Shown piece after piece: positions 1 to 64,000 of a DNA stretch of 64,000 bases. Within the stretch, counting starts at the first letter, position 1. Each line of letters begins with the position of its first letter. Source of the stretch: Bacteroidetes bacterium GWF2_40_14. GTDB lineage: Bacteria; Bacteroidota; Bacteroidia; Bacteroidales; UBA932. The stretch spans positions 62,001 to 126,000 of the forward strand of contig MEOK01000034.1 of assembly GCA_001769195.1 (NCBI GenBank), read 5' to 3'. The notes under the pieces are model-generated. The model was not told where the DNA came from and did no database searches. It saw nothing but the letters and a program-made list of their open reading frames with translations. Both the position numbers and the translations under genes were made by a program.

Positions 1-27
1 TCACCCGAAAGCCACAAAATATAAATG

Positions 28-171
28 TATAAGGCAGGTCTTCTGACTTGTTCCGTGTAACACGCCTTCCCAACTCTTTATAAGTCAGTGGCAAAGATTG
101 TGCGACATTTAAAGAAACTTACAGCTACGAGGATAGTCCCGGATTTTCACCGGGTTCCCTTTTCCTAATAC
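28..171 (-). ncRNA. Cobalamin (B12) riboswitch for a gene left of the window
   Basis: Read on the minus strand, the sequence has the conserved parts of a cobalamin aptamer in order: GGGAACCCGGTGAAAATCC, then a CTGTAA segment, the B12-box core GCCACTG, GGGAAGGCG, and the closing AAGTCAGAAGACCTGCC. A Bacteroidota -7 element lies just upstream at 176-183. The regulated gene must begin left of position 1 and is probably a B12 uptake or B12-dependent function. The family match is clear. The boundaries are approximate. Confidence 0.92.
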
Positions 172-175
172 GAAA

Positions 176-183
176 CAAAGGTA
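176..183 (-). promoter_or_regulatory. -7 promoter element of the left-edge riboswitch
   Basis: On the minus strand this reads TACCTTTG, matching the Bacteroidota -7 consensus TAnnTTTG. It sits about 5 nt before the expected start of the riboswitch transcript. No clean -33 TTTG was found. Confidence 0.6.
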
Positions 184-315
184 ACTCATCTTTGCCTGAT
201 GAATTAGTTTAAAATATTATTTTATCAACTAAATATCAACACAGTTTGTGGTTGTATAAATAATTAGTCTTAACTTTAAGATGTCTAGCAAATTAGTATT
301 GCGGACAACATATTT

Positions 316-1905
316 ATGAAAACATTACCTATATCACGACAATTATCTGGTTTAATCATTTTTTTGGCATTGTTTACATCTTGTAACAACGAATCTGAGA
401 ACCGTTTTAGGTTAAAAGGAACCTTAGAGGGTATAACAGATGGTAATATCATTCTCTCTTATGCAGAAAACGATAAACAACCGGCAGATACTTTCAAAAT
501 TGAAAAAGGCAAATTTGTTGTTGTCGGAAACATCCCCAAACCATCTAGGTACTATCTGCAGGTTGAGAAGAGAACCCGAGTGGAGTTTTATGCTGAAAAT
601 GCCAGAATGACACTTAAGGGACATGCCGACTCTATGGGGAGGTCCGTTATAAAAGGGGGAGAGACTCAGACTCTTTATTCTGAATTCAGAAGGAGAGTAA
701 AAGAGCTGGCCATAAAACATAAAGTGGATGACCTGAGAAAGGAGTTGTACATGAAAACCGCAGAACGCGATATAGAGATCACCAGATTATTAGGTAAATA
801 CGACGATGATGTATATCAACTTCAGATCGATATTATCAAGGAGAATCCAAAAGCATATTATTCAGTAGAATTGGTCCAAGAGTTGTCCAGAGAAAAAAAC
901 GCAGTGGAGATTGAAAGATATCTTAATCTGCTAGATAAGAAGTTCGCCGACTATTCAGAGGTTGTGCGTCTGCGTGAATATGTGAAGAAGATTAAGACAA
1001 TCGAGGTAAAGGTAGAATCTTTATTATCAGATGCACACAATCTATCGTACAAGGTAGATGAAAGTTTTGTTTGTAAGGAGCACAACAATATTGTTTATCT
1101 GTCTGTACTGTCAAATGGTAATGTTTGTGCGCTAAAAAAAGATGGAGGGGTGCTTATTATAGATTCCTGTGGGAAAATGGTAAAGGAGTTCAAATCGAAT
1201 ATAAAAACCCCCTCAGCTATTACTGTTGACAAATCAGATAACATTTATGTGCTGGGATCAATTTTAGGGAAAAAGAGAGTAGAATCAAGGGGAAGGAATA
1301 AAGAGATTGAAGTGCCGACAGGAGTAAGCTGTGTTGTTTTCAACACAAAAGGTTCAAAAATCCGCGATCTTAAATTGGAGATTATAGCGAGTGCAACAGG
1401 AGCAAAGGTTTTTGAGAATAATCTCATTGTTGCTGATTCTAAAAAATGGTTGATAGTTGTTTTTGATGCTGAAACCGGAATAAAAAAATCGGTAATAGAA
1501 AATCTTTATACATGCTGCAACATATTGGATTTCTGCGTTCGTAAGGAGAATGAAATACTGGTGGCAAACCTGGCATCTTTCAGGGTGGACGGATTCGACT
1601 ATTCGGGAAATCGTCTATACTCCTTCGGCCAACGAGGGAATACTATCAATGACTTTCATGGTTGCTGCAATCCAGTAAGTGTTGCATTCTTGTCGAACGG
1701 TGGTATTGTAACTGTCGAAAAAGACCCGTCTCGTATAAAAATTTACAGCAAGGAGGGAGCAAAGGTAGTTGAAGGTATAGATGAATTAGTCAAAGGATGC
1801 GCCTATATACCAATAGTTGTAGACAAGCGAGATAACGTTTATCTGGCCTCATATGCAGGCGGACTTATCAAATGTGTTCCGTCAAAAAGGGGGGCACAAT
1901 TCTAA
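316..1905 (+). CDS. DUF4369 / 6-bladed beta-propeller lipoprotein
   Basis: A lipoprotein of 529 aa with a lipobox (LFTSC, Cys23), so it should be anchored in the envelope. Residues about 30-110 resemble the DUF4369 domain usually found in front of a thioredoxin fold in Bacteroidota. Residues about 120-225 are helical and charged. The rest (about 245-520) has repeated blades of the NHL/6-bladed propeller type, with recurrent patterns such as DKSDNIYVLG and DKRDNVYLAS. No CxxC thioredoxin motif is present. Propeller lipoproteins of this kind are common in gut Bacteroidales, and their ligands are mostly unknown. It stands alone and converges on the GNAT gene with a 24-bp 3' overlap. The exact function is not known. 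Confidence 0.75.
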   Translation: MKTLPISRQLSGLIIFLALFTSCNNESENRFRLKGTLEGITDGNIILSYAENDKQPADTFKIEKGKFVVVGNIPKPSRYYLQVEKRTRVEFYAENARMTLKGHADSMGRSVIKGGETQTLYSEFRRRVKELAIKHKVDDLRKELYMKTAERDIEITRLLGKYDDDVYQLQIDIIKENPKAYYSVELVQELSREKNAVEIERYLNLLDKKFADYSEVVRLREYVKKIKTIEVKVESLLSDAHNLSYKVDESFVCKEHNNIVYLSVLSNGNVCALKKDGGVLIIDSCGKMVKEFKSNIKTPSAITVDKSDNIYVLGSILGKKRVESRGRNKEIEVPTGVSCVVFNTKGSKIRDLKLEIIASATGAKVFENNLIVADSKKWLIVVFDAETGIKKSVIENLYTCCNILDFCVRKENEILVANLASFRVDGFDYSGNRLYSFGQRGNTINDFHGCCNPVSVAFLSNGGIVTVEKDPSRIKIYSKEGAKVVEGIDELVKGCAYIPIVVDKRDNVYLASYAGGLIKCVPSKRGAQF

Positions 1906-2370
1906 TACAGGATAGATAGGTTCGCTGAACCCATACTTCCTGTAGAGTTTCTCCCCGTCCTTTGTGGTGTGTAGAGAAATTTTACTGATACCCCGTTTAT
2001 GGGCCTCGTCTATAAGTTGTTTAAGTATAAGCGCAGAAATACCTTGCCTTCTGGCTTGAGGTATCGTATACATATTCAGAATATCTCCTTCCAGGTATAA
2101 CGATTGATTGAAATCACCGGGAATTTTCTTTATTACCATGGCGCCAAAGCTGAGAATTTCGCCTTGAAAAACGGCCATGTATGCAAAAAATCGCTTTTCT
2201 GCCAGGGCCTCTTTAAAATATAAGCTAAGATCTTCGCTAAGTTTTTTCTGATACTCTGCCGATTGTTCCCCCTGCAATTCAGTGAGGTATGCCATCCTGT
2301 ATCTAGTCAGAAGTTCTACCTCTTCAGGTCCTATTTCCTTTATCTCGAGAGCTGTTAAATCAATTTTCAT
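1882..2370 (-). CDS. GNAT family N-acetyltransferase
   Basis: This 162-aa protein has the GNAT fold. The acetyl-CoA-binding segment, with the pattern QARRQGISALILKQLIDEA, lies around residues 105-123, followed by a short hydrophobic strand (KISLHTT) and an aromatic YRKYGF motif near the C-terminus, as in many small GNAT enzymes. It should transfer an acetyl group from acetyl-CoA to an amine. The substrate cannot be told from the sequence. The gene ends inside the 3' end of the propeller lipoprotein gene on the other strand and has no operon partner. Confidence 0.85.
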   Translation of the reverse strand: MKIDLTALEIKEIGPEEVELLTRYRMAYLTELQGEQSAEYQKKLSEDLSLYFKEALAEKRFFAYMAVFQGEILSFGAMVIKKIPGDFNQSLYLEGDILNMYTIPQARRQGISALILKQLIDEAHKRGISKISLHTTKDGEKLYRKYGFSEPIYPVLELCPPF

Positions 2371-2416
2371 AGAGTTGTTTTAGATTTCCCGCACATAAAG
2401 GTATAATTTTTTCCGA

Positions 2417-2785
2417 TTATCTCGGATTGCCGCCTGCAGGTCTCGATTTTCTCTGATTCTCAGGATCGGCCTCAAATTTTGTACGGTAGGTTTTGTATTT
2501 CTCGGCACCAAGAACGCCTTCGATCTTCTTTTGCATATCTTCGCGAAGCTTCATGAACTTCTCCCTGTCTTCTCTTGCCGATGCCATCTCTTTCATGAAA
2601 TCGTCGTAAACTTTATGAAGCTTAGTGCTGTCGTCTTTTGTGACAGACACATACTTAGCTATTTCCGCAATTCTTTCTTTAGCAAATGTTGCAGGATCCA
2701 TTTGACGTCTTTGAGCGGGTTGTAGCTGGGCATAAACACCAGTTGCAAACAGTGTAAGAGTGATGATCAAAACTAATTTTTTCAT
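2417..2785 (-). CDS. Small secreted Spy-like helical protein
   Basis: About 122 aa when started at the Met before KKLVLIITLTLF. An in-frame Met 19 codons further upstream would put non-signal sequence ahead of the signal peptide, so the inner start is preferred. A cleavable signal peptide ends near VYAQ. The mature part is charged and helical (REDREKFMKLREDMQKKIEGVLGAEKY in overview), resembling small periplasmic Spy/CpxP-like or LTXXQ-type proteins common in Bacteroidota. No catalytic residues are visible. A periplasmic chaperone-like or sensory role is an inference from the shape only. Confidence 0.6.
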   Translation of the reverse strand: MKKLVLIITLTLFATGVYAQLQPAQRRQMDPATFAKERIAEIAKYVSVTKDDSTKLHKVYDDFMKEMASAREDREKFMKLREDMQKKIEGVLGAEKYKTYRTKFEADPENQRKSRPAGGNPR

Positions 2786-2886
2786 GATTTTATTATTTAT
2801 GAATTTACCATTTGACAACAATTCGTTTAAATGGTTTAACACTCATAAAAACTTAGATATAAAAATCATACAGTTAAAAATAATTT

Positions 2887-2926
2887 AAACTATTAAAAAT
2901 AGTTTGCAAACTAAAAAAAATAGTTT
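2887..2926 (+). promoter_or_regulatory. Twin palindromic operators of the BlaI-like repressor
   Basis: Two 19-bp palindromes lie in tandem at 2887-2905 and 2908-2926. Both have AAACTA arms on the left and TAGTTT arms on the right around an A-rich centre. They overlap a promoter formed by TTTG at 2903-2906 and TAAATTTG at 2926-2933 (19-nt spacing). Repressors of the BlaI/MecI family bind as dimers to such palindromes, so autoregulation of the downstream pair is the likely role. Confidence 0.7.
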
Positions 2927-2933
2927 AAATTTG
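2926..2933 (+). promoter_or_regulatory. -7 promoter element for the BlaI/M56 operon
   Basis: TAAATTTG fits TAnnTTTG, with a TTTG 19 nt upstream that lies inside the first operator palindrome. The start codon is 28 nt downstream. Confidence 0.6.
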
Positions 2934-2961
2934 CCTTTAGATTATAAAAAATATCTGTCCG

Positions 2962-3330
2962 ATGGAAAAACTTACTACTAAAGAAGATGAAATAATGACC
3001 TTTTTTTGGGAAAAAGGGGCAATGCATGTGAAGGAACTGATAGAACTCTACCCCGATCCTAAACCGCATTTCAACACAATTTCAACAATGGTTAGGGCAC
3101 TCGAGGCAAAAGGATTTCTAGCCCACAATAAATTCGGTTATACATACCAATATTATCCAATAGTCACTCCAGGAGAATTCGGAGAGGGGAAACTAAGTGG
3201 TGTTATAGACAAGTATTTTGAGAATTCTTATCTCGATGTAGTATCGGCCTTTGTAAAGAAAGACAAGATTCAACTGGAAGAGTTAAAAATGTTGGTGGAA
3301 GAAATTGAGAAAGCTAACAACAGTAAGTAA
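2962..3330 (+). CDS. BlaI/MecI/CopY family transcriptional repressor
   Basis: A 122-aa winged-helix repressor. It starts with the family signature LTTKEDEIMTFFWEKG and has a recognition helix around residues 38-52 (HFNTISTMVRALEAKG), followed by a dimerising C-terminal helix. BlaI-type repressors are inactivated by cleavage triggered by a membrane M56 protease. That partner is the next gene, and the two overlap by one base (TAATG). The twin palindromes upstream are the probable operators. In Bacteroidota such pairs often control functions other than beta-lactamase, and no beta-lactamase gene is nearby. Confidence 0.92.
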   Translation: MEKLTTKEDEIMTFFWEKGAMHVKELIELYPDPKPHFNTISTMVRALEAKGFLAHNKFGYTYQYYPIVTPGEFGEGKLSGVIDKYFENSYLDVVSAFVKKDKIQLEELKMLVEEIEKANNSK

Positions 3331-5432
3331 TGATACTATTTCTGTCATATCTTTTAAAAGTAGGAGCTTGTATTGTCGCTTTCTATCTGGCTTATATGGC
3401 CCTGTTATCCAAAGAGACCTTTTTCAGGCTAAGTCGTTTTGTTCTGCTTCTATCGGTTATCTTTTCGATAGTGCTGCCTGTCTGGACAATAACAATTACT
3501 AAAGAGATTGTCGCAACACAAGAGTTCCAACAGAATATAGAGGTAAGTAATTTAACAGAACCAATTCAATTTAACCCAGATAGCCATAGCAATAATTGGA
3601 CTGACATCTTACCAATTATTGGACTGGGCGTATATATTTTAGGTGCACTATTATTTTTTACCCGCAATATATTTGGAATATTGCAGATTTACAGAATAAT
3701 GAGGCGTTCCAGATGTGAGGTTACTGCCGACGGAAAGCTTTTTATTGTCAGAAAAGCAATAATTCCTTTCAGTTGGTTCCACAACATAATAATTTCCGAA
3801 GAGGATTATGCAAAAAACAGGGATATTATAATTGAGCACGAAAAGGCTCACATGAGGCTTAAACATGGATATGATTTACTGTTTATTAATCTAATCGCCA
3901 TTTTTCAATGGTTTAATCCGGTAATCTGGCTCTTACGAAAGGAACTTATTTCCATTCACGAGTATCAGGCAGATAGCAGGGTAATCAACAAAGGCATCGA
4001 TGCAAAAAAATATCAATATTTATTAATCTCTAAAGGGACCACTCAATGTATTTCTATACCGGTAGTGAATCACTTATGTAGTGGAAACTTTAAACAAAGA
4101 ATTAAGATGATGCTAAAAAAACAATCAAATCCACATAACGCAATAAAAGTATTGCTGTTAATTCCATTGCTGGCTGGTGCCGTCTCGGTATTTGCAAAAA
4201 CTGAATATGTGGAGGTTACTCCCGAGGCTAATGCCTCTGAGAACAGTAATATCGCTGCCATGGCTCAAAATCTCCAAAAACAAGATGGATTTATATATTT
4301 TGTAGATGGAAAAGAGGTGAGTGTAGATGTCATTAAAACAATGAGTATTTCGGACCTTTTTAGTTATAAGATATACAAACGAGATGAAGCAGTTGAAAGA
4401 TTTGGAGAAAAAGCCAAAAATGGAGCGGTTGACATTATAACCCGGGCAGGAAGAGATATTCCAAAGCCGCCAAAAGACTCAAAAGTGAAGAGAGATCAGG
4501 TTCTTATAATCACAATTAATAGTGACGGCAGTTATCTCTTAGGCAAATGGTCCGATCATTCAAGCGATGACAACATGACAAATGCAACTAAGAGCAATAT
4601 CGAAACAGTAATTAAAGAGATAATACCAAGAATGAAATATCCAAAAGATTCTATTATTGTTTCAATCAAGTTTGAGAACCAGGTATCTTTATTAGAAAGG
4701 TTTGAAAAACTCCCACCGCTTGAGGATGTATTGAAGAATAATGGGATAAAGAACATCTCTGTGCAAATCTCTGAAAGTGATTCAAAAAAATATCAGAAAA
4801 ATGTTTTGTCAATTAAAATAAATGATAAAGGAGTTTTTCTGGTCAATAATGAGATTGTAAAGGATACTAACAAACTGGAATCCGTAATAAAAAGTCAAAT
4901 TGAAAAATTAAAATCGTTATCCAAGGAGACAAAAATTACTGTAACAGTTCAAATTTCTAGTAAAACTCCCAAAGAGGCAACAGAAAAATTAAAAGCAATT
5001 TTAAAAGAAGAAAAAATCACAAAGATTAATTATGCTACTAAGCAATCATCAAAAACTGATTTAATCTCTAAATCTTCGGAATCGGCAATTCTCAAATTTG
5101 TATTTAATAATATGATATACCCTCCTGAAGAAAAAAAATCTGTAGACTCCGTGAATTTTTACGTAATAGTAAAAATTGACAGTGGAAGGTTAATAGAATG
5201 TAAGTTTCATACAACAAAAGAGGGAGTCAAGGTTCCTTTCCTGAGCGAGTTGCTACTTTACGCATGCAAGTCCGGTGTTAATGATGTGCCTGAAATAAAG
5301 GTAGATAGTGAACATACAGCTTTAAAAAATGAGATTCTTCGTGTAGTGAATAAACTTGCTGGTCTTCAGATACCTGAATGGAAAGACAAATGTGTTGAAT
5401 TTGCTCTGCCATTAAGATTCTTTGTAAGATAA
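3330..5432 (+). CDS. BlaR1-like M56 membrane metallopeptidase with TonB-like tail
   Basis: A 700-aa membrane protein. The first 130 residues hold several transmembrane helices. The M56 zinc site is HEKAH at 170-174, with a downstream HEYQAD (210-215) typical of the family. Another membrane helix lies near 270-290 (AIKVLLLIPLLAGAVSVFA). The periplasmic part contains a TonB-receptor plug-like piece around 345-375 (GEKAKNGAVDIITRAGRD) and ends with a TonB-C-like domain (about 595-700, MIYPPEEKKS at its start). The pair with BlaI suggests a signal-transducing protease that inactivates the repressor. The signal is unknown. The plug-like and TonB-C-like parts suggest contact with outer-membrane components. 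Confidence 0.88.
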   Translation: MILFLSYLLKVGACIVAFYLAYMALLSKETFFRLSRFVLLLSVIFSIVLPVWTITITKEIVATQEFQQNIEVSNLTEPIQFNPDSHSNNWTDILPIIGLGVYILGALLFFTRNIFGILQIYRIMRRSRCEVTADGKLFIVRKAIIPFSWFHNIIISEEDYAKNRDIIIEHEKAHMRLKHGYDLLFINLIAIFQWFNPVIWLLRKELISIHEYQADSRVINKGIDAKKYQYLLISKGTTQCISIPVVNHLCSGNFKQRIKMMLKKQSNPHNAIKVLLLIPLLAGAVSVFAKTEYVEVTPEANASENSNIAAMAQNLQKQDGFIYFVDGKEVSVDVIKTMSISDLFSYKIYKRDEAVERFGEKAKNGAVDIITRAGRDIPKPPKDSKVKRDQVLIITINSDGSYLLGKWSDHSSDDNMTNATKSNIETVIKEIIPRMKYPKDSIIVSIKFENQVSLLERFEKLPPLEDVLKNNGIKNISVQISESDSKKYQKNVLSIKINDKGVFLVNNEIVKDTNKLESVIKSQIEKLKSLSKETKITVTVQISSKTPKEATEKLKAILKEEKITKINYATKQSSKTDLISKSSESAILKFVFNNMIYPPEEKKSVDSVNFYVIVKIDSGRLIECKFHTTKEGVKVPFLSELLLYACKSGVNDVPEIKVDSEHTALKNEILRVVNKLAGLQIPEWKDKCVEFALPLRFFVR

Positions 5433-5465
5433 CACGAGCCAGTTAAGTGGGGTATTGATCTGACT

Positions 5466-5503
5466 ATTAAGGTCTCTTAACTAAATTATTAGGAGACCTT
5501 AAT
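5466..5503 (+). terminator. Hairpin after the M56 gene
   Basis: ATTAAGGTCTC and GAGACCTTAAT form a perfect 11-bp stem around a 16-nt loop, 33 nt after the M56 stop codon. There is no clear T-run, so this is a probable but not typical terminator. Confidence 0.5.
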
Positions 5504-5685
5504 ACTATATAGGTGATAAAATAGATTTCCATAACCATGTTAAGTTTCCTTGAATTAATTGTCAGACTTTTGGGGTTTAACTTTTATGCATTTGATTTTT
5601 CTTAAAAATAACAGATTATGCATTCAATTATTATTAAATATCTGTTACATTAGCATTGAATAAATTTAAATATCTTGTAATAGAG

Positions 5686-5862
5686 ATGGATGCAATATAC
5701 TATAATAGAAATATCGACAAAGAACTTCTGACATGGAGCAAAGAGCAAAATTGAAAAACTCTTTTACTAAGAGGTGGAAGGCAAGTCGGAAAATCTTTTG
5801 CCGTCATACATTTGGGTGAACGTTATCCGTTATACCCAATTCAAATTTATATTATTGATTAA
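5686..5862 (+). pseudogene. N-terminal fragment of a DUF4143/AAA ATPase (dead)
   Basis: From an ATG at 5686 the frame reads MDAIYYNRNIDKELLTWSKEQN, a TGA stop at 5752-5754, then KTLLLRGGRQVGKS, which is a Walker A motif, and ends at a TAA at 5860. This is the characteristic start of the DUF4143 ATPase family. In relatives the codon at the stop is usually Arg, and CGA to TGA is a single transition. Nothing of the middle of the protein follows. The intact gene of the same broad family is 280 bp downstream but is a different subfamily at the N-terminus. Confidence 0.75.
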
Positions 5863-5919
5863 AGATATCCCATACAGAGGCAAATTAATCATAGTCTCAT
5901 CCTCCCTGAAGTCTAACTT
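5857..5919 (-). pseudogene. Possible C-terminal scrap of a DUF4143 ATPase, inverted
   Basis: Read on the minus strand, 5919 to 5857 gives FREDETMINLPLYGISLI, which resembles the very end of many DUF4143 ATPases (a charged loop, then N-(I/L)-PLY). It abuts the N-terminal fragment in the opposite orientation. This suggests that one gene was deleted and inverted. The match is short and made from memory of the family, so confidence is limited. Confidence 0.35.
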
Positions 5920-6024
5920 AGGTTTTTACATAAAAACAAACGAAAACTGGTGTATGCAATGACTGGTTTATATGATTAGTTGTAGTCATAGTTATCATAA
6001 ATGGTACTCAAATCGTATTAATAT

Positions 6025-6086
6025 GCCAAAACACGGAATAGAAACGCGCCAAAACACGGAATATAAATGTGCTAAAATCCGGAATT
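6025..6086 (+). repeat. Three 16-bp direct repeats upstream of the DUF4143 ATPase
   Basis: GCCAAAACACGGAATA occurs at 6025-6040 and 6048-6063, and a variant, GCTAAAATCCGGAATT, at 6071-6086. The period is exactly 23 bp, about two helical turns, so the copies lie on nearly the same face of the DNA. The last copy ends 54 nt before the ATPase start codon. An operator or promoter-associated role is likely. Confidence 0.75.
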
Positions 6087-6140
6087 AGTTTTGATATTAA
6101 TTTAAAACCAGTAATTTTACATTAATAAGAATTGGTACTG

Positions 6141-7406
6141 ATGAAAACTCCGAATTACATATCACGCATAAGTGATAATCTACTTAATAACTTGCTCGAG
6201 TCATCTGGCGCAGTTCTGGTGGAGGGTGCCAAATGGTGTGGCAAGACTCAATCATCTATACAGATTGCAAAAAGTGTGGTTTATATGCAGGATCCTGACG
6301 AAGGGCCGGGATATATGGCAATGGTAGATACTAAACCGTCGCTTCTGTTGGAGGGCACCCCGCCACTTCTGATTGACGAATGGCAAATGGCACCGGTATT
6401 ATGGGATGCTGTAAGATTTGCTGTAGATAAACGCGGTACTGTTGGGCAGTTTATTCTTACAGGGTCGGTAACTCCTGATGAAAACAATACTGCACACTCT
6501 GGTACCGGAAGAATTGCCCGAATGCTTATGCGCCCGATGAGTCTGTACGAATCTAAAGAATCAAACGGAACTGTATCCCTCAAAGCTCTTTTTGAGGGTA
6601 AGGCAGACATAGGTGCAAGAAGCACTCTGACAATAGAGCTAATAGCACAGGCTATATGCAGGGGAGGATGGCCTGCGGCCGTACTGATGAAAAAGCAAAC
6701 TCCGCAGGTAGCAGTAAACTATGTTGAGAGCATAATCAATATTGATATTAAAAATGCAGATAATACAGAAAAGTCTCCGGAGCGAGTTCGTGTATTGCTA
6801 CAGTCATTAGCACGCAATATTTCAACTATGGCATCTGTCAAGACCATTATGGATGATATAAAGGCCAATGAATCATCTATAACAGATAAAACACTTAATT
6901 CGTACCTGAATGCACTCAGGCGAATCTTCGTTATTGAAGATGTGCCTGCCTGGCAACCTTCGTTGCGATCAAAAACTGCTATTCGTACTGCAAGCAAACG
7001 ACAATTTGTTGATCCATCAATAGCTGCCGCAGTAATGAGAACCGATCCACAGGGTATTTTACGTGATTTCGAGACTTTCGGATTTTTATTTGAATCGTTG
7101 TGTACACGCGATTTACGAGTGTATGCACAAGCGTGTGATGGAGAAGTTTTTCATTACCGGGATAAATCGGAACTCGAATCAGATCTCATAGTAAAACTTC
7201 ATGATGGGCGTTGGGCAGCTGTAGAAGTAAAGCTGGGAAATAAACAGATCGAAGTTGCTGCTGCTAACCTGATTAAACTTAGTCAAAAAATTGACACTCA
7301 AAAGATGAACCAACCCTCTTTTCTTATGGTTTTAACAGGAGGTCAGGTCGCTTATAGAAGACCGGACGGTGTTCTGATAGTGCCAATCGGATGTCTGAGA
7401 GATTAG
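6141..7406 (+). CDS. DUF4143-type ATPase (AAA_14 plus PD-(D/E)XK-like domain)
   Basis: A 421-aa protein when started at ATG 6141. A TTG three codons earlier is the only upstream alternative. The AAA part has Walker A GAKWCGKT (29-36) and Walker B LLIDEWQ (Asp79, Glu80), followed by a sensor-like ILTGS. The C-terminal DUF4143 part carries ELESDLIV and AAVEVKLG (about 350-375), the acidic/EVK pattern of a PD-(D/E)XK-like fold. The family is very common in Bacteroidota, often in several copies and near mobile DNA. Its biological role is not established. It is flanked by remnants of a relative and preceded by three direct repeats. Confidence 0.85.
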   Translation: MKTPNYISRISDNLLNNLLESSGAVLVEGAKWCGKTQSSIQIAKSVVYMQDPDEGPGYMAMVDTKPSLLLEGTPPLLIDEWQMAPVLWDAVRFAVDKRGTVGQFILTGSVTPDENNTAHSGTGRIARMLMRPMSLYESKESNGTVSLKALFEGKADIGARSTLTIELIAQAICRGGWPAAVLMKKQTPQVAVNYVESIINIDIKNADNTEKSPERVRVLLQSLARNISTMASVKTIMDDIKANESSITDKTLNSYLNALRRIFVIEDVPAWQPSLRSKTAIRTASKRQFVDPSIAAAVMRTDPQGILRDFETFGFLFESLCTRDLRVYAQACDGEVFHYRDKSELESDLIVKLHDGRWAAVEVKLGNKQIEVAAANLIKLSQKIDTQKMNQPSFLMVLTGGQVAYRRPDGVLIVPIGCLRD

Positions 7407-7443
7407 AAGTTGAATAGCAGAAATATTACACTAACGCTATAAT

Positions 7444-9732
7444 TTATTTTGAAGTTTTAGCTATCTCTATTGCTTTCTCCAGAAACTCATCTCTGCCTTC
7501 TCTAACACCCCGGATTGTTTTGGTAACATAAATATTTGGTATTATGCCCACTCCATGATGTTGGCTCCCGTCGTGTTTAGTTACCTTCATACCGGTCCAT
7601 GATAAACTATAGTTTCCGGGTAAGGAAAATGGATTGATATTACCATTTGTTCCTGCTGTAGGTTGAACAATTATTGTAGCCAATTTATATCCTTCAATGA
7701 AGCCCATATAGCTTTCTGCGTAACTAATTGCCTTTCCGTCTATTATGAATATTATATTAGCATTAATGTGAGGTTCGGCAGGTTTGAGATCCCATCCATA
7801 CTCTGCATACCCGGCTATGTTTTTTTGATCGGGATAAATAATCTGTGGTATAAACATCCATTTGGAGCTATCGTTCTTGTTAAGTAAATAGGTTATAAAT
7901 TTTATTGTATTTTTTGGATAACCTCTAAGATCACAAATTACCGATTTAGCTTTAGTCAGTTGAGGGATCAGACTATCAATAACATTCATTTCCACCTGCC
8001 CAATATTTAGATATACAATATCATCATCTATTATCTTAAACTTTCTTGTCAGTCCGGAATTTTGATCCGTTAACATTTGTGAATATTGAGTTTGATTCCT
8101 TATCAGGGATATTAATTGATTATCTACAACTATTGTCAGTTTGGAATCTTTCTCTCCCATAAGAGATTCTCTTTGTGTTCTGTAGGCCATCGATCCTTTA
8201 GTAGCAGCCGAAATTCTGCTTACGATTGTTTTAAAATATTCCAGCGGGTCAATACCATCCACCTTATCAACAATATCTCCTATGTTTAATTTTAAATTAT
8301 TGTCATATACTTTAGTAATAACAAGCCTGTTTTCAATAAATTCCCAGGAAATTGCAGGCAAATAGTAATTCGGGAAAGATTGAGAATAGACACCAATGTG
8401 ACCATCTTTCAAAGTAGCTGTAAGTTCCTTGAGTGTTATTAAAAAATCCTTTTCGTTTTTATCATTGAAAGATTTTATCAGTGCCTTTTCGAGCTCCTTT
8501 TCCCAATTGACACCAACAACATCGAAATATGGGAAGAAGTGCTGAAACAGATTCCATGTTATTATAATGTCTCCTAATCTTAACAAAAGGTTATACTCGT
8601 TTTTGTTTATACCACTCAGCTCTTTCTCAAGAGTAGTTTTGTCAGAAACAGGATAGGTGCAATCATTATTGCAGTATAGTACCAATGGTATAATGCAAGA
8701 GACCCCGCTTCCTATGTTCTCTCGGATAACCTCTCCAATATTTGGCTCTTTGTCAAATATCTTGTTGCCGGGAATAACTTCTATAGATGGATTCTTTTTT
8801 ACAGAGATGCATTTTGTTCCAAGAAAACTTTCCTGGTCATTTATTGAAAACAGATACCCTTTCCCTCCGCCATACCATAGTTTGTCTTTTATCATATCAT
8901 CATAACTACTTACTTCAAAATCACTGTTTTTAACAGGGACCTCAACCCATTTGTCATTGTCCTGGTAGTAAAAATGAAAGTCGTCAACCAACATCTCACC
9001 ATCTCCTTTAAGAAAACAACCGAATGCTATTCCGGTGGATAAACTATCGACATTGCCTACTATTTGGTACGTATCCCATACGTTTTTTGTCACAGGATTA
9101 TTGTCCATGTTATTAAAAAAACCTGATTTTGAATTTGGAATGTCCACTCTCAACCAAAGATGACCTGTTCCGGTAGTTCCATCTTTCAGCTTTACACTTC
9201 CGGAAAACTTGATTTTTTTCCCCAAATATTGCTTTGCATTTATATAAGTGGATAAAGCACCAAATCCCCCATTTGGATCAGGTTTTATTTTGATAATTTT
9301 ATCTCTGTTCACTCTTATGCTTTTATATACAACATTCTGAGCATCCATCCCCTTATCTACTCCCAGATGCTGCCAGTATGTAGGTTTGAACCCATCAATA
9401 TTTGGTGGAGTAATTGATTTTATGTCAAACCGTTCATTTTTGCCACTGTCAGAAAATTTAATTGTAGGTGCAATAGGTAGGAAAAGTTCGTTTAATGTTT
9501 TGATAAGCTCTTTCTTGTTTTTGCATGTAATAATCTTTTGAGAACCGTAAATTGCAAATTTATCCCAGTCAATTTTGTCTGCTTCATCGCTGGGATGAAA
9601 ATATTTTACATATCCGTAGGCTCTTGAGAATGTCTTAAGATTCCCGATCTGATCTTTAGTCTGGCAATTTGCGAAACCACTAACAACAACGCTGAACATT
9701 AGTGTTAGTAATAAAAATCTAACTTTTTTCAT
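7444..9732 (-). CDS. Secreted S41 family peptidase (tail-specific protease type)
   Basis: A 762-aa protein with an N-terminal signal peptide. Residues about 100-290 look like a beta-sandwich/carbohydrate-binding-like region, and the S41 part follows. A PDZ-like segment lies near residues 470-520. The catalytic core near 610-740 includes DGKAISYAES, where Ser670 in the S-x-x-E pattern is the likely nucleophile, followed by the conserved TAGTNGNINP. S41 enzymes cleave proteins from the C-terminal side in the periplasm or outside the cell. It is a single gene transcribed away from the sigma module. No lipobox fits well (the Cys in FANCQ is poorly placed). Confidence 0.82.
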   Translation of the reverse strand: MKKVRFLLLTLMFSVVVSGFANCQTKDQIGNLKTFSRAYGYVKYFHPSDEADKIDWDKFAIYGSQKIITCKNKKELIKTLNELFLPIAPTIKFSDSGKNERFDIKSITPPNIDGFKPTYWQHLGVDKGMDAQNVVYKSIRVNRDKIIKIKPDPNGGFGALSTYINAKQYLGKKIKFSGSVKLKDGTTGTGHLWLRVDIPNSKSGFFNNMDNNPVTKNVWDTYQIVGNVDSLSTGIAFGCFLKGDGEMLVDDFHFYYQDNDKWVEVPVKNSDFEVSSYDDMIKDKLWYGGGKGYLFSINDQESFLGTKCISVKKNPSIEVIPGNKIFDKEPNIGEVIRENIGSGVSCIIPLVLYCNNDCTYPVSDKTTLEKELSGINKNEYNLLLRLGDIIITWNLFQHFFPYFDVVGVNWEKELEKALIKSFNDKNEKDFLITLKELTATLKDGHIGVYSQSFPNYYLPAISWEFIENRLVITKVYDNNLKLNIGDIVDKVDGIDPLEYFKTIVSRISAATKGSMAYRTQRESLMGEKDSKLTIVVDNQLISLIRNQTQYSQMLTDQNSGLTRKFKIIDDDIVYLNIGQVEMNVIDSLIPQLTKAKSVICDLRGYPKNTIKFITYLLNKNDSSKWMFIPQIIYPDQKNIAGYAEYGWDLKPAEPHINANIIFIIDGKAISYAESYMGFIEGYKLATIIVQPTAGTNGNINPFSLPGNYSLSWTGMKVTKHDGSQHHGVGIIPNIYVTKTIRGVREGRDEFLEKAIEIAKTSK

Positions 9733-9746
9733 GCTTCTTGGTTTAT

Positions 9747-10097
9747 TTATGGTGACATGTCAAATTTTATGCCATATGTATATAATTTGCTGAGAAAGAT
9801 ACGAATAGAAAAATTCTGATATGTTTGAATTATTCCATCACAACCTTCCCTTTGATTATCAAGCCTTCTTTTTGTCAGGTATTTTCTAACAGGAATGTCA
9901 TAAATCGACATTATAAGGTACGCAAAGGAAACTAAAAGAATTGTTCCGATTATGACAATCAGGAAAAGTTCAGTGCCTGCAGGCTTGTTTATGGTATAAT
10001 AACTGCCAAAAATCCAAATTGCTGCTCCATCCCAAAACAGTGGACAGGCAGGAGCATTGAAACTGAACAGGTTGAAACCTCTCAGTAACAGATAAAT
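9747..10097 (-). pseudogene. 3' remnant of an acyltransferase-3 family gene
   Basis: The minus frame from 10097 to the stop at 9747 is open for 116 codons. It has no start codon before the last third and is bounded upstream by a stop. It encodes two hydrophobic helices (around TELFLIVIIGTILLVSFAYL) ending in SIYDIPVRKYLTKRR. This matches the closing helix and the E-x-P-x-R-like tail of OafA-type acyltransferase-3 membrane proteins. The 5' two-thirds of the gene are missing. It is best read as a truncated, dead gene. Confidence 0.6.
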
Positions 10098-10107
10098 TCA
10101 AGGTTCG

Positions 10108-10215
10108 ATAGAGGTGATACCCCTATTTATAAAGACTCTGAAATTATATCTCGAGTAGGATATCCGACTCGAGATGGATGCGATTTTACAAAAGGATGTT
10201 GAAATATTCAAGTAA
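10108..10215 (+). pseudogene. Fossil of an AbiEi antitoxin C-terminus
   Basis: In frame, 10108-10215 reads IEVIPLFIKTLKLYLE, a TAG stop, then DIRLEMDAILQKDVEIFK and a TAA. It aligns without gaps to residues about 160-195 of the intact AbiEi-like protein encoded at 12300-12932 (PEVRPRFLKALQLYLKED...), with similarity at both DNA and protein level. It is a decayed second copy. It overlaps the 5' extension of the sigma-factor frame, which shows that this extension is not real coding sequence. Confidence 0.75.
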
Positions 10216-10255
10216 TGATGTTAAGTTTTCTAAATTTAATTGTCAATATTGCAGA

Positions 10256-10756
10256 ATGGATAAAGAAAGGTTTATAACAACTGTAGTTCCCTTGCGAGAA
10301 AAACTGATGTTTTTTGCGCGTAGATATTCAGACGACGAGGAAGATGCTCAGGATGTGATTCAGGAGGTTTTTGCCAAGTTGTGGGTAATACGGGAGGAGT
10401 TGCACAAATATGACAACATAACGGCACTATCTGTCCAAATAACAAAAAACTTATGTTTCAACAAAATAAAGCAAAAGAAGAGAAAATACTCGATATTCGA
10501 ACAAATTGCCTATGAGGCAGATAATAAGACAAATGAAAACAAAGTAGAGCAAAAGGATGAGATTAAACATCTGTTTCGTATTGTTGACAAATTGCCAGAT
10601 TTACAGCAAACGGTTTTAAGGATGAAATATGTTGATGACCTGGATGCAGAAGAGATTGCCCAACTTTTGGGATGTACACGTGAAGCTGTTTGGATGAACC
10701 TCTCGCGGGCACGGAAAAAGGTAAAAGAATTATTCTTTAAAATTGAAGGTGAATGA
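10256..10756 (+). CDS. ECF sigma-70 family RNA polymerase sigma factor (module 1)
   Basis: 166 aa from the ATG at 10256. The frame is open further upstream, but those codons overlap the AbiEi fossil. Sigma region 2 is seen in DAQDVIQEVFAKLWVIRE (about 34-51). Region 4, with its helix-turn-helix, is at about 110-155 (LPDLQQTVLRMKYVDDL..EIAQLLGCTREAVW). ECF sigma factors direct RNA polymerase to a small regulon, usually held back by a membrane partner. The next gene overlaps by 4 bp (ATGA) and is the likely partner. The same gene order occurs again at 46918-48426. Confidence 0.9.
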   Translation: MDKERFITTVVPLREKLMFFARRYSDDEEDAQDVIQEVFAKLWVIREELHKYDNITALSVQITKNLCFNKIKQKKRKYSIFEQIAYEADNKTNENKVEQKDEIKHLFRIVDKLPDLQQTVLRMKYVDDLDAEEIAQLLGCTREAVWMNLSRARKKVKELFFKIEGE

Positions 10757-11250
10757 AAAATGATTTGAAATATATTGAAAGTTTAGTGCACAAATTCTTC
10801 GAGGGAAAAACCTCCAACATGGAAGAAAAGGAGCTATGGCAGTACTTTTCCAGCGAAGAGATTCACAGCGAATTGCAGGATTATAAAGATTTGTTCCGTT
10901 ATTTTGGCAATGAGTTTATAGAAGAACTTAAGTCGGAGGCTCTTCCTGTGCAGTTTATACCTCTCAGAAAAAAGAGGCAAATGAAGACTGTGTGGACAAT
11001 CCTCTCATCTGTCGCAGCAGCTCTAATTCTACTTATGGTATTATCTCGTTTTAACCGCTTCGATTCTTATGAAGGAAGTTATATGATTACAAACGGGAAT
11101 AAATTTTACAACAGCAAACTCATCAAAGAGCAGGAGAGTGAGATAAGAAAAATGGTCGCAGAAAAGGATAAGGAGTATCGCCAGATTTACGAACTATCAG
11201 AGATTAAGACAAAAGAAATTAAGGACATCCTCATGGTTAAAAATAAATAA
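10753..11250 (+). CDS. Sigma-linked single-pass membrane protein, putative anti-sigma (module 1)
   Basis: 165 aa. The cytoplasmic N-terminal part (1-75) carries the pattern FFEGKTSNMEEKELWQYFS. One transmembrane helix follows (about 77-96, MKTVWTILSSVAAALILLMV), then a charged periplasmic tail of about 65 residues that is likely helical. The protein encoded at 47439-47936 shares this layout and the N-terminal pattern. No zinc-type anti-sigma HxxxCxxC motif is present. Position, translational coupling and topology suggest an anti-sigma or sensor role. This is inference, since the family is not one I can name. Confidence 0.65.
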   Translation: MKNDLKYIESLVHKFFEGKTSNMEEKELWQYFSSEEIHSELQDYKDLFRYFGNEFIEELKSEALPVQFIPLRKKRQMKTVWTILSSVAAALILLMVLSRFNRFDSYEGSYMITNGNKFYNSKLIKEQESEIRKMVAEKDKEYRQIYELSEIKTKEIKDILMVKNK

Positions 11251-11278
11251 GTTAAACATTTAATTAAAAACAATAAAA

Positions 11279-12187
11279 ATGAAAAATATTTTAAAATGCT
11301 TTTTATTATTTGGTTTTTTGTTCTTTTCCGGACATATGTCTGCTCAGGAGAATCTTATGAACTGGATAAAAGAGTGCGAAAAAGACAAGTTTGTGGATAT
11401 GACGGTAATAGACAATAAAATCCCTGAAACTAAAAAACCTGACAGCTATATTGTTAAAATTACCTTGAAAGAGAAGCCTCAACTTGTTGAACTTATGAGA
11501 AAAGCTTACGAAAGTGACAAAGTAAATGCTTTCTCTGTTATAGACAAAAGAGTTAACGGTGTCATGTTTCCTAGTCGTTGTATTTTTGCCAAAACTGAAG
11601 TTGATAAAACAATTACGGAGACAGTTTTTGATTTCTACTATGATACCAAGACCAGCGAAACAACCATGACAATGATAAGAACATTCGACAGCAATAATCA
11701 GGAACTAAAAAAGACACTTAACAAATCCAATATTGCTTCCAATGCACCAAGTAAAAAGGAATCTGTCGATAAAGAGAAAATGGAGAATTATGAAATTGCC
11801 AAAGTGGTTTTAAGTAATCAGACATTTGGCATTCTTCCGGACGACAACAGAACTCCCTATAACAACAAGAACTTTATGGGGTTCGAAAACAAAATGCTCA
11901 TCCTTCAGGGGATTTTTGCTCGGGACGAAGCAAGGCATGTCTGTGCTGTGAAGAATTACAAATACAATGTAGACAAAGAAGGGAGTATTATGGTCACTTT
12001 CGATTTTACTGGCAGGATTACGACAGGCAGCTTCATAATTACCATGAAAAAGGGAGATAATTATGTTGAAATCATTGAGGTAATAAATCAAACCATCCCC
12101 TCCTACAAACACTTTCGCATACGATTCTACGGAGAAGTATTTCCTTCTGACGCATGTGATTATATGCCTATCGTAAACGAGTTATAA
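11279..12187 (+). CDS. Secreted protein of unknown function in sigma module 1
   Basis: 302 aa with a signal peptide ending near MSAQE. The mature protein has two parts: about 22-130, with a repeated alternation of hydrophobic and charged residues, and about 170-300, with beta-rich stretches. They are joined by a low-complexity linker rich in Ser, Asn and Lys. I do not recognise a family. It occupies the place taken by a DUF4252 protein in the second sigma module. It starts 28 bp after the membrane protein gene, so it is very likely in the same operon and either exported cargo or a periplasmic sensor of the system. Confidence 0.55.
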   Translation: MKNILKCFLLFGFLFFSGHMSAQENLMNWIKECEKDKFVDMTVIDNKIPETKKPDSYIVKITLKEKPQLVELMRKAYESDKVNAFSVIDKRVNGVMFPSRCIFAKTEVDKTITETVFDFYYDTKTSETTMTMIRTFDSNNQELKKTLNKSNIASNAPSKKESVDKEKMENYEIAKVVLSNQTFGILPDDNRTPYNNKNFMGFENKMLILQGIFARDEARHVCAVKNYKYNVDKEGSIMVTFDFTGRITTGSFIITMKKGDNYVEIIEVINQTIPSYKHFRIRFYGEVFPSDACDYMPIVNEL

Positions 12188-12276
12188 ATGGTTTCTATAA
12201 TTTTCCTCAAATCAACGAATAGTTAAAAAATGCACAGAAAGTTGAAAAAATTAAGAATAAGTATGTGAAAATATAC

Positions 12277-12284
12277 TATATTTG
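12277..12284 (+). promoter_or_regulatory. -7 promoter element of the AbiE pair
   Basis: TATATTTG matches TAnnTTTG and lies 15 nt before the ATG at 12300. The 90 bp before it are AT-rich and contain no gene. Confidence 0.5.
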
Positions 12285-12299
12285 GTCATTATTTAATGA

Positions 12300-12932
12300 A
12301 TGCCGTTAATGGAAAATTTAAAGCAACTTGGAATTATACCTGTGGATTACGCATTGTTGGGTTCGCTTTTCTGCGCTTACAAGTTCCCAAGAAATAAGAT
12401 AGCCAATCTTGAAAGTGAAGGAAAGCTGATCAGGCTCAAGCGTGGTTTATATGTAGTATCTCCCAAGGTATCTGGGAAACTTTTATCTACTGAACTTATT
12501 GCTAATCACCTTTATGGTCCATCCTATATATCAATGGAGAGTGCCTTAAGATTTTATGGGTTGATTCCCGAGAGTGTTTATATGGTAAGGTCTATGACAA
12601 CAAAAAGGTCGAGAATCTTCGAAAACTCAGTTTCAAAGTTTGATTATATCAATTGTAATAATGAGTATTACCCAATTGGGATAAATCAGAAATTTGGGGA
12701 GAACTATACATTCTTAATTGCATCTCCTGAGAAAGCTCTTTGTGACCTTATAGCTTATACACCAGAAGTAAGGCCCAGATTTTTAAAGGCTCTGCAATTA
12801 TATCTCAAGGAGGATATAAGACTCGATATGGATGCATTTTACAAAATGGATATTGAGATAATCAAGGAATGCGCGCAAGTCGGAAAAAAAAAGAATGAGT
12901 TTAACAATCTTTTAAAACTTTTGCAACGATGA
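12300..12932 (+). CDS. AbiEi-family antitoxin (type IV toxin-antitoxin)
   Basis: 210 aa (ATG 12300, or ATG 12309 three codons in). The N-terminal winged helix around residues 18-55 contains LESEGKLIRLKRGLYVVSP, the hallmark of AbiEi antitoxins. The C-terminal domain includes YGPSYISMESALRFYGLIPE and SPEKALCDLIAY. AbiEi represses its own operon and counteracts the AbiEii nucleotidyltransferase without forming a stable complex with it, which defines type IV systems. The toxin gene follows with a 4-bp ATGA overlap. A fossil of the same C-terminus lies 2 kb upstream. Confidence 0.9.
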   Translation: MPLMENLKQLGIIPVDYALLGSLFCAYKFPRNKIANLESEGKLIRLKRGLYVVSPKVSGKLLSTELIANHLYGPSYISMESALRFYGLIPESVYMVRSMTTKRSRIFENSVSKFDYINCNNEYYPIGINQKFGENYTFLIASPEKALCDLIAYTPEVRPRFLKALQLYLKEDIRLDMDAFYKMDIEIIKECAQVGKKKNEFNNLLKLLQR

Positions 12933-13750
12933 ATGTTTTTGACCAAATGATGTCTCGTTATGAGATTTTGTCAGAAAACGACAAGCGAAATGCAATTCAC
13001 GAAGTTATGCAGGAAATTACCCTGGCGGGCTTATACAGGAGTGGGTTTTTTGACAAGGCCGCCTTTTACGGAGGTACTTGTCTCCGGATATTTCACTCAA
13101 TGCAAAGGTTTTCTGAGGATTTGAATTTCTCGCTTGTGGCAAATGTTGATTTATTTAACCTTGAAGATTATTTTCCTGCAATAATAGCTGAGTTTAAGGC
13201 CATGGGAAGAGACGTGGCAATTACAAAGAAGGTAAAGAATATCTCTGGCAATGTTGAATCGGCTTTTATGAAAGAAAATACTGAAATTTACGATCTTGCA
13301 TTTCAAACAGAGCAGACAATTAAGATAAAAATCGAGGTGGATACAAACCCACCATTGGAATTCCACACAGAGCAAAAGCTTCTGCTTCAGCCATTCTCGT
13401 TTATGACTCGCTGTTTTATTTTACCCGACATGTTTGCCGGTAAGATGCATGCATTACTTTTCCGAAATTGGAAGACAAGAGTTAAAGGAAGAGACTGGTA
13501 TGATTTCGAGTGGTATGTAAGAAACCAGGTTCCTCTCGACTTTAATCATTTGCAAGTGCGTGCCAGACAGTTTAATGGAATTGACATGAGTAAAGAGGAG
13601 TTTATTTATAAACTCAAAACCAGACTATCCTCAACAGATATAGAGTTGGTAAAAAGAGATGTTGCTCCCTTTGTCAAGGATGAAACAATGCTTGAAATTT
13701 GGTACAATGATTACTTTATTCAGCTTGCGGGCATGTTGAAGTTCTTATAA
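12929..13750 (+). CDS. AbiEii-family nucleotidyltransferase toxin
   Basis: 273 aa with the DNA-polymerase-beta-like nucleotidyltransferase signature FYGGTCLRIFH (GGT at 48-50) and RFSEDLNFSL (61-69). In the usual D-x-D metal site the second Asp is Asn66 here. A conserved KGRDWYDFEWYV motif lies near residues 185-198. AbiEii toxins transfer nucleotides to cellular targets such as tRNA and cause growth arrest, often in phage defence. Pairing with AbiEi is certain from the operon. Whether the Asn weakens activity is unknown. Confidence 0.88.
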   Translation: MNVFDQMMSRYEILSENDKRNAIHEVMQEITLAGLYRSGFFDKAAFYGGTCLRIFHSMQRFSEDLNFSLVANVDLFNLEDYFPAIIAEFKAMGRDVAITKKVKNISGNVESAFMKENTEIYDLAFQTEQTIKIKIEVDTNPPLEFHTEQKLLLQPFSFMTRCFILPDMFAGKMHALLFRNWKTRVKGRDWYDFEWYVRNQVPLDFNHLQVRARQFNGIDMSKEEFIYKLKTRLSSTDIELVKRDVAPFVKDETMLEIWYNDYFIQLAGMLKFL

Positions 13751-13794
13751 AGATGCTTTTCATTAACAAACATATGAGTCCACATCAATGAATT

Positions 13795-14490
13795 TCAGAA
13801 AGGAACCACATATCCGAGGGTAATATCGTTAAATGAGCCGGAATTATTTGTGTTGTTGTATGCTTTCAAAGAAAGGAAGACGGTTCCCATTTTTCCGAGC
13901 ATCTTACCCAACGAAATTCCATAAGAAACTCCACAAAAATTTGATGCCTCCGATGTTTCAACAAGGTTTTTCTCAATCCGGTCTTTACTAAACATGTAAT
14001 GAACCCTGTAAAATGGCATGAATAGCCAATTGTTGTTGGTCCTGAACACCAGATTGGAAACCAGACCAAGCGCTCCTCCTGTGCTTCCAATGAATGTAGC
14101 TGTATTTGTCCCGTCGGGATATTCATAACCATGATAGTTACTGTTGAAGACAACCGGATTTGCTCCTACATAAAGGTCCAGATAAGGTGCAAGGCTAGAT
14201 TTAAGGAGCCACAAAGTGAAATGGGCCTCAATATAATCAGAACTGGGACTTGTTCCGGTAAGGCCGAGTTTCTGTTTGTCAAAATTGGTCCGAAAGTATG
14301 AGGCTTCTACATCTATTACTCTGTTGATTGACACACCGGCTCCTGCTATAAAACCACCGAACCCATGGCCCATTTCAGAACCAATGTTGATTGAAGCACC
14401 ACTTTTCCCTTTTTCCAGGAATGGTAGAATCTGTGCTGTCACAGGAAGCGTCAATCCAGTAATAATTAAGATAATAAAGATTTTTTTCAT
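13795..14490 (-). CDS. Outer-membrane beta-barrel protein of unknown function
   Basis: 231 aa with a signal peptide ending at VTAQ. The mature chain alternates hydrophobic and polar residues in short strands and ends in VVPF, a C-terminal Phe as in proteins inserted by the BAM complex. Glycine-rich turns (GSEMGHGFGGFIAGAGV) are typical of small 8- to 10-strand barrels. No named family is recognised. It is convergent with the AbiEii gene, with a 44-bp gap, and probably single. Confidence 0.65.
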   Translation of the reverse strand: MKKIFIILIITGLTLPVTAQILPFLEKGKSGASINIGSEMGHGFGGFIAGAGVSINRVIDVEASYFRTNFDKQKLGLTGTSPSSDYIEAHFTLWLLKSSLAPYLDLYVGANPVVFNSNYHGYEYPDGTNTATFIGSTGGALGLVSNLVFRTNNNWLFMPFYRVHYMFSKDRIEKNLVETSEASNFCGVSYGISLGKMLGKMGTVFLSLKAYNNTNNSGSFNDITLGYVVPF

Positions 14491-14710
14491 AATTTATAAA
14501 TCACATTTCATAGAATAGTACAAAATTAAAATAAAAATCAAATAAAAGACATCGGTTGTTTTTGAAATGGATGTAATAAGATTATTACTAATAACATTAT
14601 TACAAATTGACTTATTTAGCCGACTCGTTAATGAAATTGTGGTTTAAGAAGGAGTTTTCAAAAAAATAATTGGTAAAAATATCTGGTCAAGATAATTTTT
14701 GGAGCAGAGC

Positions 14711-14781
14711 GACAGGCCCCCTCCTCGGAGGGGGTGCGGGGGAGGGACAAAACCAAGGAGCTTGCCCGTATCCGGCAAGCG
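14711..14781. other. GC-rich hairpin cluster downstream of tRNA-Leu
   Basis: An unusually GC-rich block in an AT-rich gap. It contains CCCCCTCCTCGGAGGGGG (an 8-bp stem with a 2-nt loop, or 7 bp with a tetraloop), then a G-rich run, then GCTTGCC..GGCAAGC, a 7-bp stem. The rest of the gap at 14491-14710 is AT-rich with short inverted repeats and shows no gene. Confidence 0.5.
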
Positions 14782-14784
14782 ACG

Positions 14785-14824
14785 GTACAAAAAAAGCAGG
14801 CATCACTACCTGCTTTTTTTGTAC
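14785..14824 (-). terminator. Intrinsic terminator after tRNA-Leu
   Basis: GTACAAAAAAAGCAGG at 14785-14800 pairs perfectly with CCTGCTTTTTTTGTAC at 14809-14824. On either strand the GC core is followed by seven T. It starts right at the 3' end of the tRNA on the minus strand. Confidence 0.85.
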
Positions 14825-14905
14825 CCGGAGCCGGGATCGAACCGGCACAGCCTTGCGGCCACTGGTGTTTGAGACCAGCGCGTCTACCGATTCCGCCATC
14901 CGGGC
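14822..14905 (-). tRNA. tRNA-Leu (anticodon CAA)
   Basis: 84 nt on the minus strand. The acceptor stem GCCCGGA pairs with TCCGGGT. The anticodon stem CTGGT/ACCAG encloses CTCAAAC, giving anticodon CAA (reads UUG). It has a variable arm of class II size (GGCCGCAAGGCTGT region) and the T-arm GCCGG TTCGATC CCGGC. CCA is not encoded. A -7 promoter element lies 25 nt upstream (14930-14937). Confidence 0.95.
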
Positions 14906-14929
14906 AAACTAAATGGTAAACTAGGGCTG

Positions 14930-14937
14930 CAAAGATA
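14930..14937 (-). promoter_or_regulatory. -7 promoter element of tRNA-Leu
   Basis: On the minus strand it reads TATCTTTG, matching TAnnTTTG, 25 nt before the mature tRNA 5' end. Confidence 0.6.
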
Positions 14938-14964
14938 TGTAAATATTTTTATTGGGCAATATGA

Positions 14965-15042
14965 AAATCGGACATCATCCTCTCAGCAGCTTTCCAGTTT
15001 CCCATGGAAACCTGAGGCTACTTCGAGGGTGATGTCCGATTT
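14965..15042 (-). other. Long two-stage hairpin after the M16 protease gene
   Basis: An 18-nt arm (14965-14982, core TCGGACATCA) pairs with 15025-15042 with one mismatch. An inner stem (14995-15014) is formed around CCATGG. It lies between the M16 stop and the tRNA-Leu promoter. On the minus strand the arm is followed by TTTTC, so it may end transcription of the protease gene. It could also be a repeat element or a processed structure. Confidence 0.55.
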
Positions 15043-15088
15043 CTTACGGCAAAAAGATATTTGTATATATCTTGCCTAAAGTGTTTAC

Positions 15089-17923
15089 CTATTTTGTCTG
15101 CACAGATTTTGCTTCCTTGTCTATCAAAATCACGTTGCCCAGACCTATGCTGTTAAGTGGTTTCAGCTGGGTTTTGGCGTCACCTACAACAACATAGACC
15201 ATTTCGTTTGCGTCTATGTTCTTGGCTATGACTGCTTTTGCCTGCTCAACGGTCATGCTGTTGATTGTCTCTTCCTGCTGTTTCACATAGTCGAACGGAA
15301 GATTATAAGAGGAGATGTTACTCAACATTTCTACCAGGGCGCCTATTGTTTCGAATGATGAAGCCTTTGCCCTTAGCATAGAGTTCTTGGTTGTATTCAG
15401 AAGCTCTTCGTTATATTCTGTTCCATAGTTGCTTATAAGGCTCTTGAATGTTTCTACGGCTTCTTTTGTAGTACTTCCCTGAACACTTGACGAAGCTGTA
15501 AATGTATTGAGGAACTCCTGACCGGCAAACCTTGAGTAAGCGCCGTAAGTAAATCCTTTTTGCAGACGAAGAACGTCGAACAACATTCCCTGAGAACCAG
15601 CACCAAGCCTGTAGTTTGCAATTACAGACGGATAATAGTCAGGACTGCTGAAAGGCATACCAACCTTGCTTATCATTATCATAGACTGTGGAGCATTCGG
15701 ATAATCAACAAAATAGATTTGTGCCCTCTTTGCAGGGACGCCCGCTGCAGGTTGAGGCACAGTTACCTCTTTTGCTGCCCATTTCTCGACTAGCGAAGCA
15801 ATTGCTTTTTCACAAGTTGCCTGATCAATTGCACCGGCTATGTTAAAGTTTGCTATAGTCGGGCTCAGGAACGAATTGTAGAATGTCTTAACATCGTCAA
15901 TAGTTATTGAATCGAGGCTCTCCATGTTTCCGTAAGGAATCTGGGCAAGTCTGGAATCGGCACCAAAGAGAAGTTTGTTTGTAACAGAAGTGGCTATCTC
16001 GGCAGGATCTACCGATGACTGACGGATATATGATTTTATCTCATTCTTGATTCTGGCGAGGGCAGCCTCGTCGAACCTTGGCTGAAGAACCATCTCTTCG
16101 GTCAGAGCCATAACCTCTTTGAAGTTCTTGGCAAGACAAGAGATTGAAATGCCCATTCCTTCAACATCGGAAGATACTGTAATTCTGGCTCCAAGAAGGC
16201 CCATTGCATTTTCAAGCTCCTCAGGAGTCTTGAGAGCGGTACCTTCATTCATAAGCTCGGCATTTATGAAAGACAAACCAATCTTATTTGCAGGGTCAAG
16301 CAGCATGCCGCCTTTAAGCTCAATACTTACCTGTATTATAGGTAGTTCGTTCTGGGTTATTCCAAAAAGACCCATACCATTGGCGAGCTTGCCTGTCCAA
16401 ACAGGAGGAACGGTTATAGCCGGAGTATTAGGCATATAGGCTGGTTCTACAGAACGGTCAAAAGCAGAAGGTGTGCGGACATATTCATCGTCCACAATTT
16501 TTCCTCCTGCAGATTTCATCTTCTGATCGGCTACATTCTCTTCAACAATTTTTCCGGGCACAGATCCTGTAAGTGCAAGCTCTTGCTTTCCCCTTGGAAC
16601 AACGCTCAATGCAAAGTATGGTTTGCCCTTGAAATATTTCTCATATACAGCCATAATATCCTCTTTTGTAACAGCCTGATATTTTTTAAGGTCGTCAAAA
16701 GATGCATCCGGTTTGCCGGCAAACTCATTGTCACGGGCCATCATCAGGGCCTTACCCTGGACTCCCGACAATCTGTTATATAGACTAACTTCCTGCATAA
16801 CCTTAAGCTTTTGAAGTTCCTGCGGATTGACGCCATCTTTTTCGAAGCGTGCAAAGGCCTCTTCTATAGCTGTATTAACGTCGTTAAGATTGATGCCGTC
16901 AAAGGCTCTGATTCCAATCTGTACAACACCTGCTACTTCACGTGCCTGGTTATAAGCACTCACAGATGGAGCCAGCTTTTTCTCCTCAACAACAATTTTG
17001 TAAAGAGGAGAGTTCTTGCCGTTTGCAAACAGAGAAGCAAAATACTGGAGAGCATAAGCATCTTTATTGTAAGCCTCTACAGTAGGAAATGCTACAGATA
17101 ACTGAGGAAGGCGGGCATAAGCATCTTCCCATACTATCTTTTTGGTTGAGTCCATCACAAGTGGCTGAATTACCGGTTTTGGAACATCGGCACCTTTCTT
17201 TATCTCGCCAAAGTATTTCTGAACAAGCTCTTTTGTCTGTTTAAGATCGAAGTCGCCAGTAAGTACCAATGTTGCATTGTTAGGAACATAGTAGGTTCCG
17301 TAAAACTCTTTTACATCGTCTAGTGTGGCACCTTTCAAATCTGCAATCTCTCCGATTGTTGTCCAGCTGTAAGGGTGACCAGCAGGGAACATCTCATAGG
17401 CAGTAATAGTAGCCGAATGCCCATAAGGCTGACTGTCATAATTTTGTCTTTTTTCGTTGGAAACGATGTCAATCTCTCTTTCAAGACCATCTTGGGTTAC
17501 AGTGTTTATAAAGAATCCCATACGGTCGGATTCCATCCATAGAACTTTCTCCAGAGCATCGCGAGGTACTGCCTCATAATAGTTTGTGCCGTCGGAATTT
17601 GTTGATCCGTTAAAGCTTCCTCCCATCTTTGCGATATTCTGGAAGAATGCATTTCGTGGCAGATTTTCTGAACGCTGGAAAAGCATGTGCTCGAAAAAGT
17701 GTGCGAAACCGGTTTTGCCGGGCTTCTCTCTGCCAGATCCAACATGGTATTGGATGGCAATGGCTACCAATGGATCTGAGTGGTCTTCGTGAAGGATTAC
17801 CTTAAGACCATTCTCCAGAGTGTACTGTTCATAATTGAGTTCCACCTTGGGTTCTTTTGGTGCACACGAAAGGGTGACCATTGCCAGGGAGGTAAAAAAG
17901 AGGGATTTTAAAAGCTTAGACAT
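15089..17923 (-). CDS. M16 family zinc metallopeptidase, two-module lipoprotein
   Basis: 944 aa, about twice a single M16 unit. The lipobox is VTLSC (Cys20). The first module has the inverted zinc motif HFFEH at 75-79 and the usual downstream Glu region (IDIVSNEKRQN). The second module (from about residue 510) has the M16 fold without the HxxEH site, as expected for the inactive half of pitrilysin-like clamshell enzymes. These enzymes degrade peptides of moderate length, here in the periplasm or at the outer membrane. A TATCTTTG promoter on the minus strand lies at 17955-17962. Confidence 0.93.
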   Translation of the reverse strand: MSKLLKSLFFTSLAMVTLSCAPKEPKVELNYEQYTLENGLKVILHEDHSDPLVAIAIQYHVGSGREKPGKTGFAHFFEHMLFQRSENLPRNAFFQNIAKMGGSFNGSTNSDGTNYYEAVPRDALEKVLWMESDRMGFFINTVTQDGLEREIDIVSNEKRQNYDSQPYGHSATITAYEMFPAGHPYSWTTIGEIADLKGATLDDVKEFYGTYYVPNNATLVLTGDFDLKQTKELVQKYFGEIKKGADVPKPVIQPLVMDSTKKIVWEDAYARLPQLSVAFPTVEAYNKDAYALQYFASLFANGKNSPLYKIVVEEKKLAPSVSAYNQAREVAGVVQIGIRAFDGINLNDVNTAIEEAFARFEKDGVNPQELQKLKVMQEVSLYNRLSGVQGKALMMARDNEFAGKPDASFDDLKKYQAVTKEDIMAVYEKYFKGKPYFALSVVPRGKQELALTGSVPGKIVEENVADQKMKSAGGKIVDDEYVRTPSAFDRSVEPAYMPNTPAITVPPVWTGKLANGMGLFGITQNELPIIQVSIELKGGMLLDPANKIGLSFINAELMNEGTALKTPEELENAMGLLGARITVSSDVEGMGISISCLAKNFKEVMALTEEMVLQPRFDEAALARIKNEIKSYIRQSSVDPAEIATSVTNKLLFGADSRLAQIPYGNMESLDSITIDDVKTFYNSFLSPTIANFNIAGAIDQATCEKAIASLVEKWAAKEVTVPQPAAGVPAKRAQIYFVDYPNAPQSMIMISKVGMPFSSPDYYPSVIANYRLGAGSQGMLFDVLRLQKGFTYGAYSRFAGQEFLNTFTASSSVQGSTTKEAVETFKSLISNYGTEYNEELLNTTKNSMLRAKASSFETIGALVEMLSNISSYNLPFDYVKQQEETINSMTVEQAKAVIAKNIDANEMVYVVVGDAKTQLKPLNSIGLGNVILIDKEAKSVQTK

Positions 17924-17954
17924 AAACGTAAGATTTTGAGTTAAGTGGATTAAA

Positions 17955-17962
17955 CAAAGATA
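17955..17962 (-). promoter_or_regulatory. -7 promoter element of the M16 gene
   Basis: On the minus strand it reads TATCTTTG, about 30 nt before the M16 start codon. It is divergent from the riboswitch promoter at 17992-17999. Confidence 0.6.
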
Positions 17963-17991
17963 AAAAATTTTTCTTTCTGATTTTTATCATT

Positions 17992-17999
17992 TACCTTTG
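17992..17999 (+). promoter_or_regulatory. -7 promoter element of the B12 uptake operon
   Basis: TACCTTTG matches TAnnTTTG. The transcript should start near 18004, just ahead of the aptamer. Confidence 0.6.
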
Positions 18000-18003
18000 A
18001 ACC

Positions 18004-18152
18004 GTTCTTTAGATAGGGAACCTCGTGTAATCCGAGGACAGTACCCGCTGCTGTAAAGCTTGCCCAACAGGGTTATCTTCCGTAAGCCACTGCCAATTAG
18101 GTGGGAAGGCGAGAGATATAAAAGCTGAGTCAGAAAACCTGCTTGGAACAAA
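18004..18152 (+). ncRNA. Cobalamin riboswitch controlling btuB-btuG
   Basis: The aptamer parts are in order: GGGAACCTCGTGTAATCCGAGG, ACAGTACCCGCTGCTGTAA, the B12-box core GCCACTG, GGGAAGGCG and AGTCAGAAAACCTGC. The first 8 nt of the leader (CGTTCTTT, 18003-18010) are exactly complementary to AAAGAACG at 18180-18187, which ends at the base before the start codon of the receptor gene. Ligand-dependent exposure of the ribosome-binding region is therefore a plausible mechanism. A second riboswitch of this class is at the left edge of the window. Confidence 0.95.
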
Positions 18153-18187
18153 ACTTTATTAATCGAGCTTTCGGGAGAAAAAGAACG

Positions 18188-20119
18188 ATGCACAGAAATT
18201 TTGCATTTATATTATTCTATGTTGTATTATTGAACTTTGGCGTTATTAATGCCGAGGCTCAATCGCGTGATACTTCTAAGCTGCGTGGTTCACGGTCACT
18301 GGATTCCATAACAGTAAGTGCTTCTTCAAAACAATTTTCACTCTCCAACAGAAGATTCTCCCCCGGGACAAATTCAATAAGGGTTTCCTCTGAGGCCCTT
18401 GCAAAGATGCAGATGAGTTCGCTGGCTGAATTCATTCAGCAGGAGAATGCAGTATACCTTAAGGAGTACGGGCGCGGAATGGGGGCGTACATATCTGTGA
18501 GAGGAACCTCTTCTTCACACACCACCATTGCATGGAACGGACAGAGCCTTTCGGTTCCCACAATGGGACAGACAGACCTCTCTCATATCCCGCTCTACTT
18601 TTTTGATGCTATGGAGATTCATATCGGGGGCAACTCTGCCCTGTATGGCGACGGTTCAATAGGCGGGAGTATTCAGCTTAACACAAAACCCAAATGGGAG
18701 AAGGGCATACATGGTGACATCCTACTTTCTGCCGGGAGCTTTAACTCTTTTCTTGAGGGAGCCACCTTGCGTTTTTCAGGAAAAACAACTGAGAGCAGGA
18801 CCAGTCTCCTCCATTCATCGGCTCTTAACAACTACCCTTTCACCAACAACACTAGCATAGGCAGGCCGACAGAACGTCTAAACAACTCGGCTTTTGACAA
18901 TTATGGTTTGCTCCAGGAGGTTTATAAGAAATTCAGAGACTCAAGTCTTCTGACAGCTACACTTATGTACCAGAACTTCGACAGGGAGATTCAGCCATCT
19001 GTCTCTTCCAATGACAGGCCGGAGAGTTACGAGTCCATTTATGACAAGAACCTTAAGCTTAACATAGGCTACAATGCATCAAGAAATCACTTCTCTTACG
19101 GAGCTCGAATTTCTTATGCGTATGATAACCAGAGATATAAAGAAGATATTATTGCGGCAGGTAGATATTTCGCATCAGTTGATGCAGAGTACAGGCTTGA
19201 TAAGCTGACATTTAAGGGTGGAGCATCGGGAGAGTTTATTAAGCCCGATGTATACTCATATGCCGACTCTGTAAGGGAGACCAAGGTTAATATATTTGCT
19301 CTGTTAAGATTTGTCCCTTATGACAGGCTCATTTTATCCGGGGGTATCAGGTATACCAAAGTTACAAACACGCAAGTTCCTGTTATGCCATCACTCGACG
19401 CGAAATACCTGTTAATCAGGTCTGCAAATCATATAGTTGCCCTTAGAGGATCAATGTCACAAAACAGCAAGGTGCCCTCTCTGAATGATCGTTACTGGGG
19501 AGGAGAACATCTCTACCTGAGGAGTGAGTGCTCCTTTACAACCGAGGGTGGGGCAGACTACAGTTGGTTTTCGGGTGCATGGAGTGTAGACCTATTTGGA
19601 ACATTATACCGAAGTTCTGTTAAGGACTGGATAAGATGGCTGCCAGCCGGTGTTATATGGCGGCCGCAGAATATCCCCGAGGTTCTGTCAAGGGGGGCAG
19701 AAGCCGGTGCGAGATTAACGGGGCGGATATCTGACTGGAACCTTTCACTCAATTTCAGCTATGCTTACACAAATATCAGAATGATTGAGGCGGTATGGAC
19801 TGAAGATCCTGCCGTAGGCAAACAGCTTGCATATCAGCCAAAACACTCCTGGCGGACAACAATTAAGGCAGAAAGAGGGGCATTGTCTCTTTATGGGGGG
19901 CTATATTTTACAGGGGAGCGTACTACAATAGATATATTTGACATACTTCCGTCATACCTTTTAACCGATGTTGGTGCAATATACAGATTCAAGGTTTTTG
20001 GAGAGGCGTTTACTGCAAACGGGGTAGTCAAGAACATATTTGACGTAAGCTATCAGAATGTGAAATTTTATGCAATGCCCGGCAGAAACTGGCAGATTTC
20101 ACTTAAGTGGCAATTCTAG
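18188..20119 (+). CDS. btuB: TonB-dependent cobalamin receptor, BtuB-like
   Basis: 643 aa from the ATG at 18188. An in-frame ATG at 18143 lies inside the riboswitch and is not used. A signal peptide ends near AEAQ. The plug domain (about 35-165) includes FIQQENAVYLKEYGRGMGAYISVRG in outline and IHIGGNSALYGDGSIGGSIQL, typical of TonB-receptor plugs. The remaining 480 residues form the 22-strand barrel, ending in SLKWQF. With the riboswitch upstream and a BtuG-like lipoprotein after it, uptake of B12 or other corrinoids across the outer membrane is the clear assignment. No carboxypeptidase-like N-terminal extension of the SusC type is present. Confidence 0.92.
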   Translation: MHRNFAFILFYVVLLNFGVINAEAQSRDTSKLRGSRSLDSITVSASSKQFSLSNRRFSPGTNSIRVSSEALAKMQMSSLAEFIQQENAVYLKEYGRGMGAYISVRGTSSSHTTIAWNGQSLSVPTMGQTDLSHIPLYFFDAMEIHIGGNSALYGDGSIGGSIQLNTKPKWEKGIHGDILLSAGSFNSFLEGATLRFSGKTTESRTSLLHSSALNNYPFTNNTSIGRPTERLNNSAFDNYGLLQEVYKKFRDSSLLTATLMYQNFDREIQPSVSSNDRPESYESIYDKNLKLNIGYNASRNHFSYGARISYAYDNQRYKEDIIAAGRYFASVDAEYRLDKLTFKGGASGEFIKPDVYSYADSVRETKVNIFALLRFVPYDRLILSGGIRYTKVTNTQVPVMPSLDAKYLLIRSANHIVALRGSMSQNSKVPSLNDRYWGGEHLYLRSECSFTTEGGADYSWFSGAWSVDLFGTLYRSSVKDWIRWLPAGVIWRPQNIPEVLSRGAEAGARLTGRISDWNLSLNFSYAYTNIRMIEAVWTEDPAVGKQLAYQPKHSWRTTIKAERGALSLYGGLYFTGERTTIDIFDILPSYLLTDVGAIYRFKVFGEAFTANGVVKNIFDVSYQNVKFYAMPGRNWQISLKWQF

Positions 20120-20148
20120 AATAACAAACAAATAAATCATATAAAGAA

Positions 20149-21228
20149 ATGAAAAACAACTTCTTGAAATTTTTAGTAACAGCATTAGTGAGCACGACTC
20201 TTTTCTCGTGTATAGAAAAATTAGATCCAATTGAAGTAGTTCGGGATGGAAAGGTGCTGGTGATCAATCAGGGTAACTATTCTGAGCAATCGGCAAGCAT
20301 CTCTCTCTATGATGAGACCACAAAACAAATCCAGAACAGAGTATATGAGACAGCTAACGGAATTTCCATAGGAGCAACTATTGTTTCAGGAACCATTGGC
20401 GCAGATAAGGAAGCGATTCTTGTGTGCAACAATCCTGACAAGATAATTTTCATAGATGCAAAGACAGGCAAGGACAAGGGAACAACAATAACTGAGGGGC
20501 TGGCCTCTCCAAGAAATGTAGTTATAACTTCAGATTTCATTTATATTACTAACTGGGATTATGATCATATCGTAAACTCTATGGGATTCTGGGAATTCAA
20601 TAAATCATATATTGCAGTTTATAACGCTACTACTAAAGCACTAATCAAGAAGGTTCCTGCCGGTACCGATGCAGAGGGGCTGGCATTATACGGGAACAAG
20701 TTATTCGTTGCTGTCAAGGAGGGTGTTAGAGTATTTGATATTTCAAAAACCGACATGCCTGTTCTGGCAACAATAAGGGATGCCGGTACAACCGGTTCTG
20801 CAAAACATCTTACATTCGACCGGACTCTTAAAATTTGGGCATCATTTCCGGAAAAAGGAGTGGTGCAGATAGACCCAGCAGCACTTACGGTAAGTGCCGT
20901 AGTCGCTGTTCCTGTAGACTTTATGGATGGCTACATAACAACAGATGCAACGGGATCCAATATCCTCACATACAATACAACTTTTGATGCAAATTACAAT
21001 CCGGAAAAGGCATCTCTATATTCTGTGAATGTCCAGACAAAGGCTGTTAAGACTTTATATGAGGGAACCTATTTCTATGGAGTTGGTGTAAGTCCCCTGT
21101 CAGGAGATATTTTTACTGCAGAGGTCAGCTTCACCTCAAATTCAATCTTAAAGGTAGTGGCGCCCGATGGAACACTCCGAAACTCAGCAACTGCCGGAAT
21201 TGGTACTTGCCGCTACCTTTTCTTTTAA
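20149..21228 (+). CDS. btuG: Surface lipoprotein, BtuG-like cobalamin-binding beta-propeller
   Basis: 359 aa. The lipobox is TLFSC (Cys21), so it is likely anchored in the outer membrane, facing outward in Bacteroidota. The chain shows repeated propeller blades of the YncE/DUF5074 type (NQGNYSEQSASISLYD, ITNWDYDH, GTDAEGLALYGNKLFVAV, GVSPLSGDIFTAEV). BtuG proteins of Bacteroides bind cobalamin tightly at the cell surface and hand it to BtuB. This one starts 29 bp after the receptor gene, so both are under one riboswitch. The length and family agree with BtuG. The ligand is inferred from context. Confidence 0.85.
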   Translation: MKNNFLKFLVTALVSTTLFSCIEKLDPIEVVRDGKVLVINQGNYSEQSASISLYDETTKQIQNRVYETANGISIGATIVSGTIGADKEAILVCNNPDKIIFIDAKTGKDKGTTITEGLASPRNVVITSDFIYITNWDYDHIVNSMGFWEFNKSYIAVYNATTKALIKKVPAGTDAEGLALYGNKLFVAVKEGVRVFDISKTDMPVLATIRDAGTTGSAKHLTFDRTLKIWASFPEKGVVQIDPAALTVSAVVAVPVDFMDGYITTDATGSNILTYNTTFDANYNPEKASLYSVNVQTKAVKTLYEGTYFYGVGVSPLSGDIFTAEVSFTSNSILKVVAPDGTLRNSATAGIGTCRYLFF

Positions 21229-21283
21229 CGCAATCCAAAGCTTCCCGCATGTCCTGCGAAATTTACTAAACCCATTAGGTGTT

Positions 21284-21350
21284 TACTAACTCCTTTGGCA
21301 GAGCTGTTAGCATATGCATGATTTGCAAATACTTGCGAAATGGTCTGAAA
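21284..21350 (+). repeat. Diverged dispersed repeat, copy 1
   Basis: The 43 bp at 21306-21348 match the reverse complement of 62384-62426 at 35 positions, with the shared core GTTAGCATATG. It lies in the gap between btuG and osmC, which also holds three related hairpins (ACTAA...GGCA...TTAG). No gene is visible here. Confidence 0.65.
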
Positions 21351-21410
21351 ACCAAATAAATATATAATTCACTGATTATATGGTAACTACTAAATGCTTT
21401 GGCAATGCAG

Positions 21411-21827
21411 TTAGTACTTCTCAGGAAAATGATATGTAATTGTCTTGATTACGTCCGGATGTATGCTGTTGGTGACAGGGCAGGTTTTAACGGAAGCGTC
21501 TATGAAACGCATCTGTTTTTCTGTGTAGTCATTTCTGGGGAAATAGATGTCAAGCTTCAGTTCAGCAACCCGGCGAGGGTTTGCCGACATAATCTTTTCG
21601 GTTTCTATACGAGCTCCGTCAATTGAAAATCCGTGAGCTTGTGCAGCAATGCCCATAATGGTAAGCATGCAACAGCCGAATGAAGTGGCAAAAAGATCTG
21701 TTGGAGAGAAGTGCTCTCCCTTGCCGTTATTGTCTTCAGGAGCCTCTGTTACAAGTTTGCTCCCCGATTTGAGATGTTCGGCCTCTGTCATCAGATTGCC
21801 GGTGTAGATAGTTCTGATTTTTGTCAT
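21411..21827 (-). CDS. OsmC family peroxide-reducing protein
   Basis: 138 aa. The two redox cysteines expected for OsmC/Ohr are present: Cys52 or Cys53 in SFGCCMLTIMG and Cys116 in VKTCPVTN. FSPTDLFATSF is also a family signature. OsmC-type enzymes reduce organic peroxides using these cysteines. The gene is convergent with btuG. Its 5' side borders the tandem-repeat arrays, so its promoter must lie in or beyond low-complexity DNA. It could instead be one of the YhfA-type OsmC proteins without a stress role. Confidence 0.88.
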   Translation of the reverse strand: MTKIRTIYTGNLMTEAEHLKSGSKLVTEAPEDNNGKGEHFSPTDLFATSFGCCMLTIMGIAAQAHGFSIDGARIETEKIMSANPRRVAELKLDIYFPRNDYTEKQMRFIDASVKTCPVTNSIHPDVIKTITYHFPEKY

Positions 21828-21831
21828 GTGT

Positions 21832-21895
21832 TAATTTGCTAATTTGCTAATTTGCTAATTTGCTAATTTGCTAATATGTTAATGTGCTAATTACT
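21832..21895 (+). repeat. Octamer tandem array (TAATTTGC)
   Basis: Eight units of 8 bp. The first five are identical TAATTTGC, then TAATATGT, TAATGTGC and TAATTACT. It begins 5 bp before the osmC start codon (minus strand). The same type of array occurs after namZ at 62072-62151. Confidence 0.9.
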
Positions 21896-21908
21896 AAATA
21901 CTACTACT

Positions 21909-22106
21909 ATTGCCTATTGCCTATTGCCTATTGCCTAATGCCTAATGCCAATTGCCTAATGCCTATTGCCTAATGCCTAATGCCTAATGCCAATTGCCTA
22001 CTGCCTATTGCCTAATGCCAATTGCCTACAGCCCATTGCCTACTGCCAATTGCCTATTGCCAATTGCCTAATGCCTAATGCCTAATGCCTAATGCCCATT
22101 GCCTAA
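21909..22106 (+). repeat. Heptamer tandem array (TTGCCTA/ATGCCTA)
   Basis: About 28 units of 7 bp with consensus WWTGCCT, mostly TTGCCTA and ATGCCTA. It runs up to and includes the stop codon of miaB (TAG on the minus strand at 22103-22105). A shorter array of the same unit overlaps the end of the AOR gene at 53152-53200. Confidence 0.92.
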
Positions 22107-23476
22107 ACCACCTCCACACCTTTGAGAGTGGCAGAGGAGCAGGAGAGAACCTTTACAGTCACATAGTCGCCAATTTTATGGTCGCCTGCGGGGAAGATAC
22201 AGACTTTGTTCTGCGATGTGCGGCCAAGAAGGTCACTTTTGGAACGTTTTGAGAAACCCTCCACCAGAACTTCAAACTCTTTTCCAATATCGGCCTGATT
22301 GCTTTTCAAAGACAACTCATTCTGCAAGGCAATTATCTCATTCAACCGTCTGGCTTTTGTTTCAGCAGGCACATCATCAGGGTAGTGTCTGGCCGCCTTT
22401 GTATTTGGTCTTTCCGAGTATTGAAACATGAACGCAGTGTAGTACCCCACATCTCTCATTATCGAAAGAGAATCCAGATGGTCCTCCTCAGTCTCACCGC
22501 AAAAACCGGCAATCATATCTGTGCTGATTGTCGAGGTAGGTAGTATCTCACGGATTTTGGCAACCCTGGCAAGATATTCCGCCCGGGTATATTTTCTGTT
22601 CATTCTTTCAAGAATGGCATCGCTGCCAGATTGTACAGGAAGGTGTATATGGTTGCAGATGTTCTGATACATTGCCATTGTATAAAGAACAGAGTTTGCC
22701 ATGTCTTTTGGATGTGATGTTGAGAATCTTACCCTTAGCTTAGGGTCTATAAGAGCTATCATCTCAAGAAGCTCTGCAAAAGAGACCTTATGAGTGGGAT
22801 TATCCGGATTTGACCAGTGGTAAGAATCCACATTCTGGCCAAGAAGGCTTATCTCCTTGTAACCATTTTCAAAAAGTTCCCGGGCCTCCCTCATAATACT
22901 TTTAGGATCCCGGCTTCTTTCGGCCCCCCTTACATACGGAACAACACAATAGGAACACATATTGTTGCACCCACGCATAATTGAGATGAATGCCGAAACT
23001 CCGTTTTTATCCATTCTTACCGGCGAAATGTCTGCATATGTCTCCTCCTGTGAGAGTAAAGTGTTTATCTGTTTGTCACCGCTGGTAAGGGCGGCAATAA
23101 GGTTGGGAAGATCTCTGTATGTATCAGGTCCGGCAACAAGATCAACAACCTGATGAGAGAGTAGCTCCTCTTTTAGCCTCTCAGCCATACATCCCAGAAT
23201 TCCAACTATAAGGGTGCGCTTTTTCTTTTTAAGGATTTTGAAGTTTTCCAGCCGGCCCCAGATTCTCTGCTCGGCGTTGTCTCTTATAGAACATGTATTG
23301 AGGAGGATAAGGTCTGCATTTTCAATTTTGTCACAAAGGGCATATCCGCACTTCTGAAGAACCGACAGTACAACCTCACTGTCGCTTACATTCATCTGGC
23401 AACCATAGGTCTCAATGAATACCTGAGGTAACTTATTATCAAGTACCGGTTTTACGGAATAATATTTGTTGGTCAT
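22103..23476 (-). CDS. miaB: tRNA-2-methylthio-N6-dimethylallyladenosine synthase MiaB
   Basis: 457 aa, the normal length. The N-terminal UPF0004 domain has FIETYGCQMNVSDSE (Cys26). The radical-SAM site is C170-x3-C174-x2-C177 in MRGCNNMCSYC. LLGQNVDSY and the C-terminal TRAM domain (about 390-455) are also present. MiaB adds the methylthio group to position 37 of tRNAs that read UNN codons, using two iron-sulfur clusters. It is transcribed alone, divergent from the LEA-2 gene. Both promoters (TATATTTG on the minus strand at 23496-23503 and TACCTTTG at 23515-23522) are packed into 66 bp. Confidence 0.97.
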   Translation of the reverse strand: MTNKYYSVKPVLDNKLPQVFIETYGCQMNVSDSEVVLSVLQKCGYALCDKIENADLILLNTCSIRDNAEQRIWGRLENFKILKKKKRTLIVGILGCMAERLKEELLSHQVVDLVAGPDTYRDLPNLIAALTSGDKQINTLLSQEETYADISPVRMDKNGVSAFISIMRGCNNMCSYCVVPYVRGAERSRDPKSIMREARELFENGYKEISLLGQNVDSYHWSNPDNPTHKVSFAELLEMIALIDPKLRVRFSTSHPKDMANSVLYTMAMYQNICNHIHLPVQSGSDAILERMNRKYTRAEYLARVAKIREILPTSTISTDMIAGFCGETEEDHLDSLSIMRDVGYYTAFMFQYSERPNTKAARHYPDDVPAETKARRLNEIIALQNELSLKSNQADIGKEFEVLVEGFSKRSKSDLLGRTSQNKVCIFPAGDHKIGDYVTVKVLSCSSATLKGVEVV

Positions 23477-23495
23477 ATATGGAACGAATTATTCT

Positions 23496-23522
23496 GCAAA
23501 TATAGGCTTTTTTATACCTTTG
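23496..23522. promoter_or_regulatory. Divergent -7 elements of miaB and the LEA-2 gene
   Basis: The minus strand reads TATATTTG at 23496-23503, serving miaB. The plus strand reads TACCTTTG at 23515-23522, serving the gene at 23543. Both match TAnnTTTG. Confidence 0.6.
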
Positions 23523-23542
23523 CAGATAATCAAAACCAAAAG

Positions 23543-24007
23543 ATGAAGAGACTGATATTGCCGATACTGCTTTCTGCCTTACTTTTTCAAAGTTGTGTTA
23601 ACTATAAGGAAATTGACATAAAGCAGGTTAAGATTCAAAAATTTAACCTTGTTAACACATCAAGGGCCAATGTGACATTTGACTATCTGGTAGACAATCC
23701 CACAAACTCTACACTTATTATCACTTCTGCCGAAGGAATCATTACTAAAAAAGGAGTGAATTTTGCCCGGATGGAGCTTATAGAACCAGACACAATTCCA
23801 TCCACAAGAATAACATCGGGCGATATATCCCTGAAAATTGACCTTCTGGATCCTATTTCATTATTGTCAATGGGGTTGAACATATCGAGCTGGAAGGTTC
23901 AGGATTTTAACTTTGATGCGAAAATAACAATCAAGACTTCATCTGGCTACAAAAAAGTATTAAAATTCAGGAACGTACCTCTGGAGCACCTGACAGACAG
24001 ACTATAG
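23543..24007 (+). CDS. LEA type 2-like lipoprotein
   Basis: 154 aa with a lipobox (LLFQSC). The body is an LEA-2-type beta-sandwich: VKIQKFNLVNTSRANVTFDYLVDNPTNSTL and ISLKIDLLDPISLLSMG recall the family pattern of N-P-N-hydrophobic motifs. LEA-2 domain lipoproteins in bacteria are thought to act in the envelope, but their roles are unclear. It lies 4 bp before the SPOR protein gene, and the two are surely co-transcribed. Confidence 0.75.
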   Translation: MKRLILPILLSALLFQSCVNYKEIDIKQVKIQKFNLVNTSRANVTFDYLVDNPTNSTLIITSAEGIITKKGVNFARMELIEPDTIPSTRITSGDISLKIDLLDPISLLSMGLNISSWKVQDFNFDAKITIKTSSGYKKVLKFRNVPLEHLTDRL

Positions 24008-24011
24008 ACAT

Positions 24012-24515
24012 ATGCGATATTTACTAATAACTATAATTCTCCTCTTCTCATTCATGGGCATGGTGAGTGCCCAGGAGACAGAAACCATTCAGGACTCAAC
24101 TATTATAAAGGCACCTGTTATGGATTCCACTTTTTTGAAAAAGGACATTTTTTCAATACTGCAGGAAAGAGGACCCTACTCCAGCGGAGTAATAGTACAA
24201 CAGACAGAAAACCTGCGCAATGCATTTTATAATCACATAGCACTAGCTTCAAACAAAAAGATTTATGGCTATAGAGTGAGGATTTTCTTTGACAATAGTC
24301 AGTCAGCAAGGGTTAAGTCCTCTAATGTAAAGACAAATTTTTTAGCAAGTTATTCTGACATACCTGCATACTGGACATATGACGAAATATATTATAAGGT
24401 TACAGTAGGGGACTTTAGAACAAAATCGGAAGCTATGATGATTCTGAGAAAACTTCAACCAGAATTCCCCTCTTCTTTCTTAGTAAAAATGCCTATTAAT
24501 TTCCCTCCCCTTTAG
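24012..24515 (+). CDS. SPOR-domain secreted protein
   Basis: 167 aa with a signal peptide ending near VSAQE. The C-terminal half (about 75-165) has the SPOR layout: IYGYRVRIFFDNSQSAR, then YWTYDEIYYKVTVGDFRTKSEAMMILRKLQPEFPSSFLV in overview, with the conserved VGDF and an alternating strand-helix pattern. SPOR domains bind denuded peptidoglycan glycan strands and often localise to the division site. It is the second gene of a two-gene operon and overlaps the end of the minus-strand GlsB gene by 20 bp. Confidence 0.85.
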   Translation: MRYLLITIILLFSFMGMVSAQETETIQDSTIIKAPVMDSTFLKKDIFSILQERGPYSSGVIVQQTENLRNAFYNHIALASNKKIYGYRVRIFFDNSQSARVKSSNVKTNFLASYSDIPAYWTYDEIYYKVTVGDFRTKSEAMMILRKLQPEFPSSFLVKMPINFPPL

Positions 24516-25515
24516 ATTTAGTCTTCTTTTTCCTCAAGCTTTTTGCGATTTTTTCTGCAGACTTAGTGGCTCGCCACCATGTTGGTCTGAACTTAGTTGC
24601 AAGTCTCAGTAACGGTGTAATGTAACGCTCTATCTTCTCAGGATAAATATGGGAAATGTTAACCAGAATTCCTGTCTCCTCTACGCCACCAAAACCTTCG
24701 TTGATTGCAGTTCCAAATACCTTCATAGAGGGGGAGAGATTCATGTAAGAGTTGATAAGCGGAGGGATGTTCTCACCCAGGGCGCGAACCTCTTTAGAGA
24801 GAATCTTGTAAGCCTCCTTATAGTCGTCTGTTTTGAATAACTCCTGATAATAAGCATTTTCCACTTCAAATCCGATTGTCTTTTTAGGAATTACCAGATT
24901 ATCTGCATCGGGGAAAAACTTAAACAGGAAGTTGAGCAATGTGTTCCTGGCTCTTACATTATATGAGGTATACATGGTCACTTTGCCAAAAAAGTACCTG
25001 ACCTTAGGGTATCGGAGCACTAGCGCGCCAAGACCATCCCATAGGTTATCCAAAGCGTATAATCCCTTTCTTCTGATGTTTGTACTCTGGTAATTAGGTT
25101 GAATGAACGACCGGCCCAACTCAATGGTAAACGGAAGATATTCTTTCACAAATTCGTCTGAAAAATCGAAAAGTTCACTCGTTGCCATCTGCTCAGTATC
25201 AAGACCTGCGCACTGGATGTATCTGTACCCTCCAATAATCTCCTGATCCTTTGGGTCCCAAACGATAAGCTGCTTGTATGGAGTCTTTATATGAGTGTCA
25301 AACTCGTCTATATCAATCGCCTTACCCGTTCCTCCACCTGAAAGTCTGAATGAAATTTCGCGCAGTCGGCCAATCTCATTCATAGTATGTGGAGAGTTGT
25401 GAGCAGTTATCTCATATAGTTTGTTGTCCCCTTTGCGGGTGCCCCTTATAAATTTGTCGCTTGTAAGTTCCTCTATGATTAGCTTTCTGTCGACGGGTTG
25501 AATTACTGGTTCCAT
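24496..25515 (-). CDS. glsB: GNAT-type N-acyltransferase, GlsB-like (glycine lipid synthesis)
   Basis: 339 aa from the Met before EPVIQPVD. A 16-codon upstream extension would overlap the previous gene. The OlsB/GlsB-like GNAT domain is seen in LREISFRLSGGGTGKAIDIDEFD and in the ELGRSFIQPNYQSTNIRRKGLYALDNLW region (about 160-190). In Bacteroides, GlsB makes N-acyl-glycine using acyl-ACP and GlsA adds the second acyl chain. The gene directly upstream on the same strand encodes a PlsC-type O-acyltransferase, with a 2-bp gap, as expected for that pair. Ornithine lipid synthesis is the alternative. Confidence 0.7.
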   Translation of the reverse strand: MEPVIQPVDRKLIIEELTSDKFIRGTRKGDNKLYEITAHNSPHTMNEIGRLREISFRLSGGGTGKAIDIDEFDTHIKTPYKQLIVWDPKDQEIIGGYRYIQCAGLDTEQMATSELFDFSDEFVKEYLPFTIELGRSFIQPNYQSTNIRRKGLYALDNLWDGLGALVLRYPKVRYFFGKVTMYTSYNVRARNTLLNFLFKFFPDADNLVIPKKTIGFEVENAYYQELFKTDDYKEAYKILSKEVRALGENIPPLINSYMNLSPSMKVFGTAINEGFGGVEETGILVNISHIYPEKIERYITPLLRLATKFRPTWWRATKSAEKIAKSLRKKKTKSKGEGN

Positions 25516-25517
25516 AA

Positions 25518-26345
25518 TTAAGGTTTTAGCGAGTAAACTTTTTCCCTCACATAATTTGTCCAAAATGCAATATTGTGTTCGCTGGTAAATTTTCCGAACG
25601 GTATGGCATCTCCTACAAAAACGTCAAATTTCATCTTTTTTTGCCGGAACATCTCGTGAGGAAGAAGAATCAGCTCAAAATTGAATTTTATACCAAGAGC
25701 CTTTCTCAAATTAGCCAGCCTGTAAAACAGATTCGAATTTCTCCCGCTGAAATATACCGGAATAATATCTCTTCCATATTTAATTGCCTGATTAAGAAAG
25801 TTTTTCTTCCACTCAAGGTCTTCAATCACTCCATTATTAAGTCTGGAGCATAACCCTGCAGGAAAATTAAGAATCTGACAGTCTGAAAAATAGGCATCAT
25901 GAATAAGCACTGCATTATCAACACTCTGACGTCCGTATTTGTTCACAGGGATAAAAACCGGACGCAGGGGATCTACATTCATCAGAAGGTCATTAACCAA
26001 AAATTTGATGTTTTTATCAAAGAAATTTCCGAATGCCTCCAGCAAAATTATGCCATCAAGACCTCCGAGAGGATGATTTGATACAATAACGTATCTCCTT
26101 TTACGATCGGTTTTCTCTATTCCATGTACCTCATAACTTGCCTTAAGATGATTAAGTGATGCCGTGGCGAAATCCACCCCTTTATGGTGTCCGTGCTTTG
26201 TGAGAATCTCGTTGAGTTCATCCTGATGAATCAGCTTCTCGATCCATCGGATAACAAAATTTGGAATAATTTTCAGCAGTTTAGGGCTCCTGGACCTTAA
26301 TACTGAGTTCAAGTCAATCAACCGGATATTATTAGTTTCGCTCAT
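25518..26345 (-). CDS. glsA: PlsC-type O-acyltransferase, GlsA-like
   Basis: About 275 aa from MSETNNIRL. An alternative Met lies 6 codons earlier. The acyltransferase signature H-x4-D is in SNHPLGGLDGI (about 84-94). FPAGLCSRLNNG (EGxR-like block II/III region) and the IPVYFSGRNSNLFYRL segment are typical of PlsC/OlsA/hemolysin-type enzymes. It should add an acyl chain to the 3-hydroxyl of the N-acyl product of GlsB, giving the diacylated amino-acid lipid of Bacteroidota membranes. It is the first gene of the pair, divergent from rpoN. Confidence 0.7.
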   Translation of the reverse strand: MSETNNIRLIDLNSVLRSRSPKLLKIIPNFVIRWIEKLIHQDELNEILTKHGHHKGVDFATASLNHLKASYEVHGIEKTDRKRRYVIVSNHPLGGLDGIILLEAFGNFFDKNIKFLVNDLLMNVDPLRPVFIPVNKYGRQSVDNAVLIHDAYFSDCQILNFPAGLCSRLNNGVIEDLEWKKNFLNQAIKYGRDIIPVYFSGRNSNLFYRLANLRKALGIKFNFELILLPHEMFRQKKMKFDVFVGDAIPFGKFTSEHNIAFWTNYVREKVYSLKP

Positions 26346-26387
26346 CTGTAAAGCAAATTTCAAGGGTACGAAGTTAAATAAAAATCA

Positions 26388-26395
26388 TATCTTTG
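26388..26395 (+). promoter_or_regulatory. -7 promoter element of rpoN
   Basis: TATCTTTG matches TAnnTTTG and precedes the ATG at 26414, giving a leader of about 15 nt. Confidence 0.6.
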
Positions 26396-26413
26396 CACAA
26401 ACGCTCCATAAAT

Positions 26414-27823
26414 ATGTTAAAACAAGGTTTACAACAGAAGTTATTACAGAAGCTATCCCCACTGCAAATTCAGACAATCAAGCTGCTGGAGCTACCTACC
26501 TTGGAATTGGAGCAGAGAATCAAGAAGGAGCTTGAAGAAAATCCTGTTTTAGATGAGGCAACGGAGAAGGAAGATCCAGATGAAGGGACAGGAGGCAATA
26601 TTTCTCTTAGCGAGTACAATTCTGAGGATCAGATTCCATCATACAAACTATATTCAAACAATCAGGGGAAGGACCTAAAACCGGAATACAATACATTTTC
26701 TGTGAGAGAGAGTTTTCACCAAAGCCTTATATCACAGCTAGGTTACAGCAGTCTGGACAGTCGTGCAAAAACCATCGCAGCCTTTATAATCGGCAGCCTG
26801 GACGACGACGGCTACCTTAGGAGAGATCTTGATTCTCTGGCAGATGATGTTGCATTCAGGCAGGGGATTGAGACAAATGAAGAGGAGCTGGAGAGGATAC
26901 TGCTTAAGATTCAGGAGTTCGAACCTGTGGGAATAGGTGCCAGAACACTACAGGAGTGCCTGCTGTTACAAATAAGGGCAGCAGAACCTTCACCGGAACA
27001 AAAAATAGCAGAGAAAATACTTTCCGACTATTTTAGTGAGTTCACAAAAAAGCATTATCCCAGGATAATGTCAAAGCTCTCGATTACGGAGGATCAGCTA
27101 AGGGATGCTATTGATGAGATTGTAAGGCTCAACCCAAGACCCGGAGGGCAGATAGATGATTCTTATACAGATCAGGCACAACAGGTAATCCCGGACTTCC
27201 TTCTGGAGTTCAAAGATGGTGATCTCTATATGACCATGCCAAGATTTTCAGTTCCTGAACTCAAGGTAAATAAAAGATATGCAGATTTGCTGATGAGTTC
27301 TGCAAAAACAAGCAACCGTGCAGGAAAAGAGGCCGCTACCTTTGTAAAGCAAAAACTGGACTCGGCAAAGTGGTTTATTGAGGCAATAAAACAGCGACAG
27401 AATACTCTTCAGAACACAATGAATGCAATAATAGACTTTCAGAGAGAGTATTTTATTGAAGGTGATGAAACTAAGCTCAGACCTATGGTTCTGAAAAACA
27501 TTGCAGAGAAAACAGGGCTGGATATCTCTACTATTTCAAGGGTGGTCAACTGCAAATATATACAGACGCACTTTGGAATATATCCGCTCAAATACTTTTT
27601 CTCTGAGGGTCTTATGACAGACAACGGAGAGGAGGTTTCGACCCGTGAAATCAAGAACATTCTTGCAGCGAGCATAGACGTGGAAGATAAACAGCATCCT
27701 CTGACAGATGAGGAGCTTGTGGCAGTTCTCACAGAGAAAGGCTACCGGGTTGCGAGAAGGACAGTTGCAAAGTATCGTGAACAGCTCAACATTCCAATTG
27801 CAAGGCTCCGTAAAGAGCTATAA
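26414..27823 (+). CDS. rpoN: RNA polymerase sigma-54 factor RpoN
   Basis: 469 aa from ATG 26414; the preceding 7 codons overlap the promoter. Region I is Gln/Leu-rich (LKQGLQQKLLQKLSPLQIQTIKLLELP). The core-binding domain follows, and the C-terminal RpoN box ARRTVAKYRE is at 447-456. Sigma-54 needs AAA+ activators to open promoters of the -24/-12 type. No such activator is encoded in this window. The amidohydrolase gene follows after 13 bp and may share the transcript. Confidence 0.97.
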   Translation: MLKQGLQQKLLQKLSPLQIQTIKLLELPTLELEQRIKKELEENPVLDEATEKEDPDEGTGGNISLSEYNSEDQIPSYKLYSNNQGKDLKPEYNTFSVRESFHQSLISQLGYSSLDSRAKTIAAFIIGSLDDDGYLRRDLDSLADDVAFRQGIETNEEELERILLKIQEFEPVGIGARTLQECLLLQIRAAEPSPEQKIAEKILSDYFSEFTKKHYPRIMSKLSITEDQLRDAIDEIVRLNPRPGGQIDDSYTDQAQQVIPDFLLEFKDGDLYMTMPRFSVPELKVNKRYADLLMSSAKTSNRAGKEAATFVKQKLDSAKWFIEAIKQRQNTLQNTMNAIIDFQREYFIEGDETKLRPMVLKNIAEKTGLDISTISRVVNCKYIQTHFGIYPLKYFFSEGLMTDNGEEVSTREIKNILAASIDVEDKQHPLTDEELVAVLTEKGYRVARRTVAKYREQLNIPIARLRKEL

Positions 27824-27836
27824 ACCACATCAGTCT

Positions 27837-29462
27837 ATGAAAAAAATAATTTCGGGGCTTTTGTTTAGCTCCCTTATACTGGCCTGTAATATGAAAGATA
27901 AGGCAGACATGATAATAATAAACGGTATTGTCTATACCGTAGATTCCACATTCTCCAGATGTACTTCAATAGCTGTCAGGGACGGAAAGATCCTGGCAAC
28001 AGGTAGCGATGACAAGATATTGAACACATACAGGTCGGAAACCATAGTTGACCTTGAGGGAGCTGCCCTCTATCCCGGGTTCAATGATGCTCACTGCCAT
28101 TTCTATGGCATGGGAGAGGGACTCAGGACAGTGGACCTGAGAGGTGCACTCTCTTTTGAAGAGATACTGGAGAGACTCAAAAAATCGCAAGAGGGAAAAC
28201 CATCGGAATTTATCGTGGGAGAGGGTTGGGATCAGAACCTCTGGGAGGACAAGAGCTTTCCTTCAAATGAAAAGCTGAATGAATTGTTCCCGGTTGTTCC
28301 TGTGGTTCTGGCAAGGATAGATTACCATGCAGTAATTGCCAATGAGGCTGCAATCAAGAGGTTGGGAATCATTCCGGCTGACCCTTCGATAGCCCCGGGA
28401 GAGGCACTTATGAAAAACGGAAAATTTCTTGGAGTATTTCTGGAAAAGAGTGCCGACAGGTTCAAATCGTCAGTTCCGGCGGTAAAGCCCCAGGAAGCTG
28501 CAAAAATACTGCTTGATGCTCAGAAAGAGTGCTTTAAATATGGTCTTACATCTGTTTCCGATGCAGAGGAGCCACTTTCGGTAATCATGCTTATGGACAG
28601 CCTGAGCGCTAAGGGTGATCTCAAGATAAGACTGGATGTATGGCTGACTGCAAGTGAGGAGAATAAAATGCATTATTCCAGCCCTTATATTAATGGCAGG
28701 GTGAGAGTTTCAACGTTAAAATTATATGTAGATGGCGCACTTGGTTCAAGAGGAGCCTTAATGGTGGAGCCATATTCCGATATACCGGGGACCAGAGGCA
28801 TACGTGTAGGAACTTCGCAGCAGTTTGAAGATAATTGCAAATGGGCCTTTGACAAAGGGTTTCAGGTGGCAACACATTGCATTGGTGATGCAGCAAACAG
28901 AGAGGCACTAACTGTCTACTCAAAACTCCTGCCGCCTGGCAATGACCTGCGGTGGAGGATAGAACATGCTCAGGTTGTAAGGCCGGCCGATCTTGATATT
29001 TTCAGGATGTATTCAATTATACCGTCCATTCAGCCAACTCACGCTACTTCTGATATGTTGTGGGCCGACGAAAGGCTTGGCGAAAGGATAAAGGATGCCT
29101 ATATATATCGTCAGTTAAAGGAGCAGCTTGGCTGGCTCCCGAGCGGAACAGATTTTCCTATAGAAAGTGTGAATCCTGTTTATACTTTTTTTGCTGCCGT
29201 ATACAGGAAGAATCTTGAATTTCTTCCTGATAAAGGTTTCCAGATGGAGAACTCGCTTACAAAGGAAGATGCTCTTCGTTCAATGACCATATGGGCCGCC
29301 AAAGCCTCTTTTGAAGAGGGCATAAAGGGAAGCATAGAGCCGGGGAAATATGCCGATTTTGTAGTTTTGGACAGAGATATTATGACAATAAAGGAGTTCG
29401 ACGTCCCTTATGCAAAGGTCTCAATGACTTTTGTGGGAGGAGAACTGGTTTATTCCAAATAG
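27837..29462 (+). CDS. Amidohydrolase family lipoprotein (YtcJ-like)
   Basis: 541 aa from ATG 27837. The long upstream extension of the frame lies inside rpoN. The lipobox is LILAC. The amidohydrolase-3 fold is marked by PGFNDAHCHFYGMG (first metal His pair), LYVDGALGSRGA, ATHCIGDAANREAL, and WRIEHAQVVRPADL, with DFVVLDRDI near the end. YtcJ-type enzymes hydrolyse N-substituted amides or related bonds. The substrate is unknown. The lipid anchor places it in the envelope, which is usual for these in Bacteroidota. Confidence 0.88.
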   Translation: MKKIISGLLFSSLILACNMKDKADMIIINGIVYTVDSTFSRCTSIAVRDGKILATGSDDKILNTYRSETIVDLEGAALYPGFNDAHCHFYGMGEGLRTVDLRGALSFEEILERLKKSQEGKPSEFIVGEGWDQNLWEDKSFPSNEKLNELFPVVPVVLARIDYHAVIANEAAIKRLGIIPADPSIAPGEALMKNGKFLGVFLEKSADRFKSSVPAVKPQEAAKILLDAQKECFKYGLTSVSDAEEPLSVIMLMDSLSAKGDLKIRLDVWLTASEENKMHYSSPYINGRVRVSTLKLYVDGALGSRGALMVEPYSDIPGTRGIRVGTSQQFEDNCKWAFDKGFQVATHCIGDAANREALTVYSKLLPPGNDLRWRIEHAQVVRPADLDIFRMYSIIPSIQPTHATSDMLWADERLGERIKDAYIYRQLKEQLGWLPSGTDFPIESVNPVYTFFAAVYRKNLEFLPDKGFQMENSLTKEDALRSMTIWAAKASFEEGIKGSIEPGKYADFVVLDRDIMTIKEFDVPYAKVSMTFVGGELVYSK

Positions 29463-29466
29463 CGAA

Positions 29467-30120
29467 TCAGAGTTTCACCCCGTAGGCTAAGTCGCCGGCA
29501 TCGCCCAGACCGGGAACAATGTAAGATTTTATGGTAAGCTCTTCGTCAATTGCACCAACCCACAGAGTAGTGTTTTTGTGAGGAAGATGTTTGGACAGAT
29601 ACTCAATACCATCTACGCTGGCAATCGGACACACAAGATGAGTCTCTTTGGGCTTGGCATTATCGCAGATCTTGTTATAGGCAAGCACAACAGAAGAACC
29701 CGTTGCCAACATTGTATCGGCCAGAATAAGCACCTTGTTTTCAACTGAAGGGCTGCTGGCATACTCTATCTGAATTGTAAACTTGTTGTCTTTACCGTAT
29801 TTTCTGTAGGCAGCTATGAAAGCATTCTGTGCCTTGTCAAAATAGTTAAGAATTCCATTATGAACCGGCAGCCCAGCTCTCATGATACTTGCAATTAGAA
29901 TATCCTCATTGGAAGTCCTGCATGTTGCAATGCCCAGAGGGGTCTGAACATTTTTTTCGCTGTACTCTAAAACCTTGCTTATTTCGTAGGCGAATACCTG
30001 ACCAATTCTCTCCAGATTGTTGCGAAAACGCATACTGTCCTTCTGTATGACGTGATCTCTGATTTCTGCTATGAAGTTGTTGAGGACAGAATTTTTCTCT
30101 CCAAGATTTATTATTTTCAT
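29467..30120 (-). CDS. upp: Uracil phosphoribosyltransferase
   Basis: 217 aa starting at MKIINLGE; ten upstream codons are not needed. The PRPP-binding loop is VLILADTMLATGSSVV (about 127-142). The uracil-binding tail YIVPGLGDAGDLAYG is at the C-terminus. The enzyme makes UMP from uracil and PRPP in pyrimidine salvage. It ends 4 bp after the amidohydrolase gene on the other strand, and radC lies upstream with a 43-bp gap in the same direction. Confidence 0.95.
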   Translation of the reverse strand: MKIINLGEKNSVLNNFIAEIRDHVIQKDSMRFRNNLERIGQVFAYEISKVLEYSEKNVQTPLGIATCRTSNEDILIASIMRAGLPVHNGILNYFDKAQNAFIAAYRKYGKDNKFTIQIEYASSPSVENKVLILADTMLATGSSVVLAYNKICDNAKPKETHLVCPIASVDGIEYLSKHLPHKNTTLWVGAIDEELTIKSYIVPGLGDAGDLAYGVKL

Positions 30121-30163
30121 CCTTAGTTGATAATGAGATATTTGACTCAAAGGTACAAAATAT

Positions 30164-30853
30164 TCACATTATTCCATCGTCAGCAAAGCTAAAATATTCA
30201 TCACCTGCAATAATTAGATGATCCAGAAGCGAGATGTCGAAAAGAGCGGCTGCGTCTTTAAGGAGCCTCGTCTGTACCTTGTCGTTCTCGCCTGGTTTTG
30301 GGTTTCCGGAAGGGTGGTTATGAATAAGAATTATGGAACTGGCTAGTTTGTCCAGAGCGTTCTTTATTACGATTTTGATATCTACAACAGTAGCCGATAC
30401 TCCTCCTATGCTCAGTCTCTCCTTGGATATAAGCTTGTTTGCCCTGTTAAGGTACATTACCCAACACTCTTCGTGTGAAAGGTCACGTAAAATGGGACTG
30501 ATTATTTTTACTGCATATGCAGACGACTGTATCTGTGCAAGAGACTTAATCTCTGTTGATGAGAACCTTTTTGCAATTTCAAATACCGCGGTAATGGCAA
30601 TAGCCTTTGAAGAGCCTATTCCCTTTTTTTCCATGAGCTTGTCCACAGTCATCTTTGAGAGCTCCCTCAGACTGTTTTCGTTTGATGAGATAAGATTTCT
30701 GGCAACATCCACAGCCGTCTCTTCTTTATGGCCAGATCCGAGGATTATAGCTATTAATTCTGCATCGCTGAGAGTAGCTGCTCCTTTCACTTTCAGTTTC
30801 TCCCGAGGTCTCTCCTCCTCCTGCCACTGTTTGATAGATAATTTGTTTGTCAT
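30164..30853 (-). CDS. radC: RadC family protein (JAB/MPN domain)
   Basis: 229 aa. The N-terminal helix-hairpin-helix UPF0758 domain has EERPREKLKVKGAATLSDAELIAIILGSG in outline. The JAMM motif HNHPSGNPKPGENDK lies at about 180-194 and keeps the zinc ligands His, His and Asp. RadC proteins were once linked to DNA repair, but their activity is unproven. The start (ATG at 30853) is just downstream of the strong terminator hairpin that closes rpsT, so expression may depend on read-through or a weak promoter in the hairpin region. Confidence 0.93.
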   Translation of the reverse strand: MTNKLSIKQWQEEERPREKLKVKGAATLSDAELIAIILGSGHKEETAVDVARNLISSNENSLRELSKMTVDKLMEKKGIGSSKAIAITAVFEIAKRFSSTEIKSLAQIQSSAYAVKIISPILRDLSHEECWVMYLNRANKLISKERLSIGGVSATVVDIKIVIKNALDKLASSIILIHNHPSGNPKPGENDKVQTRLLKDAAALFDISLLDHLIIAGDEYFSFADDGIM

Positions 30854-30860
30854 TGTATAA

Positions 30861-30897
30861 ATTAAAAAGCTTCCCAAAGATTGGGAAGCTTTTTAAT
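30861..30897 (-). terminator. Intrinsic terminator of rpsT
   Basis: A perfect 17-bp stem (ATTAAAAAGCTTCCCAA and its complement) with a 3-nt loop and T-rich flank, 24 bp after the rpsT stop on the minus strand. It lies 8 bp before the radC start codon. Confidence 0.88.
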
Positions 30898-30920
30898 TTT
30901 TGTGTGACAAAAAGTATAAA

Positions 30921-31175
30921 CTACGCTAGTTTGTTAACATAAGCAGCTATACCGCTTTTTAAATTTGATGCCTTGTTGTCGTGAATAACATTAGTTTTAG
31001 CTAATTTATCTAACATTGATGAAACTTTAGGTAATAAAGCTTCTGCCGCTGTTTTGTCGGTAGTGTTACGTAAAGCCTTGATAGCATTACGGGTAGTCCT
31101 TGCATAATACTTGTTATGCACCTTGCGTTTTTCACTCTGACGAGCGCGCTTCTCTGCTGATGCGTGATTTGCCAT
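30921..31175 (-). CDS. rpsT: 30S ribosomal protein S20
   Basis: 84 aa. [20 protein letters not shown] is the typical lysine/arginine-rich start of S20. The helical body ends in [13 protein letters not shown]20 binds 16S rRNA early in 30S assembly. The gene follows tRNA-Glu on the same strand, with a 21-bp gap, and both may be made from the promoter at 31302-31309. A strong terminator closes the unit. Confidence 0.96.
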
Positions 31176-31196
31176 TTTGTATTTTATAATTTTTTG

Positions 31197-31268
31197 TAGT
31201 CGGTAGGGGAATCGAACCCCTATTGCAAGAATGAAAATCTTGAGTCCTAACCGTTAGACGAACCGACC
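31197..31268 (-). tRNA. tRNA-Glu (anticodon TTC)
   Basis: 72 nt on the minus strand. The acceptor GGTCGGT pairs with ACCGACT (a G-U pair at 1-72). The anticodon stem CAAGA/TCTTG encloses TTTTCAT, giving anticodon TTC. The T-arm is GGGG TTCGATT CCCC. CCA is not encoded. The promoter element TACCTTTG is at 31302-31309. Confidence 0.95.
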
Positions 31269-31301
31269 GCATCAAAACTCACCGTTTTGGTGTTGGGAGT
31301 G

Positions 31302-31309
31302 CAAAGGTA
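31302..31309 (-). promoter_or_regulatory. -7 promoter element of tRNA-Glu (and probably rpsT)
   Basis: On the minus strand it reads TACCTTTG, matching TAnnTTTG, about 34 nt upstream of the mature tRNA. Confidence 0.6.
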
Positions 31310-31338
31310 GAAATATAATTTTTAGTTCCAAAAATTTC

Positions 31339-32319
31339 TTAAAAAAATTCAAAAGAGTAAATAATTGATTCTACCTGGCGAAGGTAATTTCTCTTGTCGT
31401 ACCTTGGCGCATATACAAATGCCTCCAGTACAATAATATTCCTGTTCTCCTTATCGAGGAAAATATGGTCCACAAAAGGCCCTCCCATAAAATCGTTCTG
31501 AACCTCCCAGAGGCCACGAAGTTCAATGAAATTTCTCTTGCTGTATTTAACCCATCTCATGCCCGGATCAAAAAGCATGTTTGTGGTCATGTATGTGTTT
31601 TCCAGCTGACCGGGAACATTCTTCTGAAGAATTTCATTTCTTCTGGCTAAAAGGTTTTCAATCATCAAGTCGGTTGTATCTGTATACGGGTATTTGTAAA
31701 TCAGAATTCCCTGATTTGTATAGGTAGTTTCATATGAGATCCAGATAAAGTCTTCTGTCTGCTTTCTGAGATTATAACCTTTTGGAAAAAAAGGAGAACC
31801 TCCGAATTTTGAAGTAACAATGTCTCTAAGTGCCTTCTCCTCGTATTTCTTTGCATTCTGGATGTTCCTGTTCCTCTCAGCTTGCAAAAGAGCATTGGCA
31901 AGCTTATCACTCTCCCTGGATATAATAGATGCTGCATCCTGAGGAGTTGGTGCGGATATTGTGACAACTATCTGCGGTGCAGCCCAAACATTTTCCTGAA
32001 TTACCATCTTGCTCTCGGGGAGATTGGGAATAACATTAAGGATAATAATGTTCCTGTGAGACTGGAAAATGCTTGTGAATGCGTTTTCCGGAATATTTAT
32101 CAGATTGAAAAGGGGTTCCGACTGAGGAAGGAAAGGGTGCTCAATTGCAAGAACCGATCTTAGTGCAGCTCCCGGATCACTCTCCCAGTTGCCTTTATTC
32201 ACAACAATAACCACTTCTCCCGCTTTGCCACTGATATTTGGCATAAGCTGAGGACCGCCTGTGCAGGAACTTATAATTGTCCCGGCAACTATGGTCAGAA
32301 GTAAAATTAATTTTCTCAT
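31339..32319 (-). CDS. DUF4837 family lipoprotein
   Basis: 326 aa from the Met of MRKLILLL; 20 earlier codons overlap the end of rseP and are unlikely. The lipobox is TIISSC. The rest fits DUF4837 (KAGEVVIVVNKGNWESDPGAALRSVL and LNVIPNLPESKMVIQENVWAAPQIVV), a family found in Bacteroidota without known function. It is the last gene of the run superoxide reductase-M23-DXR-RseP-DUF4837. RefSeq-like neighbourhoods often keep it next to RseP, which suggests envelope work. Confidence 0.83.
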   Translation of the reverse strand: MRKLILLLTIVAGTIISSCTGGPQLMPNISGKAGEVVIVVNKGNWESDPGAALRSVLAIEHPFLPQSEPLFNLINIPENAFTSIFQSHRNIIILNVIPNLPESKMVIQENVWAAPQIVVTISAPTPQDAASIISRESDKLANALLQAERNRNIQNAKKYEEKALRDIVTSKFGGSPFFPKGYNLRKQTEDFIWISYETTYTNQGILIYKYPYTDTTDLMIENLLARRNEILQKNVPGQLENTYMTTNMLFDPGMRWVKYSKRNFIELRGLWEVQNDFMGGPFVDHIFLDKENRNIIVLEAFVYAPRYDKRNYLRQVESIIYSFEFF

Positions 32320-32326
32320 GATTCTT

Positions 32327-33652
32327 CTATTTAAAAAGTCTGTATATATCATTTCCAAAAGCGAGGAACATAATGGCAAAAAGAAACAGCATTCCTACTA
32401 ATTGGGCATATTCAAGAAATTTGTCGCTTGGTTTTCTTCGGGTGATAATTTCATAAAGGAGAAACAAGATATGTCCACCGTCGAGAGCCGGAATAGGAAT
32501 CAGATTGACAACGGCAAGCATTATGGAGAGCCACGCTGTAATGTTCCAGAAAATCTCCCAGTCCCATGATGAGGGGAATATGTTGCCAATAGCAATAAAG
32601 CTGCCTACCGACTTGTATGCCTCTGTCTTTGGAGAGAATATGAGCCCCAGCTCCTTTATGTAGTTGCCGATTGTAGAAAATGTCTTGCCGGCACCTGCCG
32701 GGATAGCACTTAAAACAGAATATTTTACCTCTGTAACATTAAAAAATGCCTTGATTTCGCTGTTCAGCAGAACCCCAAGCCTGCCAAGGCTGTCTACAAG
32801 AATAGATTTTGTAAGAATGGTGCCATTCCTGCTAAAAGCAACATTAATAGTGTCGTTTTTGTGTGATTGAAGTATTGGCTGGATATCCTGGATCATGGAT
32901 ACCTCGATTGTGTCAATTCCTACTACTCTGTCACCGGGCATCAGACCTGCATTGTAGTTGAGCGAGCTGTCGGGTATGCTGAGGATCTCAAAAGGAACCC
33001 TTAGAGCGAACATCCCAGGAGTATTTAATATTGCCGGAATATATTGGGGATTGATATTAACGATTGTAGTATCACCATTTCTAACTACAAGTGCAGTCTT
33101 TGCCTGGTTCCTTGCAATATCAATCTGTATGTTCTGGAATTTTTCTATTGTTATTCCATCTACTGACAATATTCTGTCTCCGTTCCTGAAGCCTATCTCC
33201 AGAGCCAGATCGTTACACTGTACCCCGTAAACTGCATCTTTGTTCATCAGATACTCCTCTCCCCATGCAAGGAGTGTAGAAGAGTAGATAAGAATAGCGA
33301 GAATAAAGTTGAAGAACACCCCTCCGAACATTACAAAAAACCTCTGCCAGGCCGGTTTGCTCCTGAATTCCCATGGTTTCGGTTCCTCTTTGAGTGCCTC
33401 TTTGTCCATCGACTCATCTATCATCCCTGATATCTTGCAGTAACCTCCCAGAGGCAGCCAGCCAATACCATATTCTGTGTCGCTTCCCTTTGGTTTATGT
33501 TTGAACAGAGAGAACCAGGGATCGAAGAAAAGATAGAATTTTTCTACTCTTATCTTGAAAAGACGAGCAAAGAAAAAGTGTCCGAATTCATGAACAAGTA
33601 CAAGTATCGACAATGCTATTATAACTTGCAGAATCTTAAGAATTATATCCAT
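32327..33652 (-). CDS. rseP: Site-2 protease RseP
   Basis: 441 aa. The zinc motif HEFGH is at 21-25 in the first membrane helix, the second metal site NLIPIPALDGGH is near 385-396, and two PDZ-like segments lie between (about 135-200 and 220-290). RseP cleaves membrane-embedded substrates, for example anti-sigma factors and leftover signal peptides. It starts 1 bp after dxr on the same strand. Whether it acts on the sigma modules in this window is an open question; both membrane partners have a single helix. Confidence 0.96.
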   Translation of the reverse strand: MDIILKILQVIIALSILVLVHEFGHFFFARLFKIRVEKFYLFFDPWFSLFKHKPKGSDTEYGIGWLPLGGYCKISGMIDESMDKEALKEEPKPWEFRSKPAWQRFFVMFGGVFFNFILAILIYSSTLLAWGEEYLMNKDAVYGVQCNDLALEIGFRNGDRILSVDGITIEKFQNIQIDIARNQAKTALVVRNGDTTIVNINPQYIPAILNTPGMFALRVPFEILSIPDSSLNYNAGLMPGDRVVGIDTIEVSMIQDIQPILQSHKNDTINVAFSRNGTILTKSILVDSLGRLGVLLNSEIKAFFNVTEVKYSVLSAIPAGAGKTFSTIGNYIKELGLIFSPKTEAYKSVGSFIAIGNIFPSSWDWEIFWNITAWLSIMLAVVNLIPIPALDGGHILFLLYEIITRRKPSDKFLEYAQLVGMLFLFAIMFLAFGNDIYRLFK

Positions 33653-33653
33653 T

Positions 33654-34808
33654 TTAATAATTTAGTTTTAAGTGTGATGCCAGAACTCTGGCCTGTAAGT
33701 CGGTTTTATATATATCGTCTATGGAGGGTTCTGCAACAAACTCTGTTCCAGAGATTACCTCTGCAATAATCTTTGGTATTGCAGCAAAGGAAATTTCTCC
33801 CGAAAGGAATGCCTTTACGGCAATTTCGTTGGCAGCATTCATTGCACAAGGAATGTTTCCTCCTTTATCAATTGCTTCATATGCAATGCGTAAGCAAGGA
33901 AACTTGTTCATGTCTGGCTTGAAAAACTCAAGCGAGTGCAACTCCGAAAAATTTAATCTTTTTGTATCAAGCGCTACTCTGTATGGGTATGAAAGTGAGT
34001 AAAGTATAGGGAGACGCATATCAGGAGTGCTCATCTGGGCACTTACAGATCCGTCGGTGAACTGAACCATTGAGTGAACGATAGACTGAGGGTGTATAAG
34101 GATTTCGATTTCCGATGGATTAATGTTGAACAGCCAATGTGCCTCTATCATCTCGAATCCTTTGTTCATCATGCTGGCGGAATCAATAGAAACCTTGGCT
34201 CCCATGTTCCATTTAGGGTGACTGAGTGCCTGATCAACGGTTGCCGAAGCAATCTCCTCCTGGCTTTTCCTGAAGAATGGCCCTCCTGATGCAGTAAGAA
34301 GGATTTTTTCAATTGTAGCCTTCTCACCCTGAAGACATTGGAAAATAGCAGAGTGTTCGGAATCTACAGGAATAATTGCTGCACCGTGTTCCTTGGCGAG
34401 TTTCATGATAATGGCACCGGCAGCTACAAGCGTCTCTTTGTTTGCAAGAGCAATTGCTTTACCGGCCTTGATTGCGGCAAGGGTTGGCTCGAATCCGCTG
34501 AATCCTACCATTGCTGTGAGAACCATATCAATATTGTCGCCCGATACTATTGAGGAGATAGATTTTATACCGGTAAATACCTTTATATCAAATGGGTTTA
34601 GAGCCTCGAAAACCTCTTGGTACTTGTTCTCGTCGGCTATTACTACTGTATTTACATTGAACTCTTTTGCCTGCCTTATCAGTAGTTCTGCATTAGAATT
34701 TGCAGTAATGCAATCGACCTCAAACAAGTCCGGATGTTTAGAGATTACATCAAGTGCCTGAGTGCCTATGGAACCCGTTGAACCTAAGATGGCAATTCTC
34801 CTCTTCAT
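33654..34808 (-). CDS. dxr: 1-deoxy-D-xylulose 5-phosphate reductoisomerase
   Basis: 384 aa. The NADPH-binding motif is GSTGSIG (9-15). The active-site region includes VDSEHSAIFQCLQG, KILLTASGGPFF and HPKWNMGAKVSIDSASMMNKG. It converts DXP to MEP, the committed step of the non-mevalonate isoprenoid pathway. It lies between the M23 peptidase and rseP genes in the minus-strand run; the dxr-rseP order is common across bacteria. Confidence 0.97.
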   Translation of the reverse strand: MKRRIAILGSTGSIGTQALDVISKHPDLFEVDCITANSNAELLIRQAKEFNVNTVVIADENKYQEVFEALNPFDIKVFTGIKSISSIVSGDNIDMVLTAMVGFSGFEPTLAAIKAGKAIALANKETLVAAGAIIMKLAKEHGAAIIPVDSEHSAIFQCLQGEKATIEKILLTASGGPFFRKSQEEIASATVDQALSHPKWNMGAKVSIDSASMMNKGFEMIEAHWLFNINPSEIEILIHPQSIVHSMVQFTDGSVSAQMSTPDMRLPILYSLSYPYRVALDTKRLNFSELHSLEFFKPDMNKFPCLRIAYEAIDKGGNIPCAMNAANEIAVKAFLSGEISFAAIPKIIAEVISGTEFVAEPSIDDIYKTDLQARVLASHLKLNY

Positions 34809-34816
34809 GGTAAATC

Positions 34817-35677
34817 TTAGAATTTGATATACTTAGAAGGGTCAATTGCTTTGCCTTTGTGCCAGAGTTCAAAATGCAGATGGGCACCTGTACTAAGCTT
34901 TCCGGTGCTGCCGACCAACGAGATTGCCGACCCGGCCCTTACTATGTCTCCGGTTTTTTTAAGCAGTTTTGAATTGTGTTTGTATATGGATATAAGGTCG
35001 TTGTTGTGCTGAATCTGAATTGTGAAACCTGTCTCATCTGTCCAGTTTGCCATAATGACCGTTCCGTCAAGTACAGCAGATACAACAGCGTTTGAGGGTG
35101 CTGCAATGTCAAGATAAGGGTGGTTGGTTGCAAGATTGAATCCATCTGAAACAATGCCTTTTACAGGAGGGAAAAAGTGCAGTCCCTCAATTTGCTCTAT
35201 CTGATTTCTTTTTGTCCCGAGGTTAAACTGTTCCTGCTTAATTACATCTTCTCTAAGCATCGAATCTTCTTTGGAACCTGTGGCCCTCAGTCCAACTGTT
35301 TTTGATGTGTCAGCAACTGCCGATACATTGCCCATAGCCAATGGTTTCTGACCTGTGACAACTCTTTGTATGTTGGCAAGCTGGAAATCCCAAAGCTTAA
35401 CGGCCTGTTCAAGAGAGTCGGCTTTTAATGCATTCTCTACAATTGCCCTTCTGGTCTGTGAGTTAGGGTAACCTGGAATAAACTCCCTGAGAGGAGTGAA
35501 TGAGATAAGTATTGTCACAGAGGAAATTATAAATATGACTGCAAGACTGAGGCTTAAAAGCATCATTAGTCCGTTTGCCCTGAAAACGAAAAGTTCTTCG
35601 TGTGATGTGTCGTTAAAGATGGAAAAACGATATTTGCTTCTGAGTCTGTTCCTCTTCTCCTTTTTTATTCTTGCCAT
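34817..35677 (-). CDS. M23 family metallopeptidase (LytM-like)
   Basis: 286 aa. One membrane helix lies at about 33-55, a helical linker follows, and the M23 domain is in the last 125 residues. The zinc ligands are visible in HPYLDIAAP (His and Asp) and HLHFELW. M23 enzymes cut peptide cross-links in peptidoglycan, or, as EnvC/NlpD-like proteins with a broken site, activate amidases. Here the site looks complete. It sits 8 bp ahead of dxr. Confidence 0.92.
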   Translation of the reverse strand: MARIKKEKRNRLRSKYRFSIFNDTSHEELFVFRANGLMMLLSLSLAVIFIISSVTILISFTPLREFIPGYPNSQTRRAIVENALKADSLEQAVKLWDFQLANIQRVVTGQKPLAMGNVSAVADTSKTVGLRATGSKEDSMLREDVIKQEQFNLGTKRNQIEQIEGLHFFPPVKGIVSDGFNLATNHPYLDIAAPSNAVVSAVLDGTVIMANWTDETGFTIQIQHNNDLISIYKHNSKLLKKTGDIVRAGSAISLVGSTGKLSTGAHLHFELWHKGKAIDPSKYIKF

Positions 35678-35696
35678 TATTGTCTGTTATTTGGAT

Positions 35697-36080
35697 CTAC
35701 TCATCCTTTATTGTAACATAAACCTCTTCGCTTTGCCAGAGACCGTGTTTGTTGCAGTATGCCAAAGCAGTGAGTCTAAGGCCTACTTTGGGTATAAATG
35801 TAAAGCCGCCCTCTATCTGTACAGGCAGGTCACCATAGCTGGCTCTCTGCAGCTTTATCTCTCCAATAAGTGTCTCCAGATTCCAAAGCTGGATATATTC
35901 ATAGTGATGGTCGGGGGCGTTAGGATGCTTTATTGTTTTGCCGATTCGTACAGTAACCGTGAATGGTTTGTTTCTTATTGCTTCACTATCACAAATGATT
36001 ACAGGGCTGTGTTTGTCTGCATAGAGGCGTACTTTATCGCTACCCTGGGCAAAATCGTTATATGAAAATAGTCTTGGCAT
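35697..36080 (-). CDS. Superoxide reductase (neelaredoxin type)
   Basis: 127 aa. The five ligands of the Fe(His4Cys) centre can be placed: His24 in DKHSP, His52 and His58 in KHPNAPDHHYEYI (His59 is the neighbour), and Cys109 and His112 in CNKHGLW. The N-terminal rubredoxin-like CxxC domain of desulfoferrodoxin is absent, so it is the one-iron class. Glu of the EKH loop is Asp22 here, while Lys23 is kept. Superoxide reductase turns superoxide into hydrogen peroxide without making oxygen, a defence typical of anaerobes. It is the first gene of the run. Confidence 0.88.
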   Translation of the reverse strand: MPRLFSYNDFAQGSDKVRLYADKHSPVIICDSEAIRNKPFTVTVRIGKTIKHPNAPDHHYEYIQLWNLETLIGEIKLQRASYGDLPVQIEGGFTFIPKVGLRLTALAYCNKHGLWQSEEVYVTIKDE

Positions 36081-36117
36081 AATGAAAATGTAAACTTCAA
36101 AAGTACTAAAAAAAAAC

Positions 36118-36125
36118 TAACTTTG
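36118..36125 (+). promoter_or_regulatory. -7 promoter element of ruvX, start codon 4 nt downstream
   Basis: TAACTTTG matches TAnnTTTG, and ATG begins at 36130. Transcription would start at or next to the start codon, so the mRNA may be leaderless. Confidence 0.6.
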
Positions 36126-36129
36126 CACC

Positions 36130-36546
36130 ATGAACAGAATGATAGGTATTGACTATGGCAGAAAGAGAGTTGGGGTAGCTGTCAGCGATCCTCTTGGTAT
36201 CTTTGCTTCCGGCCTGGAGACTGTTCGTGCTGCAGACATCGTCGATTACCTCAAAAATTATACCCAAAAGGAGAATGTCACGCTTTTCGTTGTGGGTTAT
36301 CCTATGAATCTAAACAACAAACCGTCAGAGGCAGCAAAGGATGTAGATCAGTTTTTAAACCTTCTTAAGAAACATTTTCCGCAGATACCTGTTAAATTAG
36401 AAGACGAAAGATTCACATCTCAGCTTGCAATGCGTGCAATGATAGATGGTGGGGTTAAAAAAATGGACAGAAGAGACAAGTCGATGGTGGACAAAGTTAG
36501 TGCAGCAATTATTTTACAAACATTTTTAGACAGAACAAAGGTTTAA
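36130..36546 (+). CDS. ruvX: Holliday junction resolvase-like RuvX (YqgF)
   Basis: 138 aa. The RNase H-like fold begins with IGIDYGRKRVGVAVSDP, which has the first catalytic Asp. VVGYPMNLNNKPSEAAKDV and EDERFTSQLA carry the conserved glycine and Glu, and DKSMVDKVSAAIILQ the last acidic residue. RuvX is linked to pre-16S rRNA 5' processing and possibly to Holliday junction resolution. It is first in a plus-strand run with def (5-bp gap) and the phosphomannomutase gene (6-bp gap). Confidence 0.95.
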   Translation: MNRMIGIDYGRKRVGVAVSDPLGIFASGLETVRAADIVDYLKNYTQKENVTLFVVGYPMNLNNKPSEAAKDVDQFLNLLKKHFPQIPVKLEDERFTSQLAMRAMIDGGVKKMDRRDKSMVDKVSAAIILQTFLDRTKV

Positions 36547-36551
36547 TTTTT

Positions 36552-37112
36552 ATGATACTACCAATATTTGTATATGGCGCAGAGATATTGAGGGAGAAAG
36601 CGAAGGAGATAGATGTCACTCAGGAGGGATTAAAAGAAGAGTTAAAGGTTCTGGTTTCCAATATGTGGGAGACTATGACAAAAGCAGACGGAGTTGGACT
36701 TGCCGCACCTCAGGTAGGCCGTCCTATAAGGCTTCTTATTGTAGATGGCTCTTTGCTTTCGGAAGACTATCCTCTTTTGGCCGATTTTAAAAGAACAATG
36801 ATCAACCCTGTTTTAATTGAGGAGAGTAAGGAGGAGATAGAGTATAACGAGGGATGTCTTAGCATTCCTGATATCCATTGCGGGGTTATTAGACCAAAGA
36901 CAATAAGAGTGTCTTACTATGATACCGATTTTGTAAAGAAGGAGGAGACTTTAGATGATTTTGCCTGCCGTATGGTTCAGCACGAGATGGATCATCTGGA
37001 TGGTATACTTTTCACAGACAAGGCTGCCCCAATCAGGAGAAAAATGATTCAGGGAAAGCTCAATAACATTAAGTCGGGCAAGACAAAAACCTTTTACAAG
37101 ACAGTAAGATAA
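36552..37112 (+). CDS. def: Peptide deformylase
   Basis: 186 aa with all three family motifs: GVGLAAPQVG, EGCLSIP (metal Cys) and QHEMDHLDG (metal His residues). The enzyme removes the formyl group from new proteins, using Fe2+ or another metal. It lies between ruvX and the phosphomannomutase gene in one operon. Confidence 0.97.
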   Translation: MILPIFVYGAEILREKAKEIDVTQEGLKEELKVLVSNMWETMTKADGVGLAAPQVGRPIRLLIVDGSLLSEDYPLLADFKRTMINPVLIEESKEEIEYNEGCLSIPDIHCGVIRPKTIRVSYYDTDFVKKEETLDDFACRMVQHEMDHLDGILFTDKAAPIRRKMIQGKLNNIKSGKTKTFYKTVR

Positions 37113-37118
37113 AATTTT

Positions 37119-38468
37119 ATGGGAGCTTTTCATGCCTACGATATCAGAGGAATTTACAATAAAGATTTCGATAAGGAGACAGTATACAAAGTAGGGTTTT
37201 TCATTCCTGAGTTGCTTGGGTCGCTCAAAGTTCTGATCGGGAGAGATGCAAGGGAATCGTCCCCGGAGATTCATGATGCTCTTATAGCCGGAATAACAGA
37301 TGCAGGGGCAGATGTCTACGATCTTGGACTCACCACAACTCCTATGGTCTATTTTGCTACCGGCAGGTATGGCTTTAAAGCGTCTGTCCAGATTACGGCA
37401 TCGCACAATCCAAGAGAATATAACGGGCTCAAGGTATCACGGGAAAATGCTCTGCCTGTGGGTTTCGACAACGGGCTTGGCACAATCAAGGGGTGGATCG
37501 AAACCAGAGAGTGTAAGGTATCTCAAAGAAAAGGAGTAGTGCACCTTATGGATATCCGGCAGGAGTATATCGATTTCCAGATGAAGTACAAAGGTGATTA
37601 CAGCAACCTAAACATAGGGATAGATGTCTCAAACGGAATGGCGGCACTTATTATCAAGGATATCATGGGGGAGGGTTCAGAATCTCTGCATTACATCTTT
37701 GACGAGCTTGACGGTACATTTCCCAATCATGAGGCAAACCCTCTTATCCCTGAAAACGTAGTTGCTCTCAGGCAACTTGTAAAGGAAAATAGATGCGACA
37801 TTGGAGTCATTTTTGACGGTGATGCAGACAGGGTGATGTTTGTAGACGAGAACAGCCGCTTTATATCTCCCGACCTTATGATTGCAGTGCTTGGCCACTA
37901 TTTTCTTGAGGAAAAGGGTGGCAAAGGAGCTGTTTTGCAGGATATAAGAAGCTCAAAGGCGGTTGGAGAATATTTGGGGCCAATGGGAGCTGAGATGCAT
38001 ACATGGAAGGTCGGAAGAGCCTTTGCTGCTCTTAAGCTGCGAGAGATTGACGGAATCTTTGGAGGAGAACTTGCCGGGCACTATTACTTCCGCGATTTCT
38101 TTTACAGCGACTCGGGAATAATGGCATCGCTTATTATTCTGGATGTGGTTACTAAAATGAAAAAAGAGGGCATCTCTCTCTCGGCACTTATTGCCCGCAT
38201 AGAGCGTTACCAGAATTCAGGGGAGATGAACTTCAAGATAGAGAAAAAGGCAGAGGCAATGGATAAGGTAAGGGACTACTTTATATCGGTGGAGCAGCCG
38301 GTTGCATCATACGATTTTGACGGTTACAGGGTGGAGTTCAGGGAGTGGTGGTTCAATATACGCCCTTCAAACACCGAACCATACCTGCGCTTTATCGCCG
38401 AAGCATCGACTAAGGAGCTTTTAGACAGTAAGTTAGCTAAGCTAAAAGAGCTGCTGGCAGGTTTTTAG
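37119..38468 (+). CDS. manB: Phosphomannomutase/phosphoglucomutase
   Basis: 449 aa, alpha-D-phosphohexomutase family. The phosphoserine loop is TASHNPREYNG, the metal loop is FDGDADRVMF, the sugar loop contains GGELAGHYYF, and the phosphate loop near the C-terminus is RPSNTEPYLR. It interconverts mannose or glucose 6- and 1-phosphates for nucleotide sugar synthesis. Its stop codon TAG directly touches a half copy of the MITE-like palindrome (38467-38488). Confidence 0.93.
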   Translation: MGAFHAYDIRGIYNKDFDKETVYKVGFFIPELLGSLKVLIGRDARESSPEIHDALIAGITDAGADVYDLGLTTTPMVYFATGRYGFKASVQITASHNPREYNGLKVSRENALPVGFDNGLGTIKGWIETRECKVSQRKGVVHLMDIRQEYIDFQMKYKGDYSNLNIGIDVSNGMAALIIKDIMGEGSESLHYIFDELDGTFPNHEANPLIPENVVALRQLVKENRCDIGVIFDGDADRVMFVDENSRFISPDLMIAVLGHYFLEEKGGKGAVLQDIRSSKAVGEYLGPMGAEMHTWKVGRAFAALKLREIDGIFGGELAGHYYFRDFFYSDSGIMASLIILDVVTKMKKEGISLSALIARIERYQNSGEMNFKIEKKAEAMDKVRDYFISVEQPVASYDFDGYRVEFREWWFNIRPSNTEPYLRFIAEASTKELLDSKLAKLKELLAGF

Positions 38469-38488
38469 CCCTATGCTTTCATGGCCAA
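38467..38488 (+). repeat. Half copy of the MITE-like terminal repeat
   Basis: AGCCCTATGCTTTCATGGCC plus AA is identical over 22 bp to 46760-46781. The next 23 bp are about 60% identical. No matching right end was seen. The repeat overlaps the stop of the mutase gene and supplies the apparent first codons of the next reading frame. Confidence 0.85.
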
Positions 38489-38508
38489 ACGTTGATTATC
38501 AATATATT

Positions 38509-39537
38509 ATGAAAAACAGAATATTCAAGTATCGTGTTGGTTTTCAATTAGTTGCCACTTTAGCCTTGGGCTGTATTGGGGCATATGCACAGGAAAATAC
38601 AGGATATGCTGCTAAAGAGGAGTCTTTTGAGTTGACTGACCTTATTCCCGAAAGCCGGATAGTGGTGAATTGCCCTAAAAAGGAACTGATAAATTCCAGG
38701 CTACCTACAAAAATTGTATTTTTTGCCTTACCCAATGGCAATACCATAGAGCAGACAGCCGGCAAGCTTACGACACCGGCCGATGACTGGCACTTTGACA
38801 TTCAGCATATAGCGGCACAAACCCGCTTTCTGATGGAAAATGACACAAAACACAATTACATTGTTGTATATCTGCAGGCTTCGATGAAGGCGTGGACATC
38901 CCATGCAGCAAAATATCCTGAGTCACCCAAGCTGTACACCCATCTGGTAGATACTGTTTGCTCAATCATAGCAGCCTGGTACGTCCCCTTAAGAAAACAG
39001 GAGGTAATTCTGAGCAGTCACAGCGGGGGAGGCAGATTTCTGTTCAATTACATAAATGGATCGGAAAAGATTCCGTCCATGGTAAGGGGAATTGTATTTA
39101 TAGACAGCAGTTATGGGTACGAAGACTCCCTTCATGCCGACAAGCTTGCAGATTGGGTGAAAAGTTCCAAAAGAAACACTCTTGCGGTATTCAGCTATAT
39201 AGACACAACCGTGGTACTGAATGGAAAACGGATAGTCAGCAGCAATGGAGGGACAGGTTACAGAAGTAAAATGATGAGTGAAGCACTCATAAACAGAGGG
39301 GTCAAATTAAGAAGCTCACAAGACACCACTTTTTGCAGATTCGTGGGCAAGGGTGGCAGGGAGATAAAAGGAGCAAAGGTACAGATACTTATAAAAGAGA
39401 ATCCGACCGGGAAAATCTACCATACGGTCTTAGTTGAACGCAACGGATTCATTCATTCGTTGTTAATAGGTTCTCCGCTTGAAGAGAAGGGTTACAGGTT
39501 CTGGGGAGAGAGGGCATATTCTACTTTTATTGAATAG
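38509..39537 (+). CDS. Secreted alpha/beta-hydrolase-like protein
   Basis: 342 aa from ATG 38509. Twelve upstream codons are repeat-derived and are rejected. A signal peptide ends near AYAQE. SSHSGGGRFLFNY (about 180-192) looks like a nucleophile elbow (S-x-S-x-G), preceded by a strand VILS. FIDSSYG a little further on could hold the Asp. No named family is recognised, and the His of a triad is not certain. A serine hydrolase acting in the periplasm is the best guess. Confidence 0.55.
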   Translation: MKNRIFKYRVGFQLVATLALGCIGAYAQENTGYAAKEESFELTDLIPESRIVVNCPKKELINSRLPTKIVFFALPNGNTIEQTAGKLTTPADDWHFDIQHIAAQTRFLMENDTKHNYIVVYLQASMKAWTSHAAKYPESPKLYTHLVDTVCSIIAAWYVPLRKQEVILSSHSGGGRFLFNYINGSEKIPSMVRGIVFIDSSYGYEDSLHADKLADWVKSSKRNTLAVFSYIDTTVVLNGKRIVSSNGGTGYRSKMMSEALINRGVKLRSSQDTTFCRFVGKGGREIKGAKVQILIKENPTGKIYHTVLVERNGFIHSLLIGSPLEEKGYRFWGERAYSTFIE

Positions 39538-39582
39538 ATTTTGCTCAGGAAATTATATCTTTAGATAAAATTTCTACATACT

Positions 39583-40971
39583 ATGAAACGCTACCTATCA
39601 TTAGACCTGTTGCGCGGAATTTCAATTTTCGGCATGGTCTTTTCCGCTATAGTTCCCCACGGAGTTTTACCTGCATGGATGTACCATATTCAGACACCTC
39701 CTCCCACCCATATCTTTGACAAAAGCGTGTCCGGAATCAGCTGGGTAGATCTGGTTTTCCCGATATTTATTTTCTGCATGGGAGCAGCAATACCATTTGC
39801 AGGCAGAAGACGTCTGGAGCAAGGATCATCGACATATATAAAAGAGCTATTCGAACGTTTTCTTATGCTATGGCTCTTCTCATATCTTTATGTATTCCTG
39901 AACTTTAGCCAGGCAGAAGGGTTAGGGGCACAACTTGCAACACTGGCAGGATTTTTTGCACTTTTCCCACTATATATGGTCTTCACCAACTCTGGTCCAA
40001 AATGGATGAACTCACTCATCCAGTATAAAAAGTGGTTCCGCCTGGGGGGCGTGATTCTTATTGCAACTCTGATAATTTTTGGCCATTATCAGTTCGGAGA
40101 GAAAATCTCGTTGGACAGAAGAGGAATTATAATCTTTCTGTTGACATTTCTCTATCTTTTCGGGGCTTTATTATGGTATGCAACCCGCGATAGCATCAAA
40201 TGGCGGGCGGTTGTTTTTGGAGTATTGATTCTCTTTAGCGCCTTAGCCATGTACAATAATTTTGTAGAGACTCTCTCTCCAAGCTGGTTCTTCAATCTTG
40301 AGTACTTCTACTTTCTTATGATTCTTATTCCTGCTACATATATTGGCGATCTGCTGCAGAAAAGAGTTTCCTCACCCGAAGGTTACAACCCAATAAAAGG
40401 AGCGAAACACACCCACCTTATTGCAGCAATATTGTTTGCGTTGGTAGTATGGCAGATGGTGGCCCTTTACAATGAGTACCTTCTGACGAATTTTATTGTG
40501 TCGGCAATAGTTGTATCATTTCTGGTCGTTTTAATCAAACGTCACCTTCCGGTATACACCAAAGAGACAAATCTGGCATCCGCACTTTTGCTGGCAGGTC
40601 TTATCTCACTCGCTGTTGAAGGGTCAATAACAAAAACTCCCTGCACAATTTCATACTGTTTTGTTACAACCTCAATAAGTATTTTCCTTCTTATGCTTAT
40701 GGATTATGTGTCGCACTATACAGGCAAAAGTATTGTAAGCTTTTTTACCTGCATATTCTCCGGAGCAGGCAGTAACCCGCTAATGAGCTACATAGCTTTC
40801 GGGGCACTTCTCATGCCGGTATTTAAACTCACAGGACTTATAGTAGTCTACCAGGCGGCTTATCCACAGGATTATCCATGGATAGGAGTTGCCCGGGCAT
40901 TCATAGCTGTTCTTCTTACAATGGCAATAGTTGCCTCACTCTCCGAACGGAAAATTTTCTGGAGGGCTTAA
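39583..40971 (+). CDS. DUF5009/YeiB-like multi-pass membrane acyltransferase family
   Basis: 462 aa with about eleven membrane helices. The start KRYLSLDLLRGISIFGMVF is the hallmark of the YeiB/DUF1624/DUF5009 group related to heparan-alpha-glucosaminide N-acetyltransferase. The loop ISWVDLVFPIFIFCMGAAIPFA is also typical. Members carry out transmembrane acetylation of sugars. In Bacteroidota they are frequent and of unknown substrate. The exonuclease gene starts 5 bp after the stop codon. Confidence 0.85.
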   Translation: MKRYLSLDLLRGISIFGMVFSAIVPHGVLPAWMYHIQTPPPTHIFDKSVSGISWVDLVFPIFIFCMGAAIPFAGRRRLEQGSSTYIKELFERFLMLWLFSYLYVFLNFSQAEGLGAQLATLAGFFALFPLYMVFTNSGPKWMNSLIQYKKWFRLGGVILIATLIIFGHYQFGEKISLDRRGIIIFLLTFLYLFGALLWYATRDSIKWRAVVFGVLILFSALAMYNNFVETLSPSWFFNLEYFYFLMILIPATYIGDLLQKRVSSPEGYNPIKGAKHTHLIAAILFALVVWQMVALYNEYLLTNFIVSAIVVSFLVVLIKRHLPVYTKETNLASALLLAGLISLAVEGSITKTPCTISYCFVTTSISIFLLMLMDYVSHYTGKSIVSFFTCIFSGAGSNPLMSYIAFGALLMPVFKLTGLIVVYQAAYPQDYPWIGVARAFIAVLLTMAIVASLSERKIFWRA

Positions 40972-40976
40972 TAAAT

Positions 40977-41555
40977 ATGAACTTTACGGCTATAGATTTT
41001 GAGACAGCAAGCAGCAACATCCCTTGCGAAATAGGTTTATGCGTTGTCAGAGAAGGAAAAATAAAAGAAACCAGGTCATGGTTGATAAAGCCTTCCTGTT
41101 TTCCTTATATGAACTGGTGGAACCAGCAGGTGCACGGAATATCTAATGAAATGCTGGAGAATGCGGTGACATTCGATCAATTATGGGAAGATGAGCTAAA
41201 GCCATATTTTATGAACGAACGTCTGGTGGCCCACAATGCTCCTTTTGATGTGGGAGTTTTAAAGGCAACGCTTAACCACTATAACATCACTCATCCTACA
41301 TTCAGCTACTTCTGCAGTTGCCAACTCTCAAGGAGAGTATGGACCGAACTCCCCAGGCATGGTCTGGGTTATCTCTGCGATGAGATGGGCATCTATTTTA
41401 ACCACCACAGGGCAGGAGAAGATGCAGAAGCTTGTGCAAAGGTAGTTTTGTATGCAGCCAGAAAACTTGGAGCCGATGACGTTGAGAATATTGTTCAAAA
41501 AAGCGGGGTAGGCGTACGATTGTATGACTGTTCTGCAACAAAGTCCAATAAATAA
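40977..41555 (+). CDS. DnaQ-like DEDDh 3'-5' exonuclease
   Basis: 192 aa from ATG 40977. The frame is open further upstream inside the DUF5009 gene, but the family starts here. The catalytic acids are Asp7 and Glu9 in AIDFETA, Asp in HNAPFDVGVL, and His/Asp in HHRAGEDAEACA. Without a polymerase or other domain it is probably a stand-alone repair or RNA-end exonuclease of the DnaQ/RNase T type. Confidence 0.9.
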   Translation: MNFTAIDFETASSNIPCEIGLCVVREGKIKETRSWLIKPSCFPYMNWWNQQVHGISNEMLENAVTFDQLWEDELKPYFMNERLVAHNAPFDVGVLKATLNHYNITHPTFSYFCSCQLSRRVWTELPRHGLGYLCDEMGIYFNHHRAGEDAEACAKVVLYAARKLGADDVENIVQKSGVGVRLYDCSATKSNK

Positions 41556-41575
41556 CAGTATTAAAAAGACTAACA

Positions 41576-44305
41576 ATGAAATTCAGAAAGAGCATCAAGA
41601 TCATATCACTCATAATATCAGTATTGTTAATTCTGATGTTCCTTTTACCTGTGGTTTTTCCAAGAACCATTTCTGAAAAGGCAAAAGAGTTGGTAAACAA
41701 GACAATTTCAGGAAAGCTTGATTTCGGGAAAGTAGGCCTTTCATTTTTCGAGCATTTTCCAAACCTTACGGTCTCTATCTATAACTTCTCACTAACCGGT
41801 TCGGCTCCTTTTGAAAAAGATACCCTTGCTTCAGGAAGAGAATTAAGTCTGGGAGTAGACATTTTTTCTGTTTTTGGCAAAAGAATGATTGTAGACGCAA
41901 TCTATCTCGATGGTGTCAGATTGAATATAATAAGAGGTAAAGATGGTACGTCAAATTACAACATAATAAAAAGTGAGCCAGAAGTAGATTCTATCGTCAA
42001 TAAAAGCTCTTATAAACAGGAAGACAGTAAGTTTGACCTTAACCTTATATGGTTAAAGGAGTGCGGCCTCAGATTTTCCGACAGTTCCCTTAACCTTAGC
42101 ATAGAGGCGAATAACCTTAAATACAAAGGAAAGGGCACTTTTGCCGACGATGTATTCAACCTGGAATCAAATGTAAATATTGAAGATTTCAGTTTAATCT
42201 ATGACGGAATAGCTTACCTTAACCAGAAGAATATCAGGGGCAAACTCAAAACGGGAATCAATACTGCCAGTTTTAATATCAAACTGCTGGAAAACAAGAT
42301 AAAGGTTCAGGATATAGCAGCTCTGTTTTTTGGGGAGATGACAATTTATGAAGATGGATACGATATTGATTTCAACCTTAAAACTGATAAAAGCAGTCTG
42401 GCTGACCTGTTTTCACTCTTGCCCCCTGATTATACTTTCTGGATCAAGAATACCAGGTTTGCGGGTTCTGCTGAGGTATCTGTAGGGTTCAAAGGATCAG
42501 CAAGAGACAGCTCCGGAATGGCTCCTGATCTTGAAGTAAAACTGGATGTCACAAAAGGGAAAATATCGTATTCCGATGCACCTTTCCCCCTTGAAAAGAT
42601 ATTTTTAAAAGGATCGCTCAATGTTCCTGGATTAGATCCGGAAGCAATGGTATTTAAGGTGGATACACTCGGATTCTCTCTCAATGGAGACCATAACTCT
42701 GCAAAGCTGCTGTATAAAGGAATTACAATGCCATTCTTTGAGGCAGATCTCAAGGGGTCGGTAGACCTTGGAACACTTACGGAGTCTCTGGGATTAAAAG
42801 CATTCAGCTTAGATGGGAAAATGGATTACAGCGCTTCGGTTAACGGAATCCTTGATCTATCCAAAAAGGCACTTCCATTGATAGATGCCTCCTTAAGTAT
42901 TTCTGAGGGAAGGATTTCATCGTCTGAATACCCATATCCGTTGCAGGACATTAATGCCTCATTTACAGTTACTGCCGGAAATGGTAAGTATTCCGGTCTA
43001 AAAATCGTTGTTGACCCATTCACCTTCAAATTTGAGGAGAAACCATTCATGCTTACAGCAAAACTGGAAGATTTTGAAAATCTTAAGTATGTTGTTAAAG
43101 CACAAGGAGACATTAATCTGGACAATATTTATAAGATATTTGGTCTTGAAAATGCAACAATAAAAGGTCTGTTGCAGGCAAATCTTAAATTAGCCGGAAA
43201 CCAGGCTGATGCAAAAAACGGTAAGTATAATAGACTCGACAACAGCGGTACACTGGCACTCAAAAACTTTGAATACAAAAGCGACAGCTACAAGTATCCT
43301 TTCTCAATACCGGAAGCTCTCCTGACATTTGACAAAGAGAGGGCATGGCTTAAGAATACAACCTTGATCTATAACAAAAACAATCTGTCTCTTGACGGAT
43401 ATGCTCAGAACTATATGGGTTACTACTTCGAAGGTGGCGACCTTCTTGGGCGGCTTACCGTAACATCACCACAGGTTGACCTGGACGATTTTGCATGTAT
43501 GTATGATACAACAGCCACAACTGAGCCGTCAGAAGGTGTCATTCAGATACCTGTACACATGAACCTCACATTGAATGCCGGAGTCAGAAGTATTCTTTAT
43601 GACAGTTTAAAGGCAAAGGATTTCTCAGGCGAGGTTGCCATAAAGAACGGTGCTGCCGAACTAAGAAAAACAAAAATCACACTTGCAGGAGCAAAATTCC
43701 TCTTTTCAGCCGGATATAAACCGATTGGTGCAGATATGGCTGATTTCAACTTTACGGTTAAAGCAGACTCTTTCGACATTAAACGAGCATATAATGAAAT
43801 ACCTGTTTTCAAAGAACTTATGAGCTCTGCGGCCGGTATGGAGGGGAAAGTATCTGCCGAATACAATCTCCGTGGAAAACTCAACAGTAAGATGGAACCT
43901 GTTTATCCGGGCATAAAGGGGGGAGGCTTTATAAGATTAGAAGATGTAAACGTTAAAGGGTTTAAAATACTGGGTGCTGTGAGCAAGGCGACCGGCCGCG
44001 ACAGCTTGAAAAACAATCCCAACCTCAAGGCAGTACTCATCAAAACCACTATAGCCAACAATATTATGACAATTGAACGTACAAAGCTTAAAATCTTCGG
44101 ATTCAGGCCCCGTTTCGAGGGTCAGGCATCATTGGACGGAAAGCTCAATATAAAATTCAGGCTTGGACTTCCGCCACTTGGAATTGTAGGGATACCAATG
44201 ACAATAACCGGAACCATGGACAATCCAAAAGTGAATATGCGGCGTGGCAAGGAGGAAGATCTTCTTGAAGAGGAGAAAGACGAGACTGAAATTGATTTAA
44301 CTTAA
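41576..44305 (+). CDS. AsmA family protein (large, envelope)
   Basis: 909 aa. The N-terminal membrane anchor lies at about 8-28. The long beta-rich body has repeated AsmA/DUF-type strands (KLDFGKVGLSFFEHFPNLTVSIYNFSLTG in overview is the AsmA_1 start), and AsmA_2 features lie near 620-830, ending in a charged tail. AsmA/TamB-like proteins span the periplasm and are thought to move phospholipids to the outer membrane. It is followed directly by the DUF819 and BamA-like genes on the same strand. Confidence 0.88.
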   Translation: MKFRKSIKIISLIISVLLILMFLLPVVFPRTISEKAKELVNKTISGKLDFGKVGLSFFEHFPNLTVSIYNFSLTGSAPFEKDTLASGRELSLGVDIFSVFGKRMIVDAIYLDGVRLNIIRGKDGTSNYNIIKSEPEVDSIVNKSSYKQEDSKFDLNLIWLKECGLRFSDSSLNLSIEANNLKYKGKGTFADDVFNLESNVNIEDFSLIYDGIAYLNQKNIRGKLKTGINTASFNIKLLENKIKVQDIAALFFGEMTIYEDGYDIDFNLKTDKSSLADLFSLLPPDYTFWIKNTRFAGSAEVSVGFKGSARDSSGMAPDLEVKLDVTKGKISYSDAPFPLEKIFLKGSLNVPGLDPEAMVFKVDTLGFSLNGDHNSAKLLYKGITMPFFEADLKGSVDLGTLTESLGLKAFSLDGKMDYSASVNGILDLSKKALPLIDASLSISEGRISSSEYPYPLQDINASFTVTAGNGKYSGLKIVVDPFTFKFEEKPFMLTAKLEDFENLKYVVKAQGDINLDNIYKIFGLENATIKGLLQANLKLAGNQADAKNGKYNRLDNSGTLALKNFEYKSDSYKYPFSIPEALLTFDKERAWLKNTTLIYNKNNLSLDGYAQNYMGYYFEGGDLLGRLTVTSPQVDLDDFACMYDTTATTEPSEGVIQIPVHMNLTLNAGVRSILYDSLKAKDFSGEVAIKNGAAELRKTKITLAGAKFLFSAGYKPIGADMADFNFTVKADSFDIKRAYNEIPVFKELMSSAAGMEGKVSAEYNLRGKLNSKMEPVYPGIKGGGFIRLEDVNVKGFKILGAVSKATGRDSLKNNPNLKAVLIKTTIANNIMTIERTKLKIFGFRPRFEGQASLDGKLNIKFRLGLPPLGIVGIPMTITGTMDNPKVNMRRGKEEDLLEEEKDETEIDLT

Positions 44306-44309
44306 ATAT

Positions 44310-45479
44310 ATGAACGTACTATTAGTATTAATCTACATTCTTACTCCTGCTCTTGTAATTTGGCTTTGTTCCAAATACTCTTTCCTAGATAAGATAGGAC
44401 CAATATTACTACTCTATTTAATTGGAATAGTCCTTGGTAACAGCGGTCTTTTGCCCGATACGGCAGCCAAACTTCAGGATGTGCTGGTAACCATAATGAT
44501 ACCCATCGCCATCCCCCTAATGCTGTTCTCGTGCAGTTTCAGACAATTGGATTTTAAAAATGCTTCATTGACCCTTATTACCGGTATTGTTGCAGTAATC
44601 ATTGTTGTCATAGGAGGATATTTCATCTTCAAACCATTAATTGGCGAAGATCCACTTATTGGAAATCAGTTCCACAATATTGCCGGACTGCTTTCTGGTG
44701 TCTACACCGGAGGTACTCCAAACATGGCTGCTATCAAAATAATGCTCGATGTACCCAATGAGACATACATTATGGTAAATTCATATGATATGGCAATAAG
44801 CCTTATCTATATGATTTTTCTTTTCGTTATCGGCATAAAATTGTTCCGTAAGATTTTGCATTCAACCCCTGCAAAGGAGAGTGTGACAATAGAGGATATT
44901 CCGGCAGAGATAAAGCAAGAGAGTCCGTATAAAGATTTTTTTACAAAAAGGAACTTTATACCACTTCTTGGAGCAATAGGTCTATCGGTATTGATATTTG
45001 CCATTTCAGGCGGGCTCTCGTTACTTCTGCCAAAGTCGGTGCAGACTGTCGTTATAATTCTTTCGATTACAACACTTGGTATTGCTGCCTCCTTTGTCAA
45101 ACAAGTGAGAGAGATAAAGATGAGTTACGATGCCGGAATGTATCTCATTTATATTTTCAGCATTGTTGTAGCATCAATGGCAGATATTACCAGACTTAAT
45201 CTTACAGGAGGCATCTATGTTCTTCTCTATGTGATTTTTATAATTTTCGGTTCTCTTGTCCTTCAGTTGATTATGGCGCGGTTTCTAAAACTTGATGCAG
45301 ATACAGTGGTTATAGCCTCTGTTGCACTGATCAACTCTGCTCCATTTGTTCCTATGGTTGCAACAGCAATGAAGAATAAAAGTGTGATTATTCCCGGTAT
45401 AACAATAGGTATTATAGGTTATGCAATAGGTAACTACGTTGGATACTTGATTTCAAAGTTCCTTTTTTTATTTGGATAA
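44310..45479 (+). CDS. DUF819 family membrane protein (YjcL-like)
   Basis: 389 aa with about ten membrane helices. Glycine/proline-rich re-entrant motifs such as GLLSGVYTGGTPNMAAIK (about 128-145) and the second, similar turn ALINSAPFVPMVATA are the family's signature. DUF819 proteins are predicted transporters of unknown substrate and look like secondary transporters with an inverted repeat. It starts 4 bp after asmA. Confidence 0.88.
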   Translation: MNVLLVLIYILTPALVIWLCSKYSFLDKIGPILLLYLIGIVLGNSGLLPDTAAKLQDVLVTIMIPIAIPLMLFSCSFRQLDFKNASLTLITGIVAVIIVVIGGYFIFKPLIGEDPLIGNQFHNIAGLLSGVYTGGTPNMAAIKIMLDVPNETYIMVNSYDMAISLIYMIFLFVIGIKLFRKILHSTPAKESVTIEDIPAEIKQESPYKDFFTKRNFIPLLGAIGLSVLIFAISGGLSLLLPKSVQTVVIILSITTLGIAASFVKQVREIKMSYDAGMYLIYIFSIVVASMADITRLNLTGGIYVLLYVIFIIFGSLVLQLIMARFLKLDADTVVIASVALINSAPFVPMVATAMKNKSVIIPGITIGIIGYAIGNYVGYLISKFLFLFG

Positions 45480-45503
45480 ATTAACATGTTAATAATTAGA
45501 ATA

Positions 45504-46751
45504 ATGAAAAGCCAGAAAAGTTTAGTGATGATTCTACTGCTCATAGTGGCTCTGGATGCCACCGGACAGAAGATAAAAAAAGGATGGAACTTCGGGCCTC
45601 TGCCTGCAATATCCTATAACAGTGATCAGGGTTTCCAGTATGGTGCCTTATGCGACATCTTCTACTTTGGCGATGGTAGTAAATTCCCTGAATACGTGCA
45701 CAAGTTCAACGTTGAGGTATCGCGTTACACAAAGGGGTCAGGTGTATATCATTTTTTCTATGACTCAAAATATCTTTTGAAAGGTATCAGGGCCACTGTA
45801 GATGTTAGCTATCTCACCGACAAGATGATGGACTTCTATGGTTATAACGGGTATAATGCTATATATGACGAATATAAAGGTGCTTCATACTATAAGATTG
45901 ACAGGCGCCTTATGAGAGCTACTGCAGATTTTCAGGGTAAGTTAGGAGGAAACTTCGGATGGGCGGCAGGTATTGGTTACTACAAGTACAACATTGGAAC
46001 AGTTAAGCTGGACCAATATCTTGGTGAAGACAATCTCTATAACGAATACGTTAATACAGGATTGATTAATACCGATGAAGCAACCGGAGGTACCAGAGTG
46101 GAGCTTAAACTAGGAGTGGTACATGATACAAGAAATCATGAGGCTGACCCATCGCATGGCTTCTGGAGTGAGGCTATCCTCATTGGAACCACAGATTACC
46201 TTAAGTTCTCTCTGGTACATCGTGGCTATATTCCTGTTGCAAAGGAAAAACTTACATTTGCCTATCGGTTGGCATATCAGGGTGGATTGGCAGGAGAGCA
46301 GCCGTTTTACATGATGCAGAATCTGTCTAGTCTCTATATGAGCCAGATAACCAATGAAGGCTTAGGCGGAATAAACTCTCTGCGAGGTGTTCTCCGCAAC
46401 CGTGTAGTTGGAGCAGGAGTAGCCTGGGCAAACCTTGAGTTGAGATACAGGTTCTGGGACTTCAAGTTCCTGGGCCAAAACTGGTACCTGGCCCTTAATC
46501 CATTCCTCGATGCGGGACGCGTTATACAGTATTACAAGAAAGCAGAGATGGAAACAGCTCCGTTAACTCCACATACATCGTCTTCCTCAACAGACTACAA
46601 ACCGGAGAAAGAGACATTGCATATGTCTGCCGGTCTGGGTATAAAAGCAATAATGAACCGCAACTTCATCATATCTGCCGAGTGGGGAAAACCTTTTGAC
46701 CAGCGAGATGGTAAAAGCGGATTGAATATCGGTCTCAATTTTATTTTTTAG
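45504..46751 (+). CDS. BamA/TamA-like outer-membrane barrel protein
   Basis: 415 aa from MKSQKS, with a signal peptide ending near DATGQ. It resembles the Omp85-type barrel: AISYNSDQGFQYGALCDIFYFG at the start, LGGINSLRGVLRNRVVGAG (the VRGY-like loop) and the end LNIGLNFIF. No POTRA repeats are seen, so it is a barrel-only member (DUF5982/TamA-like). Its link with AsmA hints at an outer-membrane lipid or protein assembly set, which is inference. Confidence 0.75.
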   Translation: MKSQKSLVMILLLIVALDATGQKIKKGWNFGPLPAISYNSDQGFQYGALCDIFYFGDGSKFPEYVHKFNVEVSRYTKGSGVYHFFYDSKYLLKGIRATVDVSYLTDKMMDFYGYNGYNAIYDEYKGASYYKIDRRLMRATADFQGKLGGNFGWAAGIGYYKYNIGTVKLDQYLGEDNLYNEYVNTGLINTDEATGGTRVELKLGVVHDTRNHEADPSHGFWSEAILIGTTDYLKFSLVHRGYIPVAKEKLTFAYRLAYQGGLAGEQPFYMMQNLSSLYMSQITNEGLGGINSLRGVLRNRVVGAGVAWANLELRYRFWDFKFLGQNWYLALNPFLDAGRVIQYYKKAEMETAPLTPHTSSSSTDYKPEKETLHMSAGLGIKAIMNRNFIISAEWGKPFDQRDGKSGLNIGLNFIF

Positions 46752-46756
46752 AAAGT

Positions 46757-46868
46757 ATCAGCCCTATGCTTTCATGGCCAAGTGCTCATAATCAGAGTGT
46801 TATAGACTTTAGGCAATAAGCATAAATCGTTGATATACAATAATATGCCATGAAAGCATAGGGCTGAT
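46757..46868. mobile_element. 112-bp MITE-like palindromic element
   Basis: 22-bp perfect terminal inverted repeats at 46757-46778 and 46847-46868 (start ATCAGCCCTATGCTTTCA). The 68-bp interior is AT-rich and has no coding potential. A half copy matches at 38467-38488, so the sequence is dispersed. It fits a MITE or REP-like unit; no target duplication was recognised. It supplies the apparent upstream start of the sigma-factor frame, whose real start is at 46918. Confidence 0.75.
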
Positions 46869-46917
46869 GGACCGCTCACTGCAACAAAAAGAAGTACTTG
46901 TTCGTCTACAAAGCAGA

Positions 46918-47415
46918 ATGACAAACCAGGAGTTTAACATAGTAGTAGAAAAACTTAGGCCTAAGTTATTGAATTTCGCAAATGGTTTTGTGAGGGAGGG
47001 CGCAGCAACGGCAGACGATATGGTACAGGAGGCAGTCATAAAACTATGGAACTCCAAGAATCTGGATGAAATAAGAAACCACGAAGCGCTTACTATACAG
47101 ATACTTAAGAATGTTTGCATTGACTACCTGAGGTTAAAGAAAAACAACAATGAGAGTATAAAACCTAACTACACTGCTTTCTCCGAACATGACCCGCTTA
47201 CAGTACTTGAAAGAAAGGACCAGTTTGAAAACATTAAATGCTATATAGAAGAACTTCCCAGTGATCAGATGATTGCCATAAGACTCAGAGATATTATGGG
47301 TTACGAAATGAGTGAGATAGCAAATATAATTGGCACAACTGAAGTGAACGTAAGAACCCTTCTCTCCAGAGCGAGGCAAAAATTGAGGGAAAGGCTACAA
47401 AACAGATGGAACTAA
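46918..47415 (+). CDS. ECF sigma-70 family RNA polymerase sigma factor (module 2)
   Basis: 165 aa from ATG 46918. The ATG at 46867 lies in the end of the palindromic element and is not used. Region 2 is seen in TADDMVQEAVIKLWNSKNL, and region 4 in LPSDQMIAIRLRDIMGYEMSEIANIIGTTEVNVRTLLSRARQKL in overview. It resembles the sigma factor of module 1 in length and layout. A putative anti-sigma gene follows at once, then a DUF4252 gene. Confidence 0.9.
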   Translation: MTNQEFNIVVEKLRPKLLNFANGFVREGAATADDMVQEAVIKLWNSKNLDEIRNHEALTIQILKNVCIDYLRLKKNNNESIKPNYTAFSEHDPLTVLERKDQFENIKCYIEELPSDQMIAIRLRDIMGYEMSEIANIIGTTEVNVRTLLSRARQKLRERLQNRWN

Positions 47416-47438
47416 GAACAATAAAAAAGATAAGTGAG

Positions 47439-47936
47439 ATGGAAAAGATACAAACAACGAAAACAGAAAATATAAGAGTTCTTTTGGAGATGTACTTCAA
47501 TGGCGATAGTACTCTGCAGGATGAGGAAACTTTGAGGAACTATTTTTCCCGGAACGATATAGATCCTGAATTTAAACAATACTCTCCGTTATTCAACTAT
47601 TTTTCTCAGGAGAAAGGAGCGATGGATACACACACAAAGGATACACACACAAAAGTTAAACATATATTTACCAAAAAGATGTTCTTCAGTTCCTTTTCAT
47701 TGTCTGCTGCAGCAGCACTAGCCATTTTCACCTTTATTCTCTGGCCCGATCAGCAAAAGGGAGTTGAGATGATGATTGGCGGAGAGAGGATAAACAATGA
47801 ACAACTTGCTATTTCAAAAACTGATGAACAGCTTAAAAAGATCAGTAGCATGATGGGCATTGTGGACCAAAGTACGAGTTCTCTTAAAAAGCTAAGTAAT
47901 GTTGAAAAATCACTATCGATAATTAGTAAAAAATAA
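47439..47936 (+). CDS. Sigma-linked single-pass membrane protein, putative anti-sigma (module 2)
   Basis: 165 aa from the Met of MEKIQTTK. The ATG at 47406 is possible but overlaps the sigma gene by 10 bp and gives a poorer fit to the module-1 homologue. The N-terminal part has YFNGDSTLQDEETLRNYFS, matching FFEGKTSNMEEKELWQYFS of module 1. One helix (about 74-92) is followed by a polar tail. A 15-bp tandem duplication encodes DTHTK twice just before the membrane segment. Its role is inferred from position and topology. Confidence 0.65.
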   Translation: MEKIQTTKTENIRVLLEMYFNGDSTLQDEETLRNYFSRNDIDPEFKQYSPLFNYFSQEKGAMDTHTKDTHTKVKHIFTKKMFFSSFSLSAAAALAIFTFILWPDQQKGVEMMIGGERINNEQLAISKTDEQLKKISSMMGIVDQSTSSLKKLSNVEKSLSIISKK

Positions 47937-47940
47937 AAAT

Positions 47941-48426
47941 ATGAAAAAGGTAATTTTAATTTTGCTGGCGGCAGTTTGTCCACTGCTGGCAAACGCACAG
48001 TCAAAACAGATAAGCGAAATCTTTGACAAGTATGAAAAGAAGAAGCATGTAGAATCAATAGTCGTTACACCATCATTGCTGGGATTTATGTTAGGGGGAG
48101 AAGACAAGGAGGCAAAGGACCTAATGTCAAAAATCAAGGAGATCAGAATTCTGAATGTTCCAACCAATGCCATCGAAAATGGAGTTCCACTCCGTCAGAT
48201 TCTAAAAGATGAACTGGACAAACTTATTATAAAGGAGCAATTTGCAAGAGCTGTAAAGGTAAACGACGGTGATGAACTTCTGGAGGTTTACATATCGCAA
48301 AACGACAAAGGAGCATTACTATTCCTGGCGAGCTCTACAGCAGAATTTGCAGTGATATCAATATTCGGAAAAATAGACAAAGAGGTTATCAACTCTGTCA
48401 TGAACGGAAGCTTGAAGCTAAAATAG
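47941..48426 (+). CDS. DUF4252 family secreted protein
   Basis: 161 aa with a signal peptide ending near ANAQ. KQISEIFDKYEKKKHVESIVVTPSLLGFM and DLMSKIKEIRILNV match DUF4252, a Bacteroidota family often encoded next to ECF sigma and membrane proteins. It is the third gene of the module (4-bp gap). Its function is unknown. A periplasmic partner or target of the sigma/anti-sigma pair is plausible. Confidence 0.8.
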   Translation: MKKVILILLAAVCPLLANAQSKQISEIFDKYEKKKHVESIVVTPSLLGFMLGGEDKEAKDLMSKIKEIRILNVPTNAIENGVPLRQILKDELDKLIIKEQFARAVKVNDGDELLEVYISQNDKGALLFLASSTAEFAVISIFGKIDKEVINSVMNGSLKLK

Positions 48427-48434
48427 AACACTCC

Positions 48435-49232
48435 CTACCAGACCTGTGTAATCCCTTTGAAAGTAATACGGTTAACGATATTGGTGCCCACAGAGGATGA
48501 GAGATCTGCAATAATCAGGTCTCTTTTTTCTGGATCACTCATATTATTGACAATCATTTCAATTTTTCCTCCTGCAGCATAGAAGTTGCTATACGACTGA
48601 AAATAAGATTGCTGGCCTCGGTAAATAAACTTCATGGGCTCCTTCACTGTGCAATTAATTCTATTTGAATTCTCGTAATTTCCACTGTGTATCGACATAA
48701 AGTTGCATGTTCCGTCAACTGAGTAATCATATAGATAGGGGCCAACAGTTTTTGCCGGAAGAAGAGCCTTGACCAGCAAATCTGTGTTGCCGGTATACTG
48801 CCAGTCTTGGCTGTTCTGAGAGGTGAGTTTCCATTGCTTGTCACCGGTACACTCAATATTAACTATAAACTTGCCCTCATACTGGCTCACTCTCCATTTC
48901 GCACCTGTGGTTTCTAGTGATTTACCATCGGTAGTAATCACATAATCACTGTTTAACAAAGCCCAGGTATTGCCTGTGGCCCGAGGTTTGAACTGAGGGA
49001 AAAATCGGTCCTCGATTGCATTTTTCTGGTCTGCGGGAGTCTCAGAAAATTTATTGACTTTTATTGCTATATCTGCCAGTGCCAGATTCGCAGATATGAA
49101 TTGTTCCGAGTAATCGAAAATCAATTTTCCTGCCTTAGTCTCTCTGGGAGGGGTATCACCCTCTTCTAAAATACATGAAGTGGTTGTTAGGCCAAGGACG
49201 GCTATAACCAGACTGAATATCATTTTTTTCAT
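48435..49232 (-). CDS. Lipoprotein of unknown function
   Basis: About 265 aa from the Met of MKKMIFSL. The lipobox is TTTSC (about residue 17). The mature part is beta-rich, with repeated TGNTWALLNSDYVITTDGKS- and STGNTDLLVKALLP-like strands and no catalytic motif. I do not recognise a family. It is the second gene of a pair with the upstream barrel protein (14-bp gap), so the two probably work together at the outer membrane. Confidence 0.5.
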   Translation of the reverse strand: MKKMIFSLVIAVLGLTTTSCILEEGDTPPRETKAGKLIFDYSEQFISANLALADIAIKVNKFSETPADQKNAIEDRFFPQFKPRATGNTWALLNSDYVITTDGKSLETTGAKWRVSQYEGKFIVNIECTGDKQWKLTSQNSQDWQYTGNTDLLVKALLPAKTVGPYLYDYSVDGTCNFMSIHSGNYENSNRINCTVKEPMKFIYRGQQSYFQSYSNFYAAGGKIEMIVNNMSDPEKRDLIIADLSSSVGTNIVNRITFKGITQVW

Positions 49233-49246
49233 ATGTAACACCTATA

Positions 49247-49957
49247 TTAAAATGATTTACGCACGGGCTTTAACCTCCATCCCATTCCTACAGTAAAAAG
49301 ACCAAGTGTTCCAATAGCACCGGCCTCTGCAAAACCAAAAAAAGATTTACCGACAGAGATACCAAAACCTGTCAGTTGTATAGAAGGGCCAAACTGAATA
49401 TCTTTTTCAAAAAGTGAGGTATTACTGTACCGGAGATCATCTGAAATCATAACCCCTGCACCCAGCCCAACCGATGAATACATCCGTACCCACTCTCGGG
49501 TGAACCATGCAAACCGAATTGTAGGAGTAAAGAAGAAACTATGTCTGTTGTCAGTTGTTACCACAGAATGGTCAACCGTGCTGTATATATTTCTGAAGCT
49601 TCCATTATATGAAAGTACCGCTCCAACCTCAAGCCATTTTTTCACCCTTACCGAGTGAGAGAGGTTGAGAGAACCGGTAGAGTACAAGTTCCCTTCGTAT
49701 TGCAATGCATTAGCATATTCATAGTCTAAGGTCCTTATATTAACATCGCAGTATTCGGTTCCACCAAGGATGTTTTCAGGAAAGTCGTATGTAATTGGTA
49801 GAAATCCATGACTGACACGGAATTCAAATTCAATAGGAAATGACTTTTTTATTGATTTACCTGCCGGCTTGCCGGCGTATCTGACTCTCTCCTGGCTGCT
49901 TGCAATAGTCACAAACGCCATCAATAATAGTGTACTTAAGATAAAAATCCGTTTCAT
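49247..49957 (-). CDS. Outer-membrane beta-barrel protein of unknown function
   Basis: 236 aa with a signal peptide ending near TIASSQ. The body has short alternating strands and glycine turns (AWFTREWVRMYSSVGLGAGVMIS, GFAEAGAIGTLGLFTVGMGWRL), as in outer-membrane protein beta-barrel domains. The final residue is Phe. No specific family is named. It lies 5 bp downstream of rimM and upstream of the lipoprotein gene on the same strand. Confidence 0.55.
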   Translation of the reverse strand: MKRIFILSTLLLMAFVTIASSQERVRYAGKPAGKSIKKSFPIEFEFRVSHGFLPITYDFPENILGGTEYCDVNIRTLDYEYANALQYEGNLYSTGSLNLSHSVRVKKWLEVGAVLSYNGSFRNIYSTVDHSVVTTDNRHSFFFTPTIRFAWFTREWVRMYSSVGLGAGVMISDDLRYSNTSLFEKDIQFGPSIQLTGFGISVGKSFFGFAEAGAIGTLGLFTVGMGWRLKPVRKSF

Positions 49958-49962
49958 AAGAA

Positions 49963-50493
49963 TTAAAGTTCTAGTAACCCTTTGGCAACAGAAACCGTAA
50001 GGGTTTTGTTTTTTTGAGATATATCTAAAATAAATTCATCAATTAAGGGAAGCAGTTGTTCCTGACTCTCCCTGTCGGCCATTTTTACTCCCAGACAAGG
50101 ATTATTAGGATAGTCATAATAGCTAACTACCTCTCCAAGAGTCGTGCCATTATTGTCAACGATTAAATATCCAATAAGATCTTTTGGTCCTGTAATTTTA
50201 GTACCGGCTTTTTTAGATTTCTTTTCCAGATAGATAAGCTCACCGACAATTTCATTTGCAAGAGATTCTGAATATATCCCCTCAAGCTTCAGCAGCGCCT
50301 GATCGGTAGCTCTGTTTTGTATGGACTCTACAAAAAAAGGAACCGGTAATCCATCATAGTAGATGAATACCGGTTTTTTCTTGTCTATATCCTCTTGCGT
50401 TTCGGGGGAGTATCGGATTACCATCTCGCCCTTTGTGCCGAACGATTTTAAGACCTTTGCGACAGGCAGCAAAATATTTGCTGACTTTTGCAT
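49963..50493 (-). CDS. rimM: Ribosome maturation factor RimM
   Basis: 176 aa. The N-terminal RimM domain starts with LLPVAKVLKSFGTKGEMVIRY. The PRC-barrel domain (about 105-175) has DLIGYLIVDNNGTTLGEVVSYYDYPNN and PLIDEFILDI. RimM acts in 30S maturation and binds S19. It is encoded 3 bp after the S16 gene, the usual rpsP-rimM order. Confidence 0.95.
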   Translation of the reverse strand: MQKSANILLPVAKVLKSFGTKGEMVIRYSPETQEDIDKKKPVFIYYDGLPVPFFVESIQNRATDQALLKLEGIYSESLANEIVGELIYLEKKSKKAGTKITGPKDLIGYLIVDNNGTTLGEVVSYYDYPNNPCLGVKMADRESQEQLLPLIDEFILDISQKNKTLTVSVAKGLLEL

Positions 50494-50496
50494 TGC

Positions 50497-51075
50497 TTAA
50501 GCTTCAGGAGTTTCGGCAACTTCTTCAGCAGGAACTTCTTCAGCAGGAGCTTCTTCAGTTACCTCAGCACTTGTACCTGCTTCGGCAGCAGCAGCTTCAG
50601 CAGCTTTCTTTGCTTCAGCAGCTTTCTTTTTCGCAATCTCAGCAGCTCTCTCTTCTTTTACTTTAGCCTCAGTTTCAATAACATTTTTCTTAGCTGAACG
50701 GCCATTCAGTTCAAGATCAGATTTCTTTTTGGAAACCTTAGACTCTTTCTCTGCGATCCATGCATTCCATTTCTGGTCTGCAATTTCCTGTGTAATTGCC
50801 CCTTTGGTAACACCTTCCTGAAGATGTTTCTTTAGGAGAACACCTTTGTAAGATAGAATTCTGCGGCAGGTTTCAGTTGGCTGAGCACCGTTTGAAAGCC
50901 ATTCAAGAGCTTTTTCGTTGTTCAACTCAATTGTTGCAGGGTTTGAATTTGGATTGTAGGTTCCGATACGCTCAATAAAGCGTCCGTCGCGTGGTGCGCG
51001 GCTATCAGCTACAATGATGTGAAAAAAGGCGAAGTTTTTTTTGCCATGTCTGGCAAGACGAATTTTAACAGCCAT
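50497..51075 (-). CDS. rpsP: 30S ribosomal protein S16, long-tailed
   Basis: 192 aa from [15 protein letters not shown]. 23 upstream codons, out of character, are rejected. The S16 fold occupies the first 90 residues ([24 protein letters not shown]). The remaining 100 residues are a Lys/Glu/Ala-rich helical tail that turns acidic at the end, more than doubling the usual S16 length; long tails are known in Bacteroidota. The promoter element TACATTTG on the minus strand is at 51134-51141. Confidence 0.95.
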
Positions 51076-51133
51076 AATACTGGTTTTAAAGTTTTTATTA
51101 TATAACTTCCTAATCTTCTCGAGAAAAGGCCCG

Positions 51134-51141
51134 CAAATGTA
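51134..51141 (-). promoter_or_regulatory. -7 promoter element of rpsP-rimM
   Basis: On the minus strand it reads TACATTTG, matching TAnnTTTG, about 60 nt before the rpsP start. Confidence 0.55.
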
Positions 51142-51166
51142 CAACTAATATATTTAAAAAGAAAGA

Positions 51167-51191
51167 GGCATAGTCAATTTTTAACTATGCC
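51167..51191 (-). terminator. Hairpin downstream of the PHP gene
   Basis: GGCATAGT (51167-51174) pairs with ACTATGCC (51184-51191). The loop carries a run of five T (AAAAA on the minus strand). It lies 46 bp after the PHP stop codon on the minus strand. It is a probable, weak terminator. Confidence 0.5.
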
Positions 51192-51236
51192 AACTTCTTA
51201 CTTAACCTAAAACTTAAACTATGAAAAACTTCTCGA

Positions 51237-52376
51237 TTAATCAAGTTGCAAATCATGTGCCAAAGTTCGGTTCTCATATATAAAAATATTCTCAAAATTT
51301 ACATTGATTTTTGATGAATCCAGAGGAACTGAAAAAGTTATTGTACAGAGAGCCGGCAGCTCATGTAAAGAATTATTAAAGAACATCATAAATGGAACGG
51401 ACGACAAATTTGTTATTGTATAGAATTTGGATTTTTCACTGCTGAAAACCCTCTTTACTGAGAGCGAGGCCTCAACAAAACCTTTTGCTATATCTTGCTT
51501 AGCAGCCAGTCTGTTTTGAAACAATGCAAGTGTCCTTCCGGCATCAAGAGCCTCTCTTATTCCTGAAAGAGAGTGTTCCTTTGTCAGGACAAGGGTCATT
51601 GGTCTGAGAACGCCATTGCTCTTAAGAACACCACTTTCTACGTTGCCGTGAACATCACTTGCTGCAATTATGGCTAGTTTTTTGTCAATTGCCCACGCAA
51701 GTACACGCGGATAGAACTCGGAATTGTTGTACACTTCAATTCCCTGTATCAGCCCGTTTTTAAAGAGATCTTCCTGAAACTCCTTTATATAGGTAGTGTC
51801 TACTGCCCAACCCGGATGGTTCCAGATTATAAATGCATTCTGTTTGTGGGCCTCAACAATTGACTGCTTAGGATCATCCACAGCAATAGGATTTGCATCG
51901 TTTATAAAAAGTGCATTAAAGTGTCCCAGAGTACTTTGTTTACGGGTTATCTCACAGCCTTTTATAAGCATGAACCCAACCTGGTCAGCTATCGGTTTTG
52001 CAATTTCATAAGAGGTGTTGTGGTCGCTGTTAAGGAAACCCTTGTGCGGCCTGTATTCAATATGGTCGGTTAATGCCATAGCGTCCAACCCCCCGAGCCA
52101 TGCCTCTGAAACACGCAAATCTGGCCAGACCAGTCCATCTGAAAATACAGTGTGTGTATGGAAATCACAAGCCAGTACCTCATACCCCAGAACTTTGGGA
52201 AATGTAAGATTCTCCCTTGCCTCTGAACTGTATTGAGGAAAATATACTTTATTTGGGTTCCAGTTCTTGCTGCTCTCAAATGAATTTTTGTTTTGGGCAC
52301 TTGCCGGCAGAGAAAAAAACATAAGCAACAACGTGCAGATTGTCAGTATTCCCCTTAAACGTATGTTGTTTTTCAT
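51237..52376 (-). CDS. PHP-domain phosphodiesterase (Sb-PDE family)
   Basis: 379 aa with a signal peptide ending at SASAQ. The PHP metal motifs are CDFHTHTVFSDG (about 69-80), LTDHIEYRPH, GCEIT, WNHPG and ASDVHGN. It is therefore a periplasmic or extracellular phosphoesterase with a two- or three-metal centre. Relatives are annotated as Sb-PDE phosphodiesterases acting on organophosphates and phosphodiesters, but the natural substrate is unknown. It lies 18 bp downstream of the VanX-type gene. Confidence 0.85.
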   Translation of the reverse strand: MKNNIRLRGILTICTLLLMFFSLPASAQNKNSFESSKNWNPNKVYFPQYSSEARENLTFPKVLGYEVLACDFHTHTVFSDGLVWPDLRVSEAWLGGLDAMALTDHIEYRPHKGFLNSDHNTSYEIAKPIADQVGFMLIKGCEITRKQSTLGHFNALFINDANPIAVDDPKQSIVEAHKQNAFIIWNHPGWAVDTTYIKEFQEDLFKNGLIQGIEVYNNSEFYPRVLAWAIDKKLAIIAASDVHGNVESGVLKSNGVLRPMTLVLTKEHSLSGIREALDAGRTLALFQNRLAAKQDIAKGFVEASLSVKRVFSSEKSKFYTITNLSSVPFMMFFNNSLHELPALCTITFSVPLDSSKINVNFENIFIYENRTLAHDLQLD

Positions 52377-52394
52377 TGTAATTGTGTTTATTGA

Positions 52395-53111
52395 TTATTT
52401 AACCTTCACCTCTGACAGATCTTCAAAAGATATATCCATCAGCTTGAATTTGTCCCGCCCTTTTATATTGTAATGCCACCACTCATGTTCGTAAAATGTA
52501 AATCCGTTCAGGGTCATGATATTGAAAAGAGTTGCTCTGTTTGCAAGCTTCACGGAGTCCAGTTCCATGTAGTTATGAGATGCAGCAGGGGAGAAGTCAT
52601 CAAACGGAGTTGGCATAAGAAGCTCTTCGCCTGTTGTAAGGTTGATAAGCGACAGGTCAACAGCGCAGCCTCGGTTGTGAATTGATCCCTTCCAAGGTGC
52701 AGCTACAAAGGTAGTGTCGGGGTATACATCATAGAAGTAGAGAGTCCCTGCATATGGTCTGTATGCATCATAAATCTTTATGCCCAGACCTTTTTCTGCA
52801 AGTAGTCTTTGAATCTTAAGAAGTGAATCTGCTGCAGGTTTTCTAAGGAAAGCCTTTGGTTGAGTATAAATTTTCTTGTGGGTGAAATTATTTGTGTCGG
52901 CATAGCGGATATCCAGAACCACACCGGGGATATACTGCTCAAGATCTATGAGCCTGTTGTTCTCATCCTCTGCAATGCTTTTAAGGTATGCCTCACGTGT
53001 ACTTACTATATCAAGTCCATAAGGGTTCTTAGGGTCCTTGCACCCTCCCAGATTCATGCCGGCTGCCAGAAGCAGGGCAAACAGAATAGATTTAAAAATT
53101 TTCATCTTCAT
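52395..53111 (-). CDS. D-alanyl-D-alanine dipeptidase (VanX/DdpX type)
   Basis: About 238 aa with a lipobox (LGGC), so envelope-bound. The M15D signature is SIHNRGCAVDLSL (about 147-159, zinc His and Asp) and YEHEWWHY near residue 215 (catalytic Glu, zinc His). VanX-type enzymes split D-Ala-D-Ala. Outside vancomycin resistance they serve to recycle cell-wall dipeptides. There are no other van genes here, so recycling is likelier. The start may be the Met 2 codons later. An upstream 50-bp gap holds the start of a heptamer array. Confidence 0.88.
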   Translation of the reverse strand: MKMKIFKSILFALLLAAGMNLGGCKDPKNPYGLDIVSTREAYLKSIAEDENNRLIDLEQYIPGVVLDIRYADTNNFTHKKIYTQPKAFLRKPAADSLLKIQRLLAEKGLGIKIYDAYRPYAGTLYFYDVYPDTTFVAAPWKGSIHNRGCAVDLSLINLTTGEELLMPTPFDDFSPAASHNYMELDSVKLANRATLFNIMTLNGFTFYEHEWWHYNIKGRDKFKLMDISFEDLSEVKVK

Positions 53112-53151
53112 AAGTTTTATTACCATAACCACAATATATCAAAATACAAAA

Positions 53152-53200
53152 ACTATTGCCTATTGCCTAATGCCTAATGCCTATTGCCTATTGCCTATTA
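53152..53200 (+). repeat. Heptamer tandem array at the end of the AOR gene
   Basis: About seven 7-bp units (TTGCCTA/ATGCCTA), the same unit as at 21909-22106. The array runs through the AOR stop codon (53181-53183) and encodes its last five residues, IGNRQ. Confidence 0.9.
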
Positions 53201-55337
53201 CCTCAATCAATTCAGGCAAATCCATCCCGATGTTTTTCAGATGCTCCACAGTTGGAACACCGTTTTTGTTCCATCCGCGACGCTTGTAGACGGCATCCAG
53301 GAGCTTCTCGTACTGATCTTCGCGATACTCCCTCACCTTGGACATTTTCTCCTCCAGAGTCATCTTTGAAGGGTCCATCCCTATGATCTCCGTTAATTGC
53401 TTGTCATACCTCTCCTGACGGCTTAGGTACTCCTCTTTGGTCACAGGGCCGGCGGCGCGGTAAGGTTGCTTGTCTTGTTCGCGGGTACCGAAGCCCATTC
53501 GGATGTTGAATATCTTCTGGAAGTTGTAGACCCTTTCCGACTGGCGGATCATCTCCTCCTTGTCGAACTCCCTTCCTGTAACGGCCTTGAATATTGTAAC
53601 ATAATTGTCAACATGCTCTGGCACCTTGTTAGGTTCAGCATACTTTGAATTGTCGGCAGGCTCCACATCGTTCCAGCAAAGCTTGCAGAAACCGGCAAGG
53701 CCAAACCATGTGCGGAAGTAAGGGAAGTAGTGAAGGGCCTCTGCCTTGTTCTCAAACGTAGGAATCATGTTGTTCACCATGTCCATGAATATGAGCCATG
53801 CCTCATCATGCTGAGGTCCCTTGTTAGTCATTGCGTAACCACCCTGTTGTGCAAGGGACTCTTTTGAAAGGTACATTGAGTATTCCAGACCTTTGTTTTC
53901 CATGCCTATGTCGTTCATGAAATTAATGTCTCCCCACCCATTGGCGGCGAACATCTCTTTTTGCTTGCGCACTCCAAGACCGGCAATAAGACCAAAACCT
54001 TCGCCTCTGGCCATTTGATGAAGAAGTTCAAGGGCAGAATCTGCATTACCCCAGCTGATATCTATGCCGCCTGTCCTTTCCAGATTCAGGATTCCATTGT
54101 CCCAGCACTCCATGAGGAAGCCCACTACATTGCCCCATGTTATTGTGCAGACTCCGTATGTGTCGCAGTAGAAGTTAAGTTCAATAATATCCCTTGGGTC
54201 AAAAACCGCAATATTGGAACCAAGTGCCGCGGCATTCTCATATTCAGGTCCGTCCACAATAACTTTTGATCCTTTATATGGCCCTGTACGTAGTTCGAAG
54301 TTGTCCACCCCTTTTGCACATGACATGTTGCAACCTATCCAGCAACCATCGGGAACTCCTTGTGTGAAGTAGCTTTTCCATACCTCCTGGTCAATCTTTG
54401 GACAATCCTTATGGTCGCCAAATTTGAAGTTCATAACCGGCAGAATATCATATTTTTCCAGAACTCCCATAAGGTGTGCGGTTCCTACTTTTCTCATCTG
54501 ACATTGAATATCGTCCAGTTCACGCATCTCCCTATTGAACCTTTTTCCCCGCTCCTGAATGGCCGGCAGGTCAACTACGTTATTTATGTTACCGGTTACC
54601 CGTGGCACTTTTGCAACAATTGCCCGTACATTCTTGTGACGCATAAGTGTACCAAGTCCACCGCGGCCTGCCTGCTTCAGCCTTACCTTGCCTCGTTTAA
54701 GATCATAAAATGTGAAGTTGAGCATGCCAATAAGTGAGTGTTCTGCAGCCTTGCCGGATGCAACCACTGAGACGTTGATTTTGTCTTTTTCACTGTCGGC
54801 AAACATATCCAGAAGCTCTTCTCCCAAAAGGTGAGAGTCGTAACTCAGTTCCTGCGGGGCCTCAAATATCTCTACAACATTATCAACTGCATTAATATAG
54901 ACAATTACATCCTTTTCTGAATTTCCCTGAAGTTCAAATGCATCAAAACCTGCAATCTTAAGATGGGGGCCAAAGTGACCGCCTACATTACTATCAATTA
55001 TTCTCTCTGTCTGAGGAGAGAGAGCAACCACAATGCATTTTCCTGATCCTGAATACTGAGTTATTCCGCAACATGGACCGCCTGAAATCACGATCTCGTT
55101 TTCCGGATCCCTCCATTTTGTTTCTGGTGTTATTGCGTCCCAGAGCATTCTGAGCCCGTAGCCTTTTCCACCTATGAACTTCTCTTTGGTTTCAGGGGCA
55201 ATTTCTCTTATCTCCACTTTATTTGTCCCTACATTCACATAAAGGCTCTGATCGCTGTAGCCTTTATCCATTGGTTTCCATTTGTAAGGGAAGGAGGTAA
55301 TGAGTTTTCTTCTGTTTTTGATATCCTGATAGTTCAT
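53181..55337 (-). CDS. aor: Tungsten-containing aldehyde:ferredoxin oxidoreductase
   Basis: 718 aa, cytoplasmic. The N-terminal domain contains FIGGKGYGLRMLWDAI and GPCCGITQYSGSGKCIVVALSP. The 4Fe-4S cluster ligands are C332-x3-C336-x3-C340 (GCWIGCNMSC) and C554 in CKLCWND, which matches the AOR family pattern. These enzymes oxidise aldehydes to carboxylic acids with ferredoxin as acceptor, using a tungsten or molybdenum bis-pterin cofactor. Divergent thiF/thiS-type genes start 66 bp away, and a tungstate-type binding protein follows further on. It is longer than typical AOR (about 600 aa), partly from an N-terminal extension. Confidence 0.92.
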   Translation of the reverse strand: MNYQDIKNRRKLITSFPYKWKPMDKGYSDQSLYVNVGTNKVEIREIAPETKEKFIGGKGYGLRMLWDAITPETKWRDPENEIVISGGPCCGITQYSGSGKCIVVALSPQTERIIDSNVGGHFGPHLKIAGFDAFELQGNSEKDVIVYINAVDNVVEIFEAPQELSYDSHLLGEELLDMFADSEKDKINVSVVASGKAAEHSLIGMLNFTFYDLKRGKVRLKQAGRGGLGTLMRHKNVRAIVAKVPRVTGNINNVVDLPAIQERGKRFNREMRELDDIQCQMRKVGTAHLMGVLEKYDILPVMNFKFGDHKDCPKIDQEVWKSYFTQGVPDGCWIGCNMSCAKGVDNFELRTGPYKGSKVIVDGPEYENAAALGSNIAVFDPRDIIELNFYCDTYGVCTITWGNVVGFLMECWDNGILNLERTGGIDISWGNADSALELLHQMARGEGFGLIAGLGVRKQKEMFAANGWGDINFMNDIGMENKGLEYSMYLSKESLAQQGGYAMTNKGPQHDEAWLIFMDMVNNMIPTFENKAEALHYFPYFRTWFGLAGFCKLCWNDVEPADNSKYAEPNKVPEHVDNYVTIFKAVTGREFDKEEMIRQSERVYNFQKIFNIRMGFGTREQDKQPYRAAGPVTKEEYLSRQERYDKQLTEIIGMDPSKMTLEEKMSKVREYREDQYEKLLDAVYKRRGWNKNGVPTVEHLKNIGMDLPELIEVIGNRQ

Positions 55338-55403
55338 CTGTTTTTTTTTGTTTTACAAATATTTGGTAAATTTACAAAAATTGTAACCAAAACAACCTGT
55401 ACA

Positions 55404-56000
55404 ATGCCAACTTTTAACCAAATCAGATCTGTTTTGTCACAAAAAACAGTAGGAATAGCCGGGGCAGGTGGTCTTGGCTCAAATTGTGCTGCTGCTCTTT
55501 TAAGAAGCGGAGTCGGCAAGCTTATTATTGCAGATTACGATGTGGTAAGCGAGCCAAATTTAAACAGACAATTTTATTTTCGTGACCAGATTGGGCAGAA
55601 GAAGGTGTTCGCGCTGGCAGATAATCTGGCAAGGATTGAACCGGAAGATTGTGTACAGGTTCATGACACGAAAATTACGGAAGATAATATATCTCTTATA
55701 TACTCTACCTGCGATGTTGTTGTAGAGGCATTTGACGAGGCTTCTGAAAAGGAGATGTTCATTAATTACATGCTCACCCATTTTCCTGATAAACCACTTG
55801 TTGCCGGATCTGGTATGGCTGGATGGGGGAGGCTGGAGCTGCTTAAGAGCGACAATTCCGGCAATCTGTACATCTGTGGCGACGAAGAGAGTGAAGTTTC
55901 GGAAAACAACCCTCCGTTGGCACCAAGGGTTGGCATTGTCTCAAACATGCAGGCCGACAAGGTGCTGGAACTACTGCTCGAAAGGAAAAAACTCCATTGA
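55404..56000 (+). CDS. ThiF/MoeB-family activating enzyme (ThiF family 2)
   Basis: 198 aa, shorter than ThiF or MoeB (about 250). The nucleotide-binding loop is GIAGAGGLGSN (17-27), and the Asp/Arg region is IADYDVVSEPNLNRQFYF (46-63). It lacks the zinc CxxC pairs. It should adenylate the C-terminal GG of a ubiquitin-like sulfur carrier, which is the next gene. Next to an AOR this pair more likely serves tungstopterin or molybdopterin sulfuration than thiamine; no thiG, thiH or thiE gene is present. The last codons form the terminator stem at 55986-56008. Confidence 0.85.
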   Translation: MPTFNQIRSVLSQKTVGIAGAGGLGSNCAAALLRSGVGKLIIADYDVVSEPNLNRQFYFRDQIGQKKVFALADNLARIEPEDCVQVHDTKITEDNISLIYSTCDVVVEAFDEASEKEMFINYMLTHFPDKPLVAGSGMAGWGRLELLKSDNSGNLYICGDEESEVSENNPPLAPRVGIVSNMQADKVLELLLERKKLH

Positions 56001-56008
56001 AGTTTTTT
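55986..56008 (+). terminator. Intrinsic terminator overlapping the end of thiF
   Basis: AAAAAACT pairs perfectly with AGTTTTTT around CCATTGA. The stem includes the thiF stop codon region. A near copy (ACTCCATTGGAGT within A/T runs) lies at 56100-56125, directly before the next gene. Confidence 0.65.
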
Positions 56009-56128
56009 GTAAATATCATTCAATCAGTTACATATAAGAAGAGTTTCTTAAAATACCCCACAGAAATATCGCGTATAAATCAGTAAATCAAATAAATACA
56101 AAAAACTCCATTGGAGTAATTTTTTCGT

Positions 56129-56332
56129 ATGCAAATAATATTAAACAACAGGTCAGAAACTTTTAAAGGACAGGAACTCACTGTTTCAGAAATAATGGAG
56201 TTGAAATCATTCAGGTTCAAAATGCTAGTTGTAAGACTGAACGACCAGCTGGTTAAAAAAGAGGATTATGCCACAACGATTGTGAAGGAGGGAGATGACC
56301 TTAAGATTATACACCTGGTAAGCGGCGGCTAG
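56129..56332 (+). CDS. ThiS/MoaD-type sulfur carrier ending in GG
   Basis: 67 aa, beta-grasp size. It ends in VSGG, the thiocarboxylated Gly-Gly tail. The start MQIILNNRSETF and the motif VVRLNDQLVKKEDYATTIVKEGDDLKIIHLV in overview are ThiS-like. It carries sulfur for thiazole or for the dithiolene of molybdopterin. A hairpin copy of the thiF terminator sits 4 bp before the ATG, so translation signals are poor and the expression may be special. It overlaps the DAHP gene by 4 bp at the 3' end. Confidence 0.85.
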   Translation: MQIILNNRSETFKGQELTVSEIMELKSFRFKMLVVRLNDQLVKKEDYATTIVKEGDDLKIIHLVSGG

Positions 56333-57393
56333 CCCTTATTGAAAATCTCCAGCTGCTGTCTTACTGATTCCTCGTGGATTGCCTCCAGTATCTGCCTTAC
56401 AAACTCCTCATCCATTTCCAGCCCCGGTGCCTGGGAGACTCTCTCTGTAACCAGATGCTCGTAACGTTTAGGCTGCAACACCGGCATACTGTGCTGCTTT
56501 TTGTAGCGGCCAATTTCTCTGGCAATTGACATTCTTTTTGAGAGCAAATCAAGCAGTCTTTGGTCGAGCTCGTCAATCTCTCTTCTGAGTTCGTAGAGCG
56601 ATTCAGAATCATCAGTAGTCTCGCGGATAATTATTGCTTTGAGAATTGTATGCAGGAGTTCCGGTGTTATCTGCTGCTCCTTGTCACTCAGCGCAATAGC
56701 AGGATTGCAATGACTTTCTATCATCAGCCCGTCAAAACCAAGATCCATCGCCTGCTGCGAAAGGGGATATATAAGTTCCGACCTTCCTCCTATATGGCTA
56801 GGGTCACAAAGCAAAGTGAGAGAGGGTAGCCTTCTTTTCAACTCTATAGGTATATGCCACTGGGGCAGGTTCCTGAAGAGTCCCTTTTCGTATGAGCCAA
56901 AACCTCTATGAACAGCTGCAATATGTTTTATTCCACTATTTTGAAGGCGTTCCACTGCGCCAATCCAAAGCTCAATATCTGGATTTACAGGGTTCTTTAC
57001 AAGTACCCTTACCTCAGAACCACTCAGTGCCTCTGCAATCTCCTGTACAGCAAATGGGTTACCGGTTGTGCGTGCCCCTATCCAGAGGATATCCACGCCT
57101 GCTTTAAGGGCCGCCTTTACATGCCCGGAGTTTGCAACCTCAGTAGAGGTATACATTCCGGTCTCTCTTTTAACTTTTGCCAGCCACTTCAACCCCTCTT
57201 CACCAACACCTTCGAACCCTCCGGGTTTTGTCCTCGGTTTCCATACGCCGGCCCGGAATATCCTGATTCCGCAGGCAGACAACTCTCTTGCAGTGGTCAT
57301 TACCTGCTCCTCTGTCTCTGCACTGCAAGGGCCGGCCAGAACGAGGGGGCGACTCTTTTCAATATCTGGAAACGATAGAGGTGATATGTCCAT
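56329..57393 (-). CDS. DAHP synthase/chorismate mutase fusion
   Basis: 354 aa. Residues 1-265 are a type I DAHP synthase (LVLAGPCSAETEEQ, FRAGVWKPRTKPGGFEGVG, CDPSHIGGRSELIYPLSQQAMDLGFDGLMIESH in overview). Residues about 270-354 are a type II (AroQ) chorismate mutase (LRREIDELDQRLLDLLSKRMSIAREIG). The fusion joins the first shikimate step to the first phenylalanine/tyrosine step. The mutase part often acts as a feedback sensor. It stands between thiS and the tungsten-binding genes but is on the other strand and is not part of the tungsten set. Confidence 0.93.
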   Translation of the reverse strand: MDISPLSFPDIEKSRPLVLAGPCSAETEEQVMTTARELSACGIRIFRAGVWKPRTKPGGFEGVGEEGLKWLAKVKRETGMYTSTEVANSGHVKAALKAGVDILWIGARTTGNPFAVQEIAEALSGSEVRVLVKNPVNPDIELWIGAVERLQNSGIKHIAAVHRGFGSYEKGLFRNLPQWHIPIELKRRLPSLTLLCDPSHIGGRSELIYPLSQQAMDLGFDGLMIESHCNPAIALSDKEQQITPELLHTILKAIIIRETTDDSESLYELRREIDELDQRLLDLLSKRMSIAREIGRYKKQHSMPVLQPKRYEHLVTERVSQAPGLEMDEEFVRQILEAIHEESVRQQLEIFNKG

Positions 57394-57466
57394 GTAGCTA
57401 ACTTTAAGGTGGTAAATTTAACCGAAAGGTAGTGTTTTTTGCTATCTTCGCTAAAATTTTTTTACA

Positions 57467-58546
57467 ATGAAATTCAGGTCTTTCATTATCATTATAACGT
57501 TATCTATAGCATTGGCAGGATGTAAATATCTGCATATCGACGGCTTCAGCGGTTCAACACTTTTGTGGGAGTCAGGTGCAAACAACTATTTCAATCAGGA
57601 AAAGGCCACGTCACTCGATACTCCTGAAGAGATTCTTATAACAGGAGAGGTAGAGAAGGATGTCAGGATTTCGCTCAGGAATATTCCATGGCACTCGGTT
57701 GCAGTAAAGGAGGCAAGAATGAGCGGAGACACTCTCAGGTTTGAGGGGGCCTTCAGGTACGATGGCTATGCGCTTTGCGATATCCTGAGCTCAGTAAAGA
57801 TTGACAAAAGCAGCAAAAACGACTTTTATCCGCCGGTTGACCTGTATATTGAGGTCTATAACGACAAGGGTGAGTTTGCAACATTCAGCTGGGGCGAAAT
57901 CTTCTACTCATCAAACACATACCAGATATTAATTGCCAAAAATGTAACCAGGGTAATTCCGGGCAAAACCAAGGAGATGTGGAAGCTTTCGCAGCATTCA
58001 AGGCTGGTTGCAGGGACAGATAGATTAAGTGTCAGGAACATATCTCAACCAACGAAAATTGTTATAAAAACCCTTGCTGGAAAGTTTGTTGTAAACAGGA
58101 GACCGGAGAAGTTCTATGCAGAGAAGCTGGAGCTTATCGGACCGGATTCTACATATGCACAACTTGAGAAGTTGCCGGAAAATCTTGCGGCTGTAAGCTT
58201 TGAATCAACCTATTACGGACACAGTATGGGATTTAAGGGAGAAAAAGTATTTACAGGGGTGTTGCTCGGAGATGTGATGAAGCCTTATTTTCCTAAAGAT
58301 GAAGCTTCTCTCAGAGAGGGCCTGGTCTGTATAGAAGGGGTTGACGGCTACAGGGCATCATTCTCACTTTCGGAACTTACAAACAGGAACGACCAGCGTG
58401 ACCCATTGCTGATGTTTGGAATGAGCAAGAGCAAAGCAGATGACAAAAACAAAGACAAGGGACACGAAACATTTTCGATTTATGCCGGTTGTGACATGTT
58501 CGCCGACAGGTCCATCAAGGGATTGAATAAAATAACTCTATATTAA
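57467..58546 (+). CDS. Lipoprotein of unknown function next to the tungstate-binding protein
   Basis: 359 aa. The lipobox is ALAGC (Cys19). The mature part seems to hold two similar domains (about 40-190 and 200-355). Each has a region like the sulfite oxidase/molybdopterin-binding-domain family: ILITGEVEKDVRISLRNIPWHSV with YDGYALCDILSSV in the first, and GVLLGDVMKPYFP with EGVDGYRASFSLSEL in the second. No conserved cofactor Cys is visible. The DGY and GDVMKPY patterns are suggestive only. It starts the pair with the tungstate-binding gene (23-bp gap). Confidence 0.5.
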   Translation: MKFRSFIIIITLSIALAGCKYLHIDGFSGSTLLWESGANNYFNQEKATSLDTPEEILITGEVEKDVRISLRNIPWHSVAVKEARMSGDTLRFEGAFRYDGYALCDILSSVKIDKSSKNDFYPPVDLYIEVYNDKGEFATFSWGEIFYSSNTYQILIAKNVTRVIPGKTKEMWKLSQHSRLVAGTDRLSVRNISQPTKIVIKTLAGKFVVNRRPEKFYAEKLELIGPDSTYAQLEKLPENLAAVSFESTYYGHSMGFKGEKVFTGVLLGDVMKPYFPKDEASLREGLVCIEGVDGYRASFSLSELTNRNDQRDPLLMFGMSKSKADDKNKDKGHETFSIYAGCDMFADRSIKGLNKITLY

Positions 58547-58569
58547 TAGTTTGGAAAATTGATGCAACC

Positions 58570-59511
58570 ATGAAAAGAGTCTTTATTGTATCACTTTTAG
58601 TAATATTTGTTGTAATGAACAGTTCATGCGGACGAAAAAAAACTGCAGTGACAGATTCCACGCTCAGCGGTAACCTTATAATATTTCATGCAGGATCGCT
58701 CTCTATGCCGTTTAAGGAAATTGCAGATTCATTTATGCAGATACATCCCAATGTCAAGGTATTATGCGAGGCATCAGGGAGTATAGATGCTGCAAGAAAG
58801 ATTACTGAACTCAAAAGGGATTGTGATATTATGGCATCGGCCGACTATTCAATAATCGACAAGCTGCTGGTTCCTCAATATGCCTCCAGGAATATCCAAT
58901 TTGCCTCAAACGAGATGGCTATAGTTTACACGGAGCGGTCGGCCTATGCAGACAAAATCGACACCAACAACTGGGCCGGAATCCTTCTACGTGACGATGT
59001 TATAATTGGCAGGGCAGATCCCGATGCGGACCCCTGCGGATACAGATCGGTACTTACCTTAAAGTTGGCAGAAAAAAACTTTGCCGCCAAAGGAACAGGC
59101 AGCATTGGTCTGGCAGAAAAGATAATGGCAAAGGACAACCGGTTCATGAGGCCAAAGGAGGTAGATCTTCTGGCACTTCTGGATACAAGAACAGTAGACT
59201 ATATTTTTCTATACAGGTCAGTAGCGGTGCAGCATAACCTTAAATACCTGACTCTCCCTCGTAGTATTAATCTTGGGGACCCCACCCTGAACCCATACTA
59301 TGCAGAAGTTCAGACAGATGTGAGAGGGTCAAAGCCCGGTGAAAAACTTACCATGAAAGGTGAAGCCATGGTTTATGGGGTTACGGTTCTGGATAAGGCG
59401 CCAAACAGAGCTGCGGCAGAGGCCTTTATCGAATACCTGCTGTCCGAAGAGGGAGGCAGGAAAATCCTTAAAGCAATGGGGCAGGAGCCGGTCTACTCTT
59501 CCGGAATATAG
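58570..59511 (+). CDS. wtpA: WtpA/ModA-type tungstate/molybdate-binding lipoprotein
   Basis: 313 aa. The lipobox is MNSSC (Cys20). The family pattern is seen in LIIFHAGSLSMPFKEIADSFMQIHPNVKVLCEASGS and in NEMAIVYTERS and GRADPDADPCGYRSVL, typical of the WtpA group of oxyanion-binding proteins. Such proteins capture tungstate or molybdate and pass it to the WtpB/WtpC or similar ABC permease. No permease or ATPase gene follows: the strand flips to the nitroreductase gene, whose end overlaps by 19 bp. So the permease must be elsewhere. Confidence 0.85.
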   Translation: MKRVFIVSLLVIFVVMNSSCGRKKTAVTDSTLSGNLIIFHAGSLSMPFKEIADSFMQIHPNVKVLCEASGSIDAARKITELKRDCDIMASADYSIIDKLLVPQYASRNIQFASNEMAIVYTERSAYADKIDTNNWAGILLRDDVIIGRADPDADPCGYRSVLTLKLAEKNFAAKGTGSIGLAEKIMAKDNRFMRPKEVDLLALLDTRTVDYIFLYRSVAVQHNLKYLTLPRSINLGDPTLNPYYAEVQTDVRGSKPGEKLTMKGEAMVYGVTVLDKAPNRAAAEAFIEYLLSEEGGRKILKAMGQEPVYSSGI

Positions 59512-60062
59512 ATAAGTTCATCAAGTGTGCGTTTTGGCACATGATGATTCTGCAAATTGTCCCTCCAGTATTTTACGTCGCCATCCTTTATTTCGTCCAC
59601 AATTATAACTTCCTTTGGTTTTCCGAGGGCAATCACCATTATAGGGTCAAGATTTTCGGGTAAATGGAGCAGCTCAGAGATGCCATCCTTTTTGAAAGAT
59701 GCTATCATGCAACCGCCAAAACCAAGATCAACCGCCTGAAGAAGTATGCTTTGGGCAAAGATGCCGTTGTCGCACGAATAACCGGCAGAGATATTCTTAT
59801 CGTGAATGAGAATTATGTATGCCGAAGGTCTCTCTCCCTCCGACGGGCCGTCCCACTCCTTAAGATATCCTGCCCAACCAAGATTGGGGAAAATCTTATC
59901 GTTCATCCTGCGGTTGTTGTTGATATAGAATTTAATAGGCTGGACGTTCCTCGACGATGGCGACAACCTTGCTGCTTCTACCATGGTTTTAAGGTTCTCA
60001 AACGAGATCTCCACCTCCTGATGGAACCTCCTGTAACTTCTGTTTTGTAAGAATGGTATCAT
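59493..60062 (-). CDS. Nitroreductase family protein
   Basis: 189 aa. The FMN-binding pattern is seen in AARLSPSSRNVQPIKFYINNNRRM (about 34-57) and in FGGCMIASFKKDGISELLHLPENLDPIMVIALGKP. The nitroreductase fold reduces nitro compounds or acts as an oxidoreductase on other substrates with NAD(P)H. It is co-transcribed with the HAD gene upstream (ATGA overlap of 4 bp). Confidence 0.9.
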   Translation of the reverse strand: MIPFLQNRSYRRFHQEVEISFENLKTMVEAARLSPSSRNVQPIKFYINNNRRMNDKIFPNLGWAGYLKEWDGPSEGERPSAYIILIHDKNISAGYSCDNGIFAQSILLQAVDLGFGGCMIASFKKDGISELLHLPENLDPIMVIALGKPKEVIIVDEIKDGDVKYWRDNLQNHHVPKRTLDELIYIPEE

Positions 60063-60769
60063 ATCTCAATTAAATTTAACAAGTCAATCAGATTGGCTGC
60101 CTTGGTGAGCCTCGGATGGTCACTCTCTTCTGCAACCTCGTGGGCCCAGATTATCTCTGAGGGTATATAGATTGCATTTGCCCCGATTTCCAAAACAGGC
60201 AGAATGTCCGACTTAAATGAATTTCCCACCATCAGAAACTGCTCAGGTTCCAGATTGTGCAACCTCACAATTTTAAGGTAATTTTCTGAATTCTTCTCAC
60301 TCATAATCTCAATATGCGAGAAATATTTTTTAAGCCCTGATCGTGCAATCTTTGACTCCTGCTCCTTAAGGTCGCCTTTTGTGGCAAGCGACAACTGGTA
60401 TTTTGCAGAGAGCTTTTCAAGCACATTCTCTGTCTGTGGATAAAGCATCATCTCCTGGCCAATTGTATCTTTCCCGATCGATATAAGTTCCAGTATATCC
60501 TCGTTGGAAAGAGTGCCGCCACTTATCTCTATCCCGCACTCGATAAGTGAGATTATAAAAGGCTTTGAACCATACCCCAGAAGGGGAAGATTATCCTTTT
60601 CCACCCTCAGCAGAATTCTGTTTGCCTCATCTGCACTGCAGTACTTCTCCATCAGCTTTCCAAAACGCTCCTCGGCCCTTCTGTAATGAAGCTCATTTTC
60701 CCACAGAGTATCGTCGGCATCAAAAGCAATGAGTTTTATGTTGTTATTGAATTTTTTCTCCTGTTGCAT
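60059..60769 (-). CDS. HAD family hydrolase
   Basis: 236 aa from the Met of MQQEKKFNN; longer upstream codons are rejected because they are hydrophobic and out of family. HAD motif I is FDADDTLW (Asp17, Asp19), motif II lies near LSLATKGD, and motif III/IV near FLMVGNSFKSDILPVLEIGA. It is a phosphatase of the HAD-IA type with an unknown small-molecule substrate. It is followed by the nitroreductase gene in the same operon. Confidence 0.92.
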   Translation of the reverse strand: MQQEKKFNNNIKLIAFDADDTLWENELHYRRAEERFGKLMEKYCSADEANRILLRVEKDNLPLLGYGSKPFIISLIECGIEISGGTLSNEDILELISIGKDTIGQEMMLYPQTENVLEKLSAKYQLSLATKGDLKEQESKIARSGLKKYFSHIEIMSEKNSENYLKIVRLHNLEPEQFLMVGNSFKSDILPVLEIGANAIYIPSEIIWAHEVAEESDHPRLTKAANLIDLLNLIEI

Positions 60770-60897
60770 TGAATATTTTACTAATAAGACACAAAGGTAT
60801 TTAAAAAGGTTCATTAGTAAAAGACAAATGGGCGAGTATAAATTAGGTTGTTTAAAAAGCATTTGATAATTTTATACGGATATTTAAAGACATAAAC

Positions 60898-62082
60898 ATG
60901 AAAAAAAATAAATTTTCAATACTGACAATAATTTTGTTGGTATTGGCTTTCAACAATGGTTGCGGTAAGAAAGAGCCTGCAATAGTAACCGGGGCCGACC
61001 AGACAGACAGGTACCTTCCGTTACTGGCCGACAGGAATGTAGCCATGACAATAAATCAGACATCTACTATCGGCAACCAGCTTAGTCTTGACAGTTTGTT
61101 GTTGCTGGGCATTAATGTAGTTAAGGGATTCGGGGCCGAGCATGGCTTCAGGGGAGGAAACAGCTATGATTCTATTGATATTAAATCAGGCGTTCCTACC
61201 ATCTCTTTATACAGAGGCAAGAATAAACCGACTAAAGAAGATCTGGAAGGAGTGGACATTATGATCTTTGACATGCAGGATGTGGGTACCCGTTTTTATA
61301 CCTATCTGGCTACATTGCACTACATTATGGAAGCATGTGCAGAGAACGATGTAGAACTGATTATTCTCGACAGACCAAATCCTAATGATTCATATGTAGA
61401 CGGACCTGTTTTGGAGGAGCAGTACAAATCATTTGTAGGGCTCGATCCCATTCCGATTCTGCACGGAATGACATTCGGCGAATATGCACAGATGCTAAAT
61501 GGTGAAGGATGGCTCGAAAACGGGGTTAAATGTAAGCTCAATATAATTACAATGTTGAATTACAAACATGGAAAACCTTATCTGGTACCAATACCTCCTT
61601 CGCCCAATTTAAATACTCAACAGTCAATCTTGCTATATCCGTCACTTTGTCTGTTCGAAGGAACAGTAATCAGCCAGGGGCGGGGCACCCAGCCTCTTAT
61701 TGCATTCACGGTGCTTGGAAATAAAGATTTAAAAGGCAAGTACCCATTCTCTTTCAATGTAATAAGCCGTCAGCGCGATACCATCCCACAAACTACTACC
61801 GAATGTTTTGGGCTGGATTTACGTAATTACGATACCGGCATATTCAAAAAAACCGGACGGATAAATTTAAGCTGGCTAATTGAATTGTACAACGCTTACC
61901 CAGATAAAGACAAGTTCTTTAGAAAAGGAGCGAACGACTCATACTATTTTGACAAGCTTGCTGGCACAAACAAGCTCAGAGAACAAATTATAGCAGGTAA
62001 GACAGAACAGGAAATCCGCGACAGCTGGGAACCCGCACTTTCGCAGTTCAAAGAGATACGGAAGAAGTACTTAATTTACTAA
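60898..62082 (+). CDS. namZ: DUF1343 exo-beta-N-acetylmuramidase, NamZ-like
   Basis: 394 aa. The lipobox is FNNGC (Cys22). The DUF1343 signature is seen in NVAMTINQTSTIG, VKGFGAEHGFRGG, DIMIFDMQDVGTRFYTYLATLHYIMEA in overview, and PTPPSPNLN-like VPIPPSPNLNTQQ. NamZ enzymes remove N-acetylmuramic acid from the non-reducing end of peptidoglycan fragments during cell-wall recycling. The last three codons and stop lie in an octamer array (62072-62151). Confidence 0.9.
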   Translation: MKKNKFSILTIILLVLAFNNGCGKKEPAIVTGADQTDRYLPLLADRNVAMTINQTSTIGNQLSLDSLLLLGINVVKGFGAEHGFRGGNSYDSIDIKSGVPTISLYRGKNKPTKEDLEGVDIMIFDMQDVGTRFYTYLATLHYIMEACAENDVELIILDRPNPNDSYVDGPVLEEQYKSFVGLDPIPILHGMTFGEYAQMLNGEGWLENGVKCKLNIITMLNYKHGKPYLVPIPPSPNLNTQQSILLYPSLCLFEGTVISQGRGTQPLIAFTVLGNKDLKGKYPFSFNVISRQRDTIPQTTTECFGLDLRNYDTGIFKKTGRINLSWLIELYNAYPDKDKFFRKGANDSYYFDKLAGTNKLREQIIAGKTEQEIRDSWEPALSQFKEIRKKYLIY

Positions 62083-62151
62083 TGTGCTAATTTACTAATG
62101 TGTTAATGTGTTAATGTGCTAATGTGCTAATGTGTTAATGTGCTAATGGGG
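62072..62151 (+). repeat. Octamer tandem array after namZ (TAATGTGC)
   Basis: Ten units of 8 bp, mostly TAATGTGC or TAATGTGT, starting within the last codons of namZ. The stop codon TAA (62080-62082) is the start of a unit. It is related to the array before osmC (21832-21895). Confidence 0.9.
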
Positions 62152-62161
62152 GAACCAAAAA

Positions 62162-62501
62162 ACTTCCTTGAAGTCTCCCACATGGTCAAGTATAACATAG
62201 TCAGAACATAGTCAGTATGTAAGAAGGTGTTTTTTGTCTCTTTAGTTTACAATAGTTCAAACTATGATAATAACAGGACAGTCAAAGTAACTTTGCTTTA
62301 ATCGATTTGGAAAAACACCGTTGACGCTGGTAGTGACGTTGGTATATATCACATATTCAAGTATATACGCAACAGGTTAATTATCAGACAATTTTTTAAA
62401 TATTTGTAAATCACACATATGCTAACACCTCTGGCAGAGTTTAGTAGAGCCCTTTACAGTTTTTATGATTTTGATGGACATGTGGGAAACTTCAACGGAG
62501 T
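62162..62501. repeat. 340-bp AT-rich block with inverted ends
   Basis: 62162-62184 and 62479-62501 are inverted copies (20 of 23 bp match, core TCCCACATG). Each contains a 13-bp imperfect palindrome (ACTTCCTTGAAGT and ACTCCGTTGAAGT on the minus strand). The interior contains copy 2 of the dispersed repeat (62384-62426). No gene is visible. It may be the remnant of a mobile element. Confidence 0.55.
62380..62448 (-). repeat. Diverged dispersed repeat, copy 2
   Basis: The reverse complement of 62384-62426 matches 21306-21348 at 35 of 43 positions (GTTAGCATATGTGTGATTT). It sits inside the block with inverted ends. The rest of the gap up to the POT gene holds no recognised gene. Confidence 0.65.
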
Positions 62502-62589
62502 TCTTCCCCACAGCTTGCGAGAAAGCGATCAATGTAAACACCTTTAGCAAAGAGGTGATCCCGTTAAACGGCGATTCTCTTAAATACAA

Positions 62590-62653
62590 ACCCATCCCTC
62601 TGAACAGCCTCAGGTTTTCGAAGAAAACTGGAAAGCTGAGAAGAGGGATGGGT
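62590..62653 (-). terminator. Multi-stem hairpin downstream of the POT gene
   Basis: ACCCATCCCTCT pairs perfectly with AGAGGGATGGGT (12 bp). Inside, CAGC/GCTG and GTTTTC-GAA-GAAAAC form further stems. On the minus strand it is 50 bp after the POT stop and is followed by TTTGTATTT. It is a probable terminator or a mobile hairpin. Confidence 0.5.
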
Positions 62654-62702
62654 CTTGTATCAGTTAAAAGAATCCTTTACAGGCTATATTAACTGGAGGT
62701 GT

Positions 62703-64000
62703 TTACTTAGATACCCTTTCGAGCCATCTGAGCATAATAAGCATGGTTGTCATTGAAATAAGGCAGGCAACAACAAAAAGAGTCCATGTCAACCAGATAG
62801 GAACGCTTTCGTATAAAATGGCACCTACGAATAAAAGCTGATTTCCCACAGCGGTTGCCGATAGCCATCCACCTTGCATTACTCCCTGATACTGAGGAGG
62901 AGCCACCTTTGAAACAAAAGATATTCCAAGAGGGCTGATAAACAACTCGGCCACGGTCAAAATCAGGTATGTTCCAATCAAAAGGAAAGGAGTTACCCTT
63001 AATTCATTCGGAAGGCCGCCCATTGCGACAACTTCGTTGTGACTAGGTAAACCGAAAGATCCTATAGACATGACAATAAATGCCGTTGCTGCTATTGCCA
63101 TACCGATTGCTATCTTCTTTGGAGTAGAAGGTTCTATGCCCTTTGCCCTGAGCCATCCGAAAAATGCAAGAATGACAGGGGTGAGAAACACAACAAAAAA
63201 TGGATTGGCAGACTGGAAATGCTCTGCTGTAATATTGAGTGACCCGATTTTCAGAAGGGTAAACTCTTTTGCAAAAAATGTAAGTGTAAGTCCGTTCTGG
63301 TGAAAAGAGAACCAAAAGAAAATAACAACTGCAAACACTGCGAAAAGTGCATAAATACGTTGCTTGACTTCTTTTGCATCCATGAAAACTTCACCCGGTG
63401 TAGCCTGTCCTTTGACACGAATTATAGGATCGGGCATAGTCTTCTTGTTGGACAGATAAATTACTATAGATACAACCATTGCAATAATGGCAACTCCAAA
63501 AGCATAGTGGAAACCTGTTGCAAACGCATCAAGGTAAGAATTTACAAAACCGCCCATATTGCCAATAAATGAACTATTTACATCGGCCGTTGCAGCAAGG
63601 TCATTCAAGCGAAGCGAACCTTCTGTTGTGAGTGTGCCGGACAGATATTCGTGACACAATGCCGGAAGATCGGAATTATAAGAGAATCCCTTAGAAGATA
63701 ACCACCAGTTTCTAACACCGGAAGCGGCTAAAGGTGCAAAAATAGCTCCTACATTGATAAACATATAGAACAAAGAAAAACCGGAATCGCGCATTTTTGA
63801 ATGCGTAGGATTGTCGTACATTTGTCCGACAAGAGCCTGTAGATTACCCTTGAAAAGACCGTTACCAAAAGCGATGACAAACAGTCCAATACAAGTCATA
63901 ATAAGAAACAACGTCTTATTGGGAACCGGTGTGGGTGTAGGTATGGCAATCAGGAAATAACCTACTGCCATTGTAATAAGCCCGACTAATATTGTTCCCT
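62703..64000 (-). CDS. POT family peptide transporter (DtpT-like), partial at right edge
   Basis: The minus-strand frame is open through position 64000, so the start lies beyond the window. At least 432 residues with about ten membrane helices are seen. The family features include FVIAFGNGLFKGNLQALVGQMYDNP, SGFSLFYMFINVGAIFAPL and LFISPLGISFVSKVAPPQYQGVMQGGWLSATAVGN in overview. POT transporters import di- and tripeptides with protons. The Met at 63971 is internal and not the start. This agrees with a peptide-using lifestyle. Confidence 0.92.
   Translation of the reverse strand, partial: GTILVGLITMAVGYFLIAIPTPTPVPNKTLFLIMTCIGLFVIAFGNGLFKGNLQALVGQMYDNPTHSKMRDSGFSLFYMFINVGAIFAPLAASGVRNWWLSSKGFSYNSDLPALCHEYLSGTLTTEGSLRLNDLAATADVNSSFIGNMGGFVNSYLDAFATGFHYAFGVAIIAMVVSIVIYLSNKKTMPDPIIRVKGQATPGEVFMDAKEVKQRIYALFAVFAVVIFFWFSFHQNGLTLTFFAKEFTLLKIGSLNITAEHFQSANPFFVVFLTPVILAFFGWLRAKGIEPSTPKKIAIGMAIAATAFIVMSIGSFGLPSHNEVVAMGGLPNELRVTPFLLIGTYLILTVAELFISPLGISFVSKVAPPQYQGVMQGGWLSATAVGNQLLFVGAILYESVPIWLTWTLFVVACLISMTTMLIMLRWLERVSK

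Follow-up and report, generated by a model that had tools for sequence, protein, structure and literature searches.

Small sulfur carriers encoded next to tungsten enzymes have been described before, and statements made here and below about the papers cited refer to the passages of them that were covered. Iyer, Burroughs and Aravind reported in 2006 that a small carrier lies strictly beside the aldehyde oxidoreductase (AOR) gene, often with a MoeB-type enzyme, and proposed that the AOR-linked carrier makes molybdopterin for the tungsten cofactor (PMC1779556). Similarly, Putumbaka et al. (2026) described a ThiS-like protein, WorX, and thiF by a lone WorL, with a predicted role in pterin biosynthesis (PMC13328260). 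The idea of a carrier dedicated to AOR is therefore already published in these two studies. In T. kodakarensis, deletion of ubiquitin-like proteins (Ubls) affects tungsten-cofactor enzymes (PMC11323500). In Geobacter metallireducens (PMC2700814) and Dehalobacter (PMC4751268) moaE is missing and other moa genes are present together with mosC/MOSC genes, and the authors of the Dehalobacter study remarked that molybdopterin synthase activity may reside in MOSC proteins. Elsewhere these proteins are called molybdoenzymes (PMC6147048) or sulfurase-like, and beyond the Dehalobacter remark we found no paper proposing MOSC for MoaE in the literature searched, outside which lie most subscription journals.

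Results

Organization of the AOR locus

The window analysed here is a 64,000-nucleotide stretch of contig MEOK01000034.1 of Bacteroidetes bacterium GWF2_40_14, in which an earlier note, made from the sequence alone, had described a compact tungsten module; open reading frames and family matches place all five of its components where that note had put them. The AOR large subunit (AOR/WorL, 718 residues) is encoded on the reverse strand at 53181-55337. Across a divergent intergenic region of 66 bp (55338-55403) starts the forward-strand gene for a 198-residue E1-like adenylyltransferase of the ThiF/MoeB type (55404-56000), followed on the same strand by genes for a 67-residue ThiS-like sulfur carrier of the WorX type (56129-56332), a lipoprotein modelled with two tandem pterin-binding-fold domains (57467-58546) and the 313-residue tungstate-binding protein WtpA (58570-59511), which lies 2.2 kb beyond the carrier gene. 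A DAHP synthase/chorismate mutase gene on the reverse strand (56329-57393) sits between the carrier and lipoprotein genes; it is probably not a member of the module, because it is missing from the same position in four relatives (L017, L018, L019 and L031), in which the lipoprotein gene follows the carrier gene directly. A sigma-70-like match (9/12) begins at 55352, inside the aor-thiF gap, and a promoter and terminator scan of the region gave counts near those of shuffles (17 sites versus 11.8 +/- 3.8). An upstream cofactor riboswitch was discarded, no Rfam match scoring above the gathering score between 50000 and 62000.

The AOR matches AFOR_N (PF02730, 157.6 bits) and AFOR_C (PF01314, 316.1 bits), both above cut-off, and is the sole AOR-family match in a profile search of the host genome. 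On an alignment with Pyrococcus furiosus AOR (1AOR), along which positions were counted by eye, four cysteines, chosen as those we take to be the 4Fe-4S ligands, are conserved, as the earlier note had read them, with the first pair spaced CX3C where P. furiosus AOR has CX2C. Also kept are T243, E313, Y427 and H448 (PfAOR numbering), the four residues listed in PMC13328260. The gene is predicted to encode the large subunit of a tungsten-type aldehyde oxidoreductase, with tungsten and a bis-pterin as its expected content. A ferredoxin-like small Fe-S subunit was sought beside the gene and in the rest of the window, and none was found; a ferredoxin-like gene lies upstream of AOR at seven of nine non-Bacteroidota loci (L022, L023, L024, L025, L027, L030 and L039).

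The ThiF and carrier pair

The ThiF protein matches PF00899 (114.3 bits) and TIGR02354 (179.6, cut-off 152.2), and the carrier, the only ThiS-family match in a profile search of the host genome, matches ThiS PF02597 (42.3 bits) and TIGR01683 (48.6, cut-off 37.45). The two NCBIfam equivalog models, each matched above cut-off, name the pair thiamine ThiS/ThiF, a label that is probably misleading for an AOR carrier pair. The carrier ends in IIHLVSGG, the Gly-Gly terminus that MoaD-type carriers require. As the earlier note had pointed out, no thiamine gene adjoins the pair at the locus; nor did profile searches find a ThiG match anywhere in the host genome.

That note had suggested trees and a comparison of neighbourhoods, and both favour its assignment. 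In the carrier tree, based on only 71 alignment columns, the AOR-linked sequences, 34 rows that span five phyla, lie on one side of a branch with 100/100 support, and 13 thiamine-locus ThiS and three MoaD lie on the other, one thiamine-locus row (L135) grouping with MoaD. The tree omits L073, L146 and L151 as repeats, and its AOR group takes in L078 and L152, where the carrier is not directly beside AOR. The C-terminal motif H[LM][IVL][SA]GG is present in 33 of the 34 AOR-linked carriers and in none of the 13 thiamine-locus ThiS or the three MoaD. All 27 AOR-linked rows of the ThiF tree, which omits repeats or near-copies (L003, L073 and L146), frames below 150 residues and the later loci L153-L172, likewise fall on one side of a 100/100 branch, with bootstrap values not fully settled. 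The thiamine rows of both trees come from Bacteroidales thiamine loci only, with no clostridial thiamine ThiF among them. A ThiF homologue in the moa operon of genome G089 (L083) matches the AOR-type profile at 5e-55; in the tree its branch is very long and is not part of the AOR clade.

Thirty-eight AOR loci were fetched, 29 from Bacteroidota, L032 and L033 being two halves from one bin. Among the 24 Bacteroidota loci that include DNA upstream of AOR, ThiF is found there in every one and the carrier in all but L035, where the contig ends (24 and 23 loci); the adjacency is thus not a matter of chance. We also surveyed 99 Bacteroidales genomes, host included and most of them MAGs, of which 34 encode AOR. 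A ThiS-family carrier of any kind is present in 33 of the 34 (the other, G002, runs into a contig end), full-length ThiG in only three, and 29 have the carrier with neither MoaE nor full-length ThiG. These counts drop ThiS matches within frames of 744-804 residues, presumably TGS-type domains, which removes eight genomes of 65, and accept ThiG only at E <1e-100 (19 genomes), weaker matches such as a 64-residue fragment in G072 being discarded. The combination that would have told against the earlier note, a pair that groups firmly with thiamine ThiS/ThiF and is kept in genomes lacking AOR, was not seen within the sample, and a thiamine function was rejected on the missing ThiG match and both trees.

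MOSC domains in the place of MoaE

The earlier note had taken the dithiolene sulfur of the cofactor to come from a MoaD-type carrier, which implies a MoaD-MoaE synthase, and in that wording it finds no support here. Profile searches gave no MoaE candidate in the host genome, even at first look, and no match in any of the 25 sampled genomes of its genus (host and 24 others) or in the 16 genomes reached through AOR loci, at least one of which is probably also among the 99 (L021/G058, with identical ThiF). With neither ThiG nor MoaE found, the carrier is left in the host without either textbook acceptor. MoaE is lacking in 32 of the 34 AOR-encoding Bacteroidales, and MoaC is present in 31.

In gene content, MOSC replaces MoaE. 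Across the 99 Bacteroidales MoaE was found in four genomes, MoaC in 35, MoeA in 37 and MOSC over cut-off in 30, to which a fusion in G060 is added; MOSC occurs in 31 of the 32 genomes with MoaC and no MoaE, in none of the three with both, and over cut-off in none of the 64 without MoaC. In 249 Bacillota genomes the corresponding figures are 143 of 145 (MoaC, no MoaE) and 23 of 29 (both), while the 75 without MoaC include three with MOSC and none with MoaE; Fisher tests on these counts ignore shared ancestry. The MOSC domain of MoaE-less genomes is Cys-rich and adjoins, or is fused to, MogA, as in all 15 Bacillota moa loci that were read of the 143, hand-picked from the best-scoring MoaC list among MOSC-containing, MoaE-less genomes. 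In contrast, three MoaE-containing operons (L084, L108 and L112) have MoaC-MogA without MOSC. The MoaC region was read in five of the six Bacillota with MoaC and MoaE but no MOSC; L108 and L112 are two of these, and in the other three MoaC was seen without MogA. It should be emphasized, however, that MOSC and MoaE are not mutually exclusive in Bacillota, in which divergent MoaE forms are matched at E of about 1e-6 to 1e-10 and MOSC sometimes lies beside MoaC despite a divergent MoaE (G124, G215, G228, G255 and G262).

Some genomes depart from the pattern. In G083 MoaC is accompanied by neither MoaE nor MOSC, and profiles built in this study gave the same result on its moa contig. Two genomes with AOR and carrier, G069 (no MoaC, MOSC or MoeA match) and G101 (Sedimentibacter, assigned to Bacillota by its locus label; no MoaC or MOSC match), have a cofactor source that the MOSC route leaves unexplained. 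The MOSC of G060 was missed by the genome-wide search and scored above cut-off when scanned as a protein, so other absences may likewise be false.

In the host, MoaA, MoaC, a MOSC-MogA fusion (L075, 10697-11629) and a permease/ATPase pair are encoded on contig C14, and MoeA on contig C34, 26 kb past the window end. A Bacillota homologue of the fusion is found at L105, 8475-9401, and the MOSC cysteines include three conserved ones, in the motifs CHG..C and C.MP. The MoaA of the lineage matches Radical_SAM over cut-off and Mob_synth_C at 35.0 and 36.0, just under the cut-off of 37.4. The dedicated supply chain envisaged in the earlier note is therefore incomplete at the locus, these other genes lying elsewhere; what finds support is the link of the pair with AOR.

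Lipoprotein and tungstate uptake

The lipoprotein has a lipobox with Cys19 (by eye), and its AlphaFold2 model (pLDDT 80.4, pTM 0.80) shows domains at residues of about 54-201 and 209-359. VIA-align scored the model at Z 10.5 against PruR (7kos) and Z 12.8 against sulfite oxidase (3hbg), which suggests two tandem domains of the sulfite-oxidase/PruR pterin-binding fold, with pterin binding as a prediction from the model; Pfam PF00174 gave 15.2 bits, below its cut-off of 24. In two relatives (L005 and L021) the lipoprotein is fused to a WtpA-type domain. WtpA itself matches TIGR03730 (300.7, cut-off 242.75) and falls just short of the PRK04168 cut-off (342.3 versus 355). No permease or ATPase gene adjoins wtpA at the locus. 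An orphan WtpA was set aside, as the ABC permease and ATPase genes on C14 (L075, 15167-16602; PF00528 and PF00005 over cut-off), which share that contig with moaA, moaC and MOSC-mogA, probably complete a tungstate transporter with it.

Discussion

We favour, as the probable account, an AOR-dedicated sulfur pair that works alongside a MoaE-free pathway running through MOSC-MogA. ThiF would adenylate the C-terminal glycine of the carrier, which would be turned into a thiocarboxylate whose sulfur may be used to make or finish the tungstopterin of AOR. WtpA and the pterin-fold lipoprotein would capture tungstate outside the membrane. MoaA and MoaC would make cPMP, the Cys-rich MOSC domain fused to MogA would most likely turn it into molybdopterin without MoaE, and MogA and MoeA would then adenylate molybdopterin and insert tungsten. 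We infer every catalytic step of this scheme, and also the carrier's target, which may be the MOSC domain or a later, AOR-bound cofactor. The parts differ in strength: the pair very probably works for the cofactor of AOR and not for thiamine, and it is likely, though well short of firm, that MOSC takes over the role of MoaE.

It could be argued that the carrier is simply the MoaD of this lineage, feeding a MOSC-type molybdopterin synthase for all of the cofactor and lying near AOR as its main user. Consistent with this, the carrier is the genome's only ThiS-family match, no second AOR-family enzyme was matched there, genome G044 (L073) unites the pair with moeA-moaA-moaC-MOSC/mogA genes in one cluster, and the ThiF homologue of G089 lies immediately upstream of moeA. 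In contrast, G060, which has moaA, moaC, moeA, MOSC-mogA and a MobA-like gene near NarG-, NarH- and NarI-like genes, gave no AOR, MoaE or carrier match in genome profile searches; G079 retains the AOR-linked pair despite having MoaD and MoaE together; and the AOR-type carrier is absent from all 15 Bacillota MOSC loci read, with a profile that may miss distant MoaDs. Thus the carrier seems to track AOR and not the MOSC route, and its role as the general MoaD is possible but doubtful. On balance we lean, if only slightly, towards an AOR-specific step for the carrier over a role as the general sulfur donor of molybdopterin synthase. A carrier-free MOSC route, as in G060, would nevertheless leave the carrier without a known acceptor, which counts against the explanation that we prefer.

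Alternatively, the MOSC protein of the moa operon may be a cofactor carrier, a sulfurase or a small molybdoenzyme, with a diverged MoaE making molybdopterin. MOSC proteins have been classed as molybdoenzymes (PMC6147048), divergent MoaE forms do occur in Bacillota, and the G060 MOSC illustrates that a genome search can miss a domain. Such a MoaE would, however, have escaped detection in the host, throughout the genus sample and in every AOR-locus genome, and the three MoaE-containing genomes without MOSC in the moa operon also speak against it; we regard a hidden MoaE as conceivable and give it qualified credence. By analogy with T. kodakarensis, in which Ubls both conjugate to proteins and are needed for tungsten-cofactor enzymes (PMC11323500), the carrier might serve AOR not as a sulfur donor but as a ubiquitin-like modifier or activity tag, which we think improbable. 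That a thiamine ThiS/ThiF system landed beside AOR is scarcely credible, the two equivalog matches notwithstanding, as the host has no ThiG match, both trees set the pair apart from homologues at thiamine loci within its own order, and AOR-encoding genomes have the carrier in 33 of 34 cases and full-length ThiG in three.

Returning to the MOSC route, we tentatively extend it, with less confidence than for the host, to many anaerobic Bacillota and Bacteroidales with a molybdenum or tungsten cofactor, which may use a second, non-homologous molybdopterin synthase, a Cys-rich MOSC domain at MogA with no need of MoaD/MoaE, AOR-type enzymes adding their own carrier pair for an enzyme-specific sulfur step. 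Should this hold, many anaerobes would have a second way through a core cofactor pathway, and some 'MOSC molybdoenzymes' would be biosynthetic proteins. The proposal bears on the question, raised in 2009, of how Geobacter metallireducens obtains its nitrate reductase cofactor without moaE (PMC2700814), and it makes of the passing Dehalobacter suggestion (PMC4751268) a counted, testable hypothesis. A warning also follows for annotation, in which NCBIfam models mark the AOR carrier pair as thiamine genes.

The AOR-carrier module was known; here its carrier has no textbook acceptor in the host, and following that gap exposed the MoaE-for-MOSC pattern in two phyla. What is new is thus the genomic context, with no MoaE or ThiG match and a Cys-rich MOSC at MogA in the place of MoaE. 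As in the clusters of PMC1779556, a carrier and an E1-type gene lie beside AOR, but the host carrier is of the ThiS-like kind, its gene is divergent from that of AOR, and its lineage gave no MoaE match, the absence of MoaE not being treated in the passages of that paper covered. Like the Class I tungsten oxidoreductases of PMC13328260, the locus has a ThiS-like carrier and thiF beside a lone WorL. The host AOR, in contrast, is at most about 26% identical to the plasmid-borne WORs, including that of Cetobacterium somerae (one of two Cetobacterium WORs was matched, which one not being told apart), and by sequence probably belongs to another clade than the Class I enzymes. MoaD, WtpA and 'Bacteroid' are absent from the main text of that paper as covered. 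The lipoprotein model repeats twice the fold of the periplasmic pterin-binding protein PruR and of sulfite oxidase; unlike PruR, the host protein is a lipoprotein with two tandem domains, tied to WtpA and with PF00174 below cut-off. Finally, where PMC2700814 and PMC4751268 offer remarks on single organisms in the passages covered, this study provides counts over 99 Bacteroidales and 249 Bacillota genomes.

Conservation of the AOR module

The genes for the AOR (53181-55337, reverse strand), ThiF (55404-56000, forward), ThiS-like carrier (56129-56332, forward), lipoprotein (57467-58546, forward) and WtpA (58570-59511, forward) lie where an earlier note had placed them, and Pfam and NCBIfam profiles bear out the identities it assigned. 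Judged by alignment with 1AOR, the AOR retains the four Fe-S cysteines and the four active-site residues given for aldehyde-oxidising members. The named relatives with an AOR locus are MAGs of Bacteroidales, among them HGW-Bacteroidetes and UBA12406 Rikenellaceae, and the AOR-ThiF-carrier arrangement is real and conserved; among the 24 of 29 Bacteroidota loci for which DNA upstream of AOR was available, ThiF was present in all 24 and the carrier in 23. At nine loci from other groups (Bacillota, Spirochaetota, Aminicenantes, Acidobacteria and one deltaproteobacterial MAG) an AOR-type carrier occurred in seven and an AOR-type ThiF in one. The carrier gene and that for DAHP synthase/chorismate mutase are convergent, overlapping by four bases (56329-56332), and a NamZ-type exo-beta-N-acetylmuramidase gene (60898-62082) lies downstream of the module.

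The lipoprotein had no Pfam match above cut-off, and its model (18 sequences, pLDDT 80.4, pTM 0.80) displays two tandem domains of the sulfite-oxidase/PruR pterin-binding fold. At two Bacteroidales loci (L005 4544-6439 and L021 2011-3912; 631 and 633 aa) the lipoprotein is fused to a WtpA-type solute-binding domain, and thus the lipoprotein and WtpA probably cooperate outside the inner membrane. Beside the lipoprotein gene of four relatives is a LysR-type HTH protein of 125-127 aa (L002 6537-6920, L003 353-736, L026 6544-6921 and L037 6545-6922; Pfam HTH_1 in L026), which by eye appears ModE-like; this cluster has no member in the window.

The ThiF/carrier pair and thiamine

Although NCBIfam labels the pair thiaminic, trees set both proteins apart from thiamine homologues. 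In the carrier tree (50 rows, resting on just 71 alignment columns) a 100/100 branch splits 34 AOR-linked rows from 13 thiamine-locus carriers and three MoaD, with one thiamine row grouping with MoaD. The carrier C-terminus H[LM][IVL][SA]GG is found in 33 of the 34 AOR-linked rows and in none of the 13 thiamine or three MoaD rows. Similarly, all 27 AOR-linked rows of the ThiF tree (40 rows, its thiamine loci all from Bacteroidales) lie opposite ten thiamine-locus rows and three others across a 100/100 branch, in a tree whose bootstrap is unsettled and which contains some long branches. A ThiF homologue upstream of moeA in genome G089 scores 5e-55 with the AOR-type profile, yet falls outside the AOR side on a long branch. 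The host genome has a single ThiS-family match and no ThiG match. Among the 99 Bacteroidales genomes sampled, 33 of the 34 with AOR contain a ThiS-family carrier, as do seven of the 47 without an AOR, full ThiG or MoaE match; in one of these seven (G020) an AOR is in fact present, cut at a contig end.

Absence of MoaE and the MOSC pattern

The earlier note proposed that the pair supplies sulfur to the AOR cofactor by a mechanism that requires both MoaD and MoaE. MoaE had no match in any of the 25 genomes of the host's genus, the host included, nor in 16 genomes reached through AOR loci (of uncertain completeness and partly overlapping the 99). Across the 99 Bacteroidales genomes MoaE occurs in four, MoaC in 35 and MoeA in 37; the corresponding figures for the 34 AOR-containing genomes are two, 31 and 32. 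Several relatives carry an operon of moeA, moaA, moaC and a MOSC-mogA fusion, which in G044 (L073) lies within ~10 kb of AOR, ThiF, ThiS, lipoprotein, WtpA and a permease/ATPase pair. In the host, moaA, moaC and MOSC-mogA are together on contig C14, where the permease/ATPase genes follow at a distance of 4 kb; moeA is found on the contig of the window, C34. G069 and the Sedimentibacter genome G101 contain AOR and an AOR-type carrier (L162-L164; L024) with no MoaC or MOSC match, nor, in G069, a MoeA match; contamination, missed genes and cofactor scavenging are candidate reasons. MoaA of the host lineage is short (~266-289 aa versus ~324-346 in Bacillota loci) and falls just below the Pfam Mob_synth_C cut-off (L073 8800-9627, L075 9295-10095 and relatives).

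MOSC exceeded the cut-off in 30 of the 99 Bacteroidales genomes, every one with MoaC. The fusion in G060 passed the cut-off as a scanned protein and was missed by the genome search, and thus other absences may also be false. With G060 included, MOSC is present in 31 of 32 genomes with MoaC and without MoaE (the exception is G083), in none of the three with both, and, above cut-off, in none of the 64 without MoaC, of which G075 has two sub-cut-off matches. MoaC is present in 174 of 249 Bacillota genomes. MOSC accompanies it in 143 of the 145 lacking MoaE (all but G192 and G347, and in G347 the MoaC match is only weak); the 75 without MoaC contain MOSC in three and MoaE in none. It should be emphasized, however, that 23 of the 29 Bacillota genomes with MoaC and MoaE also have MOSC, and thus the two are not mutually exclusive in this phylum. 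About half of these MoaE matches (14 of 29) score weakly, and MOSC adjoins MoaC in no fewer than five of the genomes with a weak match. A divergent MoaE-like family (L113-L126; E ~1e-6 to 1e-10, 136-194 aa) occurs in 14 of the 249 genomes, some also with an operon-type MOSC; one member (L117) is ~4 kb from an AOR and another (L115) adjoins a MoaA homologue.

MOSC adjoins or is fused to MogA in all 15 hand-picked moa loci from MoaE-lacking Bacillota; the MoaE-containing G079, G153 and G315 have MoaC and MogA in the operon with no MOSC between. The operon MOSC is cysteine-rich. Its CHG..C and C.MP motifs contain three cysteines, every one of which is kept in 29 of 30 rows counted; a separate alignment comprised 17 rows. 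When MOSC-MogA was modelled, its MOSC part proved similar to YuaD (1oru; Z 18.4), and its remaining part to Cnx1G, a domain that binds molybdopterin (Z 23.8). That MOSC is fused to the enzyme acting next in the pathway would be consistent with a role for MOSC in making molybdopterin.

Discussion

The observations in the earlier note hold, and its interpretation is borne out in part and had largely been published. AOR-linked MoaD/MoeB clusters were described in 2006 and assigned to tungsten cofactor synthesis (PMC1779556), and WorX/thiF was described in 2026 (PMC13328260); the module is thus a variation on a published theme. What gives the findings their value is the lack of MoaE and the distribution of MOSC. 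The lack of moaE in G. metallireducens has been recorded as unexplained (PMC2700814), MOSC has been suggested as a MoaE substitute in Dehalobacter (PMC4751268), and the legend to a figure published in 2026 names a MOSC gene among those of the Dehalogenimonas cofactor cluster (PMC13390414); the literature searched offered no precedent for the MOSC-for-MoaE count.

It could be argued that the carrier is simply the MoaD, which is the simpler reading and comes close behind an AOR-specific use of its sulfur. G060 (L085, L173) has moaA, moaC, moeA, MOSC-mogA and a MobA-like gene ~5 kb from NarI-, NarH- and NarG-like genes, with no AOR, MoaE or ThiS-family match in the genome, and G079 has MoaD and MoaE (L092) while also keeping the AOR-linked carrier and ThiF (L153). 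Together with the MoaD absence published for Dehalobacter (PMC4751268), these two informative genomes suggest that the carrier tracks AOR rather than the type of molybdopterin synthase, and thus AOR-specific use of its sulfur is favoured. AorD/AorE of Aromatoleum are described as putative, MoaD-like maturation factors (PMC6365974). The tracking of AOR by the carrier agrees with the report that in T. kodakarensis particular Ubls matter to particular tungsten enzymes (PMC11323500).
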